Below are positions 1 through 64,000 of a stretch of DNA of 64,000 nt, piece after piece. Where the stretch lies: the NCBI RefSeq assembly GCF_013337045.2, contig NZ_CP118259.1, positions 248,001-312,000 of the forward strand, in the 5' to 3' direction. Made by a program: the position numbers and the translations under genes. The notes under the pieces are model-generated. The model was given only the letters and a program-made list of their open reading frames with translations, searched no databases and had not been told where the DNA came from. Position 1 is the first letter of the stretch; every line of letters begins with the position of its first letter. The stretch is from Agrobacterium vitis. GTDB taxonomy: Bacteria > Pseudomonadota > Alphaproteobacteria > Rhizobiales > Rhizobiaceae.

Positions 1-36
1 GGCATAAGCCAATTGTGAAGAAGACCGGACCTATGG

Positions 37-915
37 ATGCAGCAGCGTGTCATCCCTTCGGGCCATAAAAGGCCGGACGGAAGCCTGGAAGCCCACCGCA
101 TGCGGCGGCGAGGGCTGAGGCTGTTTGCCGTAATTTTCCTTTTGTTTTGTTGCAGCATCGCTGTTGCCGTGCTGACGGCTGACGATCAGCGCCGGCTGAA
201 GCAACTGATCGAGAGCATCGGCGAGGTTGTGCATTGGCAAAGCCGTGAGGAGCCAGAGCCGACCGTTTTGCGGGGAAAACGCCTGCCCTCCGGGCAGACG
301 CCTTCCGAGCAGGTGATGGTGCCCGCCCGATTTTTCGACGTACCGCCGCTGCTCGACATTGCGGCACCTGTGCGCAAGTTTCGCGTTTCCGGCAAGACGC
401 TTTGTGCCCAGATCAAGACGGCGGGGGTGGGGGCGGCCGATTGGGTCCAGAACCCTTTCTCGCCCGGGACTTTCAATTGTATCGCTGAAACCAGCTTGCC
501 CGCCGCCAAGCCTGATGGCGACGCCCCCTCCTTCTTCATGGTGGTGCGGGGGACACCGGATGGCCAGATAACCCAGATCAGGATCAAGGTCATCGAGGTC
601 AAATCCAGCCAGCAGATCTGGCAGCGGTATGATGCTGCCCTCGATCTCATTCTCAACGCCAGTCGATGGCCGGATTTTGCCGGTGATTTTGACCGGATGC
701 GCTCACTTGAACCCTTCGAGGCCAATCATTTCGGTATATCGCTGAAATTCACCAAGGAATTCATGGGGCCGGAGCGCTACAACATCATCTTCATGCCCGA
801 GGATTACGGAGAGCTGGAGCGGCGCACGAGAGTCACTCTGAATGCGCAGCCAAGCCTGAAGACGGCGCCTCTGACAGCCAGTTTCTGGCCCAGACAGGTC
901 TTGGGAGGGAGATAA
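37..915 (+). CDS. Membrane-anchored protein of the flagellar locus, function unknown
   Basis: Predicted 292-residue protein with a hydrophobic segment at about residues 28-46, preceded by an Arg-rich stretch. It therefore looks like a signal-anchored protein with a periplasmic body. I recognise no catalytic motif. A conserved unknown membrane protein sits at this place, just upstream of flhB, in Sinorhizobium and Agrobacterium flagellar clusters, so a motility-related role is inferred from position only. The start is uncertain. An in-frame ATG at 100 has a GGAAG-like ribosome site just upstream and begins directly before the basic/hydrophobic segment, so a 271-residue product is at least as likely. 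The gene converges on the minus-strand flhB block, with a strong hairpin between. Confidence 0.65.
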   Translation: MQQRVIPSGHKRPDGSLEAHRMRRRGLRLFAVIFLLFCCSIAVAVLTADDQRRLKQLIESIGEVVHWQSREEPEPTVLRGKRLPSGQTPSEQVMVPARFFDVPPLLDIAAPVRKFRVSGKTLCAQIKTAGVGAADWVQNPFSPGTFNCIAETSLPAAKPDGDAPSFFMVVRGTPDGQITQIRIKVIEVKSSQQIWQRYDAALDLILNASRWPDFAGDFDRMRSLEPFEANHFGISLKFTKEFMGPERYNIIFMPEDYGELERRTRVTLNAQPSLKTAPLTASFWPRQVLGGR

Positions 916-1028
916 GCTTTGGAAACCGGGAAAAGTTTGGATGCAAGGCGCTGACGGCGCGTTGGGCCAGGATGAGATTCTGTCTGTTCTAATCTTGACC
1001 TGACAGACACGAGGCACTTGCAACTAGA

Positions 1029-1061
1029 ATACCCAGGGTCATCAGCGATGACCCTGGGTAT
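1029..1061. terminator. Perfect 15-bp hairpin between convergent genes
   Basis: ATACCCAGGGTCATC (1029-1043) and its exact complement (1047-1061) enclose a 3-base loop. It lies between the stop of the upstream plus-strand gene (915) and the stop of the minus-strand gene ending at 1068, so it probably ends transcription from both sides. There is no clear U-tract on either side, so factor-independent action is not certain. Confidence 0.6.
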
Positions 1062-1067
1062 AGTCCC

Positions 1068-1511
1068 TTACATGATAAAACTTGGTGCCGGAAGATTGGG
1101 CAAGAAGCGGGCTTCATCCATGCATTCCGCCAGAAGGGCGGTGTTTTCATGTGGGTCGGCCGATGGGTTCTTGAAGGAGATATGGTTGATCTCCAGTCCG
1201 GCGTGGTCGTGGCTCAACGTCAGTTGCGCATAGATGGTGATGTCGCGCGGTTTGATTTCGAGGTCCAAAACCACTTCAGGTGTTTCGCCCCAATCCAGCT
1301 TGTATTCGCCTCCGGCACCGAAATTGACTGTGCCGGGATGAAAGTAAAGTTCAGCAGCAGAAGACACGAGATCAGCAATATTACCGAAAAACTCTAGACG
1401 GATCAGCGATATCAGGTCCGCCGCATCCAGTAACCGTAGTTCTGAGGCGACGGGGCTAATAGCTTGTGCAACTATTTTTTCGCGTTCAGTCGTATATTTG
1501 CATTTTTTCAT
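1068..1511 (-). CDS. Small protein downstream of flhB, function unknown
   Basis: 147-residue soluble protein, rich in acidic and aliphatic residues, with no signal peptide, membrane segment or recognised motif. It begins 5 bases after the flhB stop, so it is very probably translated from the same transcript as fliG-flhB. Its coding strand, length and linkage support a real gene. A role in assembly or as an export cofactor would be a guess from position. Confidence 0.6.
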   Translation of the reverse strand: MKKCKYTTEREKIVAQAISPVASELRLLDAADLISLIRLEFFGNIADLVSSAAELYFHPGTVNFGAGGEYKLDWGETPEVVLDLEIKPRDITIYAQLTLSHDHAGLEINHISFKNPSADPHENTALLAECMDEARFLPNLPAPSFIM

Positions 1512-1516
1512 GTTCT

Positions 1517-2602
1517 TTAGCGCAACCGCCTCTTGTTCTTGCTATCGGCAGCGTATAGTCTCTGAACTATCTCCGCGACGGCCTTGTAAAATATCGGTGG
1601 GATGACACTATCCACCGAGACTTGCGCAAACATGGAGCGGGCGAGCGGCGGATCCTCGAAAATCGGGATATTATTTTCCTCGGCTATCTCGCGAATCTTC
1701 AATGCAATCAGATCCTGCCCTTTGGCAAGCACGATCGGTGCTTCCATTTCGGTGCGCACATAGCGCAGGGCCACGGCGAAATGGGTGGGATTGGTGATTA
1801 TCATCGTGGCACGTGGCACGTTATTCATCATCCGTCGGCGTGCCTGGTCGCGCTGGGCGGAACGTTGGCGTGCCTTGACGACCGGGTCGCCCTGGGATTG
1901 CTTGTGTTCGTCCTTCACTTCCTGCCGGGTCATGCGCAGTTTCTGATACCAGTTGTATCGCTGCCATCCAAGGTCCATCACCGTCAACAGGCCGGTGGCA
2001 AATAGCACAATAATCAGCATTTCCTGGACGATATCGGAAAGCTTGACGAAAATGATCTGCGGATCGGACAGCATGGCATCCAAAGTGCCGAAATACTGGC
2101 CGCGCATCGAAACGAACATGATTATCGCGACGACGATGATCTTGAACAGCGACTTGCCGAACTCCACGAAGCCCATGACCGAAAACATCCGCCCTATCCC
2201 ACCGATAAGCGACAGGCGGTCCATCTTCGGGGTAATACGATCAAGCACGAAGCTTGGCATGTGCTGGGCAAAGGACTGCGTAAGGCCGAACAGCATGAAC
2301 AGCAACAGGGCAGGGCCAAGCATGGCGGCCATCGACCAGCCCAGATGCACGAACAGGGAAATCACGTCCGTGCCGGTGCCGATGATCCATTGATCCGGTT
2401 TTTCCATCAGGTCACGCAGGGTCTGGTAAAGTGTGGCAACACCCTGCGGCATGAAAAATACAAAATATACGTAGAAGGCCAGCGTCGTTGCAAATAGCGG
2501 CGCCTCGCGCGAGATCGGCAAGTTACCGTGTTCAGCCGCGTCCCGCATCTTTTTCTCGGACGGGCTCTCGGTTTTACTTTCCTGGTCCTCATCATCTGCC
2601 AT
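1517..2602 (-). CDS. flhB: Flagellar export-gate protein FlhB
   Basis: 361 residues, the usual FlhB length. FlhB is the inner-membrane component of the flagellar type III export gate that switches specificity from rod/hook substrates to filament substrates. The N-terminal half has four hydrophobic segments (about 35-52, 85-110, 143-165, 192-210). The cytoplasmic C-terminal domain carries the self-cleavage motif NPTH at residues 271-274, followed by FAVALRY. The start 'MADDEDQESKTESPSEKK' is the typical charged FlhB N terminus. It lies downstream of fliG on the same strand, separated by a hairpin. Confidence 0.96.
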   Translation of the reverse strand: MADDEDQESKTESPSEKKMRDAAEHGNLPISREAPLFATTLAFYVYFVFFMPQGVATLYQTLRDLMEKPDQWIIGTGTDVISLFVHLGWSMAAMLGPALLLFMLFGLTQSFAQHMPSFVLDRITPKMDRLSLIGGIGRMFSVMGFVEFGKSLFKIIVVAIIMFVSMRGQYFGTLDAMLSDPQIIFVKLSDIVQEMLIIVLFATGLLTVMDLGWQRYNWYQKLRMTRQEVKDEHKQSQGDPVVKARQRSAQRDQARRRMMNNVPRATMIITNPTHFAVALRYVRTEMEAPIVLAKGQDLIALKIREIAEENNIPIFEDPPLARSMFAQVSVDSVIPPIFYKAVAEIVQRLYAADSKNKRRLR

Positions 2603-2723
2603 GTCGGGACCTCGGTCGGTTGATTACAGCCTCAAGCACCCTATGCGATGCGTCAAGGAATTATAATGGGAGTCTGCATGCCATTTCCGGCGGCGTAGCG
2701 ATGCATGTCTTATAAAACGCACA

Positions 2724-2764
2724 AAGGCCGGAGCAGAAAGCTTAACGCTCTCTATTCCGGCCTT
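2724..2764 (-). terminator. Hairpin between fliG and flhB
   Basis: Read on the minus strand, AAGGCCGGA pairs with TCCGGCCTT across a 23-base loop and is followed by a short T run. It sits after the fliG stop (2870) and before flhB (2602), so it may act as a partial terminator or attenuator between the switch genes and flhB. Confidence 0.5.
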
Positions 2765-2869
2765 CAACTCTTTCAGTCCATTCGGATCGCTGGGTCGCGA
2801 TCTTGTCAACAGCGGCGTGTCGGCTGTGCTTAAAAAACACGGTCACGCCCGTCCATGCAGCTTTTAGCG

Positions 2870-3913
2870 TCAGGCGGCGGCCGTATCCTTGTCGCCTTCC
2901 GGTTCCTTGAGCTGGATCTGGCCGGAATTGGCAAGGCGGATAGCTTCCTGCGCTACAGCACGTCTGGCGATGGCGATTTCCCGCGGATTGATTCCGGCCG
3001 TTCCGGCTTGCAGATCCGATTCGATCATGCGGCGCGAGCGCGGGCTGATGGCCGAAAGCACGCATTCGCGGATCTCGTTCGAGGCGCCCCGCAGCGCCAT
3101 GGTGAGAATGTCGCCGGAAATATCGTTGAGCAGCATGACCCGGCTGCGTTGTGGCATGACCAGCAGATCCTCGAACAGGAAGATCTTCGGACGCACCTTG
3201 GTGGCGGATTCCTTGCTGATCGATTCGAGCGATTCGAGCAGGGTATCGACCTGCGGCTTTTCCAACTCGTTCATCAGTTCGGCCACCTTGGCGGTGCCCA
3301 CCGAATTGCGTTCCGCGTCGATCTCGCTGATCAGTTCCACCACCCGGTTCTCAATGATCTGAGCGGCCTGCGGGCTGACATTCTTCAGGTTGACCGTACG
3401 GTTCATGATATCGGCGCGGCGGCTGTCCGGCAGCTTGATCAGCACCTTGGCGCCGAAGGAGGAGGGCAGCATGGACAGGATATAGGCAACCGTCTGCGGA
3501 TGCTCGCGCAACAGGAACTGAGCAATGAAATCGGGGTCTGCATCCTGTAAACGGTCCCAGATCGAGGTCTCGAACGCCTGGAATGCCGTGCGCCTGCCAA
3601 GCAAGCCGTCAACTTCTTCCGGCGTCAGGCCTTCCTCGAGGATTTCCTCGATGGCCTTGGCGTTGTCCATCAGGCCTGCACCTTCGGTGAACAGGTCCTC
3701 GAATTCGCCGACTAGTTCGGCCAGTTCGTCCGGTGGAATGGTTCTGAGCGTCTGGGCCGAATTGATGATCATCTGCAGTTCGGCCTGCGTGAAATATTTC
3801 AGCAGTTTTCCTGCCACGCCCTTGCCCATGGCCAACAGCACGGCGGCTGCCTTGTCGGCCTGGCTCAGTGGCTTGCCCGCTACCGGCCCGCCGAAATCGT
3901 CAAAGTCCATCAT
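2870..3913 (-). CDS. fliG: Flagellar motor switch protein FliG
   Basis: 347 residues. FliG is the C-ring protein that contacts the MS ring and the MotA stator and generates torque. The middle domain contains the family motif EHPQTVA at about residues 138-144. The C-terminal domain contains the charged torque helix region (LFEDLLVMPQRSRVMLLNDI, then LRGASNEIRECVLSAISPRS). The gene follows fliN with a 29-base gap and precedes flhB. The order motA-fliM-fliN-fliG-flhB on one strand is the standard rhizobial switch operon. Confidence 0.96.
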   Translation of the reverse strand: MMDFDDFGGPVAGKPLSQADKAAAVLLAMGKGVAGKLLKYFTQAELQMIINSAQTLRTIPPDELAELVGEFEDLFTEGAGLMDNAKAIEEILEEGLTPEEVDGLLGRRTAFQAFETSIWDRLQDADPDFIAQFLLREHPQTVAYILSMLPSSFGAKVLIKLPDSRRADIMNRTVNLKNVSPQAAQIIENRVVELISEIDAERNSVGTAKVAELMNELEKPQVDTLLESLESISKESATKVRPKIFLFEDLLVMPQRSRVMLLNDISGDILTMALRGASNEIRECVLSAISPRSRRMIESDLQAGTAGINPREIAIARRAVAQEAIRLANSGQIQLKEPEGDKDTAAA

Positions 3914-3942
3914 GGTCTTTCCTCTCTGGCCCGTTCATGGGG

Positions 3943-4590
3943 TCAGGACGTCTTGGTGCTCATAACTTCGATCAATTTCACACCGAATCGCGTATCGTCA
4001 TTCTCGAGAACTGTAATCTCTCCGCGGGCAATCCGTCGACCGTTAACCATGATCTCCACAGGTTCACCGATCTTTTTATCTAACGCTATGATTGCGCCCT
4101 CTTCAAGATTCATCAAGCCCGAAACCGGCATGCGGCTGGAACCAAGTACGATTTGAACATCGATCGGGATGTCCATGATCAGGTCGAGATTGGAGTCCAG
4201 AGCGCTGCCCGGCGCCTGATGGGCCGGTGCTGCATCGAAGCTGCCCCCACCACCTAAGGCACTGCCACCGAAGTCGCCTCCGCCAAAATCGCCGCCGCCG
4301 AAATCTCCACCGCCGAGATCGCTGCCGCCAAAGTCGCTGGTGCCGAAATCACTGGCTCCGGTGGCTGCGCCGCCGCCAAAATCGCTTTCGAAATCGGAAA
4401 GGCCGCCAGCGGCATCGCCGAAGTCACCGCCTGAGGCATCCCCGAAGTCGGCGCCGATATCCGGCAGGCCGCCATCGCTATCGCTTTTCAAGACCCCGCG
4501 CAGGTCATCGATTGCCTGATCGAGATCGGCATCGCCCAATGGCATCGCCAGGGCATCATCATCTTTTACAGGTGTTTTTTTCGTAGCCAT
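3943..4590 (-). CDS. fliN: Flagellar motor switch protein FliN with long Gly-Asp-Phe repeat
   Basis: 215 residues. The C-terminal 75 residues (about 137-212) are a SpoA/FliN domain ([20 protein letters not shown] ... [18 protein letters not shown]), the part that forms the lower C-ring with FliM. The N-terminal region is unusual: residues about 45-117 are low complexity with repeated (S/G)DFGG(G) units. FliN of enteric bacteria is about 137 residues, so this extension accounts for most of the extra length. It lies between fliM (63-base gap) and fliG. Confidence 0.95.
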
Positions 4591-4653
4591 GCAAATACTA
4601 TTCCCTTTGAAACTTGCCTCAACCTGCTGCCATGGGTGCAGCAGGGAAAATTG

Positions 4654-5613
4654 TCATCTCATGAGATGACGTAAAAGCTCACTATCCGTACTGTGCATCG
4701 ACTTCACCCGGACGGTGTAGTGATCGCCGGCGCGTCCGAATTCGCAGGTATAGAGGTCGCGCCCGTTGGCGCTGACGTCGACTGTCACATCACCCTTTTC
4801 GAGGAAGGGAATCACATCGCCAGCCGCAAGCTTGGAAACCGTCAGCAGGCTCAGCGATTGCAGGCTGATACGGCCTTCCAGAGTGACCTGGCTCTTGCGC
4901 ACCTGTTCCGCCAGCTGCTCGGCCCATTCCTTGCGGGCTTTGGAGACCTGGTTTTTCGATTTTGGCGCCGTGACATTGGTCTTCAAAAGGGTTTTCTGCG
5001 GAATGATCAGGGCGAAATCGGAGATGATCTTGCCCAGCTTGATGCTCATATGCACCAGGGCGCCAAATTCCTCGATCTGTTCGCCATCCTGTCTCAGACG
5101 GTTTTCCCAATTGTGCGGACGCTCGAAAATCGGTTCAAAGCCCCCGGTCGCATTGACACCGGAGCGCAGCACATTGGCGATCCGTTCAAAAACCATCACC
5201 GCCAGATCGAGTTCGATATTCGACAGCGGCCGTTTGATCGGCTCGCCGATGAATTCCTGCATGCCGCCCAGCAGGGTTTCCATCAGGGTGATGACGAAAC
5301 CGTTGCCGCAAGCCATGACGAAATTTGGCGACCAGTTGCGCAGCGATGTATCGGCCAGCACGAAATTATCGCCGAGACCGACGACCAGATCGCGCATCAG
5401 GCCGCTTTTGAAACCGAGATAACCGACTTCGATGGTCAGATTGGTTTCGCTGTGAAAAACGTCCGGCAGGAACTCGCTATAGAGTTGGCCGAAATCCTGG
5501 CAAAGCTTTTCGACGGATTTCATATCGCCAAGGCCGCCGGTAAGACGAGCAAGCAAGGCGTGATCCATTGGTTTTGGCAGGGATTGGTGCTGGGCGGTCT
5601 CGCTCATGGTCAT
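4654..5613 (-). CDS. fliM: Flagellar motor switch protein FliM
   Basis: 319 residues. FliM is the C-ring protein that links CheY-P binding to FliG. The central domain resembles a CheC-like fold ([20 protein letters not shown]...) and the C-terminal SpoA domain is at about residues 245-315. The start codon overlaps the motA stop as ATGA, which supports the start and shows translational coupling. The classical N-terminal CheY-binding motif (LSQxEIDALL) is not visible. The N terminus instead reads [20 protein letters not shown]. Confidence 0.93.
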
Positions 5614-6485
5614 GCAGCCTTCTCGTTGCCGCCGCCGGGATTCATCATTTCCTGCTCCACAGCGTCAATGGACGGACGCTCATAGGAGGAAATGGTCTTG
5701 CGGCCATATTCAAGTGCAACCTGCGGAACCGAACCGTTCATATAGGCAAGCAGCGTCTGCTTGACGATGATATACAGACGGTGCTGCTTGGTGCGGACGA
5801 TCTTGATTTGCGAGGTCAGCGGGTTGCAGACCGAGTAGGACAAGAAGATACCCAGCATCGTGCCCACCAGGGCAGCGCCGATCAGGCCGCCAAGAACTTC
5901 GGGCGACTCGTTAATCTTGCCCATGGCCTTGATAACCCCGAGAACCGCCGCCACGATACCGATGGCCGGAAAGCTGTCTCCCATCGCGGTGATGGCGTGG
6001 TAGGGTTTCATCTTATCGTGCAGGATGGTGTTGATTTCCTCGTCCATCAAGGCCTCGATCTCATGGCTGCGGGCATTGCCGATGATGATCAGGCGGACAT
6101 AGTCGCAAATGAAGGACGTGAGTTCCTTGTTTTTCAGCAGATTGGGCGCGGTCTGGAAGATCGAGGATTCCTCAGGATTATCGATATGGGCCTCAATCTC
6201 GTTACGCGACTTGGTGCGTAGGTCGCGCATCAGCGAATAGAGAACACCGAGCACATCCAGATAGGCTCGTTCCTTGGGGACGGCGTGCTTGAACGCTTCA
6301 CCCAGCGCCTTGCCGGAATCCTTGACGATTTTCATCGGGTTGGCCATCACGAAACCACCCAGGCCGGCGCCGCCGATGATCAGCAATTCGAAAGGCTGTA
6401 TCAGCACGTTCAGGTGGCCGCCCATGGCCATGAAGCCGCCAAGGATACAGCCCACGGTAATAACGAATCCGATGATAATATTCAT
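5610..6485 (-). CDS. motA: Flagellar stator protein MotA
   Basis: 291 residues with four predicted membrane segments (two near the N terminus, two at about 170-220) and a long cytoplasmic loop between them, as in proton-driven MotA. Motifs include GYVIT-like N-terminal helix residues ([20 protein letters not shown]) and the conserved Pro-rich segment [20 protein letters not shown]. MotA forms the proton channel with MotB, encoded at 23874. It is the first gene of the minus-strand switch operon and shares an upstream region with the divergent flgF. Confidence 0.96.
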
Positions 6486-6877
6486 ATTGCGCCTGCATCC
6501 GCACGTTTCTCTTCACTTCAACCGATAGGCAGCCTGCCTTGCGTGAGGCTGATGGGTGTGAGGAAGATGATCTCGGTTGCATATCAGGCCCCCCGAAGCC
6601 ATTGCCGCATTTGACCCCTGCCAATCATGCTTGTCTGAGGCGAGTTTACGTATTGCGGACGGGTTTGCAGCCAGACAGTTTCGCGCAAGCATTTGCGCGC
6701 ATGAATAGGGTCAATGAACGGTAAACCACGTTCCATGATGGAAGGCGAGCAACCGTGACGGACCGCAAACAACACGCTGTACCCCGAAGCAGAATGATCC
6801 TGCGTGACGGAACAATGGCGGTGGACGTCAGGCCTGCTGGTCTTGGTTACGAACTCAAGGCTTGGAGGTAACTCTTA
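6486..6877. promoter_or_regulatory. Divergent upstream region of motA and flgF
   Basis: 392 bases without a convincing gene. It must hold the promoters of the minus-strand motA-fliM-fliN-fliG operon and of the plus-strand flgF-fliI operon. A strong ribosome site, TTGGAGGTAA, lies about 7 bases before the flgF start. GTTAC (6845 region) could pair with GTAAC so that this site falls in a loop, but I do not see a clear -10/-35 match. Confidence 0.5.
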
Positions 6878-7612
6878 ATGCAATCCGGCATGTATGTATC
6901 CCTGTCGTCGCAACGGGCGCTCGACAAACGCCTCACCACCATCGCTGACAATATGGCGAACGTGAATACTGTCGGCTTTCGTGGCACCGAGGTGAAATTT
7001 GACGAAGTCGTCAGCCGCACCGGCAACGATCAGAATGCCAAGATCGCATTTGTTTCTCAGGGCAACGATTATCTGAATACCCAGTCCGGCGAAATGCTGC
7101 AAACCGGCGGTAGCCTGGATTTTGCCGTCAAGGGCGATGCCTGGTTCAGCATTGATACGCCAGCCGGCCCGGCCTTGACCCGGGACGGTCGTTTTACCAT
7201 GACGTCCACCGGTCAGTTGGTCTCGGTGCGCGGCTATCCTGTTCTGGATGCCGGTGGCGGACCTATTCAGCTCGATCCCAATGGCGGTGAGCCGCATGTT
7301 GGCTCCGACGGCACGATCAACCAGAACGGCCGCCAAATCAGCCAGATCGGCCTGTTCACGGCCGATATTTCCAAGGGCTATCTGCGCACCGAAAATAGTG
7401 GCGTTATCACCACCGATCGGCCGCAGGCCGTCGTCGATGATGCGACAATCGGTGTCATGCAGGGTTATGTCGAGCAATCCAACGTCAATGGCATCAGCCA
7501 GATGACGCAGCTTATCCAGGTCAGCCGCGCTTTCGAAAGCATTTCGGCATCGATGAGCCAGACTGAAAACAGCATGAGCGAAACGATCAAGACGCTGGGT
7601 GGCAGCAAATGA
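6878..7612 (+). CDS. flgF: Flagellar proximal rod protein FlgF
   Basis: 244 residues. It has the N-terminal rod/hook signature (MQSGMYVSLSSQRALDKRL...ADNMANVNTVGFRGTE) and the matching C-terminal signature (NVNGISQMTQLIQVSRAFES), which pair in axial proteins. FlgF forms part of the periplasmic proximal rod and is exported by the flagellar type III apparatus. It starts the flgF-fliI operon, with a 22-base gap to fliI. Its N-terminal NMANVNTVGF pattern is the standard rod-protein pattern. Confidence 0.95.
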   Translation: MQSGMYVSLSSQRALDKRLTTIADNMANVNTVGFRGTEVKFDEVVSRTGNDQNAKIAFVSQGNDYLNTQSGEMLQTGGSLDFAVKGDAWFSIDTPAGPALTRDGRFTMTSTGQLVSVRGYPVLDAGGGPIQLDPNGGEPHVGSDGTINQNGRQISQIGLFTADISKGYLRTENSGVITTDRPQAVVDDATIGVMQGYVEQSNVNGISQMTQLIQVSRAFESISASMSQTENSMSETIKTLGGSK

Positions 7613-7634
7613 CCGGTAACTGGATCGTCTTCCC

Positions 7635-9029
7635 ATGACCGTTGAATTCACCCCCCGGATCGACAGGAATACCCAGCTGGACGCCATGGCGGCCATTGCC
7701 AAGCGGTATGCTACCTCGGATTATTCCGTCGCCCATGGCGGGCATGTCCGCACCATTGCCGCTGGCCATTACACGGTTACGGGTCTGTCGCGCCATTTGC
7801 ATCTGGGCGATTTTGTTGCCCATCGCAGTCCAACCGGCATTCATCTGGGCGAAGTGGTGCGGGTCGAGCCTGATCTCGCCTATGTTTGCCCTATCGAGCC
7901 GGGCGAGCCGATTGCCATTGGCGACACGGTGATCCGCAAGGGTGCCTTCCGGGTCGCCGCGCAGGATAGCTGGTGTGGCCGCACGCTGAATGCGCTGGGT
8001 GATCCGATCGACGGGCTGGGGCCGGTCATGCCGGGTCTGGTGCGCCGCTCTATTGCCAATACCGCACCCTCTTCCATGGGGCGCAAGCGGGTAGAGACCG
8101 GTTTTCGCACCGGCGTGAAGGCGGTTGATATTTTCTCGCCGCTCTGCCTTGGTCAGCGCCTCGGGATTTTCGCCGGTTCCGGCGTCGGTAAATCGACGCT
8201 GTTGTCCATGCTGGCCAAGGCCGATGCCTTTGACAAAGTGGTGATTGCGCTGGTCGGCGAACGTGGCCGCGAAGTGCGCGAATTCATCGAAGATACGCTG
8301 GGCGACAACATGGCCAAGACCGTGGCGATTGTGGCGACCAGTGACGAGAGCCCGATGCTGCGCAAGATGGCGCCTTTGACCGCGATTACCGTTGCCGAGC
8401 ATTTTCGCGATCAGGGCGACAATGTCCTGTTCATCGCCGACAGCATTACCCGTTTCGCCCATGCGATCCGCGAAGTGGCGACGGCAGCTGGCGAACCGCC
8501 GATTGCACGTGGATTTCCGGCCTCGGTGTTTACCGAGCTGCCCAAGCTTCTGGAGCGTGCCGGTCCCGGCGAAGAGGGAACAGGGACGATCACGGCGATC
8601 ATTTCCATCCTCGTCGATGGTGACAATCACAACGACCCGATTGCCGACTGTACCCGCGGTATTCTCGATGGCCACATCGTGCTGGACCGCAGCCTGGCCG
8701 AAGAAGGACGCTATCCGCCGATCAATCCACTGGCCTCGATTTCGCGTTTGGCGCGCAAGGCCTGGACGCCGGACCAGGAAAAGCTCGTGTCGCGCCTGAA
8801 GACTTTGATCCACCGTTTCGAGGAAACGCGCGACTTGCGGTTGATTGGCGGTTACCGCGCCGGCAGCGATCCCGATCTCGATATGGCGATCAAGCAGGTT
8901 CCGATCCTTTACGAAGTGCTGAAGCAAACCCCCTCCGACAGGGCTGTCGTCGATGCCTATGCCGACCTCGCCCATGCCCTGAAGGCGGCCAATAATTCTG
9001 GAAACAGCAATGCAAGATCAAGAGCATGA
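7635..9029 (+). CDS. fliI: Flagellar export ATPase FliI
   Basis: 464 residues, close to other FliI proteins. It hydrolyses ATP to help deliver substrates to the type III export gate. Walker A is GSGVGKST at residues 181-188. A Walker B strand NVLFIADS is followed by ITRFAHAIRE, the F1-beta-like family block (here with G-E-P-P-I-A-R-G-F-P-A-S-V-F). The gene is not next to a labelled fliH or fliJ. Diverged candidates for both occur at 23227 and 38880. Its 3' end overlaps the next gene by 20 bases. Confidence 0.97.
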   Translation: MTVEFTPRIDRNTQLDAMAAIAKRYATSDYSVAHGGHVRTIAAGHYTVTGLSRHLHLGDFVAHRSPTGIHLGEVVRVEPDLAYVCPIEPGEPIAIGDTVIRKGAFRVAAQDSWCGRTLNALGDPIDGLGPVMPGLVRRSIANTAPSSMGRKRVETGFRTGVKAVDIFSPLCLGQRLGIFAGSGVGKSTLLSMLAKADAFDKVVIALVGERGREVREFIEDTLGDNMAKTVAIVATSDESPMLRKMAPLTAITVAEHFRDQGDNVLFIADSITRFAHAIREVATAAGEPPIARGFPASVFTELPKLLERAGPGEEGTGTITAIISILVDGDNHNDPIADCTRGILDGHIVLDRSLAEEGRYPPINPLASISRLARKAWTPDQEKLVSRLKTLIHRFEETRDLRLIGGYRAGSDPDLDMAIKQVPILYEVLKQTPSDRAVVDAYADLAHALKAANNSGNSNARSRA

Positions 9030-9582
9030 TCCATTAGACAGCGATGCCGACGAGGTGGTTCGGCCTCGCGCACCCCGCCGGTCGGGCGCGTCATCGGTGG
9101 ATAGGATGTTGGCGGCGGCTGGCGTCGTGCTGGCGTGCAGCGCGGCGATGTTTCCGTGGTATGTGTTTTTCAATCCCGATAAATTCGGAATTCATGTCGA
9201 GCCGATGGACCGGACTCGCGATTTGCCGCAGGTCGATGCACGCAATGTATTCAGCGTGTCTCCCATAGCGCTGGTGTCCCGTGAAGACCGCGAACAGAAA
9301 GTTCCTGATAATCTCGATCCCCTGACCACGGCGACGGCGTCCGATATCGGGCGGAAAGATCCCGATGGTGAGCCGGTGAAGATCGAACAGCCCTTTCCCG
9401 GCGGGGGGTTCCGGCTGCTGCATGTCTCCAACGGTCGTGCCATGATCGAGGATGCCTCCGGCATGTTCATGGTCAAGATTGGCTCCGTCCTGCCCGACAA
9501 TAGCCGGGTGGCGACACTGGAACAACGCAATGGAAAATGGGTGATTATCACCAGCACCGGCGCGATCTACGAAAACCAGTAG
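9010..9582 (+). CDS. Membrane protein of the flgF-fliI operon, function unknown
   Basis: 190 residues. An Arg-rich cytoplasmic N terminus (residues 1-30) leads to one membrane helix at about 33-54 and a periplasmic C-terminal domain. The last 60 residues (RLLHVSNGRAMIEDASG, then GKWVIITSTGAIYENQ) look like a small beta-rich domain. It overlaps fliI by 20 bases and is followed by a terminator, so it is the last gene of the flgF-fliI operon. A protein of unknown function is found here in other rhizobial flagellar clusters. A role in the basal body or export is inferred from context only. Confidence 0.75.
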   Translation: MQDQEHDPLDSDADEVVRPRAPRRSGASSVDRMLAAAGVVLACSAAMFPWYVFFNPDKFGIHVEPMDRTRDLPQVDARNVFSVSPIALVSREDREQKVPDNLDPLTTATASDIGRKDPDGEPVKIEQPFPGGGFRLLHVSNGRAMIEDASGMFMVKIGSVLPDNSRVATLEQRNGKWVIITSTGAIYENQ

Positions 9583-9663
9583 CCCGGCCTTGTGCGTGTG
9601 GGCCGGGAGCGGGCACAAGCCTTGGTCGGCCTTCGCTCTCATCCCACATCCAGTGTGTTTTTC

Positions 9664-9687
9664 AAAGCCGCCTATGGGCGGCTTTTT
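9664..9687 (+). terminator. Intrinsic terminator after the flgF-fliI operon
   Basis: AAAGCCGCC pairs exactly with GGCGGCTTT over a 4-base loop and is followed by further T residues (CTTTTTG). It lies about 80 bases after the stop at 9582, so flgB and the following genes need their own promoter. Confidence 0.85.
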
Positions 9688-9799
9688 GCATTGGCGTCCA
9701 CGGCTTAAATTGTGCTCGTCCGGCGATCAATCCTCGATAAATATACAATTGTTTCAAAAACTTAAATCAGATCTTAGGAAAAGTTAACGATTGTAGGAA

Positions 9800-9864
9800 A
9801 GGCCGGTTTTGCGGTCAGTCCCACGCAAGATTACCGGCCTAATCTCCAGGGTGTAAATTGGAGA
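9800..9864 (+). promoter_or_regulatory. flgB leader with two hairpins, the second covering the ribosome site
   Basis: The first hairpin pairs AGGCCGGT (9800-9807) with ACCGGCCT (9833-9840), with an inner TTGCG/CGCAA helix (9809-9813 / 9824-9828). Three bases later TCTCCA (9843-9848) is complementary to TGGAGA (9859-9864), which is the ribosome binding site of flgB, 7 bases before its ATG at 9872. The layout matches the flagellin leaders downstream, although the sequence differs. A function in translational control is inferred. Confidence 0.55.
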
Positions 9865-9871
9865 AAACTCT

Positions 9872-10264
9872 ATGGAACCGATAAAGCTTTTTGATGTGGC
9901 ATCACGGCAGGCCGAGTGGCTTTCCCTGCGCCAGGAAGTGATCGCCGGCAACATAGCCAATGCCAATACACCGAAATTCATGGCGAAGGACATCACGCCC
10001 TTCAATGCCATTCTGGACGTACGTCAGTTTGGTATGGCGCGGACCAATTCGAAGCATATGGCTGCGAGCGATCTGAATACCGATCTGGATGTCGATATCC
10101 GCGAGGCGCCTCTGAATGGCGAAATCGGCGTTCAGGTCTCGGGAAATTCGGTCGCGCTGGCCGATGAGATGACCAAGATGGGTGAGATCCAGCGGCAGCA
10201 CTCGCTCAACACTAACCTCGTCAGTAGTTTTAATCGCATGATGCTGATGACTGTAAAGGGGTAA
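9872..10264 (+). CDS. flgB: Flagellar proximal rod protein FlgB
   Basis: 130 residues, typical FlgB length. The N terminus carries the axial-protein signature VIAGNIANANTPKFMAKDI, and the C terminus (LNTNLVSSFNRMMLMTVKG) is the paired helix. FlgB is a proximal rod subunit built on the MS ring. It heads the long operon flgB-flgC-fliE-flgG-flgA-flgI-motE-flgH-fliL-fliP. The ribosome site TGGAGA lies inside a predicted hairpin in the leader. Confidence 0.94.
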   Translation: MEPIKLFDVASRQAEWLSLRQEVIAGNIANANTPKFMAKDITPFNAILDVRQFGMARTNSKHMAASDLNTDLDVDIREAPLNGEIGVQVSGNSVALADEMTKMGEIQRQHSLNTNLVSSFNRMMLMTVKG

Positions 10265-10267
10265 ACC

Positions 10268-10705
10268 ATGGATTCCGTCACCGCGACAGATCCTCTCACC
10301 TCGGCCCTGAAAATTGCCGGCAGCGGACTGGATGTACAGTCCACCCGGCTCAGGATCGTTTCGGAAAATATTGCCAACGCCCAGAGCACCGGCGACACGC
10401 CCGGCGCCAATCCCTACCGTCGCAAGACGATCACCTTCGGGTCCGAAATGGACCGCGCCACAGGCACGGAAATCGTCAAGGTCAAGAAGCTTGGCTTCGA
10501 CAAGTCGAAGTTCACGGAAGAATACGATCCCAGCAATCCGGCTGCCGATGCCAAGGGCTACGTGAAAATGCCGAACGTGAACGTGCTGATCGAGATGGCC
10601 GACATGCGCGAAGCCAACCGCACCTATGAAGCCAATCTTCAGTCCGTCAAGCAGACACGTGACCTGATTACCTCGACCCTCGACCTGCTGAAGAGCTCAC
10701 AATGA
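10268..10705 (+). CDS. flgC: Flagellar proximal rod protein FlgC
   Basis: 145 residues. It has the N-terminal signature ([20 protein letters not shown]), the FlgC-type central segment [10 protein letters not shown], and the C-terminal signature [20 protein letters not shown]. FlgC is a proximal rod subunit. It starts 3 bases after flgB and its stop overlaps the fliE start as ATGA, so the rod genes are translationally coupled. Confidence 0.95.
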
Positions 10706-11076
10706 TTGATTCCATTAGCAAAGTTGGCTCTCTCGTTCCATCGGGCATGACAGAGGACACCGACGCAACAAGCACGGCCTCGCTCGGCGGCACACATTCG
10801 CTCTTCAGCACGCAGACGGGCGTCACGGCGCAGAATGCGACACCGGGTACCGCAACGGGCATGAGCTTCAGCGATGTCGTCGGCGGCGTGATGAACGATG
10901 CGATGCAGAACCTGAAGACCGCTGAAAGCAACTCCCTCGACGGTATGCTCGGCAAGGTCAGCACCCGCGAAGTGGTCGATTCCGTCATGTCGGCGCAGAA
11001 ATCCCTGCAAACGGCGATTGCGCTGCGCGACAAGCTGGTTTCGGCCTTCCTCGACATTACAAAAATGCAGATTTAA
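10702..11076 (+). CDS. fliE: Flagellar hook-basal body protein FliE
   Basis: 124 residues. FliE is the adaptor between the MS ring and the rod and the first exported substrate. The C-terminal half shows the family pattern ([20 protein letters not shown] ... [20 protein letters not shown], then [16 protein letters not shown]). The N-terminal 45 residues are Thr/Ser/Gly-rich and probably disordered. Start by ATGA overlap with flgC. Confidence 0.93.
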
Positions 11077-11094
11077 CCTCAGGGATAGCAGCAC

Positions 11095-11886
11095 ATGAGA
11101 GCTCTCGCAATTGCCTCCACCGGCATGAATGCCCAGCAGACCAACCTCGAGGTCATTTCCAACAACATCGCCAATATCAATACGACCGGTTTCAAGAAGT
11201 CGCGTGCTGAGTTTTCGGACCTTCTCTATCAAACCGAAAAGGCTGTGGGCGTCGCAAACCGCGCCAACCAGTCGACGGTGCCGGAAGGTGCCAATATCGG
11301 TCTTGGTGTGCAGACGGCAGCTGTGCGGACGATGAACGAGCAGGGCGAGTTGTCGGAGACCTCAAACGAACTGGACGTTGCCATCGTTGGACGCGGTTAC
11401 ATCCAGGTGCAGAGCCCTGACGGTGCCACCACGTTCTACACTCGTGCCGGCTCCCTTAACAAGGATTCCGACGGCAACCTGGTGACGACCGAAGGCTATA
11501 AGATCATTCCAAACATCACCATCCCGACGGATGCGACCGAAGTGAAGATCAGCGAATCCGGTGAGGTCTCGGTTTTGCAGGGCGATTCCTCCACCTATAC
11601 AACACTGGGTCAGCTGGAAACGTCGGCTTTCGTCAATCCGGCTGGTTTGAAGGCTATCGGCGACAATCTGTTCCAGGAAACGGCTTCCTCCGGCAATCCG
11701 ATCAACGGCGTGCCCGGCGATGCGGGCTATGGCTATCTGAAACAGGGTTATCTGGAGTCCTCCAATGTCGACTCGGTTACCGAAATCACCAGTCTGATTT
11801 CGGCCCAGCGCGCCTACGAGATGAATTCCAAGGTCATCACCACCGCCGACGAAATGGCGCAGATCGTCAGCAAAAACCTAAAGTAA
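11095..11886 (+). CDS. flgG: Flagellar distal rod protein FlgG
   Basis: 263 residues, the conserved FlgG length (about 260). N terminus [20 protein letters not shown] followed by [20 protein letters not shown] is nearly invariant in FlgG. The C terminus [20 protein letters not shown] is the paired signature. FlgG forms the distal rod passing through the P and L rings, whose genes flgI and flgH follow in the same operon. Ribosome site AGGGA lies before the ATG. Confidence 0.97.
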
Positions 11887-11903
11887 ACATCAAAGGGGCA
11901 AAC

Positions 11904-12383
11904 ATGATGTTTCGCCATATGAAGAGAATGTTCAGGTTGACCGGGGTGGCCGTTACGGTCTTGGTGGCTTTCGCCGCCGCCCCGTCAGCGGCGCGGGATC
12001 GTTATGCGATCGTTCCGACGGACACCATCTATCCAGGCGAAGCGATTTCGTCCAACAAACTGGATCGGGTTCAGGTGACCAATCCCAATCTTGTCGGCGG
12101 TTTTGCCTCTGAGATGACGGATGTGGTCGGCATGCTCTCATCCAAGACGCTGCTGCCCGGCCGTACGATCCCGTTGGCGACGCTGAAACGCCCCTATGCG
12201 GTGATCCGCGGATCGCAGCTGCGGCTGATCTTCAATATCGGCAATCTCACCATTTCTGCGTCGGGCAGCCCGATGGACGATGCCAATATCGGCGATGTCA
12301 TCCGCGTCCGAAATCTCGATTCCGGCCAGATCGTCAGCGGAACGGTCATGGGCGATGGCACTGTGCAGGTGATGGCAAAATGA
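11904..12383 (+). CDS. flgA: P-ring assembly chaperone FlgA
   Basis: 159 residues with an N-terminal signal peptide (hydrophobic about residues 14-27, probable cleavage after AAPSAA). The mature part is the FlgA/SAF domain: YPGEAISSNKLDRVQVTNPN ... GRTIPLATLKRPYAVIRGSQ and a C-terminal GTVMGDGTVQVMAK. FlgA acts in the periplasm to help FlgI assemble the P ring. It is a short form compared with about 219 residues in enterics. A second in-frame ATG 3 codons later is possible. The stop overlaps the flgI start by 4 bases. Confidence 0.9.
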   Translation: MMFRHMKRMFRLTGVAVTVLVAFAAAPSAARDRYAIVPTDTIYPGEAISSNKLDRVQVTNPNLVGGFASEMTDVVGMLSSKTLLPGRTIPLATLKRPYAVIRGSQLRLIFNIGNLTISASGSPMDDANIGDVIRVRNLDSGQIVSGTVMGDGTVQVMAK

Positions 12384-13495
12384 GTATCCGGGTTCTGCTT
12401 TTCTCGATTTTCACAGGTTTGCTTCTGGCGGTTGCCGGTCCCGCGCTGGCACAGGGCTCCCGTATCAAGGATGTCGCCTCCCTCCAGGCCGGTCGTGATA
12501 ACCAGTTGATCGGTTACGGTCTCGTCGTTGGCTTGCAAAGCACCGGCGACAGTCTTCGTTCATCGCCCTTCACCGACCAGTCCATGCGCGCCATGCTCCA
12601 GAACCTGGGGATTTCCACCCAGGGCGGTCAGTCCTCGGCCAAGAATGTTGCTGCCGTCATGGTGACCGCCACTCTTCCACCCTTCGGTAGTCCTGGCAGT
12701 CGTATCGATGCCACGGTCAGTTCATTGGGGGATGCCACATCGCTGCGCGGCGGTACGCTGATCATGACCTCGCTTTCGGGCGCAGATGGCCAGATCTACG
12801 CAGTTGCGCAAGGGTCAGTGGTTGTTTCCGGCTTTACCGCCCAGGGTCAGGCGGCCACGGTGACCGAAGGCGTCACCACGTCCGGCCGTGTCCCGAATGG
12901 CGCGATCATCGAGCGCGAACTTCCGTCCAAATTCAAGGATTCGGTCAATCTCGTGCTGCAATTGCGCAATCCGGATTTTTCGACGTCGCTCGGCATGGCC
13001 CGGCGCATCAACAATTATGCCACCGCCACCTACGGCGCTCCGATTGCCGAGGCACGCGACAGCCAGGAAGTGGTGATCCAGAAACCGCGCACGGCGGATC
13101 TGGCACAATTGATGGCTGACATCGAAAATCTTGTGGTGGAGACCGATACACCGGCCAAGGTGGTGATCAATGAGCGCACAGGAACCATCGTCATCGGTGC
13201 CGACGTGCGTGTTTCCAAGGTTGCAGTCAGCTATGGCACGCTGACGGTGCAGGTCAACGAGACGCCACAGGTCATTCAACCGCAGCCCTTCGCCAGCGGC
13301 ACGACGGCCACGCAGCCGCAGACGGATATTTCCGCGCAGAAAACCGGCGACAAAGTTGCCATTGTCGATGGACCCGACCTGCGCACACTGGTGGCCGGCC
13401 TGAATAATATCGGCGTGAAGCCGGACGGTATCATCGCCATTCTGCAGGGCATCAAGTCGGCAGGGGCACTTCAAGCGGAGCTTGTCCTGCAATGA
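12380..13495 (+). CDS. flgI: Flagellar P-ring protein FlgI
   Basis: 371 residues, standard FlgI length. A cleavable signal peptide occupies the first 22 residues or so (ends in ...GPALA). It is followed by the hallmark RIKDVASLQAGRDNQLIGYG, then LVVGLQSTGDS. The P ring is the peptidoglycan bushing of the rod. ATGA overlaps at both ends (with flgA and motE) show close coupling within the operon. Confidence 0.97.
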   Translation: MSIRVLLFSIFTGLLLAVAGPALAQGSRIKDVASLQAGRDNQLIGYGLVVGLQSTGDSLRSSPFTDQSMRAMLQNLGISTQGGQSSAKNVAAVMVTATLPPFGSPGSRIDATVSSLGDATSLRGGTLIMTSLSGADGQIYAVAQGSVVVSGFTAQGQAATVTEGVTTSGRVPNGAIIERELPSKFKDSVNLVLQLRNPDFSTSLGMARRINNYATATYGAPIAEARDSQEVVIQKPRTADLAQLMADIENLVVETDTPAKVVINERTGTIVIGADVRVSKVAVSYGTLTVQVNETPQVIQPQPFASGTTATQPQTDISAQKTGDKVAIVDGPDLRTLVAGLNNIGVKPDGIIAILQGIKSAGALQAELVLQ

Positions 13496-14061
13496 GATCA
13501 ACAGCCTTCTTCGCAAAATATGCCGGTCCAAGATATTCTGGTCTTGGCGCTTTAGCTCTGGCCTTTGCTGTTCTTGCCGTTTCGGCCCTGCCAGGCAGCG
13601 CCCAGCAGGCGGCTCCGGCGCGTGCTGCCAATACTGGCTCCACCGGCACGACCAGCGCTGATGACATCCAGCGTTTTTGCACCAACATCGCCGATCCGGC
13701 CCGCGACCAGCGGTATCTGTTGCAAAAGCAGGATCTGGAAAAACTCCAATCGGATGTCAATGACCGCATTGCCGTGCTTGAAGCGCGAAAGCGCGAATAT
13801 CAGGACTGGCTGGCGCGACGAAACGATTTTCTGCAAAAGGCGGAAGCCGGCTTGACCGATGTCTACAAGAATATGAAGCCCGATGCTGCTGCGCCGCAGT
13901 TGGAAAAGGTCAATCCCCTTTTGGCCGCAGCGATCATCATGAAGCTTCCGGCCAAGCAATCCAGCTTGATTCTCAGCGAGATGGACCCCGAAAAAGCCGC
14001 GCTCGTCGCCGGCATCATGTCCAATGCAGCTGATCCTAATACCTCGAAGGAACCCACATGA
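13492..14061 (+). CDS. motE: MotC chaperone MotE
   Basis: 189 residues with a signal peptide (hydrophobic about 17-37, cleavage near GSAQ). The mature part has a coiled-coil segment (about 75-115) and a C-terminal MgtE-N-like helix-turn (LSEMDPEKAALVAGIM). In Sinorhizobium meliloti the gene at this place, between flgI and flgH, encodes MotE, a periplasmic chaperone for MotC that forms a disulfide-linked dimer. The protein here has one mature cysteine, Cys63 (IQRFCTNIA), which fits. MotC is encoded at 25210. Confidence 0.88.
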   Translation: MRSTAFFAKYAGPRYSGLGALALAFAVLAVSALPGSAQQAAPARAANTGSTGTTSADDIQRFCTNIADPARDQRYLLQKQDLEKLQSDVNDRIAVLEARKREYQDWLARRNDFLQKAEAGLTDVYKNMKPDAAAPQLEKVNPLLAAAIIMKLPAKQSSLILSEMDPEKAALVAGIMSNAADPNTSKEPT

Positions 14062-14771
14062 TAAAGCGTAGCGCTGTGGTTTTCATGGCCGTTATCCTCA
14101 CCGGCTGTGGGAACAAGACATTGGAAGAAGTCGGCAATGCGCCGGCCATGAGCCCTGTGGGCAGCGGCTTGCGTTACAATCAGGCTCCGCAGCTTGCCAG
14201 CTATCCGAAACAGACCAAGGCTGTCAGCAACGGCTACTCCCTCTGGAACGACAGCCAGGCAGCGCTTTTCAAGGATTCACGCGCCATCAATGTCGGGGAC
14301 CTGCTGACGGTTAATATCTCGATTGCCGACAAGGCGAAGTTCAAGAACGACACATCGCGCAGCCGCAAGAACTCGACATCGTTGACATGGTCCACGGTCA
14401 TCAACCTGTTCGGCATCAAGCCGCCCGATTCGTCCGGTGACATGAGCACCGATTCGAATTCGAGTTCCGATGGCAAGGGATCGGTGGATCGGTCTGAAAC
14501 GCTGACCTTGATGGTGGCGGCCGTGGTAACAAGTATTCTTGAAAACGGTAATCTGCTGATCAGCGGGTCCCAGGAAGTGCGCGTCAATCATGAAGTTCGC
14601 ATCCTGAATGTCGCTGGTATCGTGCGACCGCAGGATGTCGATGCCAAGAACACCATTTCCTACGAGAAGATCGCAGAAGCCCGTATTTCCTATGGCGGCA
14701 AGGGACGTTTGACCGAAGTTCAGCAGCCGCCGGTTGGCCAGCAGGTCGTCGACATGTTCTCGCCGTTCTGA
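14058..14771 (+). CDS. flgH: Flagellar L-ring lipoprotein FlgH
   Basis: 237 residues. The lipobox LTGC puts the lipidated cysteine at residue 17. The body shows the FlgH blocks YSLWNDSQAALFKDSRAINV (GDLLTVNI), TLMVAAVVTSILENGNLLIS, GSQEVRVNHE and a C-terminal GIVRPQDVDAKNTISYEKIA. FlgH forms the outer-membrane L ring. Its start overlaps the motE stop as ATGA. Confidence 0.96.
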   Translation: MIKRSAVVFMAVILTGCGNKTLEEVGNAPAMSPVGSGLRYNQAPQLASYPKQTKAVSNGYSLWNDSQAALFKDSRAINVGDLLTVNISIADKAKFKNDTSRSRKNSTSLTWSTVINLFGIKPPDSSGDMSTDSNSSSDGKGSVDRSETLTLMVAAVVTSILENGNLLISGSQEVRVNHEVRILNVAGIVRPQDVDAKNTISYEKIAEARISYGGKGRLTEVQQPPVGQQVVDMFSPF

Positions 14772-14936
14772 CGACGTGACAAGATACTGCCTTTTACCAA
14801 CGGCCTGTTTTTCTGGCCGTTGGTATGATGCGTTCCGGCTGATTGCGATTGGCCGGCGAAATATGCCGATTTGTTTTTTGCATGACCCTTCAGATCCAGG
14901 GCGATCGAAGGGCGATGCTGCAGGATGGAGACCACC

Positions 14937-15455
14937 ATGGCAGATGTACCGGCGCTGGAAGGCCCTTCGAAAAAGGCTTCCCCCATTCTGCTGATTGCGG
15001 CACTGGCTGGACTGACCGTTGTGGGTGGCGGCGCAGGCTGGCTGGTCGGAACCATGATTGCGCCCAAGGTGAAGGTGGCCAAGGAAGAGCAGAAGGCCAG
15101 TGAGGAACACGGGGGCAAAAAGAAGGAAGGCGAAAAAGAAGACACCGGCCTGCCGAAATTGCCGGCGGAGGCCAATGGCATCGTCCAGCTTGACCCCGTC
15201 ACTACCAACCTTGCCTATCCCTCTGAAAGCTGGGTCCGGCTGGAAGTGGCTCTGGTCTTCAAGGGGCCGGTCGATGCAAAACTGGCCGAGGATATCCATC
15301 AGGATCTGATGGCCTATATGCGCACGGTATCCCTGCAACAGATCGAAGGCCCGCGTGGTTTCGATTATTTGAAGGACGATCTGCGCGAGCGAGTTGACGT
15401 GCGGTCTGAAGGACGGGTATCGAAGCTTTTGTTTAGGACGTTTGTCATCGAATGA
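14937..15455 (+). CDS. fliL: Flagellar basal-body-associated protein FliL
   Basis: 172 residues. One N-terminal membrane helix at about 17-40 (LLIAALAGLTVVGGGAGWLV), a Lys/Glu-rich linker (45-75) and a periplasmic FliL domain ending in SKLLFRTFVIE, the usual FliL C-terminal pattern. FliL supports stator function. I chose ATG 14937 because GGATGGAG lies 6 bases upstream. An in-frame ATG at 14925 lies inside that ribosome site. The stop overlaps the fliP start (ATGA). Confidence 0.93.
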   Translation: MADVPALEGPSKKASPILLIAALAGLTVVGGGAGWLVGTMIAPKVKVAKEEQKASEEHGGKKKEGEKEDTGLPKLPAEANGIVQLDPVTTNLAYPSESWVRLEVALVFKGPVDAKLAEDIHQDLMAYMRTVSLQQIEGPRGFDYLKDDLRERVDVRSEGRVSKLLFRTFVIE

Positions 15456-16189
15456 TTCGAACCCTTATCTTGATCGCCGCGATGATAGCGGCCCCGGAAC
15501 TGGCTCAGGCGCAGCAGCTTCCGTCAAACTTCCTGACAGCGCCGGTCGACGGATCCGTCGCGGCCTGGATTATCCGCACATTCGGTCTGCTGACTGTTCT
15601 TTCGGTTGCTCCCGGCATCCTGATCATGGTGACGAGCTTTCCGCGTTTCGTGATCGCTTTTTCCATTCTGCGTTCGGGCATGGGTCTATCCAGCACGCCG
15701 TCCAACATGATCCTGACCAGTCTTGCCCTGTTCATGACCTTTTATGTCATGACACCGGTTATGGACCAGGCCTGGCGCGACGGTGTGCGCCCGCTTCTGG
15801 ACAACCAGATTACTGAAGCCGAGGCCGTGCCAAGGATTGCCGAGCCTTTCCGGGGCTTCATGTCGAACAATACCCGCGAAAAAGACCTTAGGCTGTTCAT
15901 CGATCTGGCCAATGAGCGCGGGCAGACGGCGGTTGTTGAAGGCAAGGTCGATTACCGGGTATTGATCCCGGCTTTCATGCTGTCAGAGATCCGGCGCGGC
16001 TTTGAAATCGGCTTCCTGATCATCCTGCCTTTTCTGGTCATCGACATGATCGTCTCGACCATCACCATGGCCATGGGCATGATGATGTTGCCACCGACGT
16101 CGATTTCCCTGCCGTTCAAGATCCTGTTCTTCGTGCTTATCGATGGCTGGAACCTTCTGGTCGGCAGTTTGGTGCGCTCTTTTTCCTGA
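15452..16189 (+). CDS. fliP: Flagellar export-gate protein FliP
   Basis: 245 residues. A signal peptide (first 22 or so residues, ending AQAQQ) precedes four membrane segments, as in other FliP proteins. Hallmarks are PGILIMVTSFPRFVIAFSIL, SSTPSNMILTSLALFMTFYV and TITMAMGMMMLPPTSISLPF (KILFFVLIDGWNLL). FliP forms the core of the export pore with FliQ and FliR, encoded at 35408 and 37899. It is the last gene of the flgB operon and is followed by a terminator. Confidence 0.97.
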   Translation: MIRTLILIAAMIAAPELAQAQQLPSNFLTAPVDGSVAAWIIRTFGLLTVLSVAPGILIMVTSFPRFVIAFSILRSGMGLSSTPSNMILTSLALFMTFYVMTPVMDQAWRDGVRPLLDNQITEAEAVPRIAEPFRGFMSNNTREKDLRLFIDLANERGQTAVVEGKVDYRVLIPAFMLSEIRRGFEIGFLIILPFLVIDMIVSTITMAMGMMMLPPTSISLPFKILFFVLIDGWNLLVGSLVRSFS

Positions 16190-16250
16190 AGCCACATCGC
16201 CCCTGGAAATAGAGGGTTTATAAACCATAGAGCAGCGTGTTTGCCCATTG

Positions 16251-16271
16251 CGCCCCATCGTGGGCGTTTTT
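16251..16271 (+). terminator. Terminator after fliP
   Basis: CGCCC (16251-16255) pairs with GGGCG (16262-16266), followed by five T residues. It ends the flgB-fliP operon and separates it from the first flagellin gene. Confidence 0.7.
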
Positions 16272-16393
16272 GGCGTTGTTCATGTTTCTTTAACCACTCC
16301 TGTTGAGCTAACCTTAAAGCCGTGCGTGGTTATGTGCTGATTAGAGGCGAGTTAAACAAACTCTAGTTAATTGACATGATGTCGATCGCTTCT

Positions 16394-16446
16394 GCCGGTA
16401 TATAGTCCGGCATGTCCCTCTTTTGTATTGTGTAACCACAGGGACA
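16394..16446 (+). promoter_or_regulatory. Structured leader of flagellin gene 1
   Basis: Hairpin P1: GCCGG (16394-16398) with CCGGC (16407-16411). Hairpin P2: TGTCCCT (16413-16419) is perfectly complementary to AGGGACA (16440-16446), which holds the ribosome site 6 bases before ATG 16453. A CATGAT box lies 19 bases before P1. The same design recurs before all five flagellin genes. Confidence 0.65.
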
Positions 16447-16452
16447 GATCTG

Positions 16453-17412
16453 ATGACAAGCATCATGACCAACAATTCGGCCATTTCGGCACTTTCCACT
16501 CTGCGCTCGATCAGCACGCAGATGGAGGACACGCAGAGCGCAATTTCGTCCGGCTACAAGGTCAAGGACGCCTCCGACAACGCGGCCTATTGGTCGATTG
16601 CCACAACCATGCGCTCCGACAACAAAGCGATGTCTGCGGTGCAGGACGCACTCGGCGTCGGTGCTGCCAAGACGGATACGGCCTATACCGGCATGGAAGC
16701 CGCTATCGATGTCGTCTCCGACATCAAGGCCAAGCTGGTTGCTGCCCGCGAACCAGGCGTGGACAAGGACAAGATCAACAAGGAACTGACCGAGCTGAAG
16801 AACCAGCTGGGTTCTGTTGCCAAGTCCGCGTCGTTCAATGGCGAGAACTGGCTGTATGACAACAGCGAAACCGCTGGCACGACCCAGGAAATGGTCGGCT
16901 CTTTCGTTCGTGGTTCCGATGGCAATGTGTCGATCAAGACGATCTCCTTTGATACGACCAACTCGATCCTGATCAATGACGAGGCGGCTGCTGGTGGTCT
17001 GCTGACCAAGGACACCCTTGCGACTTACGCCTATGGTACAACGACGACAACCGCTTCCTATTACCTGATTTCCTCAGTTGCAGGGGATGCGACCAGCAAC
17101 GAAGTGACGCTGACCTCAACGACCAGCGACGACGAGATTGACGGCATGGTTGCCTCGGTCGATAAGATGTTGTCCAGCATGACGGATGCTGCCGCTACGA
17201 TTGGTGCGACCAAGAGCCGGATCGAATCTCAGTCCAGCTTTGCGAAAGACCTCAGCGATACGATCGATGTCGGTATCGGCAAGCTCGTGGATGCGGACAT
17301 GAACGAGGAATCGACAAAGCTGAAGGCGCTGCAGACGCAGCAGCAGCTTGGCATACAGGCGCTGTCAATTGCCAACTCCAGCACAGAGAATGTCTTGTCG
17401 CTCTTCCGTTAA
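16453..17412 (+). CDS. Flagellin 1
   Basis: 319 residues. Flagellins are exported and polymerise into the filament. Conserved D0/D1 N terminus (MTSIMTNNSAISALSTLRSI ... SSGYKVKDASDNAAYWSIAT) and C terminus (ADMNEESTKLKALQTQQQLG, then IQALSIANSSTENVLSLFR). A short variable domain is typical of rhizobial 'complex' flagella. The start at 16453 is supported by AGGGA 6 bases upstream and by alignment with the other four copies. An upstream in-frame ATG (16423) would put the leader hairpin inside the coding region. The middle (about residues 85-250) is almost identical to copies 2-4. The C-terminal 65 residues differ (SRIESQSSFAKDLSDTIDVG). Probably the flaA position. Confidence 0.96.
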   Translation: MTSIMTNNSAISALSTLRSISTQMEDTQSAISSGYKVKDASDNAAYWSIATTMRSDNKAMSAVQDALGVGAAKTDTAYTGMEAAIDVVSDIKAKLVAAREPGVDKDKINKELTELKNQLGSVAKSASFNGENWLYDNSETAGTTQEMVGSFVRGSDGNVSIKTISFDTTNSILINDEAAAGGLLTKDTLATYAYGTTTTTASYYLISSVAGDATSNEVTLTSTTSDDEIDGMVASVDKMLSSMTDAAATIGATKSRIESQSSFAKDLSDTIDVGIGKLVDADMNEESTKLKALQTQQQLGIQALSIANSSTENVLSLFR

Positions 17413-17439
17413 AAGGCAATATAGATACATCAAGAGAAG

Positions 17440-17467
17440 AGGCCGGACTCCAAGTCCGGCCTTTTTT
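17440..17467 (+). terminator. Terminator of flagellin gene 1
   Basis: AGGCCGGACT pairs exactly with AGTCCGGCCT (10 bp, 3-base loop), followed by a T run. The gene is therefore transcribed on its own. Confidence 0.9.
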
Positions 17468-17645
17468 AATTTTCCGTTAAATTAATTATGTATTAACTAA
17501 GTAAAATTTGAATTGATTCATTTAAATTAACCGACAAATTCTTTATTAGGATATTTTTAACTATATTTGATTTAAAACAGGCTATCGAAATCGGCAGGTT
17601 AACCTGTTAATTGAATGTTAATCGCATGAGGCGAGCCGAATTTCA

Positions 17646-17692
17646 CCGGGAATAGCCCGGAATGTCCCTTCCTATGTGTCATTCAAGGGGCA
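17646..17692 (+). promoter_or_regulatory. Structured leader of flagellin gene 2
   Basis: P1: CCGGG (17646-17650) with CCCGG (17656-17660), loop AATAG. P2: TGTCCCTT (17663-17670) with AAGGGGCA (17685-17692), the latter carrying the ribosome site before ATG 17699. Stem P1 differs from copy 1 but still pairs. A CATGAGGC box lies 21 bases before P1. Confidence 0.65.
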
Positions 17693-17698
17693 AGGCCT

Positions 17699-18658
17699 AT
17701 GACGAGTATTATGACGAACACTGCTGCGATTTCAGCACTTTCCACGCTGCGGTCGATCAGCTCCGATATGGAGACCACCCAGAGCCGGATTTCCTCCGGT
17801 TATAAGGTCGAGAGCGCGTCTGACAACGCGGCCTATTGGTCGATTGCCACGACAATGCGTTCGGATAACAAGGCGCTTGGTGCTGTTGAGGACGCCATCG
17901 GCCTTGGTGCTGCCAAGACGGATACGGCCTCTACCGGCATGGAATCGGCGATCAGTGTCGTCTCCGACATCAAGGCCAAGCTGGTTGCTGCCCGCGAACC
18001 AGGCGTGGACAAGGAAAAGATCAACAAGGAACTCGCTGAGCTGAAGAACCAGCTGGGTTCTGTTGCCAAGTCCGCGTCGTTCAATGGCGAGAACTGGCTC
18101 TATGACAACAGCGATACCACTGGTACGACCCAGGAAATGGTCGGCTCTTTCGTTCGTGGTTCCGATGGCAATGTGTCGATCAAGACGATCTCCTTTGATA
18201 CGACCAACTCGATCCTGATCAATGACGAGGCGGCTGCTGGTGGTTTGCTGACCAAGGACACCCTTGCGACTTACGCCTATGGTACAACGACGACAACCGC
18301 TTCCTATTACCTGATTTCCTCGGTTGCAGGGGATGCGACCAGCAACGAAGTGACGCTGACCTCAACGACCAGCGACGACGAGATTGACGGCATGGTTGCC
18401 TCGGTCGATAAGATGTTGTCCAGCATGACGGATGCTGCTGCCACCATCGGTGCGACGACTTCGCGTCTGAAGTTGCAGGATAGCTTCATCAAGGACCTGA
18501 GCGACACGATCGACACGGGTGTGGGCCGTCTGGTGGATGCGGACATGAACGAGGAATCGACCAAGCTGAAGGCGCTGCAGACGCAGCAGCAGCTTGGCAT
18601 CCAGTCCCTGTCGATTGCCAACTCCAGCTCCGAGAATGTTATGTCGCTGTTCCGTTAA
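17699..18658 (+). CDS. Flagellin 2
   Basis: 319 residues, with the N- and C-terminal polymerisation domains of flagellin. N terminus MTSIMTNTAAISALSTLRSI SDMETTQSRISS-type sequence is almost identical to copy 3. The C-terminal part (ATTSRLKLQDSFIKDLSDTI, then DTGVGRLVDADMNEE) is shared with copies 3 and 4. Small differences: residues ASTGMESAISVV at about 80-92 and a final ENVMSLFR in place of ENVLSLFR. Ribosome site AAGGGG lies 8 bases before the ATG, inside a predicted hairpin. It has its own leader and terminator. Confidence 0.96.
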   Translation: MTSIMTNTAAISALSTLRSISSDMETTQSRISSGYKVESASDNAAYWSIATTMRSDNKALGAVEDAIGLGAAKTDTASTGMESAISVVSDIKAKLVAAREPGVDKEKINKELAELKNQLGSVAKSASFNGENWLYDNSDTTGTTQEMVGSFVRGSDGNVSIKTISFDTTNSILINDEAAAGGLLTKDTLATYAYGTTTTTASYYLISSVAGDATSNEVTLTSTTSDDEIDGMVASVDKMLSSMTDAAATIGATTSRLKLQDSFIKDLSDTIDTGVGRLVDADMNEESTKLKALQTQQQLGIQSLSIANSSSENVMSLFR

Positions 18659-18687
18659 GGATCCAATTCCACAGCATGGACACTTTT

Positions 18688-18715
18688 ATAGCCGGGTGAT
18701 GAGCCCGGCTATTTT
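18688..18715 (+). terminator. Terminator of flagellin gene 2
   Basis: ATAGCCGGG pairs with CCCGGCTAT (9 bp, 7-base loop), followed by TTTG and TTTT. Confidence 0.88.
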
Positions 18716-18990
18716 GTTTTCCTGATCCGCAATGTGCCGCTGTACGATTTTGGATTGCACCTGATTCCGATCAAACAGCCATATGAAGCCCTCGGCCATG
18801 GCCGTACTTTTGAATAGAATTCCGGTTGCTGGCTATCGTTAAACGAATCATCATTTCATAAAATTTTTTGAATAATTTTTTCTCGTGATTTAGCAAGAAT
18901 TAACCTAACTCGTTTTAAATAGAAACATCAAAACGACGGATTAATCTCTTGTTTAAAAAGATTAATGGCATGAAGCGGAGCCGTCGTTCG

Positions 18991-19040
18991 CCGGGAAGGA
19001 GCCCGGGATGTCCCTTCCGTTTCCAGTTCCATAAGGGGCA
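18991..19040 (+). promoter_or_regulatory. Structured leader of flagellin gene 3
   Basis: P1: CCGGG (18991-18995) with CCCGG (19002-19006). P2: TGTCCCTT (19009-19016) with AAGGGGCA (19033-19040), which covers the ribosome site of ATG 19047. A CATGAAGC box lies 22 bases before P1. Confidence 0.65.
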
Positions 19041-19046
19041 ACGCCT

Positions 19047-20006
19047 ATGACAAGTATTATGACGAACACTGCTGCGATTTCAGCACTTTCCACGCTGCGG
19101 TCGATCAGCTCCGATATGGAGACCACCCAGAGCCGGATTTCCTCCGGTTATAAGGTCGAGAGCGCGTCTGACAACGCGGCCTATTGGTCGATTGCCACGA
19201 CAATGCGTTCGGATAACAAGGCGCTTGGTGCTGTTGAGGACGCCATCGGCCTTGGTGCTGCCAAGACGGATACGGCCTATACCGGCATGGAAGCCGCTAT
19301 CGATGTCGTCTCCGACATCAAGGCCAAGCTGGTTGCTGCCCGCGAACCAGGCGTGGACAAGGACAAGATCAACAAGGAGCTGACCGAGCTGAAGAACCAG
19401 CTGGGTTCTGTTGCCAAGTCCGCGTCGTTCAATGGCGAGAACTGGCTGTATGACAACAGCGAAACCGCTGGCACGACCCAGGAAATGGTCGGCTCTTTCG
19501 TTCGTGGTTCCGATGGCAATGTGTCGATCAAGACGATCTCCTTTGATACGACCAACTCGATCCTGATCAATGATGAGGCGGCTGCTGGTGGTCTGCTGAC
19601 CAAGGACACCCTTGCGACTTACGCCTATGGTACAACGACGACAACCGCTTCCTATTACCTGATTTCCTCGGTTGCAGGGGATGCGACCAGCAACGAAGTG
19701 ACGCTGACCTCAACGACCAGCGACGACGAGATTGACGGCATGGTTGCCTCGGTCGATAAGATGTTGTCCAGCATGACGGATGCTGCTGCCACCATCGGTG
19801 CGACGACTTCGCGTCTGAAGTTGCAGGATAGCTTCATCAAGGACCTGAGCGACACGATCGACACGGGTGTGGGCCGTCTGGTGGATGCGGACATGAACGA
19901 GGAATCGACCAAGCTGAAGGCGCTGCAGACGCAGCAGCAGCTTGGCATCCAGTCCCTGTCGATTGCCAACTCCAGCTCCGAAAACGTGCTGTCGCTGTTC
20001 CGTTAA
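19047..20006 (+). CDS. Flagellin 3, apparent mosaic of copies 1 and 2
   Basis: 319 residues, a full flagellin. The first 80 or so residues and the last 65 match copy 2. The segment around residues 80-145 (AYTGMEAAIDVV, KDKINKELTELKNQ, NSETAGTTQEM) matches copy 1, including silent bases, pointing to gene conversion between the tandem copies. The strong ribosome site AAGGGGCA lies 6 bases before the ATG and the gene has its own leader and terminator, so it should be expressed independently. Confidence 0.96.
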   Translation: MTSIMTNTAAISALSTLRSISSDMETTQSRISSGYKVESASDNAAYWSIATTMRSDNKALGAVEDAIGLGAAKTDTAYTGMEAAIDVVSDIKAKLVAAREPGVDKDKINKELTELKNQLGSVAKSASFNGENWLYDNSETAGTTQEMVGSFVRGSDGNVSIKTISFDTTNSILINDEAAAGGLLTKDTLATYAYGTTTTTASYYLISSVAGDATSNEVTLTSTTSDDEIDGMVASVDKMLSSMTDAAATIGATTSRLKLQDSFIKDLSDTIDTGVGRLVDADMNEESTKLKALQTQQQLGIQSLSIANSSSENVLSLFR

Positions 20007-20035
20007 GCCTAGGGACGTCGAGAATCACCAAATGC

Positions 20036-20065
20036 ATAGCCGGGCGAAAGCCCGGCTATTTTTTT
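20036..20065 (+). terminator. Terminator of flagellin gene 3
   Basis: ATAGCCGGGC pairs with GCCCGGCTAT around a GAAA tetraloop and is followed by seven T residues: a textbook intrinsic terminator. Confidence 0.93.
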
Positions 20066-20365
20066 ATCCTGTTAGCAAAAAGCACCTTGGGGGACGTCTT
20101 ATCGATTATGCTGGTTCAGGGAATGACGAAGTTTCATTCATCGTGGGAATAATCCAAACTGTATTTCAAGTGATTGATAAATAAAGAAAATTAAATTTCC
20201 CTATGATGGGAATGGCAGGCGCAAGCCTGCACAGCTTCCTCGCTGTATGGTTAATATTTTTTCAAATTTATGTTTCGTTAACCATGCTGGTGTTTTCTGT
20301 GTTCACGAAAGCACTGGGCCGGACCAGCAGATAGAGATCCGGCGGGCATGAAGCCGACCAATGTT

Positions 20366-20416
20366 GCCGGTCTTAATCCGGCCTGTCCCTTTCCAAAGCA
20401 ATCACCTCAAGGGGCA
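20366..20416 (+). promoter_or_regulatory. Structured leader of flagellin gene 4
   Basis: P1: GCCGG (20366-20370) with CCGGC (20378-20382). P2: TGTCCCTT (20384-20391) with AAGGGGCA (20409-20416), containing the ribosome site of ATG 20422. A CATGAAGC box lies 19 bases before P1. The upstream 410-base gap is otherwise AT-rich with no gene. Confidence 0.65.
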
Positions 20417-20421
20417 CCTTT

Positions 20422-21381
20422 ATGACGAGCTTGATGACAAATACCGCTGCGATTTCAGCACTTTCGACCCTGCGGTCGATCTCCGACGACATGAACTCGA
20501 CACAGAACAGAGTTTCGTCCGGCTACAAGGTTGAAAATGCATCTGACAACGCGGCCTATTGGTCGATTGCCACAACCATGCGTTCGGATAACAAGGCGCT
20601 TGGTGCCGTTGAGGACGCCATCGGCCTTGGTGCTGCCAAGACGGATACGGCTTATACCGGCATGGAATCGGCGATCGATGTCGTTACCGACATCAAGGCC
20701 AAGCTGGTTGCTGCCCGCGAACCAGGCGTGGACAAGGAAAAGATCAACAAGGAATTGGTCGAGCTGAAGAACCAGCTGGGTTCTGTTGCCAAGTCCGCGT
20801 CGTTCAATGGCGAGAACTGGCTGTATGACAACAGCGAAACCACTGGCACGACCCAGGAAATGGTCGGCTCTTTCGTTCGTGGTTCCGATGGCAACGTGTC
20901 GATCAAGACGATCTCCTTTGATACGACCAACTCGATCCTGATCAATGACGAGGCGGCTGCTGGTGGTCTGCTGACCAAGGACACCCTTGCGACTTACGCC
21001 TATGGTACAACGACGACAACCGCTTCCTATTACCTGATTTCCTCGGTTGCAGGGGATGCGACCAGCAACGAAGTGACGCTGACCTCGTCCACCACGGACG
21101 ACGAGATTGACGGCATGGTTGCCTCGGTCGATAAGATGCTCTCGAACATGACGGATGCTGCTGCCACCATCGGCGCGACGACTTCGCGTCTGAAGTTGCA
21201 GGATAGCTTCATCAAGGACCTGAGCGACACGATCGACACGGGTGTGGGCCGTTTGGTGGATGCGGACATGAACGAGGAATCGACAAAGCTGAAGGCGCTG
21301 CAGACGCAGCAGCAGCTTGGCATCCAGTCCCTGTCGATTGCCAACTCCAACTCCGAAAACGTGTTGTCGCTGTTCAAATAA
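20422..21381 (+). CDS. Flagellin 4
   Basis: 319 residues. The middle and C-terminal parts are close to copies 2 and 3. The N terminus differs slightly (MTSLMTNTAAISALSTLRSI, then SDDMNSTQNRVSS), and the last residues are SNSENVLSLFK. It carries both conserved polymerisation domains and no frameshift. Ribosome site AAGGGGCA lies just before the ATG within the leader hairpin. Own terminator downstream. Confidence 0.96.
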   Translation: MTSLMTNTAAISALSTLRSISDDMNSTQNRVSSGYKVENASDNAAYWSIATTMRSDNKALGAVEDAIGLGAAKTDTAYTGMESAIDVVTDIKAKLVAAREPGVDKEKINKELVELKNQLGSVAKSASFNGENWLYDNSETTGTTQEMVGSFVRGSDGNVSIKTISFDTTNSILINDEAAAGGLLTKDTLATYAYGTTTTTASYYLISSVAGDATSNEVTLTSSTTDDEIDGMVASVDKMLSNMTDAAATIGATTSRLKLQDSFIKDLSDTIDTGVGRLVDADMNEESTKLKALQTQQQLGIQSLSIANSNSENVLSLFK

Positions 21382-21534
21382 TACGGGGCTTGAAGGCGCT
21401 TACGCCTTTATTCTCAAAAAGTATAAAACTCCAAGCCGCAACAATGGCTTGGAGTTCTCAGAACGCCAGAGGCGACTGCCGTTGGGAGACCGAAAATGGT
21501 TCTTGCCCGATGTGTTGGACCCACGATGCTTATC

Positions 21535-21563
21535 AAAGCCGCAGCACCCGCTGCGGCTTTTTT
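21535..21563 (+). terminator. Terminator of flagellin gene 4
   Basis: AAAGCCGCAGC pairs with GCTGCGGCTTT over the loop ACCC, followed by TTT. A second perfect hairpin (AACTCCAAGCC with GGCTTGGAGTT, 21427-21456) without a U-tract lies nearer the gene. Confidence 0.9.
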
Positions 21564-21736
21564 CATGCGCGTTTTTCTTTGGTCTTGAAAAAATTAGGAA
21601 TTCGTTTAGACCTATTAAAACTTTGATACCTGAGTTAACCATTTGTTAACTAATTCAGGGTTAATAATCTGTTAACAACGTTGGGTTGGCTACCAGGGCA
21701 AGAGCGTAGCCGACGTGCATGATGCAGACCAGCGTT

Positions 21737-21784
21737 GCCGGTGTCTTCCATAAATCCGGCATGTCCCTTCACCTTCATGGGGCA
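21737..21784 (+). promoter_or_regulatory. Structured leader of flagellin gene 5
   Basis: P1: GCCGG (21737-21741) with CCGGC (21756-21760), a longer loop than in the other copies. P2: TGTCCC (21762-21767) with GGGGCA (21779-21784), the ribosome site of ATG 21789. A CATGATGC box lies 19 bases before P1. Confidence 0.6.
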
Positions 21785-21788
21785 CTCT

Positions 21789-22751
21789 ATGACCAGCATT
21801 ATGACCAATACCTCCGCTATGGCGGCTTTGCAGACCCTCCGTGGCATCGACCAGAACATGGAGACGACGCAGAATAGAATTTCGTCCGGTTACAAAGTCG
21901 ACAGCGCCAAGGATAATGCCGCCTATTGGTCGATTGCGACCACGATGCGCTCGGATAACAAAGCGCTTTCCACGGTTCAGGATGCTCTGGGGCTTGCTGC
22001 TTCAAAAGCAGATACCGCTTATACTGGTCTGGATTCCAGTATTGACGTGCTCAGCTCCATCAAGTCCAAACTGGTTGCGGCGCGCGAACCGGGCGTGGAC
22101 AAGGACAAGATCAACCAGGAAATCAACGAGCTGAAGAACCAGCTCGCCTCCATTGCCGAATCCGCTTCATTCTCCGGCGAAAACTGGTTGTATAACGAAT
22201 CGACCAATCCTCCCACCACCAAGGAAATGGTCGCCTCCTTCAACCGCGCCAGCGATGGTACGGTGTCGGTTACCACATTGAAGTTCAACACGTCCGAATC
22301 GACCCTGATCGATACTCAGAATGCTGAAAACGGCATCCTGACACGGACCACGACTGCGACCTGGGCATACGGTACGACCACCACGACAGGCACCTATTAC
22401 CTGCTGGACGCGGATTCGGTGACGCCTGCCACCGGCACCGAAATCACCCTGACCACCGACATGTCCAACGACGATCTCGATGGCATGATTTCGGCCGTCG
22501 ACAAAATGCTTCAGGATCTGACCGATTCTGCTTCGACCTTGGGTGCGATCAGCAGCCGTATCGAATCCCAGGATACGTTCGTTAAAAACCTCAGCGATAC
22601 GATCGACAAGGGCGTCGGACGTCTGGTGGATGCAGATATGAACGAGGAATCCACCAAGATCAAGGCACTGCAAACGCAGCAGCAACTTGGCATCCAGGCG
22701 CTGTCGATTGCCAATACCAATGCCGAAAACATCCTGACGCTCTTCAAGTAG
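21789..22751 (+). CDS. Flagellin 5, the most diverged copy
   Basis: 320 residues. N terminus MTSIMTNTSAMAALQTLRGI and C terminus ALSIANTNAENILTLFK are flagellin D0 domains. The centre differs from copies 1-4 (for example YNESTNPPTTKEMVASFNRA and TTATWAYGTTTTTGTYYLLD). It has therefore escaped the homogenisation seen in the first four. The start is set by alignment with the other flagellins and by GGGGCA 5 bases upstream. An earlier in-frame ATG at 21735 lies within the leader hairpins and is rejected. Confidence 0.95.
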   Translation: MTSIMTNTSAMAALQTLRGIDQNMETTQNRISSGYKVDSAKDNAAYWSIATTMRSDNKALSTVQDALGLAASKADTAYTGLDSSIDVLSSIKSKLVAAREPGVDKDKINQEINELKNQLASIAESASFSGENWLYNESTNPPTTKEMVASFNRASDGTVSVTTLKFNTSESTLIDTQNAENGILTRTTTATWAYGTTTTTGTYYLLDADSVTPATGTEITLTTDMSNDDLDGMISAVDKMLQDLTDSASTLGAISSRIESQDTFVKNLSDTIDKGVGRLVDADMNEESTKIKALQTQQQLGIQALSIANTNAENILTLFK

Positions 22752-22824
22752 TTTTTCGACAACGGGCCGGAGTTACAATTTTCGTTTTCTGCCGTGCCGC
22801 CGGTCATCGGCATCTGGTGGAATC

Positions 22825-22865
22825 GTTGGACCGCGCAACTGCCCTGGCGCGGTCCAACATATTTT
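22825..22865 (+). terminator. Terminator of flagellin gene 5
   Basis: GTTGGACCGCGC (22825-22836) pairs with GCGCGGTCCAAC (22847-22858), 12 bp, followed by ATATTTT. The remaining bases up to 23226 hold no gene that I can see. Confidence 0.8.
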
Positions 22866-23226
22866 CAGGAGATGCAGCCGATATAACTGCAAAATCCGCC
22901 GGGGCATTTTCGTCCTAAACCTGCCCAATTTCAGTAAATTATGCAGGGTGAGTGCCAATCGGCACGCCTGACCGCCTTGAGAAAATCCTCGCGCAAGTTT
23001 GGCCGCCTAGCTTCGACATCATGAAACAGGTGTTTGCGTTTGCCGTCATGCGGGAGATCGGGCCGCCTGTGACATCCTGCATGTCCTGAAAGGGTCCTGA
23101 AAATGATCCCGGGCATCAGGTTGATGATTTAAGCTTTGGGCCTTACCCGGCCGAAGGTATTGTGCGTCGATAACGCCATAGGCGCGGTCTCGACGATAAG
23201 GGCCGTAAGGTCCGGGAGAAAATGAC

Positions 23227-23877
23227 ATGACGATGCCGCTCGCTCATTATCTGAAGGATTTCTCTGCACCTCGGCCAGCGCCGATGGTGGCGGAGCCTGT
23301 GAGTTTCAACGATGACGCGTTGATGTTTCCGGATATGCCGATGCTTGAGCTCCCTCAGCCAGATCCGGTGGATGTGGAAAAAGAGCGGCAGGAAGCTTAT
23401 GCGGAAGGCCAGGACGCGGCGGGCAAGGCGGCGGATGAACGTCACGCCGAAGCGCTCAGCATTCTCGAAAAAGCCCATGCCGACGCACTTCAGGAACTGA
23501 CGGAAAAGCATCAGGCGGAGCTGGCGCGGGTGATTGCAGACGGGCTTCAGCAGATCGCCTCGGACCTGTCGCGCATTGTGGGTAGCCAGACGGTCGAGAC
23601 ATTGGCGCCCCTGCTATCGGATCTGCTTGTCGACAAGGCCCTGGAGGATATTTCCGGCCTGTTGAAGGCCGCTGTCCTGGAGGGAGCGGCAGGGCAGATT
23701 ACCGTTACCGGACCTGCCGCGCTGTTCAAGCAACTTGCCGACCTCATGGAAGGTCAAGACCTGTTGCTTAAACATGTCGAGGCCGATGATCTTGACCTGA
23801 CGGTCGACGTCGGTGGCGCGGCATTGGTCACCCGGATTTCCGCCTGGACGGCCAGTCTGAAGAAAGTTCTGGCATGA
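23227..23877 (+). CDS. FliH-like protein, probable export ATPase regulator
   Basis: 216 residues, soluble. The N terminus (1-50) is Pro-rich and acidic. Residues about 55-105 form an Ala/Glu-rich helix with the small-residue pattern of FliH/YscL coiled coils ([20 protein letters not shown]). The C-terminal part resembles the FliH V-ATPase-E-like domain ([20 protein letters not shown] ... [20 protein letters not shown]). FliH binds and regulates FliI. No other fliH is visible in the window. The gene overlaps motB by ATGA and so starts the motB-motC-fliK operon. The FliH call is inference from pattern and length. Confidence 0.6.
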
Positions 23878-25205
23878 GCGACGCTGAAAATCACCACCAC
23901 GGCAAGAACGAGATCATCGTTATCAAGCGGCATGGCGGCGGCGATCACGATGGCGCCCATGGCGGCGCCTGGAAGATTGCCTATGCCGACTTCATGACAG
24001 CGATGATGGCCTTCTTCCTGGTCATGTGGCTGGTCAATGCCGCCAATGAGAAGACGACCGCTTCGGTTGCCAGCTATTTCAATCCGATCAAGCTAGCCGA
24101 TGAAAAGCCAACCGAGAAGGGCGTCAAAAAGCCGGTCGATCAGGCCGAAGGCGAGGAAAGCAAAGAACGCTCGAAAATCAAGGCCGAGGAAGAAACGCTC
24201 GGCAAGGCGGCGGCGACCGGCGAGGATATGACCTCGACCTCGGGTGATAAGCCAGTCTATTCGGAAGCGGACCTGTTCGAAAATCCCTATTCCGTCCTGG
24301 CCGAAATTGCCCAGGAAGTTGGTCAGCAAGCCAATGTCAGCGCCAAGGGTGAAGGCGGAGCCAGTGAATCCGGCCCGTCCACTGGCGCGTCGGGCGGTGA
24401 GGCTTACCGCGACCCGTTCGATCCGGATTTCTGGAGCCAGCAGATGCAGACGGCGCAGGGTACGCCGGGTAAAGCCAAGCCTGGCGAGCAGCAAACTGTG
24501 GCCGAGGCGGCAAAGCCTGATCCATTCGCGCAAAAACCGGTCGATCAGCAGGCTTCTGCGGCGGCGGCCGCAGCCGCACCGGATGGAGCGCAGGGCAATC
24601 CCCCATCGAAGTCTCAGCCTGAGGCAAAGCCGCAGGTCGAAATCGACGGTCAGCAGGTAGCCATTGCCGTTCCCAAGGCGCGTCCTGATCCCAAGCAGGT
24701 TGCCCGTGAAGAGCAGAATGCATCGGCCGATAGCGATCAGACACAGCAGGCGGAACAGCTTAAGCAGCAGATCGCCTCCGAAATCGGTGGTGTAGCGGGT
24801 AAATTGGCCGAGGGGTTGATTGTGCAGCCGGCTGAAGGTGGACTGCTGATAACACTGACCGACCAGTCCCAGGCCCCGATGTTCGATGTCGGCTCGGCCG
24901 TGCCTCGCAAGGAAATGGTGTTGGCGATGGAAAAGATCGGCAAGTTGTTGGCCGATCGCCAGGGTGCCGTGGTTATCAGGGGCCACACCGACGCACGCCA
25001 ATATAAAGGCCCTGATAACGACAATTGGGGCCTCTCGATGTCACGCGCCCATTCGGCCTACTACATGCTGGTGCGCGGCGGGCTCGCACAAAACCGTATT
25101 ACCCAGGTGTCCGGCTTTGCCGATCGCCGGCTGTTGAAGCCGGAGGACCCGTTGGCCGCTGCAAACCGGCGGATCGAAATCCTTGTTCAGGGAGACCAGA
25201 AGTAA
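23874..25205 (+). CDS. motB: Flagellar stator protein MotB
   Basis: 443 residues, longer than the enteric protein (about 308). One membrane helix near residues 38-58 contains the proton-carrying aspartate in [21 protein letters not shown] long periplasmic linker (about 70-310) is rich in Lys, Glu, Gln and Pro. The C-terminal OmpA-like peptidoglycan-binding domain contains [10 protein letters not shown] and [17 protein letters not shown]. Long MotB linkers are known in rhizobia, where MotC binds MotB in the periplasm. ATGA overlap with the upstream FliH-like gene; motC follows 4 bases later. Confidence 0.96.
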
Positions 25206-25209
25206 GGTG

Positions 25210-26667
25210 ATGACCGCGCGCAGATCCCTGGGTGCCAGATCTGGATTTTCCAGCTTCGCCTTCTATGGCGTGCTGCTGACCCTGGCTGTCGGCAGCCCTG
25301 TTGCCTGTGCGGGTCAGGCATATGCGGCAGGCCCAGCTCCAGCAAGCAACGCGCCGGGCCAGGCTCCTGCGACCGGTGCAACCGGGCCTGCCACCAGCGT
25401 TCCCGCAGGTGGCGGCGACAGTGATAACCTGCCGCCTTATCTGATGTTGCGCTCTTTGCAATTTGTACAGGACTCAGTCGTTCGCGGTGACCATTCGGCT
25501 GCGGACATGCAGCGTTTTCTTCTGACCCGGATCGACAAGCGGCTGCGGACTGCGGTGTCTTCGGATTTCGAAGACCCGCGCAATGTCGATGCGGCGCTGA
25601 TCTACACGATGAGCGGGGGTAATCCGGCGACGCTGGATTATCTCGTTGCCCGCGACGTTGATGGTCATTTCGACAACCGCGTCAGCGATATGTTGAGAAA
25701 ATACTTGAGTGGCAAAGGCGTGCTGGTGGCAAGCTCGCTTGGCGAGATGGTACCGCTCTATCAGAACGGTCGGGTCGGGCCTTATATCGCGTTGGTGGCT
25801 GGGAATGTCACCCTGGTGAAAGATCCGGCTGGGGCCCTTAAATTCTTCGATATCGCCCGCCTTGTGGCGCCAGGCACCATCGTTGAGGAAGCGGCCCTGC
25901 GGCGGTCCTTCCAGATCGCCATGGATACCGGCCAGAATGGTCGCGCCATGGCCTATGCCAATCGCTATGCCCGCCGCTTTCTCTATTCGCCCTATGCCAG
26001 TCAATTTGCCGATCTCCTGGTGCAATTGGTTGTCGATCATTTCGCGGAGCTGGATAAGAACGATATTCTGGCGACATTGGCGACCATGGACACGGATCGT
26101 CAACGCGAAGTCTATCTGCGCATTGCGCGCCGCGCGACGATCAATGGCAATCAGGCTTTGGCCAGTCTTGCCTCCAGTCAGGCACAAAGCCTGGCGGGCT
26201 TGCCAGATAAAAACGATCCTCAGGCGCTGCTTTATGGCGGCGCGGCGTTGATTTCGACCACTGACGTCAAAAACGCACTCAGCACCATCTCGCAATTGCC
26301 AAAAGATCAACTGTCAGCCTCCGATAACGCCTTGCTGGAAGCAGCCAGAGCTGTTGCTCAGGAGATCATCACCTTGCCAACCGCGCCGCAAAACCCATCG
26401 GCTTCGCCAAACACACCGCCTCCATCGGGGAACGAGTCTGCCCCAGGGGGTGCGGCCGATGTTTCCGATCAGCAGGACCCTGGCATGCCGGCCAATACCA
26501 AGGCCAACGCGCCACCGGTTACGGGCGTTGGCACGGCGCCGGTCAATCCGGCCTCGGCAGATGCAAAGCAAAAGCCTGATCCGGAATTCCAGACATTCAT
26601 GAGCGGCGGCCGATCTAAGCTTGAAGAAATAGATAAAATGTTGAAGGGGGAGGGCGTAACGAAATGA
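25210..26667 (+). CDS. motC: Periplasmic motility protein MotC
   Basis: 485 residues with a signal peptide (hydrophobic about 17-38). Helical-repeat mature domain: PYLMLRSLQFVQDSVVRGDH ... EDPRNVDAALIYTMSGGNPA and so on. A Pro/Ala-rich C-terminal region follows (about 385-455). MotC of S. meliloti binds MotB in the periplasm and is needed for torque. Position after motB and before fliK is the known arrangement. I place the start at ATG 25210, directly after motB. An in-frame ATG at 25183 lies inside motB with no ribosome site. The stop overlaps fliK (ATGA). Confidence 0.9.
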   Translation: MTARRSLGARSGFSSFAFYGVLLTLAVGSPVACAGQAYAAGPAPASNAPGQAPATGATGPATSVPAGGGDSDNLPPYLMLRSLQFVQDSVVRGDHSAADMQRFLLTRIDKRLRTAVSSDFEDPRNVDAALIYTMSGGNPATLDYLVARDVDGHFDNRVSDMLRKYLSGKGVLVASSLGEMVPLYQNGRVGPYIALVAGNVTLVKDPAGALKFFDIARLVAPGTIVEEAALRRSFQIAMDTGQNGRAMAYANRYARRFLYSPYASQFADLLVQLVVDHFAELDKNDILATLATMDTDRQREVYLRIARRATINGNQALASLASSQAQSLAGLPDKNDPQALLYGGAALISTTDVKNALSTISQLPKDQLSASDNALLEAARAVAQEIITLPTAPQNPSASPNTPPPSGNESAPGGAADVSDQQDPGMPANTKANAPPVTGVGTAPVNPASADAKQKPDPEFQTFMSGGRSKLEEIDKMLKGEGVTK

Positions 26668-28523
26668 TCGATGCCACTATTACAGCAGGTTCTGCCGCTT
26701 CACCAGCCTATAGCAGCAGCCGTGCCGATCAAGGCAAGGGCGCGGGCAAGGGTTTTCTAGACGCTCTGGCCGATACGGCGGACCGTAGCCAAGCGCAGGA
26801 GCAGAAAGCAGACGACGATGATGCTCCTGTGGATCAGGACCAGACGCAGACCCGTTCGACTGCTGCTTTATCGTCATCGACCAAATCAACCACGTCCACA
26901 GCGACATCTGCTACAGCACATCAGGAACAGTCGGCCCAGGCGGAGCAGGGGAGTGTGGCTGATGATGAAGCCACTGGCGCCAGCGATGACGGCAAAGCAT
27001 CGTCGCAAACCGTCGGCAATGCGCCGATAGCTGCTGGCGATTCCAAGGCTGCTGCACTGATTGCCAAGGCTTTGGCAAGCCAGACCAAGACTCAAACCCA
27101 AGCCCAAGCCCAAGCCCAAGCTGAGGGCCAGACACAAGGGCAAACAGAGACAGCGTCTTCCTCCGGGGAGAAGACTGATGAGAGCCGGATGCTCGCAAAG
27201 CTTGTTGCTGCCCTGACCCAGCAGGATGCGGCGGCGACTGAGGCTGCTAATGCAGGAGTAACTGCGGAGGAAGGGCTCGCCGCCGAGACTGAAGGCGCTG
27301 AAGGTGATACCGGTAAGATTGCCGTCAAGGGCCGGCAGGAAAACAGTGCACCTTTGCTTGCGGCCCTGGCAGCCCTGAAGCCGACAGCGACCGATGACGA
27401 GGCTGCTATGGCGGCGGCTACTCAGGCAGAAATACCAGGCGGCACGAAAACCCAGACCAAGGACAGTTCAAAGACGGCAAAGCCTGCCGCTGACGATACC
27501 AAAGACACTGCCGCAGCGCAAAATGCAGCGACGGGTGCGCAGGACGCCTTGACATTGTTGGGCGATTTGAGCGCCGGACAATTGCAGCAAGCTGCCCGCC
27601 AGGCAGGCAGCCAGGCAACAGCAGAGACCACGACCGGTAACGGAGATACGGCATTGACCGCTGTCGCCGGCCAGGTTGCGTCGCAGGATGGCAAGACGGC
27701 TAAGATCGGCCAGGGCACCCCAGAGATTGATTTTGCCAAGCAGGCCAAGTCCGGGCAGTCGGGACAGCAGGATGCCGTTTCACCGGCGACCAAGGAAACA
27801 GTCAAGGATAGCAGTGCTGCGGATGCGCTGCATCTGGTTACCAGCAGTGATGCCTCGGCGTCGCCTGCCGATGACACCGCGAGCCAGCCAGCAACGACAG
27901 GTATCGATCCATTGCAGAATGTCAGCGTGCTTGACAGCCGACGCATTATTGCCCCGGTCAACACAAGCAATGGCGCCAATATTGCCGCATCCATGGCTGG
28001 TGACAGTTCCTGGGCGCAGGCCATGCACAGTCATGCTTCCGATAAGCTTAGCGCCAGCGAACAGATCAGCACCGATCGAACGATGAACACGCTGAAATTG
28101 AAGATGACGCCGGAAAATCTGGGAAGCGTCACGGCGACATTGAAGCTGACAAATGGCGAATTGACGGTCAGCCTGGTTGTTGAAAATAGCGCGGCTTATC
28201 GAAAGTTGAACGAAGACCAGAACGGCCTTGTAGCGGCGCTGAAAAGCCATGGCTTCTCCGTTGACAACGTCCAGATCAGCATAGCCAGCACTGAAAAGCC
28301 CAATAATGACAACCAGACCAATTCCCAGAGCCAGAGCAGCAACCAGCAAAGCATGCAGCAGGGTGGCGGTAGTTCCAGCCAGGGCGGCAACCGCTCACAA
28401 GCGCAGCCGGTTTTTGATGTGTATGGACAGACATCCGGAGGTCCAGTCGATGACGCGGCACGTACTGCGACGGTGGGCACCGGCGGTAATGCTTCTGGCG
28501 GCAGCGGTCAGCTTTACCTGTAA
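26664..28523 (+). CDS. fliK: Flagellar hook-length control protein FliK
   Basis: 619 residues. The first 420 or so are low complexity (Ala, Thr, Gln, Asp, Lys), as expected for a flexible ruler. They include a TKTQTQAQAQAQAEGQTQGQ stretch coded by a CAAGCC hexamer repeat. The C-terminal Flg_hook domain (about 465-540) contains LKMTPENLGSVTATLKLTNG and LVAALKSHGFSVDNVQISI. In S. meliloti this locus was first called motD and later shown to be fliK. FliK measures hook length and triggers the FlhB specificity switch. Its 3' end overlaps the next gene by 74 bases. Confidence 0.92.
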   Translation: MIDATITAGSAASPAYSSSRADQGKGAGKGFLDALADTADRSQAQEQKADDDDAPVDQDQTQTRSTAALSSSTKSTTSTATSATAHQEQSAQAEQGSVADDEATGASDDGKASSQTVGNAPIAAGDSKAAALIAKALASQTKTQTQAQAQAQAEGQTQGQTETASSSGEKTDESRMLAKLVAALTQQDAAATEAANAGVTAEEGLAAETEGAEGDTGKIAVKGRQENSAPLLAALAALKPTATDDEAAMAAATQAEIPGGTKTQTKDSSKTAKPAADDTKDTAAAQNAATGAQDALTLLGDLSAGQLQQAARQAGSQATAETTTGNGDTALTAVAGQVASQDGKTAKIGQGTPEIDFAKQAKSGQSGQQDAVSPATKETVKDSSAADALHLVTSSDASASPADDTASQPATTGIDPLQNVSVLDSRRIIAPVNTSNGANIAASMAGDSSWAQAMHSHASDKLSASEQISTDRTMNTLKLKMTPENLGSVTATLKLTNGELTVSLVVENSAAYRKLNEDQNGLVAALKSHGFSVDNVQISIASTEKPNNDNQTNSQSQSSNQQSMQQGGGSSSQGGNRSQAQPVFDVYGQTSGGPVDDAARTATVGTGGNASGGSGQLYL

Positions 28524-29037
28524 CGAAGGCCATGCTTCGGCTTCAGCGGGATTATGCGAGCGAGAAATAAGCAATGCTGCGGCCAAATATGGCATACCCG
28601 AAGGGATCCTCTATTCGGTCGGCCTAACGGAAACCGGACGCAAAGGGTCACTTCAGCCTTACGCTCTCAATGTCGAGGGCAAGGCGCTGTTCCCCGACTC
28701 CATGACAGATGCCATGCAAACCTTCGCGCTGGCCAAGCAGCAGGGCGCGAAATTGATCGATATTGGTTGCATGCAGATCAACCACTATTTCCATCACGAG
28801 AATTTCCACTCGCTGGAAGAGATGTTCGACCCGAAACGGAACGTCGAATACGCCGCAAAATTCCTGGTCGCGTTGCATGGAAGACACGAAACCTGGACAA
28901 TGGCAGTTGCGCGCTATCATGCAGGTCCTAACAACGATCCAGCGCAAAAACGCTATGTTTGCAGGGTCATTGCCAACCTCGTTGCAACCGGATACGGCAA
29001 CTGGACCGCGAATGCGCGGCAATTTTGTCAGCAATAA
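28450..29037 (+). CDS. Lytic transglycosylase of the flagellar cluster
   Basis: 195 residues with a signal peptide (hydrophobic about 11-24). Goose-type/SLT lysozyme-like fold: AAAKYGIPEGILYSVGLTET with catalytic Glu61 in the ETG block, followed by IGCMQINHYFHHENF and a C-terminal AVARYHAGPN. Such enzymes cut peptidoglycan so that the rod can pass. The FlgJ-like protein in this window lacks a muramidase domain, so this enzyme probably supplies the activity. I chose ATG 28450 because it gives a clean signal peptide. It overlaps fliK by 74 bases in another frame. Confidence 0.9.
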   Translation: MTRHVLRRWAPAVMLLAAAVSFTCNEGHASASAGLCEREISNAAAKYGIPEGILYSVGLTETGRKGSLQPYALNVEGKALFPDSMTDAMQTFALAKQQGAKLIDIGCMQINHYFHHENFHSLEEMFDPKRNVEYAAKFLVALHGRHETWTMAVARYHAGPNNDPAQKRYVCRVIANLVATGYGNWTANARQFCQQ

Positions 29038-29373
29038 CAACCTGGAACGTCTGAAATGATGGCTTCTCTGTCAGAGATCACAATGCCGTTCTGTCAGCAA
29101 AAACAATTTTTGGTTGATTGCCTGCCCTGATCTTGCCCACATTAGCATCGAATAATTTTTTCATGTGCGCGCGGCTTTGCAAGCGTTTTGTTAACCTTTT
29201 GAACAGAAAAATAGTATGTGTTCAACGGTGGTGACACAAGATGTAGGTCAAATCACCCCTAAAATCTTAATCAACTATTAATAACTATCATTAACTTTCT
29301 ACAGTTGTCGTTTTAGCCCCCGATTCGTACCCATTGTTGTGTTGAAACACCACACTGATTCGGAGGCGGACGA
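29038..29373 (+). promoter_or_regulatory. AT-rich region upstream of rem
   Basis: 336 bases without a gene. AT-rich, with many TTAA blocks (29190-29300). It should hold the rem promoter. The ribosome site CGGAGGCGG lies about 5 bases before the rem ATG. I see no convincing promoter hexamers. Confidence 0.4.
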
Positions 29374-30045
29374 ATGATCGTAGTGGTTGATGAGCGCGAG
29401 CTCGTTAAGAATGGATACACGTCTTTATTTGGACGTGAAGGAATACCTTCGACCGGGTTTGACCCGATCGAATTTGGTGAATGGGTTGCCTCGGCAGCCG
29501 ATAGCGATGTTGCAGCCGTGGAAGCGTTTCTGCTTGGTCAGGGAGATCGCACAGGCGATCTGCCTCGGGCCATCCGGGATCGTACGACGGCTCCTGTGAT
29601 TGCGGTCAGTGACCAGCCATCGTTGGAAGCAACACTTGCCCTGTTTGACAGTGGCGTGGATGACGTGGTGCGCAAGCCGGTCCACCCTCGGGAAATCCTG
29701 GCGAGAGCTGCGGCCATTCGGCGGCGCCTGAAGGCTGTGGCCAACTATACCGAAATCGGCGCGATCCGCGTCTATTCGGATGGCCGCGATCCCGAGATCG
29801 GTGGAGAGATTTTCCCCTTGCCGCGCCGCGAGCGCCGCATTCTGGAATATCTAGTCGCCAATCGCGGTCGGCGGGTGTCCAAGTCTCAGATCTTCAATGC
29901 GATCTACGGCATCTTCGACGAGGAAGTCGAAGAGAACGTGGTCGAAAGCCATATCAGCAAGCTGCGCAAGAAACTGCGCAAGAAGCTTGGTGTCGATCCT
30001 GTCGATTCCAAGCGGTTTCTTGGATATTGTATTGATTGGAAATAA
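29374..30045 (+). CDS. rem: Motility transcription regulator Rem (OmpR-type, atypical receiver)
   Basis: 223 residues. A receiver-like domain (1-115) and a winged-helix OmpR/PhoB DNA-binding domain (about 130-223: [40 protein letters not shown]). The receiver lacks the usual phospho-accepting aspartate: the strand 3 region reads AAVEAFLLG. The Lys-Pro motif ([11 protein letters not shown]) is kept. Rem in S. meliloti is such an atypical regulator that activates motility genes during growth under VisNR control. Position before flgE is conserved. Confidence 0.93.
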
Positions 30046-30046
30046 C

Positions 30047-30071
30047 AATCTGGCGGCCATGCCGCCAGATT
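30047..30071 (+). terminator. Perfect hairpin directly after rem
   Basis: AATCTGGCGGC pairs exactly with GCCGCCAGATT (11 bp, 3-base loop) 2 bases after the rem stop. No T run follows, so it may stabilise the rem 3' end or terminate weakly before flgE. Confidence 0.55.
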
Positions 30072-30175
30072 CTCAGGGCCTTGCAGCCAAATGTGCTCTT
30101 AAGCGTTTTTTCAAACAGCTTCACGCAAGGCCCACTTCATAATCTTCTCACACGACGATCGAATGGGGACGTGGT

Positions 30176-31432
30176 ATGAGCCTTTCAGGCAGCATGAATA
30201 CAGCCGTATCCGGTTTGCAGGCCCAGGCCAGCAAGCTGAGCACGGTCGGCGACAACGTCGCAAACTCGGATACGACAGGCTACAAGCGGGTATCAACCGC
30301 ATTTTCCAGCCTGGTTGTCGGTTCCTCGGGCAGTGGAACCTATAATTCCGGCGGCGTGCAAACGACCACGGTCAACAGCATTTCCGAGGAAGGCTCTTAT
30401 CAGTCGAGCACGTCGGAAACCGATCTGGCGATCAAGGGCGATGGCTATTTCGTCGTTCAGGACGAAGCGGGCAGCGTTTTCCTAACGCGAGCTGGCGATT
30501 TCCAGGCCGACGAGAATGGGTATATGGTCAATTCGGCCGGCTACACCCTGCTGGGCTATTCCTACGAAAATGGCGAGCCGGCCTCTGTTATCAACGGTTT
30601 TGAAGGTCTCGAACCCGTCAAGATTCAGGACAGCAGCATTTCGGCCAATGCTACGACCAATGCAGTGATCGACGGTAACCTGAAGTCCGGTTCTGATACC
30701 GTGACCAGCGATCTGCCCTCCAGCAACAGCGCCAGCGCCACATGGACCTTCAAGAGTTCCATGGTGGCCTATGACAGCCTTGGCAATGCCAACCAGTATG
30801 ACATCTACTATACCAAGACCGCCGACAACGAATGGCAGGCGGATATCTTCCGCACCAGCGAGGCAACTGACGAGACCAATTTCCCCTATACCAATGGTGT
30901 TCTCGGCAGCACGACCCTGACCTTCGATTCCGATGGGGCGGTCTCCAGCGGCGGGACATTTACCTTTACCGACAGCACGACCAGTTCGCCTCAGACGATC
31001 GAGGTGGATATGTCGGACATGACCCAGTTGAACAGCGCCAATTCCTCGACTGGCGACGTCGATGGCAATGGCGCCAGCGCGGCATCCTCCGTCACGGTCA
31101 ACAGCAGCGGCAATATCGTTGCGACCTATCAGGATGGCTCGACCGCCAATCTTTACAAGGTGGCGCTGGCCACGGTTGCCAGCCCCGACAATATGAAATC
31201 GGTAAACGGTACGGCCTATCAGGTCACGGCCGATGCTGGCACGGTCGTGGTTGGCTTTGCCAATACAGGCAGCTTCGGCAGCATTAATTCCAAGACGCTT
31301 GAAAGTTCCAATGTCGATCTCGCGACGGAACTGACCAACATGATCCAGTCCCAACGCAGCTATAGCGCCAATTCCAAGGTGTTCCAGACTGCGGCGGATA
31401 TGCTGGATACGCTGATCAGTCTGAAGCGGTAA
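30176..31432 (+). CDS. flgE: Flagellar hook protein FlgE
   Basis: 418 residues, the usual FlgE size. N terminus MSLSGSMNTAVSGLQAQASK with VGDNVANSDTTGYKRVSTAF, and C terminus LESSNVDLATELTNMIQSQR with YSANSKVFQTAADML, are the paired hook signatures. The central D1/D2 domains are rich in Ser, Thr, Gly and Asp. FlgE polymerises into the hook. It starts the flgE-flgK-flgL-flaF-flbT-flgD operon, with its own 104-base gap after the rem hairpin. Ribosome site GGGGAC precedes the ATG. Confidence 0.96.
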   Translation: MSLSGSMNTAVSGLQAQASKLSTVGDNVANSDTTGYKRVSTAFSSLVVGSSGSGTYNSGGVQTTTVNSISEEGSYQSSTSETDLAIKGDGYFVVQDEAGSVFLTRAGDFQADENGYMVNSAGYTLLGYSYENGEPASVINGFEGLEPVKIQDSSISANATTNAVIDGNLKSGSDTVTSDLPSSNSASATWTFKSSMVAYDSLGNANQYDIYYTKTADNEWQADIFRTSEATDETNFPYTNGVLGSTTLTFDSDGAVSSGGTFTFTDSTTSSPQTIEVDMSDMTQLNSANSSTGDVDGNGASAASSVTVNSSGNIVATYQDGSTANLYKVALATVASPDNMKSVNGTAYQVTADAGTVVVGFANTGSFGSINSKTLESSNVDLATELTNMIQSQRSYSANSKVFQTAADMLDTLISLKR

Positions 31433-31456
31433 TCCTATTCTTTTAAAGGCAGTGTC

Positions 31457-32911
31457 ATGTCTCTTTCGTCAACGATGAATACGGCGACAACTTCTCTCGG
31501 CAATACCGGCGTCCAGTCGCAGGCTCTGTCGAAGAATATTGCCAACTCCCAGACGGAAGGTTACGTCAAGCGTGACGCTGCCACTATTTCGACCAGCACC
31601 GGAGGAGCGCAGGTCGTTACGACCCGCTCCGAGGATGCTGTCTTGCAAAAGCAGATGCTTTCAGGGCAGTCCCAGGCGGAAGGGCAGGATACGCTCAATA
31701 CCGGTCTGGACCAGTTGAAGGCACTTCTCGGCGGTAACGACTACGAATCGTCACCGTCGACCTATATCAACAAGCTGCGGGATGCGATGCAATCCTATGC
31801 CGCGCAGCCCAGCGAATTGTCCCTGGCGGAAACGGCGGTCAGCGCCGCCCAGGATGTCGCCACCTCGATTAACAATACGGCCGAGGGCATCAGTAACGTC
31901 CGGGCCCAGGCCGACGACGCCATCAAGGACGATGTCAACAAGCTCAACGATCTTCTGTCGCAGTTTGAAACCGTCAATCAGTCTGTGGTCAAGGCGACGG
32001 CGACAGGGAACGATCCCAACGACGCCCTCGACCAGCGCGACAAACTCGTCTCGGATATCTCGAAGATTGTCGGTGTATCGTCGGTCAAGCGCGATAACAA
32101 CGACATGGCGCTCTACACCAATGATGGCACCGTGTTGTTCGACAAGCAGCCGAGAACGGTGACATTCGACTCGACCGGCGCTTACGGTGCTTCGACCGAG
32201 GGCAACTCGGTCTATATCGATGGCGTTCCCGTCAAGGCTGGTACGGGTGGAAACACCACGGCGGAAGGATCGATTGCCGCCAATCTACAGATCCGCGATT
32301 CGATTGCGCCGCAGATGCAGCAGCAGTTGGACGAGACCTCACGGTCGCTGATCAAGATGTTTTCGGAAACGGAAGAATCGACTAAAGACAATGACATGCC
32401 GGGCCTCTTCACATGGGAAGAGGGAACGACGCCGGAAGATGGAACGCTTGTTTCCGGGATTTCGGAATCATTCAAGGTCAACAGCGCTTACGTGACCGCG
32501 GAAGATGGTGATCCGACGCTTTTGCGCGATGGCGGCGCCAATGGCTCGAATTACACCTGGAATACAACGGAAGGTGTCAGTTATTCGGAATTGCTCGACG
32601 ACCTTGTCACAGGTTTCGAAGATGAAAGAGACTTCGATTCATCGGCAGGTCTCGGTGACACCTCCAATGTCCTCGACTATGCCTCGAACTCCGTCGGCTG
32701 GCTCGAAAGCTATCGTTCGACGGCTGATTCAGCCAATGAAACCAAATCCGCCTTGTCGCAGCGGGCCACGGAAGCCTATCAGAACAAGACCGGCGTCAAT
32801 CTCGATGAAGAACTGTCGAAGATGCTTGATATCGAGCAATCCTACAAGGCTTCGACCAAGCTGATGAACGCTGTCGATGAGATGCTGAAATCCCTCTTGG
32901 AGATCGCATAA
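31457..32911 (+). CDS. flgK: Hook-filament junction protein FlgK
   Basis: 484 residues. N terminus MSLSSTMNTATTSLGNTGVQ then SKNIANSQTEGYVKRDA is the axial-protein signature. The long helical stretch LRDAMQSYAAQPSELSLAET and the C terminus NLDEELSKMLDIEQSYKAST belong to HAP1/FlgK. FlgK joins hook and filament together with FlgL. 24 bases after flgE; flgL follows 3 bases later. Confidence 0.95.
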   Translation: MSLSSTMNTATTSLGNTGVQSQALSKNIANSQTEGYVKRDAATISTSTGGAQVVTTRSEDAVLQKQMLSGQSQAEGQDTLNTGLDQLKALLGGNDYESSPSTYINKLRDAMQSYAAQPSELSLAETAVSAAQDVATSINNTAEGISNVRAQADDAIKDDVNKLNDLLSQFETVNQSVVKATATGNDPNDALDQRDKLVSDISKIVGVSSVKRDNNDMALYTNDGTVLFDKQPRTVTFDSTGAYGASTEGNSVYIDGVPVKAGTGGNTTAEGSIAANLQIRDSIAPQMQQQLDETSRSLIKMFSETEESTKDNDMPGLFTWEEGTTPEDGTLVSGISESFKVNSAYVTAEDGDPTLLRDGGANGSNYTWNTTEGVSYSELLDDLVTGFEDERDFDSSAGLGDTSNVLDYASNSVGWLESYRSTADSANETKSALSQRATEAYQNKTGVNLDEELSKMLDIEQSYKASTKLMNAVDEMLKSLLEIA

Positions 32912-32914
32912 GCC

Positions 32915-33982
32915 ATGAAGACATCGAGCATATCCAGTCTTACCATCCAGAACGCCATGCGTCTCACGATCAGTGATGCGCAAAAGCAGATGACGGATGC
33001 TCAGACAGAAGTGACGACCGGCAAATACGCAGATGTCGGAACAGAACTTGGCGCCAAGACCTCTTCAGCCGTGGATCTCAATCGGGATTCTCTGCGCTTG
33101 CAGTCACTGATGGACACCAATTCCATCGTCTCGACCCGTCTTGATGCATCTCAGACGGCGTTGGATACGATTGCATCGGCAGCAACAACAATGCAATCGA
33201 CGCTGGTTGGTCTTGGTACCAGCACTGACAGTACGACCCTGGACTCCGCGCAAAAGACCATGAAAAGCGCAATGGACAGCTTCATTGACGCCGCAAATAC
33301 CTCTGTGAACGGTGAATATCTGTTTTCTGGCATCAATACCGACGTGAAGCCGATCACCGATTACTACTATATCGATGACGACGATAATGAAACGGACGCC
33401 AAGCAGAATTTCGACAATCTGTTTTCCGGATATTTCGGCATGTCGCCTGACGATGATGGCGTCAGTGGCATCAGCGCTGACCAGATGGACGATTTCATGG
33501 AGAACGTCCTTGAGCCATCCTTTGACGGGGCGGACTGGACGGACAACTGGTCGGCGGCCACCGATGAGACAATGACGAGCCGGATCAGCAAAAACGAAGT
33601 TATTCAAAGCTCATCCAGCGCCAACTCCGATGGCTTTCGCTATACGGGCCTTGTTTCGGTGATCGGCAGCGAAATGCTGAATGGCAATTACTCGACCGAA
33701 ACCCGCAATGCGATGATCTCCAAGGCGATCGAATATTCCGGTCTTGCCGTTTCCGGCATCAATGACGAGCGCACACAATTGGGCCTTTCCCAGGAACGGG
33801 TCACCAATGCAAACGATTCTTTAACGTCCCAGAAGGACATTATTGAAAACCAATTAAACGATTTGACCGGTGTGGATGCCTATGAAGCATCGACCCGTTT
33901 GAACAACCTGCAATCTTTGGTCGAGACGTCATACACCTTGACCGCACGCTTGCAGAAGCTCAGCCTTGTGGATTACCTTTGA
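32915..33982 (+). CDS. flgL: Hook-filament junction protein FlgL
   Basis: 355 residues. Flagellin-like ends: N terminus MKTSSISSLTIQNAMRLTIS with QKQMTDAQTEVTTGK, C terminus LTGVDAYEASTRLNNLQSLV, YTLTARLQKLSLVDYL. FlgL (HAP3) forms the distal junction layer on which flagellin assembles. Position directly after flgK supports the call. A 34-base gap leads to flaF. Confidence 0.93.
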   Translation: MKTSSISSLTIQNAMRLTISDAQKQMTDAQTEVTTGKYADVGTELGAKTSSAVDLNRDSLRLQSLMDTNSIVSTRLDASQTALDTIASAATTMQSTLVGLGTSTDSTTLDSAQKTMKSAMDSFIDAANTSVNGEYLFSGINTDVKPITDYYYIDDDDNETDAKQNFDNLFSGYFGMSPDDDGVSGISADQMDDFMENVLEPSFDGADWTDNWSAATDETMTSRISKNEVIQSSSSANSDGFRYTGLVSVIGSEMLNGNYSTETRNAMISKAIEYSGLAVSGINDERTQLGLSQERVTNANDSLTSQKDIIENQLNDLTGVDAYEASTRLNNLQSLVETSYTLTARLQKLSLVDYL

Positions 33983-34016
33983 TGATCAAGGGTGGGGTGG
34001 AGTAGAGGAAATCTAG

Positions 34017-34364
34017 ATGTACCAGTTTTCCTACAATGAGATTATGGAGGATGGGGTTGCCGACGCTAAGGAGCGTGAGCGCCAGGTTCTCGACAGATCG
34101 ATAGACTTGCTGAGCCAGGCCAGGACTGCCGGAAAATACGGTCGTGAAGGCATTGAGGCTCTTTACTACACGCGCCGCGTCTGGATCCGCTTCATTGAGG
34201 ATCTCAAGCAGCCGGACAACCAGCTTGGCACGGAACTTCGAGCCAATCTCATTTCAATTGCCCTTTGGATATTGAAGGAATGTGACCGCATCAGAAAGCG
34301 GGAATCCGACAATTACCAAGGCATAATCGATGTAACCACCATCATCAGGGATGGACTTAAATGA
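34017..34364 (+). CDS. flaF: Flagellin biosynthesis regulator FlaF
   Basis: 115 residues, the size of alphaproteobacterial FlaF. Helical: [20 protein letters not shown], with [20 protein letters not shown] and [20 protein letters not shown] as family blocks. FlaF acts with FlbT in the control of flagellin synthesis; in Caulobacter it is needed for flagellin production. Ribosome site AGAGGAAA lies before the ATG. The stop overlaps the flbT start (ATGA), so the two are made together. Confidence 0.93.
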
Positions 34365-34810
34365 AGAGCACCTTGCGAATCTCGCTGAAATCCGGGGAAC
34401 GAATCTTTATCAATGGTGCCGTTTTGCGCGTCGATCGGAAGGTTGCCCTCGAATTCTTGAACGATGTGACCTTTCTGCTGGAAAACCATGTGCTCCAGCC
34501 GGAAGACGCCAATACCCCGCTACGCCAGCTCTATTTCATCGCCCAGATGATTCTCATCAATCCGGAAGGCAAGGAACAGACGCTGACCATGTTCCGCAAG
34601 TCGATCGTGATGTTGCTCTCCTGCTTCCATGATGACGAGATCCTGGCTGAATTGAAGCGGATCGACGCCCAGGTGGTATCAGGGCGCGCCTTCGATGCGT
34701 TGAAGGCCATTCGCGGTCTTTATCCGCTCGAGGATAGAATCCTGAACAACCAGGAAATGGCACCGGCAACCATCGAACAGATCCGCAAGGAGATCGCACC
34801 ATGGCGGTAG
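34361..34810 (+). CDS. flbT: Flagellin mRNA regulator FlbT
   Basis: 149 residues. Family blocks [20 protein letters not shown] and [20 protein letters not shown] ([10 protein letters not shown]). In Caulobacter crescentus FlbT binds the 5' leader of flagellin mRNA and couples flagellin translation to assembly. In Brucella it acts positively on flagellin. The five structured flagellin leaders in this window are candidate targets; that is my inference. Translation is coupled to flaF upstream, and flgD starts within its last 10 bases. Confidence 0.94.
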
Positions 34811-35256
34811 AAGCAACGAGCTCTGCGACGTCTACGAGTTCCTCGTCTTCTTCGAGCTCGGCGACTTATACCAATCCGTTCGCCAACGCATCCGCCAACT
34901 CGGACGCGGCAGACGCATCCATGGACTATAACAGCTTCCTTCAGCTTCTGATCGCGCAGTTGCAGAACCAGGACCCGACGGATCCGATGTCTGCCACGGA
35001 GCAGGTATCTCAGCTTGCAACTTATTCGCAGGTCGAGCAATCCATCAAGACCAATACCTTGCTGCGCAGCATGTTGCAGGCGGAAGCCTTGACACGGGCC
35101 GGTGATATTGTCGGCAAGACGGTGACAAGCTCGGACGGCGAAACGACGGGTGTTGTCTCCAACGTCAAGGTCGCCGACGACGCCGTAACACTCACCACCA
35201 GCAGCGGTGGCACAGTAGAGCTTCAGACCGGCGTCAACTTCTCAAGCGGCTCCTGA
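34801..35256 (+). CDS. flgD: Flagellar hook-capping protein FlgD, short form
   Basis: 151 residues. A Ser/Thr-rich N terminus is followed by the FlgD signature [20 protein letters not shown] ([20 protein letters not shown]). FlgD caps the growing hook. Enteric FlgD has about 231 residues with an extra Ig-like C-terminal domain. That domain is missing here, as in other rhizobia, and the protein ends soon after the first beta segment. It overlaps flbT by 10 bases. Confidence 0.93.
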
Positions 35257-35320
35257 TCGGTCATTTCCATTTCGGCGTAACCGGTCGAGATGGAAAATGC
35301 AAAAGGCTTTAACGACTGTG

Positions 35321-35358
35321 AAATTCCTCAAATCGATTGGGATTTGAGGAATTTTGCT
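35321..35358 (+). terminator. AT-rich 14-bp hairpin after flgD
   Basis: AAATTCCTCAAATC pairs exactly with GATTTGAGGAATTT around GATTGG, followed by T and GCTTT. It lies between flgD and fliQ and probably ends the flgE-flgD transcript. The AATTCCTCAAATCG part also occurs in the palindrome at 60107, so it may derive from a dispersed repeat. Confidence 0.65.
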
Positions 35359-35407
35359 TTATCAATTGAGTCGTGTCGGGCGGCATGATGTCGCTGGAGG
35401 AATGCCC

Positions 35408-35674
35408 ATGAATGAAGCTGATGCACTCGATATTATGCGCACCGCTGTATGGACCGTGCTGATTGCCTCGGGGCCAGCCGTTCTGGCGGCGATGATCGTC
35501 GGCGTCGTGGTCGCCTTGATTCAGGCATTGACCCAGATCCAGGAAATGACCCTCACATTCGTCCCGAAAATCGTTGCGATCATGGTGACGATCGGCATTT
35601 CCGCTCCCTTTGTCGGTTCTCAAATTTCGATTTTTGCCAATCTGGTGTTTTCCCGGGTCCAATCCGGGTTTTAA
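35408..35674 (+). CDS. fliQ: Flagellar export-gate protein FliQ
   Basis: 88 residues with two membrane helices (about 14-37 and 50-73), the FliQ pattern: VLAAMIVGVVVALIQALTQI QEMTLTFVPKI. FliQ completes the FliP-FliQ-FliR export pore. I chose ATG 35408 since GGAGG lies 7 bases upstream. An in-frame ATG at 35402 is too close to it. flhA and fliR follow. Confidence 0.95.
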   Translation: MNEADALDIMRTAVWTVLIASGPAVLAAMIVGVVVALIQALTQIQEMTLTFVPKIVAIMVTIGISAPFVGSQISIFANLVFSRVQSGF

Positions 35675-35811
35675 ATCAATGTGAAGCCGTTCGTCCTTAG
35701 ACATTCGCCTTGAGATAAGGGCATCCTCGCGCAAGCTTTGTCCGCTAATCCTGTCGCCATAATGGCGGATTCTCGTTCCGCCAGCCTTCTCATGAAGAGA
35801 TGGAACAGGAC

Positions 35812-37902
35812 ATGGCGCAAGCACCGACGACCTCACTTCCGACAATTGCCAATAATCGCGGCCGAGAAATCGGCTTTGCCATGGGCATTGTCGCTATTCT
35901 CTGCATTCTCTTTCTGCCGATCCCACCCTTCCTGATCGATATGGGGCTGGCGTTTTCCATTGCCCTTTCCGTTCTGATCCTGATGGTATCGCTCTGGATA
36001 CAACGGCCGCTGGATTTCTCCTCTTTTCCGACCATTCTGCTGATTTCGACCATGGTGCGCCTGTCGCTGAATATCGCGACGACGCGGGTTATCCTGTCGC
36101 ATGGTCATCAGGGTCATGATGCGGCCGGCAGCGTCATTGCCGGCTTTGCCAACCTGGTCATGTCCGGCGATTTCGTGATCGGTCTGATCGTGTTTGCCAT
36201 CCTGGTCACCGTCAACTTCATCGTCATCACCAAGGGTGCCACCCGTATCGCGGAAGTGGGCGCTCGCTTCACGTTGGATGCCATTCCCGGCAAGCAGATG
36301 GCGATCGATGCCGATCTCTCGGCGGGTATCATCGAGGAAAGCGAAGCTCAACGCCGGCGCAAAGAACTGGAGCAGGAAAGCTCCTTCTTCGGCGCGATGG
36401 ACGGTGCCTCGAAATTCGTGCGCGGCGACGCGGTCGCTGGTCTGATCATCACCGCCATCAATATCGTCGGTGGCATTATCATCGGTTACTTCCGCCATGG
36501 TATGCCTATCAGCGAAGCAGCCGATGTGTTCGTCAAGCTCTCGGTGGGCGATGGTCTGGTCTCGCAGATCCCCGCTCTGATCGTCTCGCTCGCTGCCGGC
36601 CTGCTCGTCACCCGTGGCGGCAATGCCGGGTCCACGGACGAAGCTGTCATCAACCAGTTGAGCGGCTATCCGCGTGCGTTGTCGGTTGCTTCTGGCCTGA
36701 TGTTCCTTCTGGCGATCATTCCGGGTCTGCCCTTGCTGCCCTTCGTGATCCTGGGCGGTCTCATGGCATTCGGTAGCTGGTACATTCCCCGTCAGGTGGA
36801 AGCCGTGAACCTTGCCAAGCGGCAAGTCGAGGAAAAGAAGGTCATTCAGAACAAGGAAGCCGAAAAGGATTCGGTCAAGAGCGTGCTGAAAACCTCAGAG
36901 ATCGAGCTGGCGCTCGGCAAGCTGGTTTCGACCCGACTGCTTGGCTCGCATCAGGAACTTGCTTTCCGCGTCGGCAAGATGCGCAAGAAATTCGCCAGCC
37001 AATACGGTTTTGTCGTGCCTGAAATCAAGGTGACGGATGATATCGGCATCCCGGACAAATCCTATCATATTCGGGTCCATGGCACGACCATCGCCTCGAA
37101 CCTGTTGCGGGTTGGCGAAGTGCTTGTTGTCACCGGCAATGGCCGCAAGCCGCGCATTCCCGGTGACGAAATTCGCGAACCGGCCTTTGGCATGCCAGCC
37201 GTCTCGATCATGGAAGCCTTTACCGAAGACTTGAAGCGCGAAGGCTTTCATCCGATCGACAATGTCTCTGTCGTACTGACCCATTTGAGCGAGGTTATCC
37301 GCAACAATCTGCCTCAGCTCTTGTCCTATAAGGACGTGAAAATCCTGATCGATCGGCTCGATCCTGAATATAAGAAGCTGGCAGATGAAATCTGCTCCTC
37401 GCATATGTCCTATTCAGGCTTGCAAGCCGTGTTGAAACTGTTGTTGGCCGAACGGGTGTCGATCCGTAACCTGCATCTGATCCTCGAGGCTGTGGCAGAA
37501 CTGGCGCCGCATGTGCGCAAGACCGAGCAGATCGTTGAGCATGTGCGTGTGCGCATGGCTCAGCAATTGTGCGGCGATCTGACCGACAATGGCGTGCTGC
37601 GGGTCCTGCGATTGGGCAGCAAATGGGATCTGGTCTTCCATCAGGCCCTGAAGCGCGACAACAAGGGTGAGGTTGTCGAATTCGATATCGACCCGCGTTC
37701 GCTGGAAGAGTTCAGCGAGCAGGCAAGCCGGGTTATCCGTGAATTCATGGACCGCGGCCTGCCTTTCGTGCTTGTCACGTCGCCGGAAACGCGGTCTTAT
37801 GTGCGCATGATTATTGAACGCTTGTTTGCAACCTTGCCGGTGCTGTCACATGTCGAATTGGCCAAAGGCATCGAAATCAAGATCCTGGGATCGATTTCAT
37901 GA
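35812..37902 (+). CDS. flhA: Flagellar export-gate protein FlhA
   Basis: 696 residues, the standard FlhA size. About eight membrane helices lie in the first 330 residues. The FHIPEP signature region is present ([52 protein letters not shown]), and a large cytoplasmic domain follows. FlhA docks chaperone-substrate complexes and carries export energy coupling. I prefer ATG 35812. ATG 35800, four codons earlier, directly abuts the GAAGAG stretch and has no spacing for a ribosome site. The stop overlaps the fliR start (ATGA). Confidence 0.96.
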
Positions 37903-38651
37903 TCACTGATCCGCAAGGATCGGTATTGGCTCTGTTCCTGGTGTTTTGCCGTATCGGTTCCTGTTTCATGACCATGCCGGGTTTTGCGTCCTCGCGCATT
38001 CCCACCCAGATCCGCCTGTTGGTCGCGGTCGCGGTCTCCATTGCTTGCACGCCGCTTGTCTGGGATACCGTGTATCCCAAGGTGAGCAGTGGCGGCTCCA
38101 TTTTTGTCGCGTTGATCTTTACGGAAACGCTGATCGGCGCGGTCTTTGGTCTGATTACCCGATTTTTCACGCTGGGCCTGCAATTTGCCGGTGCGATTTT
38201 GACGATGATGATCGGTTTCAACAGCACCGCCACGGCGGATGTTCTGGAAGACGGTGCCGAAAACCAGATGACCAACATGATCAGTTTTTGCGGGCTGATG
38301 ATGTTGTTCATGATGGATTTTCACCATGTCATCTTCCGGGCGCTGATCGACAGCTATACGGTTATGCCGATGGGCGGCGTGCCCGATACCCAGAAGATGC
38401 TGATAACACTGACGGATACCGCCTCGCGGACCTATATGCTGATGCTGCGGCTTTCCAGCCCCTTCATCATCTATGGCCTGATGTTCAATCTCGGCGTCGG
38501 CCTGGTCAACAAGTTGGCACCGCAGATCCCGGTCTACTACATCTCCACCCCCTATCTTATCACCGGGGGAATGCTGCTCGTTTATTGGTCGATCGGGGTG
38601 ATGATGCGCCAGTTTGCCGATGCTTTCATACCGATCTTTCTGGGGCATTAG
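37899..38651 (+). CDS. fliR: Flagellar export-gate protein FliR
   Basis: 250 residues with about six membrane segments. Family blocks include [40 protein letters not shown] ([12 protein letters not shown]) and [20 protein letters not shown] ([11 protein letters not shown]). FliR is the third subunit of the export pore. Start set by ATGA overlap with flhA. Confidence 0.95.
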
Positions 38652-38674
38652 AGTCTATCAGGGAAGACTGGAAT

Positions 38675-38807
38675 GCGATTTTGCGTCCGGAAATGCGTAA
38701 AACAAAGAGCATTTCCAGCAAAAGTGTTGCGCGGTTTTGCGCCGGGAAATGCTTAAATAAGAGAGAGTTAGAGATTTTTCATCCTTCAAAAGCGAAGATG
38801 CTCTAAC
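38675..38807. repeat. Composite intergenic repeat after fliR
   Basis: Two direct copies of a 27-base unit (GCGATTTTGCGTCCGGAAAT at 38675, GCGGTTTTGCGCCGGGAAAT at 38732, each continuing GC-TAAA) flank an inverted GCATTTCC (38710-38717), so GGAAATGC/GCATTTCC hairpins can form. A further hairpin, GTTAGAG...CATC with GATG...CTCTAAC, occupies 38767-38807. Mosaics of this kind are common between rhizobial genes. Confidence 0.6.
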
Positions 38808-38879
38808 ATGAGAGGGGCGCTGACATGACAGAGCCAGGGATACCAGGGATGAGTGCGATGCTCTCGATGAGGCCGTGTC

Positions 38880-39293
38880 ATGGGACCCGATAAGAAATCC
38901 AAGAAATTGAAGCGGCTGGTGGCTGTGCAGCGGCATTTGGAAAAGATCGCCGAGAACGATCTCGTCGAGACCGCGCGCCAGCGCCAGGAAATTGCCGCCG
39001 GCCTCGAACGGGTGATCGAGGCGCTGGGTTCGATGGACCCGGTGCATAGGCTGTTTGCCCAATCCTATGCGGATCGCTTCGACCGGCTTTCGGGCGATGA
39101 CCGACGCATGGCCGATGTGCAGCGGGTGCAGGAAAACAAGGTTCTGCGCCAGCGCACCAAGGCGGAACGGCTGCAAGACAAGATGATTGAGGCGCGCGGA
39201 CACGAGGATCGCGAGGCCGAGGACGAAGCGCTTCAGGATCTGATTGACCTGACATTTGCCACACCAGCCTCCAGCAAGCTTCACGAGAGATAG
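38880..39293 (+). CDS. FliJ-like coiled-coil protein
   Basis: 137 residues, highly charged and almost wholly helical, without membrane segment: KKSKKLKRLVAVQRHLEKIA, LVETARQRQEIAAGLERVIE, VLRQRTKAERLQDKMIEARG. FliJ is a coiled-coil protein of about 147 residues that links FliI and FlhA. Size, charge, heptad-like pattern and position at the end of the export-gate block fit, and no other FliJ is visible. Similarity is by pattern only, so the call is tentative. It overlaps or abuts the FlgJ-like gene. Confidence 0.55.
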   Translation: MGPDKKSKKLKRLVAVQRHLEKIAENDLVETARQRQEIAAGLERVIEALGSMDPVHRLFAQSYADRFDRLSGDDRRMADVQRVQENKVLRQRTKAERLQDKMIEARGHEDREAEDEALQDLIDLTFATPASSKLHER

Positions 39294-39325
39294 TGGTTCC
39301 AGTTGATTTTCAGGGAACGAACACC

Positions 39326-39925
39326 GTGGCTATTTCTCCTCCAAGCGATCTTGTTATGGATGTTGTGCGGGCGGCCGAACCGTCTGCCATGGCAGAGGCC
39401 CAGCAAAGGCTGCAATCGGCACGCGCCAGCGTGCAGGCCGCCAGCCTGAACGAAAAAAGCGCCGGTTTCGAAGTGGCGATGAACACTTTGAACGACGGCG
39501 CATCCACCAAGGCAGGGTTGGCCAATCGCGCCACCAATACGATCAAGGCGAGCGATATTCCCAAGCCTTACCGGCAATATGAAGGTATCGTGTTGCAGAA
39601 TTTCATTTCCAACATGCTGCCCAAGGATAGTGAAGCTGTTTTTGGCAAGGGCAATGCCGGTGAAATCTGGAAAAGCATGATGGCCGAGCAGATCGGCAAT
39701 ACCATTTCCGAGCGTGGTGGCGTTGGCATTGCCAAGCAGATGTATGCCGATGAAATGGCGAAATTGCGGGGCAAGGGCGCCCAGAACGCCACAACAGACC
39801 CCTCTCAGCAGAACATGGCGCAGATGCGGCTTGACGAGATCGAGCGCAAGTCACTCGGCCTTGCGGGTTCCGATGAGGCAACTGACACGGTGAAGGTGCC
39901 CTTCTCTGGCGCAGCCACAGTCTGA
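39326..39925 (+). CDS. FlgJ-like rod-binding protein without muramidase domain
   Basis: 199 residues. Contains the rod-binding block of the FlgJ N-terminal half: YRQYEGIVLQNFISNMLPKD, then MMAEQIGNTISERGGVGIAK. The C-terminal muramidase domain of enteric FlgJ is absent, as in most alphaproteobacteria; the separate transglycosylase at 28450 can replace it. I chose GTG 39326 because AGGGAA lies 8 bases upstream. A GTG at 39293 overlapping the previous stop would add 11 residues. Confidence 0.85.
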   Translation: MAISPPSDLVMDVVRAAEPSAMAEAQQRLQSARASVQAASLNEKSAGFEVAMNTLNDGASTKAGLANRATNTIKASDIPKPYRQYEGIVLQNFISNMLPKDSEAVFGKGNAGEIWKSMMAEQIGNTISERGGVGIAKQMYADEMAKLRGKGAQNATTDPSQQNMAQMRLDEIERKSLGLAGSDEATDTVKVPFSGAATV

Positions 39926-40099
39926 TCTTATCGCCTTGAGGCACGCAGTTTGTAGCAGTGCACGATTATCCCCCATCCCTTGGGATGCCTGCCTTGCGAC
40001 TGGGCTCAACATAAAAATATGCGCAGATTAAAAAGTGACATCAGCCCCGGCGCCACAGCGCAGGCGCTTGGCGGTCGGAATTCAAGGAACAGATTTTTC

Positions 40100-40465
40100 A
40101 TGGAACATGTGTCCAACGACTACCGGATCAAGACCGTTCTCGGTCGTCTCGAAATGATTGTCGACAACGAAAATCATCGAATCGGCAAGGATCCGCAGTT
40201 TGATTTCAAGGTCTCGAACGCCCACAAAAGCCGCTGCCTTTACGAACTGACAATGTTGTTTCGCGATACCGATCCCAAGGAAATTGCCATCAATTATGTC
40301 GAGCAGATGCATGGGCTGAAGAAAAAGCTGGCCTTGAACGCAAGACGAGTCGAGGCACATCTGGATGCCGTGCGCGCGGTGGCCGATATTCTGCGCAGCG
40401 CTGTTCAGGATGCCGATAATGATGGTACCTATTCCCAGGAACAGTTTCTCTACAGAGAAAATTAA
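40100..40465 (+). CDS. FlgN-like export chaperone candidate
   Basis: 121 residues, helical and soluble. The pattern LGRLEMIVDNENHRIGKDPQ, then AHKSRCLYELTMLFR, and a C-terminal NARRVEAHLDAVRAVADILR followed by DGTYS, resembles FlgN. FlgN has a long helical hairpin ending in a conserved Asn/His-rich helix and a short YG-like tail. FlgN chaperones FlgK and FlgL, both encoded here. The ATG at 40100 has AAGGAAC upstream. The stop overlaps the next start by one base (TAATG). Assignment by pattern and context only. Confidence 0.55.
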   Translation: MEHVSNDYRIKTVLGRLEMIVDNENHRIGKDPQFDFKVSNAHKSRCLYELTMLFRDTDPKEIAINYVEQMHGLKKKLALNARRVEAHLDAVRAVADILRSAVQDADNDGTYSQEQFLYREN

Positions 40466-40995
40466 TGGTCAAGATTGTCATTGCCGGCGTATGGGCCTGC
40501 ATCGTCGCTCTCGTCGCCGTTTACTTTTCCATCCAGGTGGCCACCGCGCCACCGCCGGTCGAAGAGGTCAAGGCGCCGCCGACTGAAGTGGTGCGCGGAG
40601 AAGCCATCACTGTGCCATTTCTCGAAAATGGTAAGGTGAAAGGCTATTTCATTGGCCGGTTCTCCTTCATGGTCGACAAGGAAAAAGCTGGCGCCATGCA
40701 GATGCCGATGACGGAGCTGATGACAGACCAATTGTTTACCTTGCTGGTCGGCAATTCGATGGTTGATCTGTCGAAATCGACCAAGCTCGATGTTGACGGT
40801 TTCAAGCAGGCCATCAAGACCGGCATCAACAAACGCCTCGGCAGCGATGTCATCAATGACGTGCTGATCGAGCAGCTTGACTTCCTCGGCAAGGACGATA
40901 TCCGCGAAGGTGGTGGCGGCAAGCCGAAGCTGCTGCCAGCGGTCAAGATCGTTGAAGGAGAGAAGGCCCCGGAAGGTGCCGCGCCTGCACATTGA
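40465..40995 (+). CDS. FliL-like membrane protein (second copy)
   Basis: 176 residues. An N-terminal membrane helix (about 4-24), a Pro-rich linker (APPPVEEVKAPPTEV) and a periplasmic domain with the FliL layout: a beta strand GKVKGYFIGRFSFMV, two helices MTELMTDQLFTLLVGNSMVD and FKQAIKTGINKRLGSDVIND, then the final strand VLIEQLDFL. It is coupled to the FlgN-like gene. A true FliL is at 14937, so this would be a second, diverged member or a protein of the same fold. Confidence 0.6.
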   Translation: MVKIVIAGVWACIVALVAVYFSIQVATAPPPVEEVKAPPTEVVRGEAITVPFLENGKVKGYFIGRFSFMVDKEKAGAMQMPMTELMTDQLFTLLVGNSMVDLSKSTKLDVDGFKQAIKTGINKRLGSDVINDVLIEQLDFLGKDDIREGGGGKPKLLPAVKIVEGEKAPEGAAPAH

Positions 40996-41251
40996 TACGA
41001 ACGGCCATTGAAGATGGCAGTTGGTACTCCGGTTTCGACTATTTCAAGCGTTTGATGCATTGAGATATTCGAAATCCTTTGAGGGCGAGGATGGGGTTCA
41101 CATCTTCGCGCCTTCTTATGAGAGACATGGCTGGAGCAATCGCGGTAAACGAAGTATAAACGAAAAGCCTGTATTTCTAGCGGGCTACTTAAGCCGGATT
41201 TTATGCCTGCCTGTTATTCTGCGCATGGTTTCAATCTGGCTTGTCATGTTT

Positions 41252-42181
41252 ATGAACACAGTTACCACGCGCAAAGCCCCTGTCGCAGATGCTGATGAAC
41301 AGATCAGCACGGCGCGCCTTATTCATAGGGTTCGCCAGGATCTGGCCGGAGACTGGGGTCGCCTCCATCATGATGATGAGTTCCACCCGATGAACCTGAT
41401 TTCAACCGCAGAGCAGATTGCCCCGAAAAAGATCCTGTTTGGCATGCCGATCTTCGATCTTTCCTGGGTTTCCGGCCTCAGCCTGATCGCTCAATATGCG
41501 GCAACGCCTGGCGCGCATGCGCAGGTTTCCTTCCTGAATGCCAACAATATCAACATCATGCTGAAGGATGCCGCCTATCGCGATGTCCTTAAAACGCATA
41601 TCGTTCTGCCTGATGGGATCGGCATGGATCTGGCGGCGAGCATCTTCGACGGCGAGCCCTTTGCGGCCAATCTGAACGGCACGGATTTCGTGCCTGCGCT
41701 GTTTACCTATATGGAAGAGCCGCGCCGCATCGGCCTGATCGGCGCAAAGCCCGGCGTGCTCGCCGGTGCTGTCGCCCGTTTCCGCAAACATGCCCCGTGG
41801 CACGAGTTCGTCCCGGTGGCCGATGGCTTTTTTGACAATGAGGAACTGCCAATCATCCTGGAACGGCTGGCGGCCGCGAAGATTGATGTGCTGCTGGTCG
41901 GTATGGGAACGCCGTTACAGGAAAAATGGATCGCCGAGCATATCAAGCCAGACCATGCGCGGGTGGTGTTCGGGGTCGGCGCGCTGTTTGATTTCGTGTC
42001 CGGCACCATGCCGCGTGCGCCTCGGTGGATGCGCAAAATCCGCTGCGAATGGCTTTACCGGCTGACGCGCGAGCCGAGCCGGTTGTGGCGGCGTTATCTG
42101 ATCGGTATTCCGGTCTTCCTCTTGCATGTGCTGCGCTTCAAGTTGTCGGCCCGCCGCGACAGGGCTTCTGCCGAGCAATGA
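41252..42181 (+). CDS. WecG/TagA/CpsF-family glycosyltransferase
   Basis: 309 residues. Family blocks: FLNANNINIMLKDAAYRDVL, LPDGIGMDLAASIFDGEPFA then NLNGTDFVPAL, IDVLLVGMGTPLQEKWIAEH, VVFGVGALFDFVSGTMPRAP, and WLYRLTREPSRLWRRYLIGI. These enzymes transfer N-acetylmannosamine-type sugars in surface polysaccharide synthesis. The start is uncertain: ATG 41252 (MNTVTTRKAPVADADEQ) gives the usual N terminus, while 41225 and 41246 are in frame. It is unrelated to flagella by sequence and marks the end of the motility cluster. Confidence 0.88.
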   Translation: MNTVTTRKAPVADADEQISTARLIHRVRQDLAGDWGRLHHDDEFHPMNLISTAEQIAPKKILFGMPIFDLSWVSGLSLIAQYAATPGAHAQVSFLNANNINIMLKDAAYRDVLKTHIVLPDGIGMDLAASIFDGEPFAANLNGTDFVPALFTYMEEPRRIGLIGAKPGVLAGAVARFRKHAPWHEFVPVADGFFDNEELPIILERLAAAKIDVLLVGMGTPLQEKWIAEHIKPDHARVVFGVGALFDFVSGTMPRAPRWMRKIRCEWLYRLTREPSRLWRRYLIGIPVFLLHVLRFKLSARRDRASAEQ

Positions 42182-42325
42182 TGGCGTTGATCGCGACCAT
42201 GCCAAATTTTGATCCGAATTACTGGTTTTGCATTTTGAAAGCGGAGACGGGAATGGTAGCTACCATTCATTCCCCCATGAGCCGGTAGACCGGCTCCTAT
42301 CGCTTTCAGCAAGAGGAAACCAGAC

Positions 42326-43225
42326 GTGGCAACGGTGATTGACGGAAAACAGGTCGCGGCATCGGTCATTGAGGCCGTCAGGATCAGTTCCGAGGCATTC
42401 GAAAGAGACAGCGGCCAGAAGGTCGGTCTTGCCGTGATCATCGTCGGCGATGATCCGGCCAGCCACGCCTATGTCGGGTCCAAGGGCCGGATGGCCAAGC
42501 AATGCGGCTTTAATTCGGTTCAGCATACCTTGCCGGAGGAGACCAGCCAGCAGCAATTGTTGGATCTTGTGGCGAGCCTCAATGCCGATCCAGACATTCA
42601 TGGCATCCTCGTCCAATTGCCACTGCCCAAGCATTTCGACAGCGAGGCGGTCATCCAGTCCATCCTGCCGGAAAAGGACGTGGATGGACTGCATGTGGTC
42701 AATGCCGGCAAGCTGGCGACCGGTGATCTCGAAACCGGGCTGATTTCCTGCACGCCCGCAGGTGCCATGCTGCTGGTGCGCCAGATCCATGGGGCTGATC
42801 TTTCCGGTCTGAATGCGCTGGTGATTGGTCGTTCCAACCTGTTCGGCAAGCCGATGGGCCAATTGCTGCTCAACGCCAATGCAACCGTGACCATGGCCCA
42901 TTCCCGCAGCCGCGATTTGGCCTCCCTGGCCCGCCAGGCCGATATTCTGGTGGCAGCGGTCGGACGAGCTGAAATGGTCAAGGCCGATTGGGTGAAAGAG
43001 GGCGCGACCGTGATCGACGTCGGCATCAACCGCGTCGCCGCCCCTGAAAAAGGCGAGGGCAAGACCAAACTGGTCGGCGATGTCGCCTTTACAGACTGCG
43101 CGCAAAAGGCGGGTGCCATCACTCCCGTTCCCGGCGGCGTCGGCCCGATGACCATCGCCATGCTGATGGCCAATACGGTGATTGCGGCCTATCGTGGCGC
43201 AGGCAAGCAGCCGCCGAAATTCTGA
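42326..43225 (+). CDS. folD: Methylenetetrahydrofolate dehydrogenase/cyclohydrolase FolD
   Basis: 299 residues. Bifunctional enzyme of one-carbon metabolism that interconverts methylene-THF, methenyl-THF and formyl-THF. Motifs: [15 protein letters not shown] with the catalytic Lys, [13 protein letters not shown], the NADP-binding [20 protein letters not shown], and the C-terminal [14 protein letters not shown]. The preceding 144 bases contain no gene. It converges on aglR with a 1-base gap. Confidence 0.97.
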
Positions 43226-43226
43226 G

Positions 43227-44255
43227 TCATTTTCCAGGCGCCGGGCCAGTCGAGGCCCGGATGACCAGTTCAGCCTGCCAGATTTCCTGGAGGGGAGGCC
43301 CCGCCGGGGTCTGGGCTATGTCGGCGATCAGCCGTTGCGCCACCCGCCTTCCAGCATCTCTCAGCGACGAGCGCGTCGTGGTCAGCGGTACGCGGAAATG
43401 TTCCGGCTTTAGCAGCGGCAGATCGTCGTCATGGGCGATCAGCGAAATATCGTGGCCCACCGTCAGCCCGGCATCGTTGATGGCCCGCACAGCCCCAAGC
43501 GCCAACACCGTACTGGCGCAAAGCACTGCCGTTGGACGATCCGGCCCTTGAAGGAGGGCGCTCATTTTCCGGTAGCCCCACTCATCAGTCATCAACGTGT
43601 GGCTGATTGCCTCCGGCGGCAGGCCAAGGCCTGCGGCTGCAAGCGCCTTTTGCGCACCTTGCAATCGGCGCAGGGCGAAATCGAGGTCTGCCGGACCGTT
43701 CAAAAGCGCAAATCGGCGGTGGCCAAGCCCGATCAGCAGCTCCGTTGCTTGCCTGAAGGCGCCTTCATTGTCGATATCGAGATAGGGATAGTCTTCCGGT
43801 ATGCCCTGCGAGCGGCCATGGATGATGAAAGGCACCGAAAGTGATTTCGCCATGGCAATGCGGGGGTCACTGGCCCGGAGATAGGCGAGGTAAAAGGCAT
43901 CCACGGCGCCGCTGCCGACTAGACCGCGAATGGCCTGCTCTTCCGCCTGTGGATGGGCCGGAATGATGACGAAGTGAAATTCATGCTGAAGACAGGTCTC
44001 GGCAAGCCCGCTCTGGAATTCCGCGAAGTGGATGTCGGAGCTGCGTTCCGGGGAAATCGGCATGACCAGCCCGAGTGAACCGGCCTTGCCGGTTGCCAGC
44101 CGCAGGGCCGCGCGGTTTGGCCGATAGCCGGTCTCGGCAGCGGCCTTGGCAACGCGCTGGCGGGTCTCTTCATTGACCTCCGGATAGCCGTTCAACGCCC
44201 GGCTGATCGTCGTCTGCGACAGACCGAGCAGCTGCGACAATTGCTTCAAATTCAC
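43227..44255 (-). CDS. aglR: LacI-family repressor, probable alpha-glucoside regulator AglR
   Basis: 342 residues from the GTG at 44255. N-terminal LacI helix-turn-helix: VNLKQLSQLLGLSQTTISRA (LNGYPEVNEETRQRVAKAA). The periplasmic-binding-like effector domain follows (GSLGLVMPISPERS ... PTAVLCASTVLALGAVRAIN). I chose GTG 44255 because it begins right before the HTH, gives the normal family length and has GGGAG upstream. A much longer frame (to 44669) would run through the promoter. It is divergent from aglE, and two CCAAAGCGCTT operators lie between. By synteny with S. meliloti it is AglR. Confidence 0.9.
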   Translation of the reverse strand: MNLKQLSQLLGLSQTTISRALNGYPEVNEETRQRVAKAAAETGYRPNRAALRLATGKAGSLGLVMPISPERSSDIHFAEFQSGLAETCLQHEFHFVIIPAHPQAEEQAIRGLVGSGAVDAFYLAYLRASDPRIAMAKSLSVPFIIHGRSQGIPEDYPYLDIDNEGAFRQATELLIGLGHRRFALLNGPADLDFALRRLQGAQKALAAAGLGLPPEAISHTLMTDEWGYRKMSALLQGPDRPTAVLCASTVLALGAVRAINDAGLTVGHDISLIAHDDDLPLLKPEHFRVPLTTTRSSLRDAGRRVAQRLIADIAQTPAGPPLQEIWQAELVIRASTGPAPGK

Positions 44256-44291
44256 GAGGCTTATTTCTCCCTTCGCTCGGGTCTCCCGCGC

Positions 44292-44305
44292 CCAAAGCGC
44301 TTGCA
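44292..44305. promoter_or_regulatory. Probable AglR operator 1
   Basis: CCAAAGCGCTTGCA shares CCAAAGCGCTT with operator 2 and is LacI-type in symmetry around CG. It lies about 40 bases before the aglR start, suited to autoregulation. Confidence 0.55.
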
Positions 44306-44460
44306 AATTATCAGCAGAGGCGCGGGCTGCAAATCGAAAATCTATTTTTAAACCCAATCCCTTTCCCAAACCGGTCGCTGCTCCATTTTTAAGGAGACAG
44401 AATGGTTTCGTCTTTTTGAAAAGGCTTGACTCTGCCACGAGCAATGGAGATGTTTGCCCA

Positions 44461-44474
44461 CCAAAGCGCTTTGG
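44461..44474. promoter_or_regulatory. Probable AglR operator 2
   Basis: CCAAAGCGCTTTGG is a perfect 14-base palindrome with central CG, the standard form of LacI-family operators. It lies about 90 bases upstream of the aglE start. TTGACT (44426-44431) could be the -35 element of the aglE promoter, which would place the operator over the start of transcription. Confidence 0.7.
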
Positions 44475-44565
44475 AAGCTGGATGATGGCGATGGCAGGAT
44501 CGTCCCAGCTCGGGAAACAGGCCATGGAAACAGACGTTGGGATATTGAATAAAGGGAGGACTTTC

Positions 44566-45924
44566 GTGAAAAAACATCTGCTTATGGGGATTGCCGCTTT
44601 ATGCCTGGTTGCAGGCGGCGCAAACAGCGCCGAGCTGAAGTTCAAGCCGGGAGAAGATGCAAGGTTCAACTGGAAGAGCTATGAGGAATTCTCCAAGTCT
44701 CACCAGTTAAAGGGCCAGACCATTACGATTTTCGGCCCCTGGCGTGGCGAAGACCAGGCGCTGTTTGAAAGCGTGCTCGACTATTTCCGTAAGGCCACTG
44801 GCGCCGACGTGAAATATTCCTCCTCGGAAAATTACGAGCAGCAGATCGTTATCGATACCCAGGCCGGCAGCCCGCCCAATGTCGCCATTCTCGCCCAGCC
44901 CGGTCTGGTCGCCGATCTCGCCTCCAAGGGTGCCTTGACGCCGTTGGGTGAGGAGAATGGACAATGGTTGAAGGACAATTTCTCCGCCGGTCAGTCCTGG
45001 GTCGATCTTTCCACCTTCAAGGGGAAGGACGGCAAGCCGCAGATCTATGGCTTCCCCTATAAGATCGATATCAAGTCGCTGATCTGGTATGTGCCTGAGA
45101 ATTTCGAGGATGCTGGCTATGACGTGCCCAAGTCGATGGAAGAGTTGAAGGCGCTGACCGAAAAGATCGCTGCCGATGGCGGCACGCCGTGGTGCATCGG
45201 TCTGGGTTCCGGCGGTGCGACGGGCTGGCCCGCGACCGACTGGGTCGAAGACATGATGCTGCGGCTCTATCCGGCTGACGTCTACGATAAATGGGTGAAG
45301 AACGAGATCAAGTTTGACGATCCGCAAGTGGTGAAGGCCATCGAGGATTATGGCTGGTTCTCGCGCAATCCGAAATTCGTCGATGGCGGTGCGGCGGGCG
45401 TGGCATCTACCGATTTCCGCGATAGTCCGAAGGGCCTGTTTACCTCTCCGCCGAAATGCTACCTGCATCATCAGGCATCCTTCATTCCGTCCTTCTTCCC
45501 GCAAGGTACGGTCGTTGGTCAGGATGTCGATTTCTTCCCGACCCCGAATTATGCCAGCAAGCCTGAACTCGGCAATCCGGTAGAGGGGGCTGGCACCCTG
45601 GCGATGATCACTAAGGATTCGCCCGGCGCGCGTGCCTTTATCGACTTCATCAAGACCCCGATCGCCCATGAGGTCTGGATGGCGCAATCCGGCTTCCTGA
45701 CCGCCTTTAAGGCGGCCAACCAGGAAACCTATGCCAACGACCCCTTGAAGAAACAGGGCAAGATCCTGCTTGATGCCACGACGTTCCGGTTTGACGGTTC
45801 CGACCTGATGCCGGGCAAGATCGGTGCGGGCGCTTTCTGGACCGCCATGGTCGATTATGCTGGCGGCAAATCCGCCGACGAAGTCGCCAAGGGCATCCAG
45901 AAATCCTGGGACGGCCTGAAGTAA
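44566..45924 (+). CDS. aglE: Alpha-glucoside ABC transporter substrate-binding protein AglE
   Basis: 452 residues from GTG 44566, which has AAAGGGAGGA 5 bases upstream. Signal peptide KKHLLMGIAALCLVAGGANS. Mature family-1 extracellular solute-binding protein (TITIFGPWRGEDQALFESVL, LAQPGLVADLASKGALTPL, STFKGKDGKPQIYGFPYKID). It captures sucrose/maltose/trehalose-type alpha-glucosides in the periplasm. First gene of aglEFGAK. A strong hairpin follows, likely to raise its mRNA level over the membrane genes. The upstream ATG at 44416 would translate through the promoter and is rejected. Confidence 0.94.
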   Translation: MKKHLLMGIAALCLVAGGANSAELKFKPGEDARFNWKSYEEFSKSHQLKGQTITIFGPWRGEDQALFESVLDYFRKATGADVKYSSSENYEQQIVIDTQAGSPPNVAILAQPGLVADLASKGALTPLGEENGQWLKDNFSAGQSWVDLSTFKGKDGKPQIYGFPYKIDIKSLIWYVPENFEDAGYDVPKSMEELKALTEKIAADGGTPWCIGLGSGGATGWPATDWVEDMMLRLYPADVYDKWVKNEIKFDDPQVVKAIEDYGWFSRNPKFVDGGAAGVASTDFRDSPKGLFTSPPKCYLHHQASFIPSFFPQGTVVGQDVDFFPTPNYASKPELGNPVEGAGTLAMITKDSPGARAFIDFIKTPIAHEVWMAQSGFLTAFKAANQETYANDPLKKQGKILLDATTFRFDGSDLMPGKIGAGAFWTAMVDYAGGKSADEVAKGIQKSWDGLK

Positions 45925-45934
45925 CGCTGCAATC

Positions 45935-45974
45935 GCCCGGGTATCGCAGCCTCAATCAGCTGCGATACCCGGGC
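45935..45974 (+). other. 16-bp intercistronic hairpin between aglE and aglF
   Basis: GCCCGGGTATCGCAGC (45935-45950) pairs perfectly with GCTGCGATACCCGGGC (45959-45974). No T run follows. In binding-protein operons such a hairpin protects the upstream message and lowers downstream expression, giving excess binding protein. That role is inferred. Confidence 0.7.
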
Positions 45975-46010
45975 ATCCATATTGATAAGACGGGTTGGGA
46001 GGCCGGGTCC

Positions 46011-47021
46011 GTGGAACAGCTTTTATACGCATCGATTACCATCGTTATCGGCGTGGGTGCGGCGCTGGCCTATTTCTTCGGGTCGAACTTCATTCTCGAC
46101 CGGCTGTTTCCCGCCAATATCCCGGATCTTTCCCGCGCCTCCCGCAATCTGCGGATCGCAGGCCAGATCCGGCCCTGGCTGTTTCTCGGCCCGGCGCTGC
46201 TGTCGCTCGGCATCTATCTGGTCTATCCGCTGTTTTCGTCGATTGCCTATTCGCTCTACGACCGGTCCGGCACCCAGTTTGTCGGTCTCGACAATTACCG
46301 CTGGATGATTTTCGATCGTGAATTCCGGGAATCGATCTTCAACAATATCCTCTGGTTGATCGTGGTGCCGACCGGCGCCACCCTGTTCGGCCTGGTGATT
46401 GCCGCGCTCACCGACCGCATCTGGTGGGGCAATATCGCCAAGTCGCTGATTTTCATGCCGATGGCGATTTCCTTTGTCGGCGCCTCGGTCATCTGGAAAT
46501 TCGTCTATGATTACCGCGACGCGAATGCCGAGCAGATCGGCCTTCTCAACGCCATTGTCGTCTGGTTCGGCGGCACGCCGCAGGTGTGGATTTCCCTGCC
46601 GTTCTGGAACAATTTCTTCCTGATGGTCATCCTGATCTGGATTCAGACCGGCTTTGCCATGGTGCTGCTGTCGGCGGCCCTACGCGGCATTCCCGAGGAA
46701 ACCATCGAGGCTGCGGTGATCGATGGCGCCAATCCCTGGCAGATTTTCATGAAGATCAAGGTGCCGCAGATCTGGGGTACGATTGCCGTGGTCTGGACGA
46801 CGATTACCATCCTGGTGCTGAAGGTCTTCGATATCGTGCTGGCCATGACCAATGGCCAATGGCAGACCCAGGTTCTTGCCAACCTGATGTTTGACTGGAT
46901 GTTCCGAGGCGGCGGGGATTTCGGTCGAGGGGCTGCCATTGCCGTTGTCATCATGCTGATGGTCGTGCCGATCATGATCTGGAATATCCGCAATGCACGC
47001 CGGGAAATGGGAGGCCATTGA
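46011..47021 (+). CDS. aglF: Alpha-glucoside ABC transporter permease AglF
   Basis: 336 residues from GTG 46011 (GGGAGG 8 bases upstream). An extra N-terminal helix (about 5-25) is followed by the MalF-type six-helix permease. The EAA loop that contacts the ATPase reads IPEETIEAAVIDGANPWQIF (MKIKVPQIW). It forms the membrane channel with AglG. The stop is immediately followed by aglG, whose ribosome site lies in the last codons. Confidence 0.93.
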   Translation: MEQLLYASITIVIGVGAALAYFFGSNFILDRLFPANIPDLSRASRNLRIAGQIRPWLFLGPALLSLGIYLVYPLFSSIAYSLYDRSGTQFVGLDNYRWMIFDREFRESIFNNILWLIVVPTGATLFGLVIAALTDRIWWGNIAKSLIFMPMAISFVGASVIWKFVYDYRDANAEQIGLLNAIVVWFGGTPQVWISLPFWNNFFLMVILIWIQTGFAMVLLSAALRGIPEETIEAAVIDGANPWQIFMKIKVPQIWGTIAVVWTTITILVLKVFDIVLAMTNGQWQTQVLANLMFDWMFRGGGDFGRGAAIAVVIMLMVVPIMIWNIRNARREMGGH

Positions 47022-47022
47022 G

Positions 47023-48168
47023 ATGCGCACACGGGTTCTCTCTCCGCTGAATATTGCGGTTCATACGACTGTCTTGCTGCTCGTGCTGGTCTGGACCATC
47101 CCAACCATCGGCCTGCTGGTGACGTCCCTGCGCGACAAGAACCAGATCGTCGCCTCCGGTTGGTGGACGGCGCTGACCAGTTCCAGCCAGAAAGGCATTT
47201 TTCGCGCCCCCGGTGGCGAAGCGCAGCGCCAGGAGGGCGCAGCTTACGCAATATCCGGCAATGTGCTGGAGGGCGGGTCGGGCACGGTCAGTGCTTTCGG
47301 CACATCCAGCCTGAAGCCGGAGGAATTCGAAGCGGGTGCTACGGCCCAGCTCAAGGACGGCCAAACGTTGACGGTGGCCGCAGACGGTACCTTCAAGCTG
47401 ACCTCGAATGCATCTTTCGAGGGATCGCGTGGCCAGCGTATTTTCTTCACGGCCGAGCAGCCGCCGCGTTTCAGCCTCGACAACTATCGCACGGTGTTGA
47501 ATGCCGAGGGCATTGGCAAATCCTTCATCAATTCGCTGACGGTTGCCGTTCCCGCCACCATTATTCCCATTCTTGTGGCGGCCTTTGCCGCCTATGCGCT
47601 GGCCTGGATGCCCTTTCCGGGCCGCTCTCTCTTGCTTGCGGGTATTGTCGGCCTGCTGGTCGTGCCGCTGCAAATGTCGCTGATCCCGCTTCTGCGGATC
47701 TACAATGATGTCGGGGCGTTTTTCGGGGTGCCGTCGAAAACCTATCTTGGCATCTGGCTGGCTCATATGGGTTTTGGCTTGCCACTCGCCATCTATCTCT
47801 TGCGCAATTACATCGCCGGATTGCCGCGTGAAATCATGGAATCGGCAAGGGTGGACGGCGCCAGCGATTTTGAGATCTTCATCAAGATCGTGTTGCCGTT
47901 GTCCTATCCGGCGCTGGCGTCCTTCGCGATCTTCCAGTTTCTATGGACCTGGAACGACCTGCTGGTCGCCATGGTGTTTCTGGGGACCGGCAACGAGGAA
48001 CTGGTGCTGACCGGCCGCCTCGTCAACCTGCTCGGCTCGCGTGGCGCCAATTGGGAAATTCTCACGGCCTCTGCCTTCATCACCATTATCGTGCCGCTTT
48101 TGGTGTTTTTCGTGCTGCAACGCTATCTGGTGCGCGGTCTGCTGGCCGGTTCCGTCAAGGGTGGCTGA
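47023..48168 (+). CDS. aglG: Alpha-glucoside ABC transporter permease AglG
   Basis: 381 residues from ATG 47023 (GGGAGG 8 bases upstream). MalG-type permease with EAA loop LPREIMESARVDGASDFEIF (IKIVLPLSYPAL). Between the first helix (about 15-35) and the second (about 170-190) lies an unusually long periplasmic insertion of about 95 residues (52-148), rich in Gly, Ala and beta-type residues. An ATG at 46993 would overlap aglF by 29 bases and has no ribosome site. Confidence 0.93.
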   Translation: MRTRVLSPLNIAVHTTVLLLVLVWTIPTIGLLVTSLRDKNQIVASGWWTALTSSSQKGIFRAPGGEAQRQEGAAYAISGNVLEGGSGTVSAFGTSSLKPEEFEAGATAQLKDGQTLTVAADGTFKLTSNASFEGSRGQRIFFTAEQPPRFSLDNYRTVLNAEGIGKSFINSLTVAVPATIIPILVAAFAAYALAWMPFPGRSLLLAGIVGLLVVPLQMSLIPLLRIYNDVGAFFGVPSKTYLGIWLAHMGFGLPLAIYLLRNYIAGLPREIMESARVDGASDFEIFIKIVLPLSYPALASFAIFQFLWTWNDLLVAMVFLGTGNEELVLTGRLVNLLGSRGANWEILTASAFITIIVPLLVFFVLQRYLVRGLLAGSVKGG

Positions 48169-48244
48169 TCGCGTTTTCGACGGCTTGTTTTTCCTTCCTC
48201 CCTAAATCCCCAACAGGCCTAAATTTCCAAGAGGACAGATATTC

Positions 48245-49897
48245 ATGACTGCTGCTTCCGATAGTGTCGCAATGCCGGACAAGGACTGGTGGCGCGGCGC
48301 GGTCATCTATCAGATTTATCCCCGCTCTTTCCAGGATTCCAACGGCGATGGCATTGGCGATCTAAAAGGCATCACCGCCCGCCTGCCACATGTGGCAGGC
48401 CTCGGTGCCGATGCGATCTGGATCTCGCCGTTCTTCACCTCGCCGATGAAGGACTTTGGTTATGACGTGTCCAATTACGTCGATGTCGATCCAATGTTCG
48501 GGACGCTCAACGATTTCGACGCGCTGATTTCCGAAGCCCATCGCCTTGGTATCAAGGTGATGATTGACCTCGTGATCTCCCACACGTCAGACCAGCATGC
48601 ATGGTTCGTCGAAAGCCGTTCCAGCCGCATCAATGCCAGGTCCGACTGGTATGTCTGGTCTGATCCCAAGCCCGATGGCACGCCGCCGAACAATTGGCTG
48701 TCGATTTTCGGCGGGTCTGCCTGGCAATGGGACCCGAGCCGGATGCAGTATTACCTGCACAACTTCCTGACCTCGCAGCCCGATCTCAACATGCATAATC
48801 CGCATGTGCAGGAGGCGGTGCTTGATGCTGTCCGGTTCTGGCTGAAGCGTGGCGTTGACGGGTTTCGTCTGGACACCATCAATTTCTACTTTCATGACCT
48901 AGCCTTGCGCGACAATCCGGCCTTGGACCCGGAGCGCCGCAATGCGGCGACGGCACCGGCGGTCAATCCCTATAATTTCCAGGAGCATATCTACGACAAG
49001 AACCAGGCGGAAAACCTGGAATTCCTCAAGCGCTTTCGCTCTGTCCTGGATGAGTTTCCAGCGATTGCCGCCGTTGGCGAAGTCGGAGACAGCCAATACG
49101 GGCTGCAAATTGCCGGGCAATACACGTCGGGCGGCGACAAGATGCAGATGTGCTATGCCTTCGAATTCCTCGCGCCCGATCCGGTCACACCGGCGCTGGT
49201 CGCCAATACCCAGAAGGCCTTTCAGGAAGCTGCGCCTGAGGGCTGGGCTTGCTGGGCCTTTTCCAACCATGATGTGGTGCGCCATGTCAGCCGCTGGGGC
49301 GCCAACGTTGCCGACCGTGCCGCCTTCGCCAAGCAGATGGCCGCATTGTTGATGACCCAGCGTGGCTCGGTCTGCATCTATCAGGGCGAGGAACTGGGGC
49401 TGACCGAAGCCGATATCTCCTTTGAGGACCTGCAGGACCCTTACGGCATCCAGTTCTGGCCGGAATTCAAGGGGCGCGACGGTTGCCGCACGCCGATGGT
49501 CTGGGATACGCTGGCCAAGCAGTCCGGTTTCAGCGCCGCCGACAAAACCTGGTTGCCGATTCCGGTCGAGCATAGCCTCAACGCCGTCCATGTCCAGGAG
49601 GGGCATGACGACAGCGTGCTGGAACACTATCGGCGTTTCCTGCATTTCCGCAGAACGCAGCCAGCGCTGATCAAGGGCGAGATCGCCTTCCATACGGTCA
49701 CGGAGACTGCCCTCGTCTATTCCCGTAGCCTGGACGGCGAGACAGTCTTGTGCGGCTTCAATATGTCTGCCGAACCGGCTGAACTGTCTTTGCCGGATGG
49801 AAATTGGCAGGCTCTGGAGGGCCATGGTTTTGCCGGGAGTGTCGCAGGCGGCAAGATCAGCCTTCCGGCCTGGGGTGCCTGGTTCGGTCACGGTTAA
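48245..49897 (+). CDS. aglA: Cytoplasmic alpha-glucosidase AglA (GH13)
   Basis: 550 residues, no signal peptide. GH13 motifs: IYQIYPRSFQDSNGDGIGDL near the N terminus, the nucleophile Asp210 in GVDGFRLDTINFYF, the acid/base Glu279 in AAVGEVGDS, and the third acid Asp343 in FSNHDVVRHV. It hydrolyses imported alpha-glucosides such as sucrose, maltose and trehalose-like sugars to glucose (with fructose from sucrose), feeding the Entner-Doudoroff enzymes coded at the end of the window. It lies within aglEFGAK. Confidence 0.95.
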   Translation: MTAASDSVAMPDKDWWRGAVIYQIYPRSFQDSNGDGIGDLKGITARLPHVAGLGADAIWISPFFTSPMKDFGYDVSNYVDVDPMFGTLNDFDALISEAHRLGIKVMIDLVISHTSDQHAWFVESRSSRINARSDWYVWSDPKPDGTPPNNWLSIFGGSAWQWDPSRMQYYLHNFLTSQPDLNMHNPHVQEAVLDAVRFWLKRGVDGFRLDTINFYFHDLALRDNPALDPERRNAATAPAVNPYNFQEHIYDKNQAENLEFLKRFRSVLDEFPAIAAVGEVGDSQYGLQIAGQYTSGGDKMQMCYAFEFLAPDPVTPALVANTQKAFQEAAPEGWACWAFSNHDVVRHVSRWGANVADRAAFAKQMAALLMTQRGSVCIYQGEELGLTEADISFEDLQDPYGIQFWPEFKGRDGCRTPMVWDTLAKQSGFSAADKTWLPIPVEHSLNAVHVQEGHDDSVLEHYRRFLHFRRTQPALIKGEIAFHTVTETALVYSRSLDGETVLCGFNMSAEPAELSLPDGNWQALEGHGFAGSVAGGKISLPAWGAWFGHG

Positions 49898-49974
49898 ACA
49901 TTGAGACTAACAAACGGTCATCTGTCCGGCTCATGGCGAGCCGGGCAGATCCTAAAACGAGGAGGGGGAGGACA

Positions 49975-51063
49975 ATGGCAAGCTTGGTCCTGAAAGACAT
50001 CCGCAAGGCCTATGGACAGGTCAAGGTGCTGCACGGCATCGATCTTGAAATCGCCAAGGGCGAGTTCGTGGTGTTTGTCGGTCCGTCCGGCTGCGGCAAA
50101 TCCACGCTTTTGCGGATGATTGCCGGACTGGAGGACATTACCAGCGGCGAGATGCGCATCGATGACCAGATCGTCAATGACGTGCCGCCCTCCAAGCGCG
50201 GCATTGCCATGGTCTTCCAGTCCTATGCGCTGTACCCGCATATGACCGTCTATGACAATATGGCTTTCGGCATGCGGATCGCCGGTGAAAGCAAACAGGA
50301 AATCGAACGGCGGGTGCGCGCCGCCGCCGCCATCCTGCAATTGGAACCCTATCTTGACCGCTTGCCCAAGGCCTTGTCGGGCGGCCAGCGCCAGCGTGTG
50401 GCCATTGGCCGGGCGATCTGCCGAGATCCGAAAGTCTTTCTGTTCGACGAACCGCTCTCCAATCTCGATGCCGCTCTTCGTGTCGCAACCCGGATTGAAA
50501 TCGCCCGTCTGCACGAGCAGATGTCCGATACAACGATGATCTATGTCACCCATGACCAGGTCGAGGCGATGACGCTGGCCGACCGGATTGTCGTGTTGTC
50601 GGCGGGCCGGATTGAACAGGTCGGCGCGCCGCTGGAGCTTTACGAGCGCCCCGCCAACCTGTTCGTTGCCCAGTTTATCGGTTCGCCCGCCATGAACATC
50701 CTGCCGGCCACCATCGTTGAGGCGGGGTCTGAAACGTGTATCGCGCTCAAGGATCGTTCGACCCTGTCGGTGCCGATTGCTGTTCCTACAGAAGATGCGG
50801 GCAAGGCGGCCAGTTTCGGGGTGCGGCCGGAAGATCTGACCATTGCCGCCGAAGGTCCGGCGCTGTTTGAAGGTACAGTTTCCCTGGTCGAGGCCCTGGG
50901 CGAGGTGACAATGCTCTATGTCGACGGCCCGGTCGAGGGGCAGCCGGTGGTGGTGAAACTGCCGGGCATTGCCAAGGTTGCCAGGGGCGAGCGGCTGCGC
51001 TTTGCGGCAGATAGTGAAAAGCTACATCTTTTTGATGCGCAGGGGCAAAGCTACAAGCGTTAA
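49975..51063 (+). CDS. aglK: Alpha-glucoside ABC transporter ATPase AglK
   Basis: 362 residues. MalK-type ATPase: Walker A GPSGCGKST, Q-loop VFQSYALYPHM, signature LSGGQRQRVAIGRAI, Walker B VFLFDEPLSNLDA, switch His in IYVTHDQVEAMT, and a C-terminal TOBE/regulatory region (FGVRPEDLTIAAEGP). I chose ATG 49975 after GGAGGGGGAGG. An in-frame upstream ATG lies inside aglA. It drives uptake through AglF and AglG and is the last gene of the operon. Confidence 0.95.
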   Translation: MASLVLKDIRKAYGQVKVLHGIDLEIAKGEFVVFVGPSGCGKSTLLRMIAGLEDITSGEMRIDDQIVNDVPPSKRGIAMVFQSYALYPHMTVYDNMAFGMRIAGESKQEIERRVRAAAAILQLEPYLDRLPKALSGGQRQRVAIGRAICRDPKVFLFDEPLSNLDAALRVATRIEIARLHEQMSDTTMIYVTHDQVEAMTLADRIVVLSAGRIEQVGAPLELYERPANLFVAQFIGSPAMNILPATIVEAGSETCIALKDRSTLSVPIAVPTEDAGKAASFGVRPEDLTIAAEGPALFEGTVSLVEALGEVTMLYVDGPVEGQPVVVKLPGIAKVARGERLRFAADSEKLHLFDAQGQSYKR

Positions 51064-51201
51064 TCGCGCTTGATTTCCCATGCATTAACTATGGTAAAAA
51101 AGGCAGGCTCGCCAAGGGGGCGGGCAAACTGGTTTCTCCATTTTCTGTTAAGTTCGTTCCCCTAGCCTGTGAACAGTAAGGGCGTGAATGGGGTAAGCGT
51201 T

Positions 51202-51609
51202 ATGAGTACGGCAGCTGGTCAATCAAATTACCTGCGCAGGGAAGAGTCTTTCATGTATGACCGGGAAGGCCGGTTTCGCATGGAAGACACCATGAATTCC
51301 GGGCGCTTGGAATATACCGAGAAAGGCATGAGCCATATGGCGTCGCGCCGGTGTGACATCATCCGTATTTCTCAAAGCGGCGCGCTGATTTCCCTGCTGA
51401 CGCAATTCAATCTTCCCAAGCAATTCTACCTGGACATTCCCGATGCCCGTATCAACAAGGTAGGCGGCTTGTTGATGAAGACCTTTTCCAACAATACCGC
51501 CGAGATTCGTTTTCTGCGGTTGTTGACGCAGAAGGAGCTGGATCGGATTTTCGTGTTCAGCACCCATCCGGCCCATCGTGACCGCGTTCTGGATGTTCGC
51601 ACCTGGTAA
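51202..51609 (+). CDS. Small PilZ-like protein
   Basis: 135 residues, soluble. The C-terminal half (CDIIRISQSGALISLLTQFN ... DIPDARINKVGGLLMKTFSN, NTAEIRFLRLL) has the strand pattern of a PilZ domain, but the RxxxR and (D/N)xSxxG c-di-GMP motifs are degenerate (only IRISQSGA resembles the second). It may therefore bind the nucleotide weakly or not at all. The start is uncertain. ATG 51253 has a better ribosome site (AGGGAAGAG, 6 bases) and would give 118 residues. It has a terminator of its own. Confidence 0.6.
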   Translation: MSTAAGQSNYLRREESFMYDREGRFRMEDTMNSGRLEYTEKGMSHMASRRCDIIRISQSGALISLLTQFNLPKQFYLDIPDARINKVGGLLMKTFSNNTAEIRFLRLLTQKELDRIFVFSTHPAHRDRVLDVRTW

Positions 51610-51687
51610 TGACAGCAGGCGAGGCAATTTTGGCCAGTAAGCGCTTTGTACGGTAGCGTACCAAACTTTAAATATCAGAGACATTGG

Positions 51688-51711
51688 CGGGGAGCATCAG
51701 CTCCCCGTTTT
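51688..51711 (+). terminator. Intrinsic terminator after the PilZ-like gene
   Basis: CGGGGAGC pairs with GCTCCCCG around ATCA and is followed by TTTT. Confidence 0.88.
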
Positions 51712-52210
51712 GCTGTTTGCCGGAGAGCTGCTTCGGGCCGTTGGATGGGATGTCCATTCCTTTTCTTATATCTCAACCGATTGATAATATTGAAGATCAG
51801 GAGCAGCATCCATATCGATGCGCTATGTGCCTTGACGTTCAGGTCCTAAGCCTCATCCGGGAGTTTGTGCAGTTCAGCCTTAAAGGCTCGCTCCTGCGCG
51901 CAGCGATAAAAATGCCGCAAGTCCGTGGTGTTTCCTCTCTCCGCACGAATATGAGACATTGCGATGATAAAAACCGGGTTTTGTAAACACTTTGGTTACC
52001 AAGTTTCTTCATCCTTTAAAGACAGTCGGTGCTTGTTGCCGATGGACTGGGTCTTCTGGACCGGATCTTCAGGGCGATGGTCTCAGGCGCGGCAAGCATT
52101 TGAGACAGTTGCACTCTCTTGAAGGCGGGGATGCTTGGCTATCCTCCAGCCTTGGTAAAAAGTTGCGGCGTTGAGCCGCCAGCCGCTGACCGGCTGTTTG
52201 GGTACGAGTT
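51712..52210. other. Non-coding stretch, nothing recognised
   Basis: About 500 bases between the terminator and the DUF2778 gene. Short frames in several directions lack ribosome sites and recognisable products. It must contain the promoter of the next gene, but I see no clear elements. Confidence 0.4.
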
Positions 52211-53605
52211 GTGAGTATGGCGTTCGCGGTCGATTTCTTTCCCAGTACTGGCAGGTCGGGCACCGGAAGCTCAGGGCGCGCAAAATCCGTCCTGGTTCCC
52301 AGGCTGATGTCCGGCGCGGCGCTTGTCGGCGGTAGCCTTGCCGCCGGTCTTTGGGTCGCCGTGGCATTCGGCACTCTGCACGGTGTCGGGTTTTCGCAAG
52401 CCTCTGTCTCCTCTCCCTTTTCGAGGGATATGGCGGCGGAATTCCGCAATAGCCTGGTCTTGCCAAAGCCGCCTGTCGCCGCTGTACGGCGGGACGAAGT
52501 CCGATCTGCCCAGGTGGTGAAGGAAAAGATGGCGCAGGTCCGCCACGAAATCGCGGCCCTTTCCACACCGGTTTCCAGGCCGCTTGACCTCGCTGGACGC
52601 GCAATTCTCGAACAGGCGCTGGCCGTCTCCATTGCCGAACGGGCATTGGCGCAGCGCTGGAGCAACGATACCGGCAGCCAGGTTGCCGAGGCCGTGGCGG
52701 CAAAGCCGCAGCCAGTTCAACCAACCTTGATGCCGCCGCAACAGGTGGCTGAGGCTATCCTGAAGACGGCGCCGCCGCTTGGCCAGATAAACCAGCCCTT
52801 GTCCGCGCAATTGCAGCCGGTCGCAACCGCCCTGGTCGCCGACCGCAGCCGCGATTCCGTCGCTCCGTCACAAGCTGGCCCGACCACTATTGCCTCGGCT
52901 GAACCGCCTGCCGCCAAGCCGATGCAGGTGGCTATGCTGCCGGATGTGGTGCCAGCACCGATCAACCGGCCCAAGAGCGACCCCTTCCGTGAAGTCCTGG
53001 TTGCGCCCAAGCCTGAGACCGACGCTGATACCGAAACCTCCGCCCGGCCACAGCCACAGCCAAAGACCATTCCGTTGAAATCTGCACCGGAAAAAACCGC
53101 GCCGAAGACAGTGATGGCCTATGCCCGCTCACAAGAGGTGATGGACGACGATGAAAGCCCGTCGATCTTCCGCAAGCGCGCCTCGTTGCCCGGTCGCGGT
53201 AGCGGTGTCGCCGTCTATGATATTTCCAGCGCTACGGTCTATATGCCGAATGGTGAAAAGCTGGTGGCCCATTCCGGCCGTGGCGAAAATCGCGATAATC
53301 CACGCTCCGTCCATATCAAGAACCGTGGTGCGACCCCGCCCAATGTCTATCGGCTGACCCTGCGTGAAAGCCTGTTCCATGGTGTCGAGGCCTTGCGGAT
53401 GACGCCTGTTGGCGGCAACAATATGTATGGCCGTGATGGCTTCCTCACCCATACATTCCTGCTGCGGGTGCGTGGCGATTCCAGTGGCTGCGTGGTGTTC
53501 CAGGAATATCCGCGCTTCCTGGCGGCCTACAAGCGCGGCGACATCAAGACGCTGATCGTTGTGCCGACCGTTGCTGAATTGCCGAAATACATGGCAAAGC
53601 TGTAA
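52211..53605 (+). CDS. Membrane-anchored DUF2778 (Tlde1-like) protein
   Basis: 464 residues. A membrane segment at about 35-60 (MSGAALVGGSLAAGLWVAVA) is followed by a long Pro/Ala-rich periplasmic region (about 70-320). The C-terminal domain of about 130 residues has the DUF2778 pattern: AVYDISSATVYMPNGEKLVA HSGRG..., IKNRGATPPNVYRLTL, GGNNMYGRDGFLTHTFLL and DSSGCVVFQEYPRFL. This family is related to L,D-transpeptidases; in Tlde1 effectors the same His/Ser-x-GC core cuts peptidoglycan. The Cys in SSGC and a preceding His are present. Its role here is probably cell-wall related. Starts: GTG 52211 or ATG 52217. Confidence 0.8.
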   Translation: MSMAFAVDFFPSTGRSGTGSSGRAKSVLVPRLMSGAALVGGSLAAGLWVAVAFGTLHGVGFSQASVSSPFSRDMAAEFRNSLVLPKPPVAAVRRDEVRSAQVVKEKMAQVRHEIAALSTPVSRPLDLAGRAILEQALAVSIAERALAQRWSNDTGSQVAEAVAAKPQPVQPTLMPPQQVAEAILKTAPPLGQINQPLSAQLQPVATALVADRSRDSVAPSQAGPTTIASAEPPAAKPMQVAMLPDVVPAPINRPKSDPFREVLVAPKPETDADTETSARPQPQPKTIPLKSAPEKTAPKTVMAYARSQEVMDDDESPSIFRKRASLPGRGSGVAVYDISSATVYMPNGEKLVAHSGRGENRDNPRSVHIKNRGATPPNVYRLTLRESLFHGVEALRMTPVGGNNMYGRDGFLTHTFLLRVRGDSSGCVVFQEYPRFLAAYKRGDIKTLIVVPTVAELPKYMAKL

Positions 53606-53623
53606 TACGAGCAACTTTTGAGT

Positions 53624-53659
53624 CGAAAACGCCGCGCTGGCACCAGCGCGGCGTTTTCG
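53624..53659. terminator. Bidirectional terminator between convergent genes
   Basis: CGAAAACGCCGCGCTGG pairs perfectly with CCAGCGCGGCGTTTTCG over two bases. The AAAA/TTTT runs lie at the stem ends, so it works in both directions. It sits between the DUF2778 gene stop (53605) and the transporter stop (53663). Confidence 0.92.
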
Positions 53660-53662
53660 CAT

Positions 53663-55090
53663 TCAAGCCAGATGCTGGAAGGCCAGGATGGCGCAGGTGA
53701 CCGTGATGGCACCGCCGATGCGGGTGGCGATCTGCGAAAACGGCATCAGGCTCATCCGGTTGGCGGCGGTCAGAATGGCGATATCGCCGGTGCCGCCCTG
53801 GCCGCTGTGACAGCCGACCACAACGGCGACATCGATGGGAAACATCTTGACGAGGCGGGCAGACAGAAATCCGGTGCCGATCAATGTCAGCACGGTGCTG
53901 ACCACCGTGACCACCGTTTGCAGGGTAAAGGCGCTGATAAACGATTGCCACGGCGTGTAGGAAATGCCCATGGCAAACAGCAGGGGCCAGGTCACGATGC
54001 GCGAGAAAAACGCGTAAACTTCTCGTCCACCGTCTTCCAGGCTTGGCGAGACCAATTGACCCAGCTTGGCAATCACCACCAGAAACAGCATGGTGATCGG
54101 GGCTGGAAAATCCAGAAGCCGCTGGGCGAGAACACCCACCAGATAGAAGGTGATGATGGTGACGCCCGCCGTGGCAATCATTGCGCGATCCACAGGCTGT
54201 TCACCCGGCTTTTTGCCGTTGATGTCGATATTCAGCAGGCCCGCCTGCAACCGGCCTTCGCCGGTGAGGTGAGGATAGCGTTTGCCGAGCACATTCAGCA
54301 GGCCGCAAATCACCACTGCTGTAAAACTGCCCAGCATGACGACGGGAATAATCTGCGCGAAAATCTCGTTTTGCGGCTGAGACAGAACGCCGGAATAGCC
54401 CATGGACAGAGGGATTGCGCCTTCGCCGAGGCCTCCGGCCATGATGGGCAGGACGACGAAAAACAGGCTATGCTCGACGGTCATGCCCATGATCACGCCG
54501 ACCAGGGTACCAACCAGCATGGCAGTTATCGAGCTGATCGCCAAAGGCACGAAAATCTTGAAAAACCCGGCAATCAGCACGCTACGATCCATGCTGAGGA
54601 TGCTGCCGACAATGATGGCGGCAATATACATGTAGAGGAAATTGGAGCTCTTGACGAAACTGTCGATCGCTTCGGCGACCGGCGGCGGAATGATGCCGTA
54701 AAACACCATGGCAGACGGCACGACAAAACACAGGATCGCCGCTCCGCCCATCATACCGAGCCATGGCAGCCAGCGACCCAGCTGCATGAAGAAGAAGCCA
54801 CCAAAGGACAGAATGGCAATCGACATCGTCAGGTCGGAGGGCACTTTGCCGGTCGCGGCGAAGGCGGCAATCAATACGAAGAGAAGAATATAAATTGGAA
54901 CGGGAACGACGCCGATCTTCATATCGACGATCCGCCACCATTGTTCACGCCAGCCATTGATTGCGCCAGCCGGTGTTGAGTTGGGGGGGCGGTCATCGTG
55001 CTGAGTGGGAGTGTTGCCTTGCAGTCGTTCGGATGTTTTATCGGCCTGGGAAGCAGCTGAATGTTGATCGCTATCGAAAATTGATGGCAC
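53663..55090 (-). CDS. 2-Hydroxycarboxylate transporter (2HCT family, citrate/malate type)
   Basis: 475 residues with about 11 membrane segments after a 50-residue polar N terminus. The 2HCT family has re-entrant loops with GGxG motifs in both halves. Here they are IMAGGLGEGAIPLSMGYSGV and GCHSGQGGTGDIAILTAANR. Members (CitS, CimH, MaeP) carry citrate, malate or similar acids by symport with Na+ or H+. Substrate cannot be told from sequence. It stands alone, convergent with the DUF2778 gene, and probably has its own promoter at about 55100-55200. Confidence 0.93.
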   Translation of the reverse strand: MPSIFDSDQHSAASQADKTSERLQGNTPTQHDDRPPNSTPAGAINGWREQWWRIVDMKIGVVPVPIYILLFVLIAAFAATGKVPSDLTMSIAILSFGGFFFMQLGRWLPWLGMMGGAAILCFVVPSAMVFYGIIPPPVAEAIDSFVKSSNFLYMYIAAIIVGSILSMDRSVLIAGFFKIFVPLAISSITAMLVGTLVGVIMGMTVEHSLFFVVLPIMAGGLGEGAIPLSMGYSGVLSQPQNEIFAQIIPVVMLGSFTAVVICGLLNVLGKRYPHLTGEGRLQAGLLNIDINGKKPGEQPVDRAMIATAGVTIITFYLVGVLAQRLLDFPAPITMLFLVVIAKLGQLVSPSLEDGGREVYAFFSRIVTWPLLFAMGISYTPWQSFISAFTLQTVVTVVSTVLTLIGTGFLSARLVKMFPIDVAVVVGCHSGQGGTGDIAILTAANRMSLMPFSQIATRIGGAITVTCAILAFQHLA

Positions 55091-55206
55091 TATAAACTCC
55101 TGTCTAACGTCTGGGCTTCGTTTTATAGGAGCCTCCGCAAAGGTAAATTAAAAAAGTCCTGATGGCATGGGGCATATTTTCCCAGTGAATACGCCCTGCC
55201 GCTGCT

Positions 55207-56154
55207 TCAAAACCGCTCGCGATAAGCCTGGGGGGGCGTGGAGAGCATACGCAAGAAGCTTCGGCGCATGGTTTCATCCGCGCCGAACCCACAGCGCAGC
55301 CGTGTTTGTGCAACACTGACACCCTGTTCCAGCAGACGTCTTGCTGCTTCCACCCTTATTTCTTCCACGGCCCGCGCTGGCGTTCGTCCGGTGGATTTGA
55401 GGTAATGGCGACAAAAGCTGCGCGTGCTCATATGAACATGGTTGGCGAGCGTCTCCACCGACAGATCACGACGCAGATTATCCAGAATCCAGCTGTGCAA
55501 AGCGTCAAACCGGTCGCTCCCTTGCTGTAAAGCCAGCATGGTGCTGAACTGTGACTGTCCGCCGGGTCGCTTAAGAAAGACCACCAATTCGCGTGCAACA
55601 GCAAGAGCAAGGTTTCGGCCAAGATCGGCCTCCACCAGAGCCAGCGCCAGATCAATTCCCGCAGTGACGCCGGCGGATGTCCAGATATGGCCATCCTGAA
55701 GAAAGATCGGGTCCGGGTCGAGTTTGACCTGCGGAAAGCGTTCGGAAAACTCCGCACAGCGGTTCCAATGGGTGACGGCCTTCCGCCCGTCCAGCAAGCC
55801 AACCTCAGCCAGCAAAAATGCGCCACTACAGACCGAGCAAACACGGCGGGCATGGGCGGCCTTGGTGCTAATCCAGTCCAGAAGTTCCTGATCACGGCAG
55901 GCCGCGTTGACGCCACGCCCACCCGAAATAATCATCGTGTCGATTGGCTGATCTGTCTTTGAAAGCTGCTGGCTGGCAAGGGCCAAGCCAGAATTGGTCG
56001 TAACGTGCCCGGTCTTGCTAACCAAACGCACCTGATAGGCAGGTGCTTTGCCCAGCAGGCTCAATTCTTCATTGGCGGTGGAAAACACCTGAAATGGGCC
56101 GGTGATGTCGAGCAATTGGGCGCTTTCAAAGCCGAGAATATCGATGATACGCAT
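55207..56154 (-). CDS. GlxA-type transcriptional regulator (DJ-1/PfpI plus AraC)
   Basis: 315 residues. The N-terminal DJ-1/PfpI domain (1-190) has the nucleophile-elbow region VCSVCSGAFLLAEVGLLDGR, and GVTAGIDLALALVEADLGRN. The C-terminal AraC helix-turn-helix lies at about 215-315 (DLSVETLANHVHMSTRSFCR, then LRCGFGADETMRRSFLRMLS). Such regulators sense small metabolites and often control adjacent genes. The divergent neighbour is a DJ-1/PfpI enzyme of the isonitrile hydratase type, a plausible target. Confidence 0.93.
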   Translation of the reverse strand: MRIIDILGFESAQLLDITGPFQVFSTANEELSLLGKAPAYQVRLVSKTGHVTTNSGLALASQQLSKTDQPIDTMIISGGRGVNAACRDQELLDWISTKAAHARRVCSVCSGAFLLAEVGLLDGRKAVTHWNRCAEFSERFPQVKLDPDPIFLQDGHIWTSAGVTAGIDLALALVEADLGRNLALAVARELVVFLKRPGGQSQFSTMLALQQGSDRFDALHSWILDNLRRDLSVETLANHVHMSTRSFCRHYLKSTGRTPARAVEEIRVEAARRLLEQGVSVAQTRLRCGFGADETMRRSFLRMLSTPPQAYRERF

Positions 56155-56338
56155 GGATTGGCAGAATCCGAGTGATTGTTGGCAATTATGCCAATTCTTC
56201 TTCGGCTAGGGTGTCCGTGTCAATCCTCGCAGGAGACCCGTGCGGTGTTTGACGTTCACGCGCGCGTTTATGCCAAAGCGGAAAAATTCGGTGCGCTCAC
56301 CCTGCCACTCTGATGGCGCCCTTCGATAAGGAATGAAA

Positions 56339-57013
56339 ATGACCTTTCATGTCGGAATTCTCGTCTTTCCGAATGTTCAGCAGCTGGATCTGACGGGTCC
56401 ATTTGAGGTATTTGCCTCTGCGCCGGATGTTGTCGTGCATCTGATCTGGAAAGACCTGGAGCAGATCATCTCAGCGACAGGCTTAGCGCTGTCGCCAACA
56501 GTGACTTTCGCCCATTGCCCACGATTGGATGTCATTTGCGTGCCGGGCGGAAAAGGCATTGATGCCTTGATGCAAGATGAGGATGTGCTGACATTCCTCC
56601 GGGAAAAAGCGCCAGATGCAGCCTTTGTCACCTCTGTTTGCACGGGATCACTCGTGCTGGCGGCGGCGGGGTTGCTGAAGGATAAGAAAGCCACCAGCCA
56701 TTGGGCGTCAAAACACCTGCTGGCTCCATTGGGAGCAATTCCGACGCAGGGCCGGATCGTCACCGATGGCAATGTTATAACCGCAGGCGGGGTCACAGCC
56801 GGGATTGATTTTGGCCTGACCGTTCTTGCGGCCCTGATCGGTGAGGATGTGGCCCAAACGGTTCAACTGGCTTTGGAATATGCACCGGCTCCCCCCTTTC
56901 AGGCGGGAACACCGGAAACAGCACCGGCTGCCATCGTCGCCAGGGTGCGCGAAAACTTAGCAGCAACGCTGAAGCAACGGCAGGACATTGTTCGCCTGTT
57001 GACTGCTTCATAA
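56339..57013 (+). CDS. DJ-1/PfpI-family protein, isonitrile hydratase-like
   Basis: 224 residues. DJ-1/PfpI fold: VGILVFPNVQQLDLTGPFEV at the N terminus, the nucleophile Cys in FVTSVCTGSLVLAAAGLLKD, then SHWASKHLLAPLGA and ITAGGVTAGIDFGLTVLAAL. The family includes isonitrile hydratase InhA, which turns isonitriles into N-formamides through this Cys, and proteins of other function. I chose ATG 56339 with AAGGA 6 bases upstream; ATG 56333 directly abuts that site. Divergent from the GlxA-type regulator. Confidence 0.88.
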   Translation: MTFHVGILVFPNVQQLDLTGPFEVFASAPDVVVHLIWKDLEQIISATGLALSPTVTFAHCPRLDVICVPGGKGIDALMQDEDVLTFLREKAPDAAFVTSVCTGSLVLAAAGLLKDKKATSHWASKHLLAPLGAIPTQGRIVTDGNVITAGGVTAGIDFGLTVLAALIGEDVAQTVQLALEYAPAPPFQAGTPETAPAAIVARVRENLAATLKQRQDIVRLLTAS

Positions 57014-57022
57014 TTCCTTAAA

Positions 57023-57054
57023 TGACACGGCAGGGCGTCTGCCCTGCCGTGTCA
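57023..57054. terminator. Perfect 14-bp hairpin between convergent genes
   Basis: TGACACGGCAGGGC pairs with GCCCTGCCGTGTCA around GTCT, between the DJ-1-type gene stop (57013) and the chemoreceptor stop (57078). No clear T run. Confidence 0.65.
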
Positions 57055-57077
57055 CGTGGTTTGCAAGCTGATTCCGA

Positions 57078-59300
57078 TCAGGCGGCGCGCCGCATGCCCT
57101 GGTCGGCCTTGTGGACCCTGAACTGCGAGATCAGGTTGAGCAGGTTGACGGTTTCCTCGGCCAGTTTCGATGTGCTGGCAGCAGCTTCCTCGACCATGGC
57201 GGCGTTTTGCTGGGTCATCTGGTCCATCTGGTTGACGGCGGTGTTGACCTCGCTAAGGCCCGTCGATTGCTCGTTTGCAGCCGTGGCAATCGACGTGACC
57301 TGGGTGGAAATGCCGATGACCTTTTGCTGGATTTCCTTCAGCGCTTCCCCGGTGCCGGTTACCAGCCTCACGCCTGTTTCCACTTCATTCGACGATTTGG
57401 TAATCAGCGCCTTGATGTCCTTGGCAGCGGTGGCCGACCGCTGCGCCAGTTCGCGGACTTCCTGCGCGACAACCGCAAAGCCCTTGCCGGCCTCGCCAGC
57501 GCGGGCAGCCTCAACCCCGGCGTTCAGGGCCAGAAGGTTGGTTTGGAAAGCAATCTCGTCAATCACATTGATGATCTGGGTGATTTCGTTGGAGGCTTGC
57601 TCGATACGGCTCATGGCGGCTGTCGCGTCCTGGACGACATTTGCGGATTGCTCGGCAAAATGACGGGCTTCAGAGACCATTTTGCTGGATTCCTGCGCCC
57701 GCTCGGTCGAGGTTTTGACCGCTACGGTGATTTCTTCCAGGGCCGACGAAGTCTCTTCCAGCGAGGCCGCCTGGGTCTCTGTCCGCCGAGACAGATCGTT
57801 GGAGGCCTGGCGGATTTCGTCGGCGCCGCCGTTGATGACATCTGCGGATTGGCGCACCTGTTCCATCAGCAGCCGCAGCTTGGTCATGGTGTCATTGACA
57901 TTGGTTTGCAGTTCGGCAAACACACCTTGATATTTGCCGTTCATGGCTTCCGTCAGGTCGCCATTGGAAAGGGCGGACACAACGCGCCTGGTCTCTGCTA
58001 TGCCCTTATCCACGGAGTCGACCAGCGTGTTGACGTTATGGGCAAAGGCGTCCAGATCCGGATTGTCGTAGTGCTTGGTAATGCGGCTGGTGAAATTACC
58101 GGCGACCGCTGCTGAGACGACTGTGGCAATATCGGATTGCAGATCGGCATTTTTCTGCTGCAAGGCAGCGTCCTGGGCGGCCAGCTGGCGAATTTTGATG
58201 GCATTCTGCTTGAAGACATTGACGGCCTTGGCCATCAGCCCAACCTCGTTATCGTATGCGAGGCCCGGAATATCGGTTTCCAGTTGATTGTCGGCCAGCT
58301 TGCCCATGGCCGAGGTGATTGCAAAGATCGGACGGCTGATGCTGCGGGCGATTATGAAAGCCAGCACGGAGGCGAGGATCAGGGCGAGTGCGGCGACAAT
58401 AATGGCGGTGGTGATCGAATCGCGCATTGTCTCATCGATGCGAGGGCCGAGCGTGTCCTGCTCCTTCTTCAGGATCAGTTTCAAATCCTCGGTTTCCTTG
58501 CCCAGTTTTGGACCAACGACGTTCATGACATCGGTGATGACGGCATTGCGCTTGGTGATGACCGCCTGGGTCTTTTTCAAGTCACCGATATAGGTGTTGA
58601 GATCATCCAAACTGGCCTTGAACTGCTGGAGGCGGTCCGGGCTGGTAATGGCGGCGGTAACGGCGCTGCTGTTGGCCAATGCATCCTGGCCTGCCGCCAG
58701 CGCATTTTCAAAATCCTTGGTTTCGTTGTTCAACAGGTATTTTGCAGTGGCCAAGCGCATGACAAATGTCGAGGTTTGGAACACGCTGGCTTCATAGGCC
58801 GCCTCGGTGTTGCCAGTCCTGTCAAAATCAGCAAGAATGTCATTCATGGATTTCTGGAGCCTCGGCCCGATGACATCGAGGCTTTCATCTACAAGTTTGT
58901 CGCGTTCCGTTTGTGCGGCGACCACGGCTTTGAAGCCATTTTCATAATCTGAAACTGCGGTCGTAAATCCTGAAGTCGCAGCCTTTTCCACATCTGTGCG
59001 CGCCATGCCTGCGAGCGTGACGGCGCTCTCCTTGACGGTGGTCAGGCGCCTATCAAAAGCGGTAAGATTCTCGGCAGACTGGGTGGTTTGATATTTCGTG
59101 AAGGCCAGCCGGGCCTCCAGCATGTTTGCCTGCACGCGGCCCGCTTCATTGGTCAGCCGGGCAATACTGCGATAATCCGAGAAATCGGATTGATTGCCGG
59201 TGTTCGAGTACACCGACATCCCTGCAATTGTAATGAGTATGGCAATGATGATGCCAAAACCACCATAGATCTTGTGGTTGAGTTTCATATTGTCAAGCAT
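57078..59300 (-). CDS. Methyl-accepting chemotaxis protein
   Basis: 740 residues. Membrane helix 1 at about 13-30, a periplasmic, all-helical sensor of about 265 residues, helix 2 at about 297-320, HAMP ([20 protein letters not shown]), a second HAMP-like stretch at about 410-460, and the signalling domain with the invariant hairpin tip [20 protein letters not shown] ([17 protein letters not shown]). The size and helical pattern suggest a helical-bimodular sensor. The C terminus ([11 protein letters not shown]) has no CheR-binding pentapeptide. Ligand unknown. Starts ATG 59300 or 59288. Confidence 0.94.
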
Positions 59301-60106
59301 GGCTCAGTGTCCTCGTTTGTTTCAAGAGCATTTTCCGTCATTTTGCACTGTAAATTAATAAAATCTAATGTAGAGAAAAATAAATTAAATAATTGTGAAG
59401 CAGTCAGCTGTCGAGATTTATCGGCAAGTAAAACCGCTCGATAAATAGAAACACGGTCATTTTCGTCCCGGTCTGGAATATGGGATGAAATCGATTCTGG
59501 TAGTGTGACTGGAGAATATTTTTATTTACTTCTAATGATCTAATAAAAAAACTAAAAATTTATGAATAATGAAAACACAGAAACAAAATGTGAATCTTAA
59601 CAAATAATAGCTATTTTTATATTCAATTATCGATTGAATACTGAAGTTGAGATAAAAATGATTTCCGTATTAAAAGCAATGTTAGAAGTCGGGCCGCGTG
59701 TTGCATATGCGAATAAATCTAGTATATTTTGAATATGAGATATTTAGTGTTTTCAACGAGAGGATGCAGCGCATCTTTGAGCTTTCGTATAATATAGGTA
59801 GCAGTAACGCCCTCGCATTGTTGTGGGCGCAGTTGCATCGCAATAGCCCCGGCTCTTTGCCAAGAGCAGCATTGCATATATCATCATTGGTTGAATTGGC
59901 TGCCCGTGAAAATCACCTAGGGTTGTGAATTCATTCGACCTAGAGAACATGATGCTGTGAGTGCGTCCTTAGACAACTCTGGTGGGCATCATAAACTTGA
60001 CGTACAACAAGGCTTGACTGCGATGCCGGTCGAGTTCGCCGGTCATGCTCCCATGATTTTCGCTCACAGGGTCATCGCTTTTGAATGCTATTCGCGATGA
60101 TGGCTG
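59301..60106. other. Long AT-rich intergenic region
   Basis: About 800 bases before the repeat cluster. It is clearly richer in A and T than the surroundings, particularly 59340-59760. The part next to 59300 should hold the chemoreceptor promoter. Short frames exist on both strands (for example 59698-59928 plus, 59753-59950 minus), but neither has a ribosome site or a product I recognise. Confidence 0.5.
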
Positions 60107-60153
60107 CTGCATAATTCCTCAAATCGGAATCGATTAAGGAGAAAATTATGCAG
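60107..60153. repeat. Rhizobial-type intergenic palindrome A
   Basis: CTGCATAATT (60107-60116) and AATTATGCAG (60144-60153) are exact complements, with an inner imperfect CCT.AAATCG/CGATTAAGG stem. Similar palindromes are common between genes in rhizobia. Part of it matches the hairpin after flgD (35321). Confidence 0.6.
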
Positions 60154-60165
60154 GAGATTTAAAGA

Positions 60166-60207
60166 GTTATAGCGCCGTGCGTTTTATAAAACGCTCGGCG
60201 CTATAAC
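60166..60207. repeat. Intergenic palindrome B
   Basis: GTTATAGCGCCG...CGGCGCTATAAC with a palindromic centre GCGTTTTATAAAACGC. 42 bases, all complementary except one T/T pair. It lies 12 bases after palindrome A, giving a two-part element. Confidence 0.6.
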
Positions 60208-60222
60208 GTCTGTTGTTTTCGG

Positions 60223-60243
60223 AAAAAAGTGGTTTCCACTTTT
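60223..60243 (-). terminator. Terminator of the zwf-pgl-edd operon
   Basis: Read on the minus strand, AAAAGTGG pairs with CCACTTTT over an AAA loop and runs into further T residues, 14 bases after the edd stop codon. Confidence 0.75.
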
Positions 60244-60256
60244 CCTAAGGCAAACT

Positions 60257-62074
60257 CTAGAACAGCACGCTGGCGCCCTGATCTGCCGGGCCTGCAATGC
60301 GACGCAGGGGGGCAAATAGTTCACGTCCCATGCCGAAGTCATTGTCTGTGAGGTCGATGACTTCGGGGCTGCGACCGGCAAATTCCGCTGCATCGACAAG
60401 CACTTCCAGCGTCCCCGCCACGGCATCGAGGCGGATCATGTCGCCATCGCGGATCTTGGCAATTGGCCCGCCATCGACGGCTTCCGGCGTGACGTGGATT
60501 GCGGCAGGCACCTTGCCAGACGCGCCGGACATGCGTCCGTCCGTCACCAGCGCCACCTTGAGGCCACGGTCCTGAAGCACGCCAAGCGACGGGGTCAGTT
60601 TATGCAGTTCCGGCATGCCATTGGCCTTCGGGCCTTGGAAGCGCACCACGGCGATGAAGTCGCGGTTCATCTTGCCTGCCTTGAAGGCATCCTGCATGTC
60701 CTGCTGGCTATGGAACACCATGGCAGGTGCCTCGACGATGTGGCGCTCCGGCTTGACGGCGGAGATCTTGATGACAGCCTTGCCCATATTGCCGGTCAGC
60801 ATTTTCAAGCCGCCATTCGCCTGGAACGGTGCTTCGATCCGCGACAACACTTTCGGATCGGCGCTGTCTTCGGGCGAGGGCTGGCGGTCGACGGTGCCGT
60901 CGGCGTTCAGATGCGGCTCGATCGTGTAGGCGGAAAGCCCCTGGCCATAGACCGTGCGCACATCGTCATGCACAAAACCGGCGCGCAGCAATTGCTTGAT
61001 CAGGAAGCCCATGCCGCCGGCGGCGTGAAAATGGTTCACATCCGCAGAACCGTTCGGATAGACGCGGGCCAGAAGCGGCACGATGTCGGAGAGGTCGGAA
61101 ATATCCTGCCAGCTGAGCAGAATGCCCGCCGCCCGCGCCATGGCGATCAGATGCATGGTGTGATTGGTGGAGCCGCCCGTGGCATGCAGGCCGACCACGC
61201 CATTGACGATGGAGCGCTCATCGATCATTTCGCCCGATGGCGTGTATTGGTTGCCAAGCGCGGTAATTGCCAGCGCCCGCTTGGTGGCTTCGCGGGTCAG
61301 CGCATCGCGCAGAGGTGTGCCGGGATTGATGAAGGAGGCGCCGGGCATGTGAAAGCCCATGATTTCCATCAGCATCTGGTTGGAATTGGCGGTGCCGTAG
61401 AAGGTGCAGGTGCCGGGGCCGTGATAGGATTTGGATTCGGCTTCCAGCAGTTCGGCCCGGCCAACCTTGCCCTCGGCATAGAGCTGGCGAATGCGGGTCT
61501 TTTCGTCATTCGGCAGGCCTGTGGTCATCGGTCCAGCCGGAATGAACACCGAGGGCAGATGACCGAAGGTCAGTGCCGCAATCATCAGGCCGGGGACGAT
61601 CTTGTCGCATACGCCCAGAAACACGGCCGCATCGAACATGTTGTGGCTGAGGCCGATGCCAGCCGCCATGGCGATCACATCGCGGGAAAACAGCGACAGT
61701 TCCATGCCGGGCTGGCCTTGGGTTACGCCATCGCACATGGCTGGCACGCCGCCTGCCACCTGGGCGACGCCGCCCACTTCGCTGGCTGCCTGGCGGATCA
61801 GCGCCGGATAGGTTTCAAACGGCTGATGCGCCGAAAGCATATCGTTATAGGCGGTGATGATGCCGAGATTGGGGACGGTGTCGCCAGCCAGTGCGGCCTT
61901 GTCCCCGGGGGAACAGACCGCAAAGCCATGGGCGAGATTGCCGCAGGCCAGCGAACCCCGGTTGACGCCCTTGCCAGCGGCACGGCGAACGCGATCCAGA
62001 TAGGCTTCGCGGGTCGGCTTGGAGCGCTCGACAATGCGCTTGGTGATGGTTTCGATACGGTGATCGGCACTCAT
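60257..62074 (-). CDS. edd: 6-Phosphogluconate dehydratase Edd
   Basis: 605 residues. It turns 6-phosphogluconate into KDPG, the first specific step of the Entner-Doudoroff pathway. Member of the IlvD/Edd iron-sulfur dehydratases, with the cluster cysteines in [33 protein letters not shown] and [20 protein letters not shown], and the C-terminal [21 protein letters not shown] chose ATG 62074 since AGGAAGG lies 9 bases upstream; the ATG at 62083 directly abuts it. Last gene of zwf-pgl-edd. Confidence 0.97.
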
Positions 62075-62105
62075 GGAAAGCATCCTTCCTGAAAAGGGCA
62101 GGGGC

Positions 62106-62141
62106 GGCGACCTTGGCGCTTGTTAAAGCGCTGCGGTCGCC
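62106..62141 (-). other. Hairpin between pgl and edd
   Basis: GGCGACC (62106-62112) pairs with GGTCGCC (62135-62141) and an inner GCGCTT/AAGCGC helix (62116-62121 / 62126-62131) closes a GTTA loop. No T run. It lies between two genes that should share a transcript, so it may tune edd expression. It contains AAAGCGCT, which resembles the core of the AglR operators. Confidence 0.5.
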
Positions 62142-62217
62142 CGCGCTATTGGGCCTCGTTCGTCAAGGCCGCATCGCTTTTGATGCCAGCCTGGCTATCA
62201 GGGCGTTCTGATCGAGA

Positions 62218-62916
62218 TCAGGGCGCCCAGTAAATATCGACAGGCGTCTCGGCCCGGGCCAATACGGCGCGAACAGGCATTTCGGTCTCGTCCGTCCCCG
62301 CCAACGCCTTGTCCAGCACCGCCTGCTTTTCCGCGCCCTCGATATGGACGATCAGCAGACCGGCATCAGCGAGGCTGGAAAAAGACAGGGTCAGCCGTGG
62401 CTCGCCAGCACCCGGCGCTTGCATGGTGATCACCCGGGGTGGCAGCGTCAGGTCAAGCGCGTCTTCCAGATTATCGCCACCCGGGAAGAACGACGCGGTG
62501 TGGCCATCGGTTCCCATGCCGAGGATAACCACGTCGAGCGGCGTGCCAAGGTCGGACACCGCATCGCTCGCCACCGCAGCAGCAGCCTCGATGGTCTCTT
62601 CCGGCGAATAGAGCGGCACGAATTCGGCCTCGGCGGCCTGGTTCTTCAACAGATGCGTGGCGACCAGCAAATGGTTGGAACGGGGATTGTCCTCAGGCAC
62701 GAAACGCTCGTCGACCAGCGTCACCGAGACTTTATCCCAGTCCAAGGCCTTTTGCGACAGTGCCTCGAAGAAGGCCTTGGGCGTGGAGCCACCGGAGACG
62801 GCCAGCGAAGCAGCACCGGAGGCGGTAATTGCCTCCGTCAGCGCTGCGGCCACACGGTCGGCCAGCGCTGTTGCCAGCGCCGCGCCAGTGTCAAAGCTAT
62901 GCAGTGTATGCGCCAT
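62218..62916 (-). CDS. pgl: 6-Phosphogluconolactonase Pgl
   Basis: 232 residues, the size of DevB/SOL-type lactonases. It hydrolyses 6-phosphogluconolactone to 6-phosphogluconate, between Zwf and Edd. Blocks: SLAVSGGSTPKAFFEALSQK, DKVSVTLVDERFVPEDNPRS (NHLLVATHLL), DVVILGMGTDGHTASFFPGG. I chose ATG 62916 (MAHTLHSFDTGAAL) with GAGGG upstream. ATG 62937, overlapping the zwf stop, would add 7 residues and is possible. Confidence 0.95.
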   Translation of the reverse strand: MAHTLHSFDTGAALATALADRVAAALTEAITASGAASLAVSGGSTPKAFFEALSQKALDWDKVSVTLVDERFVPEDNPRSNHLLVATHLLKNQAAEAEFVPLYSPEETIEAAAAVASDAVSDLGTPLDVVILGMGTDGHTASFFPGGDNLEDALDLTLPPRVITMQAPGAGEPRLTLSFSSLADAGLLIVHIEGAEKQAVLDKALAGTDETEMPVRAVLARAETPVDIYWAP

Positions 62917-62929
62917 GATGCCAATGCCC

Positions 62930-64000
62930 TCAGTCATTCTCGTGCCAGGTGCGACCGTCACGCTCGATCAGCGCGATGGCCTGGCTTGGTCCCCAGGTGC
63001 CGGACGTATAGCCCTGCGCCCGTTGGCCGATTTCTTCCCAGCTCTTCAGGATCGGATCGACCCAGTTCCAGGCCGCTTCCACTTCGTCGCGGCGCATGAA
63101 CAGCGTCTGGTTGGAGCGGATCACGTCCATCAGCAGCCGTTCATAGGCGTCCGGGTTGCGTACGCCGAAGGATTCGGCAAAGCTCATGTCCAGCGGCACA
63201 TGGCGCAGGCGCATGCCGCCCGGACCTGGGTCCTTGATCATCAGCCATTGCTTGACGCCTTCGTCCGGTTGCAGGCGAATGACCAACTGGTTGGCCTCGA
63301 TACGGCCGACATCGCCAAAGATCGAATGCGGAATCGGCTTGAACTGGATGACGATTTCCGAAACGCGGCCTGCCAGACGCTTGCCGGTGCGCAGATAGAA
63401 CGGCACGCCCGCCCAGCGCCAATTGTTGATCTCGGCCTTGATGGCGACGAAGGTTTCCGTGTCGGATGTGTCGCCCAGCTCTTCCGTGTAACCCTTGACC
63501 GCACCGCCTGCCGAAGCCCCGGCCTTGTACTGGCCGCGAACGGTCATTTTTTCGACATTGGAGGCGTCGATTGGCTTCAGCGCTCGCAGCACTTTCAGCT
63601 TTTCGTCGCGCAGCGCCTCTGAGTTCATCGAGGACGGGGCTTCCATGGCCACCAAGCACAGCAATTGCAGGATATGGTTCTGCACCATGTCGCGCAACGC
63701 ACCTGCCTTGTCGTAATAGGTGACGCGGCCTTCCAGCCCGACGGATTCGGCCACCGTGATCTGCACATGGTCGATATGGGCGGAATTCCACAGCGGCTCA
63801 TAGAGCGCATTGGCAAAGCGCAGCGCCATCAGGTTCTGCACGGTTTCCTTGCCGAGATAATGGTCAATGCGGAAGATCTGCTCTTCCTTGAAAACCTTGC
63901 CGATGGTGTCGTTCAGCGCCTGGGCCGAAGCCAGATCGCGGCCAATCGGCTTTTCCACCACGATGCGGGTGGATTTGGTGATCAGCTTGTGATCGCGGAT
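62930..64000 (-). CDS. zwf: Glucose-6-phosphate 1-dehydrogenase Zwf, 5' part outside window
   Basis: The frame stays open to the end of the window (356 codons plus stop seen), so the N-terminal third, including the NADP site, is missing. Visible family blocks are IVVEKPIGRDLASAQALND, the active-site region FRIDHYLGKETVQNLMALRF with the catalytic His, and WRWAGVPFYLRTGKRLAGRV. The enzyme oxidises glucose 6-phosphate. It is followed by pgl and edd, so the operon converts glucose 6-phosphate to KDPG. Glucose released by AglA is one likely source. Confidence 0.96.
   Translation of the reverse strand: MRDHKLITKSTRIVVEKPIGRDLASAQALNDTIGKVFKEEQIFRIDHYLGKETVQNLMALRFANALYEPLWNSAHIDHVQITVAESVGLEGRVTYYDKAGALRDMVQNHILQLLCLVAMEAPSSMNSEALRDEKLKVLRALKPIDASNVEKMTVRGQYKAGASAGGAVKGYTEELGDTSDTETFVAIKAEINNWRWAGVPFYLRTGKRLAGRVSEIVIQFKPIPHSIFGDVGRIEANQLVIRLQPDEGVKQWLMIKDPGPGGMRLRHVPLDMSFAESFGVRNPDAYERLLMDVIRSNQTLFMRRDEVEAAWNWVDPILKSWEEIGQRAQGYTSGTWGPSQAIALIERDGRTWHEND

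Follow-up and report, generated by a model that had tools for sequence, protein, structure and literature searches.

A link between FlbT and the leader of the Caulobacter fljK flagellin mRNA was reportedly described by Anderson and Gober in 2000. FlbT is a repressor and not an activator in Caulobacter, according to passages of two papers (PMC7591256, PMC4347634). FliC of Brucella requires FlbT and has FlaF as its repressor, according to part of a review (PMC8781033), and extracts of another report that the lateral flagellins LafA1 and LafA2 of Bradyrhizobium diazoefficiens are translationally induced by FlbT (PMC8429497). The mode of action of FlbT on flagellin mRNA is treated as unresolved in passages of a 2015 review, which notes that its sign in Caulobacter is opposite to that in Brucella (PMC4347634). 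In Bacillus and Campylobacter it is CsrA/FliW that gates flagellin translation, and FlaF/FlbT has been suggested as an analogous system (PMC4894983, in extract). A candidate cis-regulatory RNA of flagellar genes, flg-Rhizobiales RNA (RF01736), has also been described for the Rhizobiales (Weinberg, 2010; PMC2864571, in extract).

The window analysed here, a 64-kb stretch of Agrobacterium vitis DNA, resembles the Caulobacter fljK system, where the 5′ leader of a flagellin mRNA is under post-transcriptional control by FlbT, in that genes for both FlbT and FlaF are present. A structured flagellin 5′ leader covering the Shine-Dalgarno (SD) sequence was found by computation, and the genome has a FlbT gene (34361-34810). 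The features below include the matches to a covariance model, R2, constructed from 46 seed leaders, the five of the window among them; helix names are explained in the text that follows.

16453..17412, + strand: flagellin gene 1 (ORF; alignment A1)
17699..18658, + strand: flagellin gene 2 (ORF; alignment A1)
19047..20006, + strand: flagellin gene 3 (ORF; alignment A1)
20422..21381, + strand: flagellin gene 4 (ORF; alignment A1)
21789..22751, + strand: flagellin gene 5 (ORF; alignment A1)
16334..16455, + strand: leader RNA of gene 1, through the ATG (R2, 79.2 bits); PA 16343-16350 with 16386-16393, P-1 16350-16372, P0 16373-16383, P1 16394-16411, P2 16413-16419 with 16440-16446
17577..17701, + strand: leader RNA of gene 2 (R2, 56.0 bits, the lowest among the five); PA 17587-17594 with 17636-17644 (imperfect), P-1 17597-17623, P0 17623-17633, P1 17646-17660, P2 17663-17670 with 17685-17692
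18923..19049, + strand: leader RNA of gene 3 (R2, 76.5 bits); PA 18932-18939 with 18981-18988, P-1 18940-18966, P0 18968-18976, P1 18991-19006, P2 19009-19016 with 19033-19040
20301..20424, + strand: leader RNA of gene 4 (R2, 85.3 bits); PA 20310-20317 with 20358-20365 (one mismatch), P-1 20318-20343, P0 20345-20355, P1 20366-20382, P2 20384-20391 with 20409-20416
21668..21791, + strand: leader RNA of gene 5 (R2, 88.4 bits); PA 21677-21684 with 21729-21736, P-1 21685-21714 (loop has CCAGGGCAAG), P0 21716-21726, P1 21737-21760, P2 21762-21767 with 21779-21784
34017..34364, + strand: FlaF gene, putative antagonist (Pfam PF07309, E 6e-34)
34361..34810, + strand: FlbT gene, putative leader-binding protein (Pfam PF07378, E 1.2e-42; co-occurs with the RNA)

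Each of the five leaders has a CATGA box, P1, TGTCCC(T/TT), a spacer of 11-20 nt and AGGGACA or (AA)GGGGCA, as read from the window sequence in the first-pass annotation, with the last element ending 4-6 nt upstream of the ATG. The two-hairpin structure proposed there, however, covers only two of five helices. The fold which fits all five leaders consists of a long-range stem (PA) surrounding hairpins P-1 and P0, followed by P1 and then P2. The CATGA box is the loop of a hairpin of its own, P0, with P-1 and PA lying further upstream, and the 3′ arm of P2 is the SD sequence. It should be noted that the helices other than P0 and P2 were picked from the sequences by hand and tested afterwards. 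RNAalifold on a MAFFT alignment recovered P0 and P2 only, which is attributed to misalignment of the variable arms. Among relatives, CATGANG was present in 218 of 223 distinct leaders, and the pair flanking CATGA was standard in 217 of these 218 (G-C 181, A-T 22, G-T 13, T-A 1), the remaining one being A-G. Three leaders (L087, L155, and L156) keep PA, P0 and P1 without P2.

Covariation had been proposed on the basis of the P1 arms, which read GCCGG/CCGGC in genes 1, 4, and 5 and CCGGG/CCCGG in genes 2 and 3. The stem versions do differ, but they share a CCGG...CCGG core and the difference is mainly one of register, namely a single G-C pair on the outer or the inner side. In the 46 seed leaders the four core pairs of P1 are nearly invariant. 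The closing pair changes on both sides in 14, is standard but lacks a two-sided change in 17 and is non-standard in 15. This P1 argument is the weakest part of the first reading, the conclusion of which still holds by way of PA and P0. A strict test was done with 100 leaders, all outside the seed set, against a tree-based null that keeps the tree and the substitutions (cut-off E 0.05). Four base pairs were significant, every one in PA, and no pair outside PA passed (E 0.17 for the closing pair of P1, 0.57 for P0 and 2.8 for the best pair of P2); P-1, P0, P1 and P2 are backed by less stringent tests. For the 46 leaders the covariation score was 0.348, compared to 0.198 ± 0.010 for shuffles (none of 500 as high) and 0.085–0.138 with partners slid; the number of pairs with two-sided change, 18, was matched by 89 of the 500 shuffles. 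The covariation check suggested with the first reading was run with our own script in place of R-scape, and the proposed structure withstood it. The conserved fold of five helices, compensatory changes included, is well supported.

Matches to R2 within the window were exactly the five leaders (56.0–88.4 bits). R2 also matched 154 of 199 family genomes and 55 of 249 order genomes. At ten loci chosen from 69, the RNA precedes 45 of 48 flagellin starts, and of its 46 matches there 45 end at such a start. A further 123 matches included 110 ending exactly on a flagellin-like start codon and six standing upstream of chemoreceptor or chemoreceptor-like genes. Many rhizobia and related bacteria thus have the same fold ahead of flagellin genes and of some chemoreceptor genes, confirming that the phenomenon is real and larger than was at first described. 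Outside the order, 385 genomes of the class searched with strict filters gave seven weak matches, none adjoining a flagellin in the DNA fetched, and in this the fold may differ from the Caulobacter leader (the draw may not include Caulobacter). No Rfam family matched the leaders of the window at gathering score, and no description of this leader was found among the open-licence literature matches listed.

By ensemble folding of 206 leaders, the SD sequence is paired with the 5′ arm of P2 with a median probability of 0.97, exceeding 0.8 in 157 of them. Minimum-energy folds show P2 in genes 1, 2, 4, and 5 and PA in genes 1, 2, and 5 only, with neither in gene 3. The predicted masking of the SD sequence by P2 is well supported, and the idea of a cis-acting structured leader that masks it, already put forward in the first-pass annotation, is strongly supported by the out-of-seed covariation, the wide distribution and the ensemble folding. 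CATGA can also pair with codons 2–9 in 105 of 218 leaders, where shuffled coding ends give 7 on average, and does so with codons 4–5 in the minimum-energy folds of genes 1, 4, and 5; this excess is attributed to the codons for the shared MTSxMTN start. As a conserved element such long-range pairing was rejected, as it fails in more than half of the leaders while local pairing of P0 is seen in 217 of 218, and it may be an extra contact in some genes. An upstream ORF from the AUG of the P0 loop was likewise rejected, its frame relative to the flagellin being spread 83/69/64 over 216 leaders and therefore under no constraint. The stop of this ORF was seen to overlap the flagellin start in 34 leaders.

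RF01736, in the part of its description consulted, shares with the leaders an association with Rhizobiales flagellar genes, stem-loops and a GGGG-type SD sequence. When the alignments were compared by eye it differed in its consensus loops (UUGGGAGA) and in a hairpin within the coding start, and the gene that follows it, presumably flgF-like, begins MENMLLVGLSRQM (read by eye). No RF01736 match was found in the window at gathering score, none overlapped a leader at E ≤ 10, and none was present in the source genome or in 10 genomes of the family searched. A search of the order gave matches in 36 of 249 genomes, seven of them above the curated cut-off of 55 bits. The leaders are ruled out as members by score (window and source genome) and by their different sequence and fold. 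Five genomes carry both RNAs, with RF01736 lying about 21 kb from the short-type FlbT gene in G035 and 10 kb in G236. The CsrA/FliW system is similar in that a small post-transcriptional regulator controls flagellin translation; it differs in using simple hairpins, in place of the junction RNA found here. Comparison of FlbT with CsrA by hhalign gave a probability of 3% and CsrA was absent among the FlbT matches listed (50 of 188), with the helical tail of FlbT predicted to be weakly FliS-like.

A FlbT domain (PF07378) was found in 53 of the 55 genomes of the order with the RNA (counted by hand). The RNA was present in 31 of 37 genomes with a long-type FlbT versus only 9 of 107 with the short type only, a split drawn post hoc with the data already seen. 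In five genomes with both types (G035, G143, G236, G237, and G239) the RNA and the long-type gene are 12–13 kb apart, as they are in the window. The RNA-bearing tandem flagellins of G035 are taken to be the counterparts of LafA1 and LafA2. FlbT gains support as a candidate binder from the way the RNA tracks a single FlbT subtype and from the reported translational induction of LafA1 and LafA2 by FlbT (PMC8429497, in extract). It may also be that the subtype and the RNA were simply co-inherited as parts of the entire lateral-type cluster of genes.

The reading preferred here, given a probability of roughly 55%, is that the leader is a translational OFF switch opened by lateral-type FlbT. The flagellin mRNA would begin with a folded leader of about 120–130 nt, in which the junction domain (PA around P-1 and P0, with its near-invariant AUGAN loop) and P1 would form a recognition module. 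In P2, immediately 3′ of this module, UGUCCC(U) would pair with the SD bases and keep flagellin translation off by default. Lateral-type FlbT would recognise the junction/P1 module, most likely at the AUGAN loop, upon which P2 would open, and flagellins (in some species also chemoreceptors) would be translated solely with FlbT present and free to act. Transcription presumably starts just upstream of PA, the switch would be off by default in the cell, and FlbT is presumed both to bind the leader and to act as an activator in this species; the sign of control is probably opposite to that in Caulobacter. A promoter search upstream of PA gave weak signals only and fixed no start site, and a start-site study of S. 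meliloti, in the part consulted, gives CtrA motifs at flaA, flaC, and flaD without leader coordinates (PMC3616915). The interpretation first offered, a switch possibly bound by FlbT/FlaF, is partly supported. A more speculative and rather doubtful extension is that junction and P1 would form a portable RNA receptor of lateral-type FlbT, fitted with interchangeable 3′ output parts and uniting flagellins and chemoreceptors in a single translational regulon; within the gene-5 group, AGGGCAA in the loop of P-1, a copy of the SD arm, could capture UGUCCC in place of the SD sequence, giving a true two-state switch, and FlbT would combine an RNA-binding head with a flagellin-sensing helical tail.

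The same SD-masking leader could serve repression, if FlbT, by itself or together with a partner flagellin, bound the closed form until secretion of the partner brought relief. Extracts of the Caulobacter literature describe FlbT and FljJ as a translational repressor (PMC7591256) and FlbT binding as promoting flagellin mRNA decay (PMC4347634). However, the leader is predicted to be closed unaided and a repressor therefore seems unnecessary, FlbT is reported to act as an activator both in Brucella and on lateral flagellins (passages of PMC8429497 and PMC8781033), and the FlbT of the window is just 19–27% identical to the short-type FlbTs aligned; such repression is considered unlikely. It is possible, if doubtful, that the leader answers to something other than FlbT, whether a small molecule (riboswitch), temperature, an sRNA, an RNase or a ribosomal factor. 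Riboswitches, too, make use of a junction combined with an SD hairpin, and FlbT occurs in 175 of the 249 genomes of the order, many without the RNA. This has to be set against an element that is almost confined to flagellin and chemoreceptor genes, follows one FlbT subtype and has no Rfam match.

That the repeats act as DNA, as class III promoter elements (operators for Rem, CtrA or similar), and not as RNA is very improbable, given a P1 loop that varies from 3 to 21 nt across leaders (pattern search), frequent G-U pairs (26 of 46 leaders have U-G as the third pair of P2), compensatory changes in the long-range stem around two hairpins and an SD sequence inside the 3′ helix. CCGG...CCGG and CATGATG do have a palindromic look, and sites of the form TTAA-N7-TTAA, which we take to be CtrA-like, occur at 18 places in 120 upstream sequences, 15–55 nt upstream of PA. 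Likeness by descent only, from recent flagellin duplication and related species' leaders, with a fold lacking function, is hardly more than a token alternative. The flagellins are tandem paralogues, with coding blocks of genes 2 and 3 up to 100% identical, but the leaders are merely 41–73% identical among the five loci, PA is significant even under the null keeping tree and substitutions, and PA arms exchanged between loci pair worse than own arms (10.93 ± 0.17 vs 14.08). The DNA at −250 to −130 is 35–55% identical, and the leader is the more similar, by plain identity, in seven of ten gene pairs; the earlier description of the intergenic DNA as otherwise diverged holds in part only.

If the preferred reading is true, an RNA with named helices, a near-invariant loop and an SD lock would offer exact mutation targets in well-studied rhizobia, and the covariance model would be a marker of lateral-type flagellar systems across the order. 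Chemoreceptors would then be tied to flagellins at the level of translation. The control of flagellin translation, an old question, becomes directly testable.

The leader elements that the first-pass annotation had placed before each flagellin gene (CATGA box, hairpin P1, UGUCCC arm and Shine-Dalgarno (SD) arm) were present in all five. They fit a larger fold with, from 5′ to 3′, a long-range stem PA enclosing hairpins P-1 and P0, then P1, then P2, in which UGUCCC(U) faces the SD bases. The features concerned are:

Between 16453 and 22751 in the window: five flagellin ORFs, each with these leader elements
21685–21714 in the window, and in relatives: P-1 loop with AGGGCAA, a copy of the same leader's SD arm (gene-5 group)
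C1:3160645–3160777 in the window's own genome, minus strand: element of fetched locus L087, before a chemoreceptor-like gene

The gene 1 protein is 88–92% identical to those of genes 2–4 and 66% identical to that of gene 5 (alignment A1). The view that the leaders stand out from diverged intergenic DNA was borne out in part: pairwise identity was 41–73% in the leaders against 35–55% at −250 to −130, and leader identity exceeded that of the upstream DNA in seven of the ten gene pairs. The argument from P1 covariation proved weak within the five genes, since GCCGG/CCGGC and CCGGG/CCCGG share a CCGG...CCGG core and differ in register. Within genes 1–4 (16453–21381), mid-gene coding blocks of 150 nt reach 99–100% identity, and the 5′ coding end of gene 1 is only 75–81% identical to the others; this pattern looks like gene conversion. 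The leaders differ.

Species genomes were scanned with the five flagellins, and the best 80 matches were taken, lying in 69 named loci labelled mostly as Rhizobiaceae genera or relatives (top match among these Agrobacterium vitis NCPPB 3554, 99% identical). With the window, these loci gave 234 flagellin starts by tblastn; of these, 223 had distinct leaders no shorter than 100 nt. CATGANG was found in 218 of the 223, 65–106 nt 5′ of the ATG; its flanking bases pair in 217 of these and the next pair outward in 161, which argues that the CATGA box is hairpin P0 with loop AUGAN. A pattern search of the 218 leaders recovered a P1-like hairpin in 212; for the arms of P2, the counts were 209 (5′ arm) and 213 (SD arm). 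Hairpin P-1 was recognised upstream of P0 by reading the leaders; the 5′ arm of PA precedes it, and the 3′ arm follows P0 and adjoins P1.

The PA pairing score was 14.08 for native leaders and 10.93 ± 0.17 with arms exchanged between loci (210 of 218 leaders), with helices of at least 6 bp in 51% and 25%, respectively. For P-1, 80.5% of leaders had a stem of 6 bp or more, compared to 38.3% of dinucleotide shuffles and 38.8% of DNA further upstream. When 46 diverse leaders were aligned by sequence alone (A3), the four column pairs with the highest corrected mutual information of all comprised three from PA and one from P-1. Across the five helices, which were partly drawn from these same sequences, 83.4% of cells were paired (74.3 ± 0.7 shuffled, 33.9–45.1 slid), 169 cells had two-sided change (67.5 ± 9.5 shuffled) and the covariation score was 0.348 (0.198 ± 0.010 shuffled, equalled in 0 of 500 shuffles); 18 base pairs had two-sided change, a number that 89 of 500 shuffles reached. 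A lack of covariation in further genomes had been named beforehand as evidence against the structure. A further 100 leaders, with similarity below 0.90 both to the seeds and among themselves, were aligned by sequence only; they had been recruited by the model and so are biased toward the fold, although realigned without it. Against a null (30 replicates) preserving both the tree and the number of substitutions on each branch, four base pairs, all in PA, were significant (E < 0.05). The other helices missed this level (E of 0.17 for the P1 closing pair, 0.57 for a P0 pair, 2.8 for a P2 pair). At the level of sequence comparison, PA is established by this strict test, and P0, P1, P2 and P-1 rest on the remaining tests and on near invariance.

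A covariance model of the leader (R2; 46 seeds, the window's five among them) matched exactly five times in the window (56.0–88.4 bits) and six times in the own genome at E ≤ 0.001. The sixth match (31.7 bits) precedes a chemoreceptor-like gene, by eye resembling the protoglobin-MCP gene (Pfam) at locus L156. In ten loci hand-picked from the 69, all but one of the 46 matches end at the start of a flagellin gene, and 45 of the 48 such starts have a match. The proposed search of rhizobial genomes, under strict filters and with rough E-values, gave matches in 154 of 199 family and 55 of 249 order genomes (E ≤ 0.001) and in 9 of 385 class genomes (E ≤ 0.01). Outside the order only seven class genomes matched, at 20–28 bits, and tblastn found no flagellin in the fetched stretches of ~3 kb. 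Among 123 matches in fetched loci, 112 precede a flagellin-like ORF (110 of them ending right at the start codon), six precede chemoreceptors (L156, L157 and L158 by Pfam; L087, L155 and L160 by eye), four lie too near the stretch end for any ORF to be read and one (L168) is doubtful. At L087, L155 and L156 the junction (PA enclosing P-1 and P0) and P1 are kept and P2 was not seen, a possible second output mode; the 3′ part is also altered in the flagellin leaders at L127:293 and L170.

Rfam gave no match at gathering score in the window or in seven relatives; at E ≤ 10, the 11 matches in 16200–22000 were all below cut-off and none overlapped the leaders. Identity with RF01736 (flg-Rhizobiales RNA) was rejected, as that RNA has a different fold and, by eye, precedes a gene starting MENMLLVGLSRQM. 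RF01736 matched 36 order genomes, 7 over cut-off; the sub-threshold matches (29–54 bits) in the other 29 (L070–L081) suggest that the Rfam model may be drawn too narrowly.

The assignment of the SD bases to the 3′ arm of P2 agreed with folding energies, which leave out proteins and cotranscriptional folding: in 206 of 218 leaders these bases pair with UGUCCC (median probability 0.97, mean 0.82, >0.8 in 157), and mean SD accessibility is 0.05, rising to 0.27 with the UGUCCC arm barred, which predicts an off state as the default. In minimum-energy folds, genes 1, 2 and 5 show both PA and P2, gene 4 shows P2 only and gene 3 neither. Of the 218 leaders, 38 carry GGGCA in the P-1 region and 32 AGGGCAA; 50 shuffling runs gave a mean of 8.4 for GGGCA and never more than 16. 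The P-1 loop, a copy of the SD arm, could compete with that arm for UGUCCC. A TGGGGC SD arm accompanies 24 of the 38, compared to 11 of the 180 others; as the GGGCA leaders resemble a single orthologous group (gene 5), common descent may account for this link.

Rhizobiales flagella are described as lateral and subpolar, the Rhizobiaceae having the lateral type only (PMC6406911). Of the 249 order genomes, 175 contain FlbT (PF07378); these include 53 of the 55 RNA-bearing ones, the exceptions being G113 (86% complete) and G150 (whose match is the doubtful L168). Among the matches listed (144 genomes, leaving out 15 RNA-bearing ones), and with a division drawn after inspection of the data, long-type FlbT (a match of 369 nt or more) occurred in 37 genomes, 31 with the RNA, and short-type only in 107, 9 with the RNA; six of these nine have a second FlbT outside the matches listed. 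The types are 19–27% identical (alignment A5). Five genomes (G035, G143, G236, G237 and G239) have both, with the RNA 12–13 kb from the long-type gene; in G035 two R2 matches precede tandem flagellins, taken to be lafA1/lafA2 of a Bradyrhizobium.

LafA1 and LafA2 are reported to be translationally induced by FlbT (PMC8429497); in Brucella, FliC reportedly depends on FlbT, with FlaF as its repressor (PMC8781033); flbT and flaF are among the genes hit in an A. fabrum motility screen (PMC9812332); and in Caulobacter FlbT is described as a repressor acting with FljJ (PMC7591256). An activator that would open P2 fits the lateral-type data best; we infer both FlbT as the leader binder and the sign of control. 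Flagellin-like genes at L014:2452, L031:4928 and L048:15915 lie in RNA-bearing clusters and lack an R2 match at their start (a weak match, 17.9 bits, lies some way upstream of the L031 start). These genes are possible natural controls, in which flagellin is made without the element.
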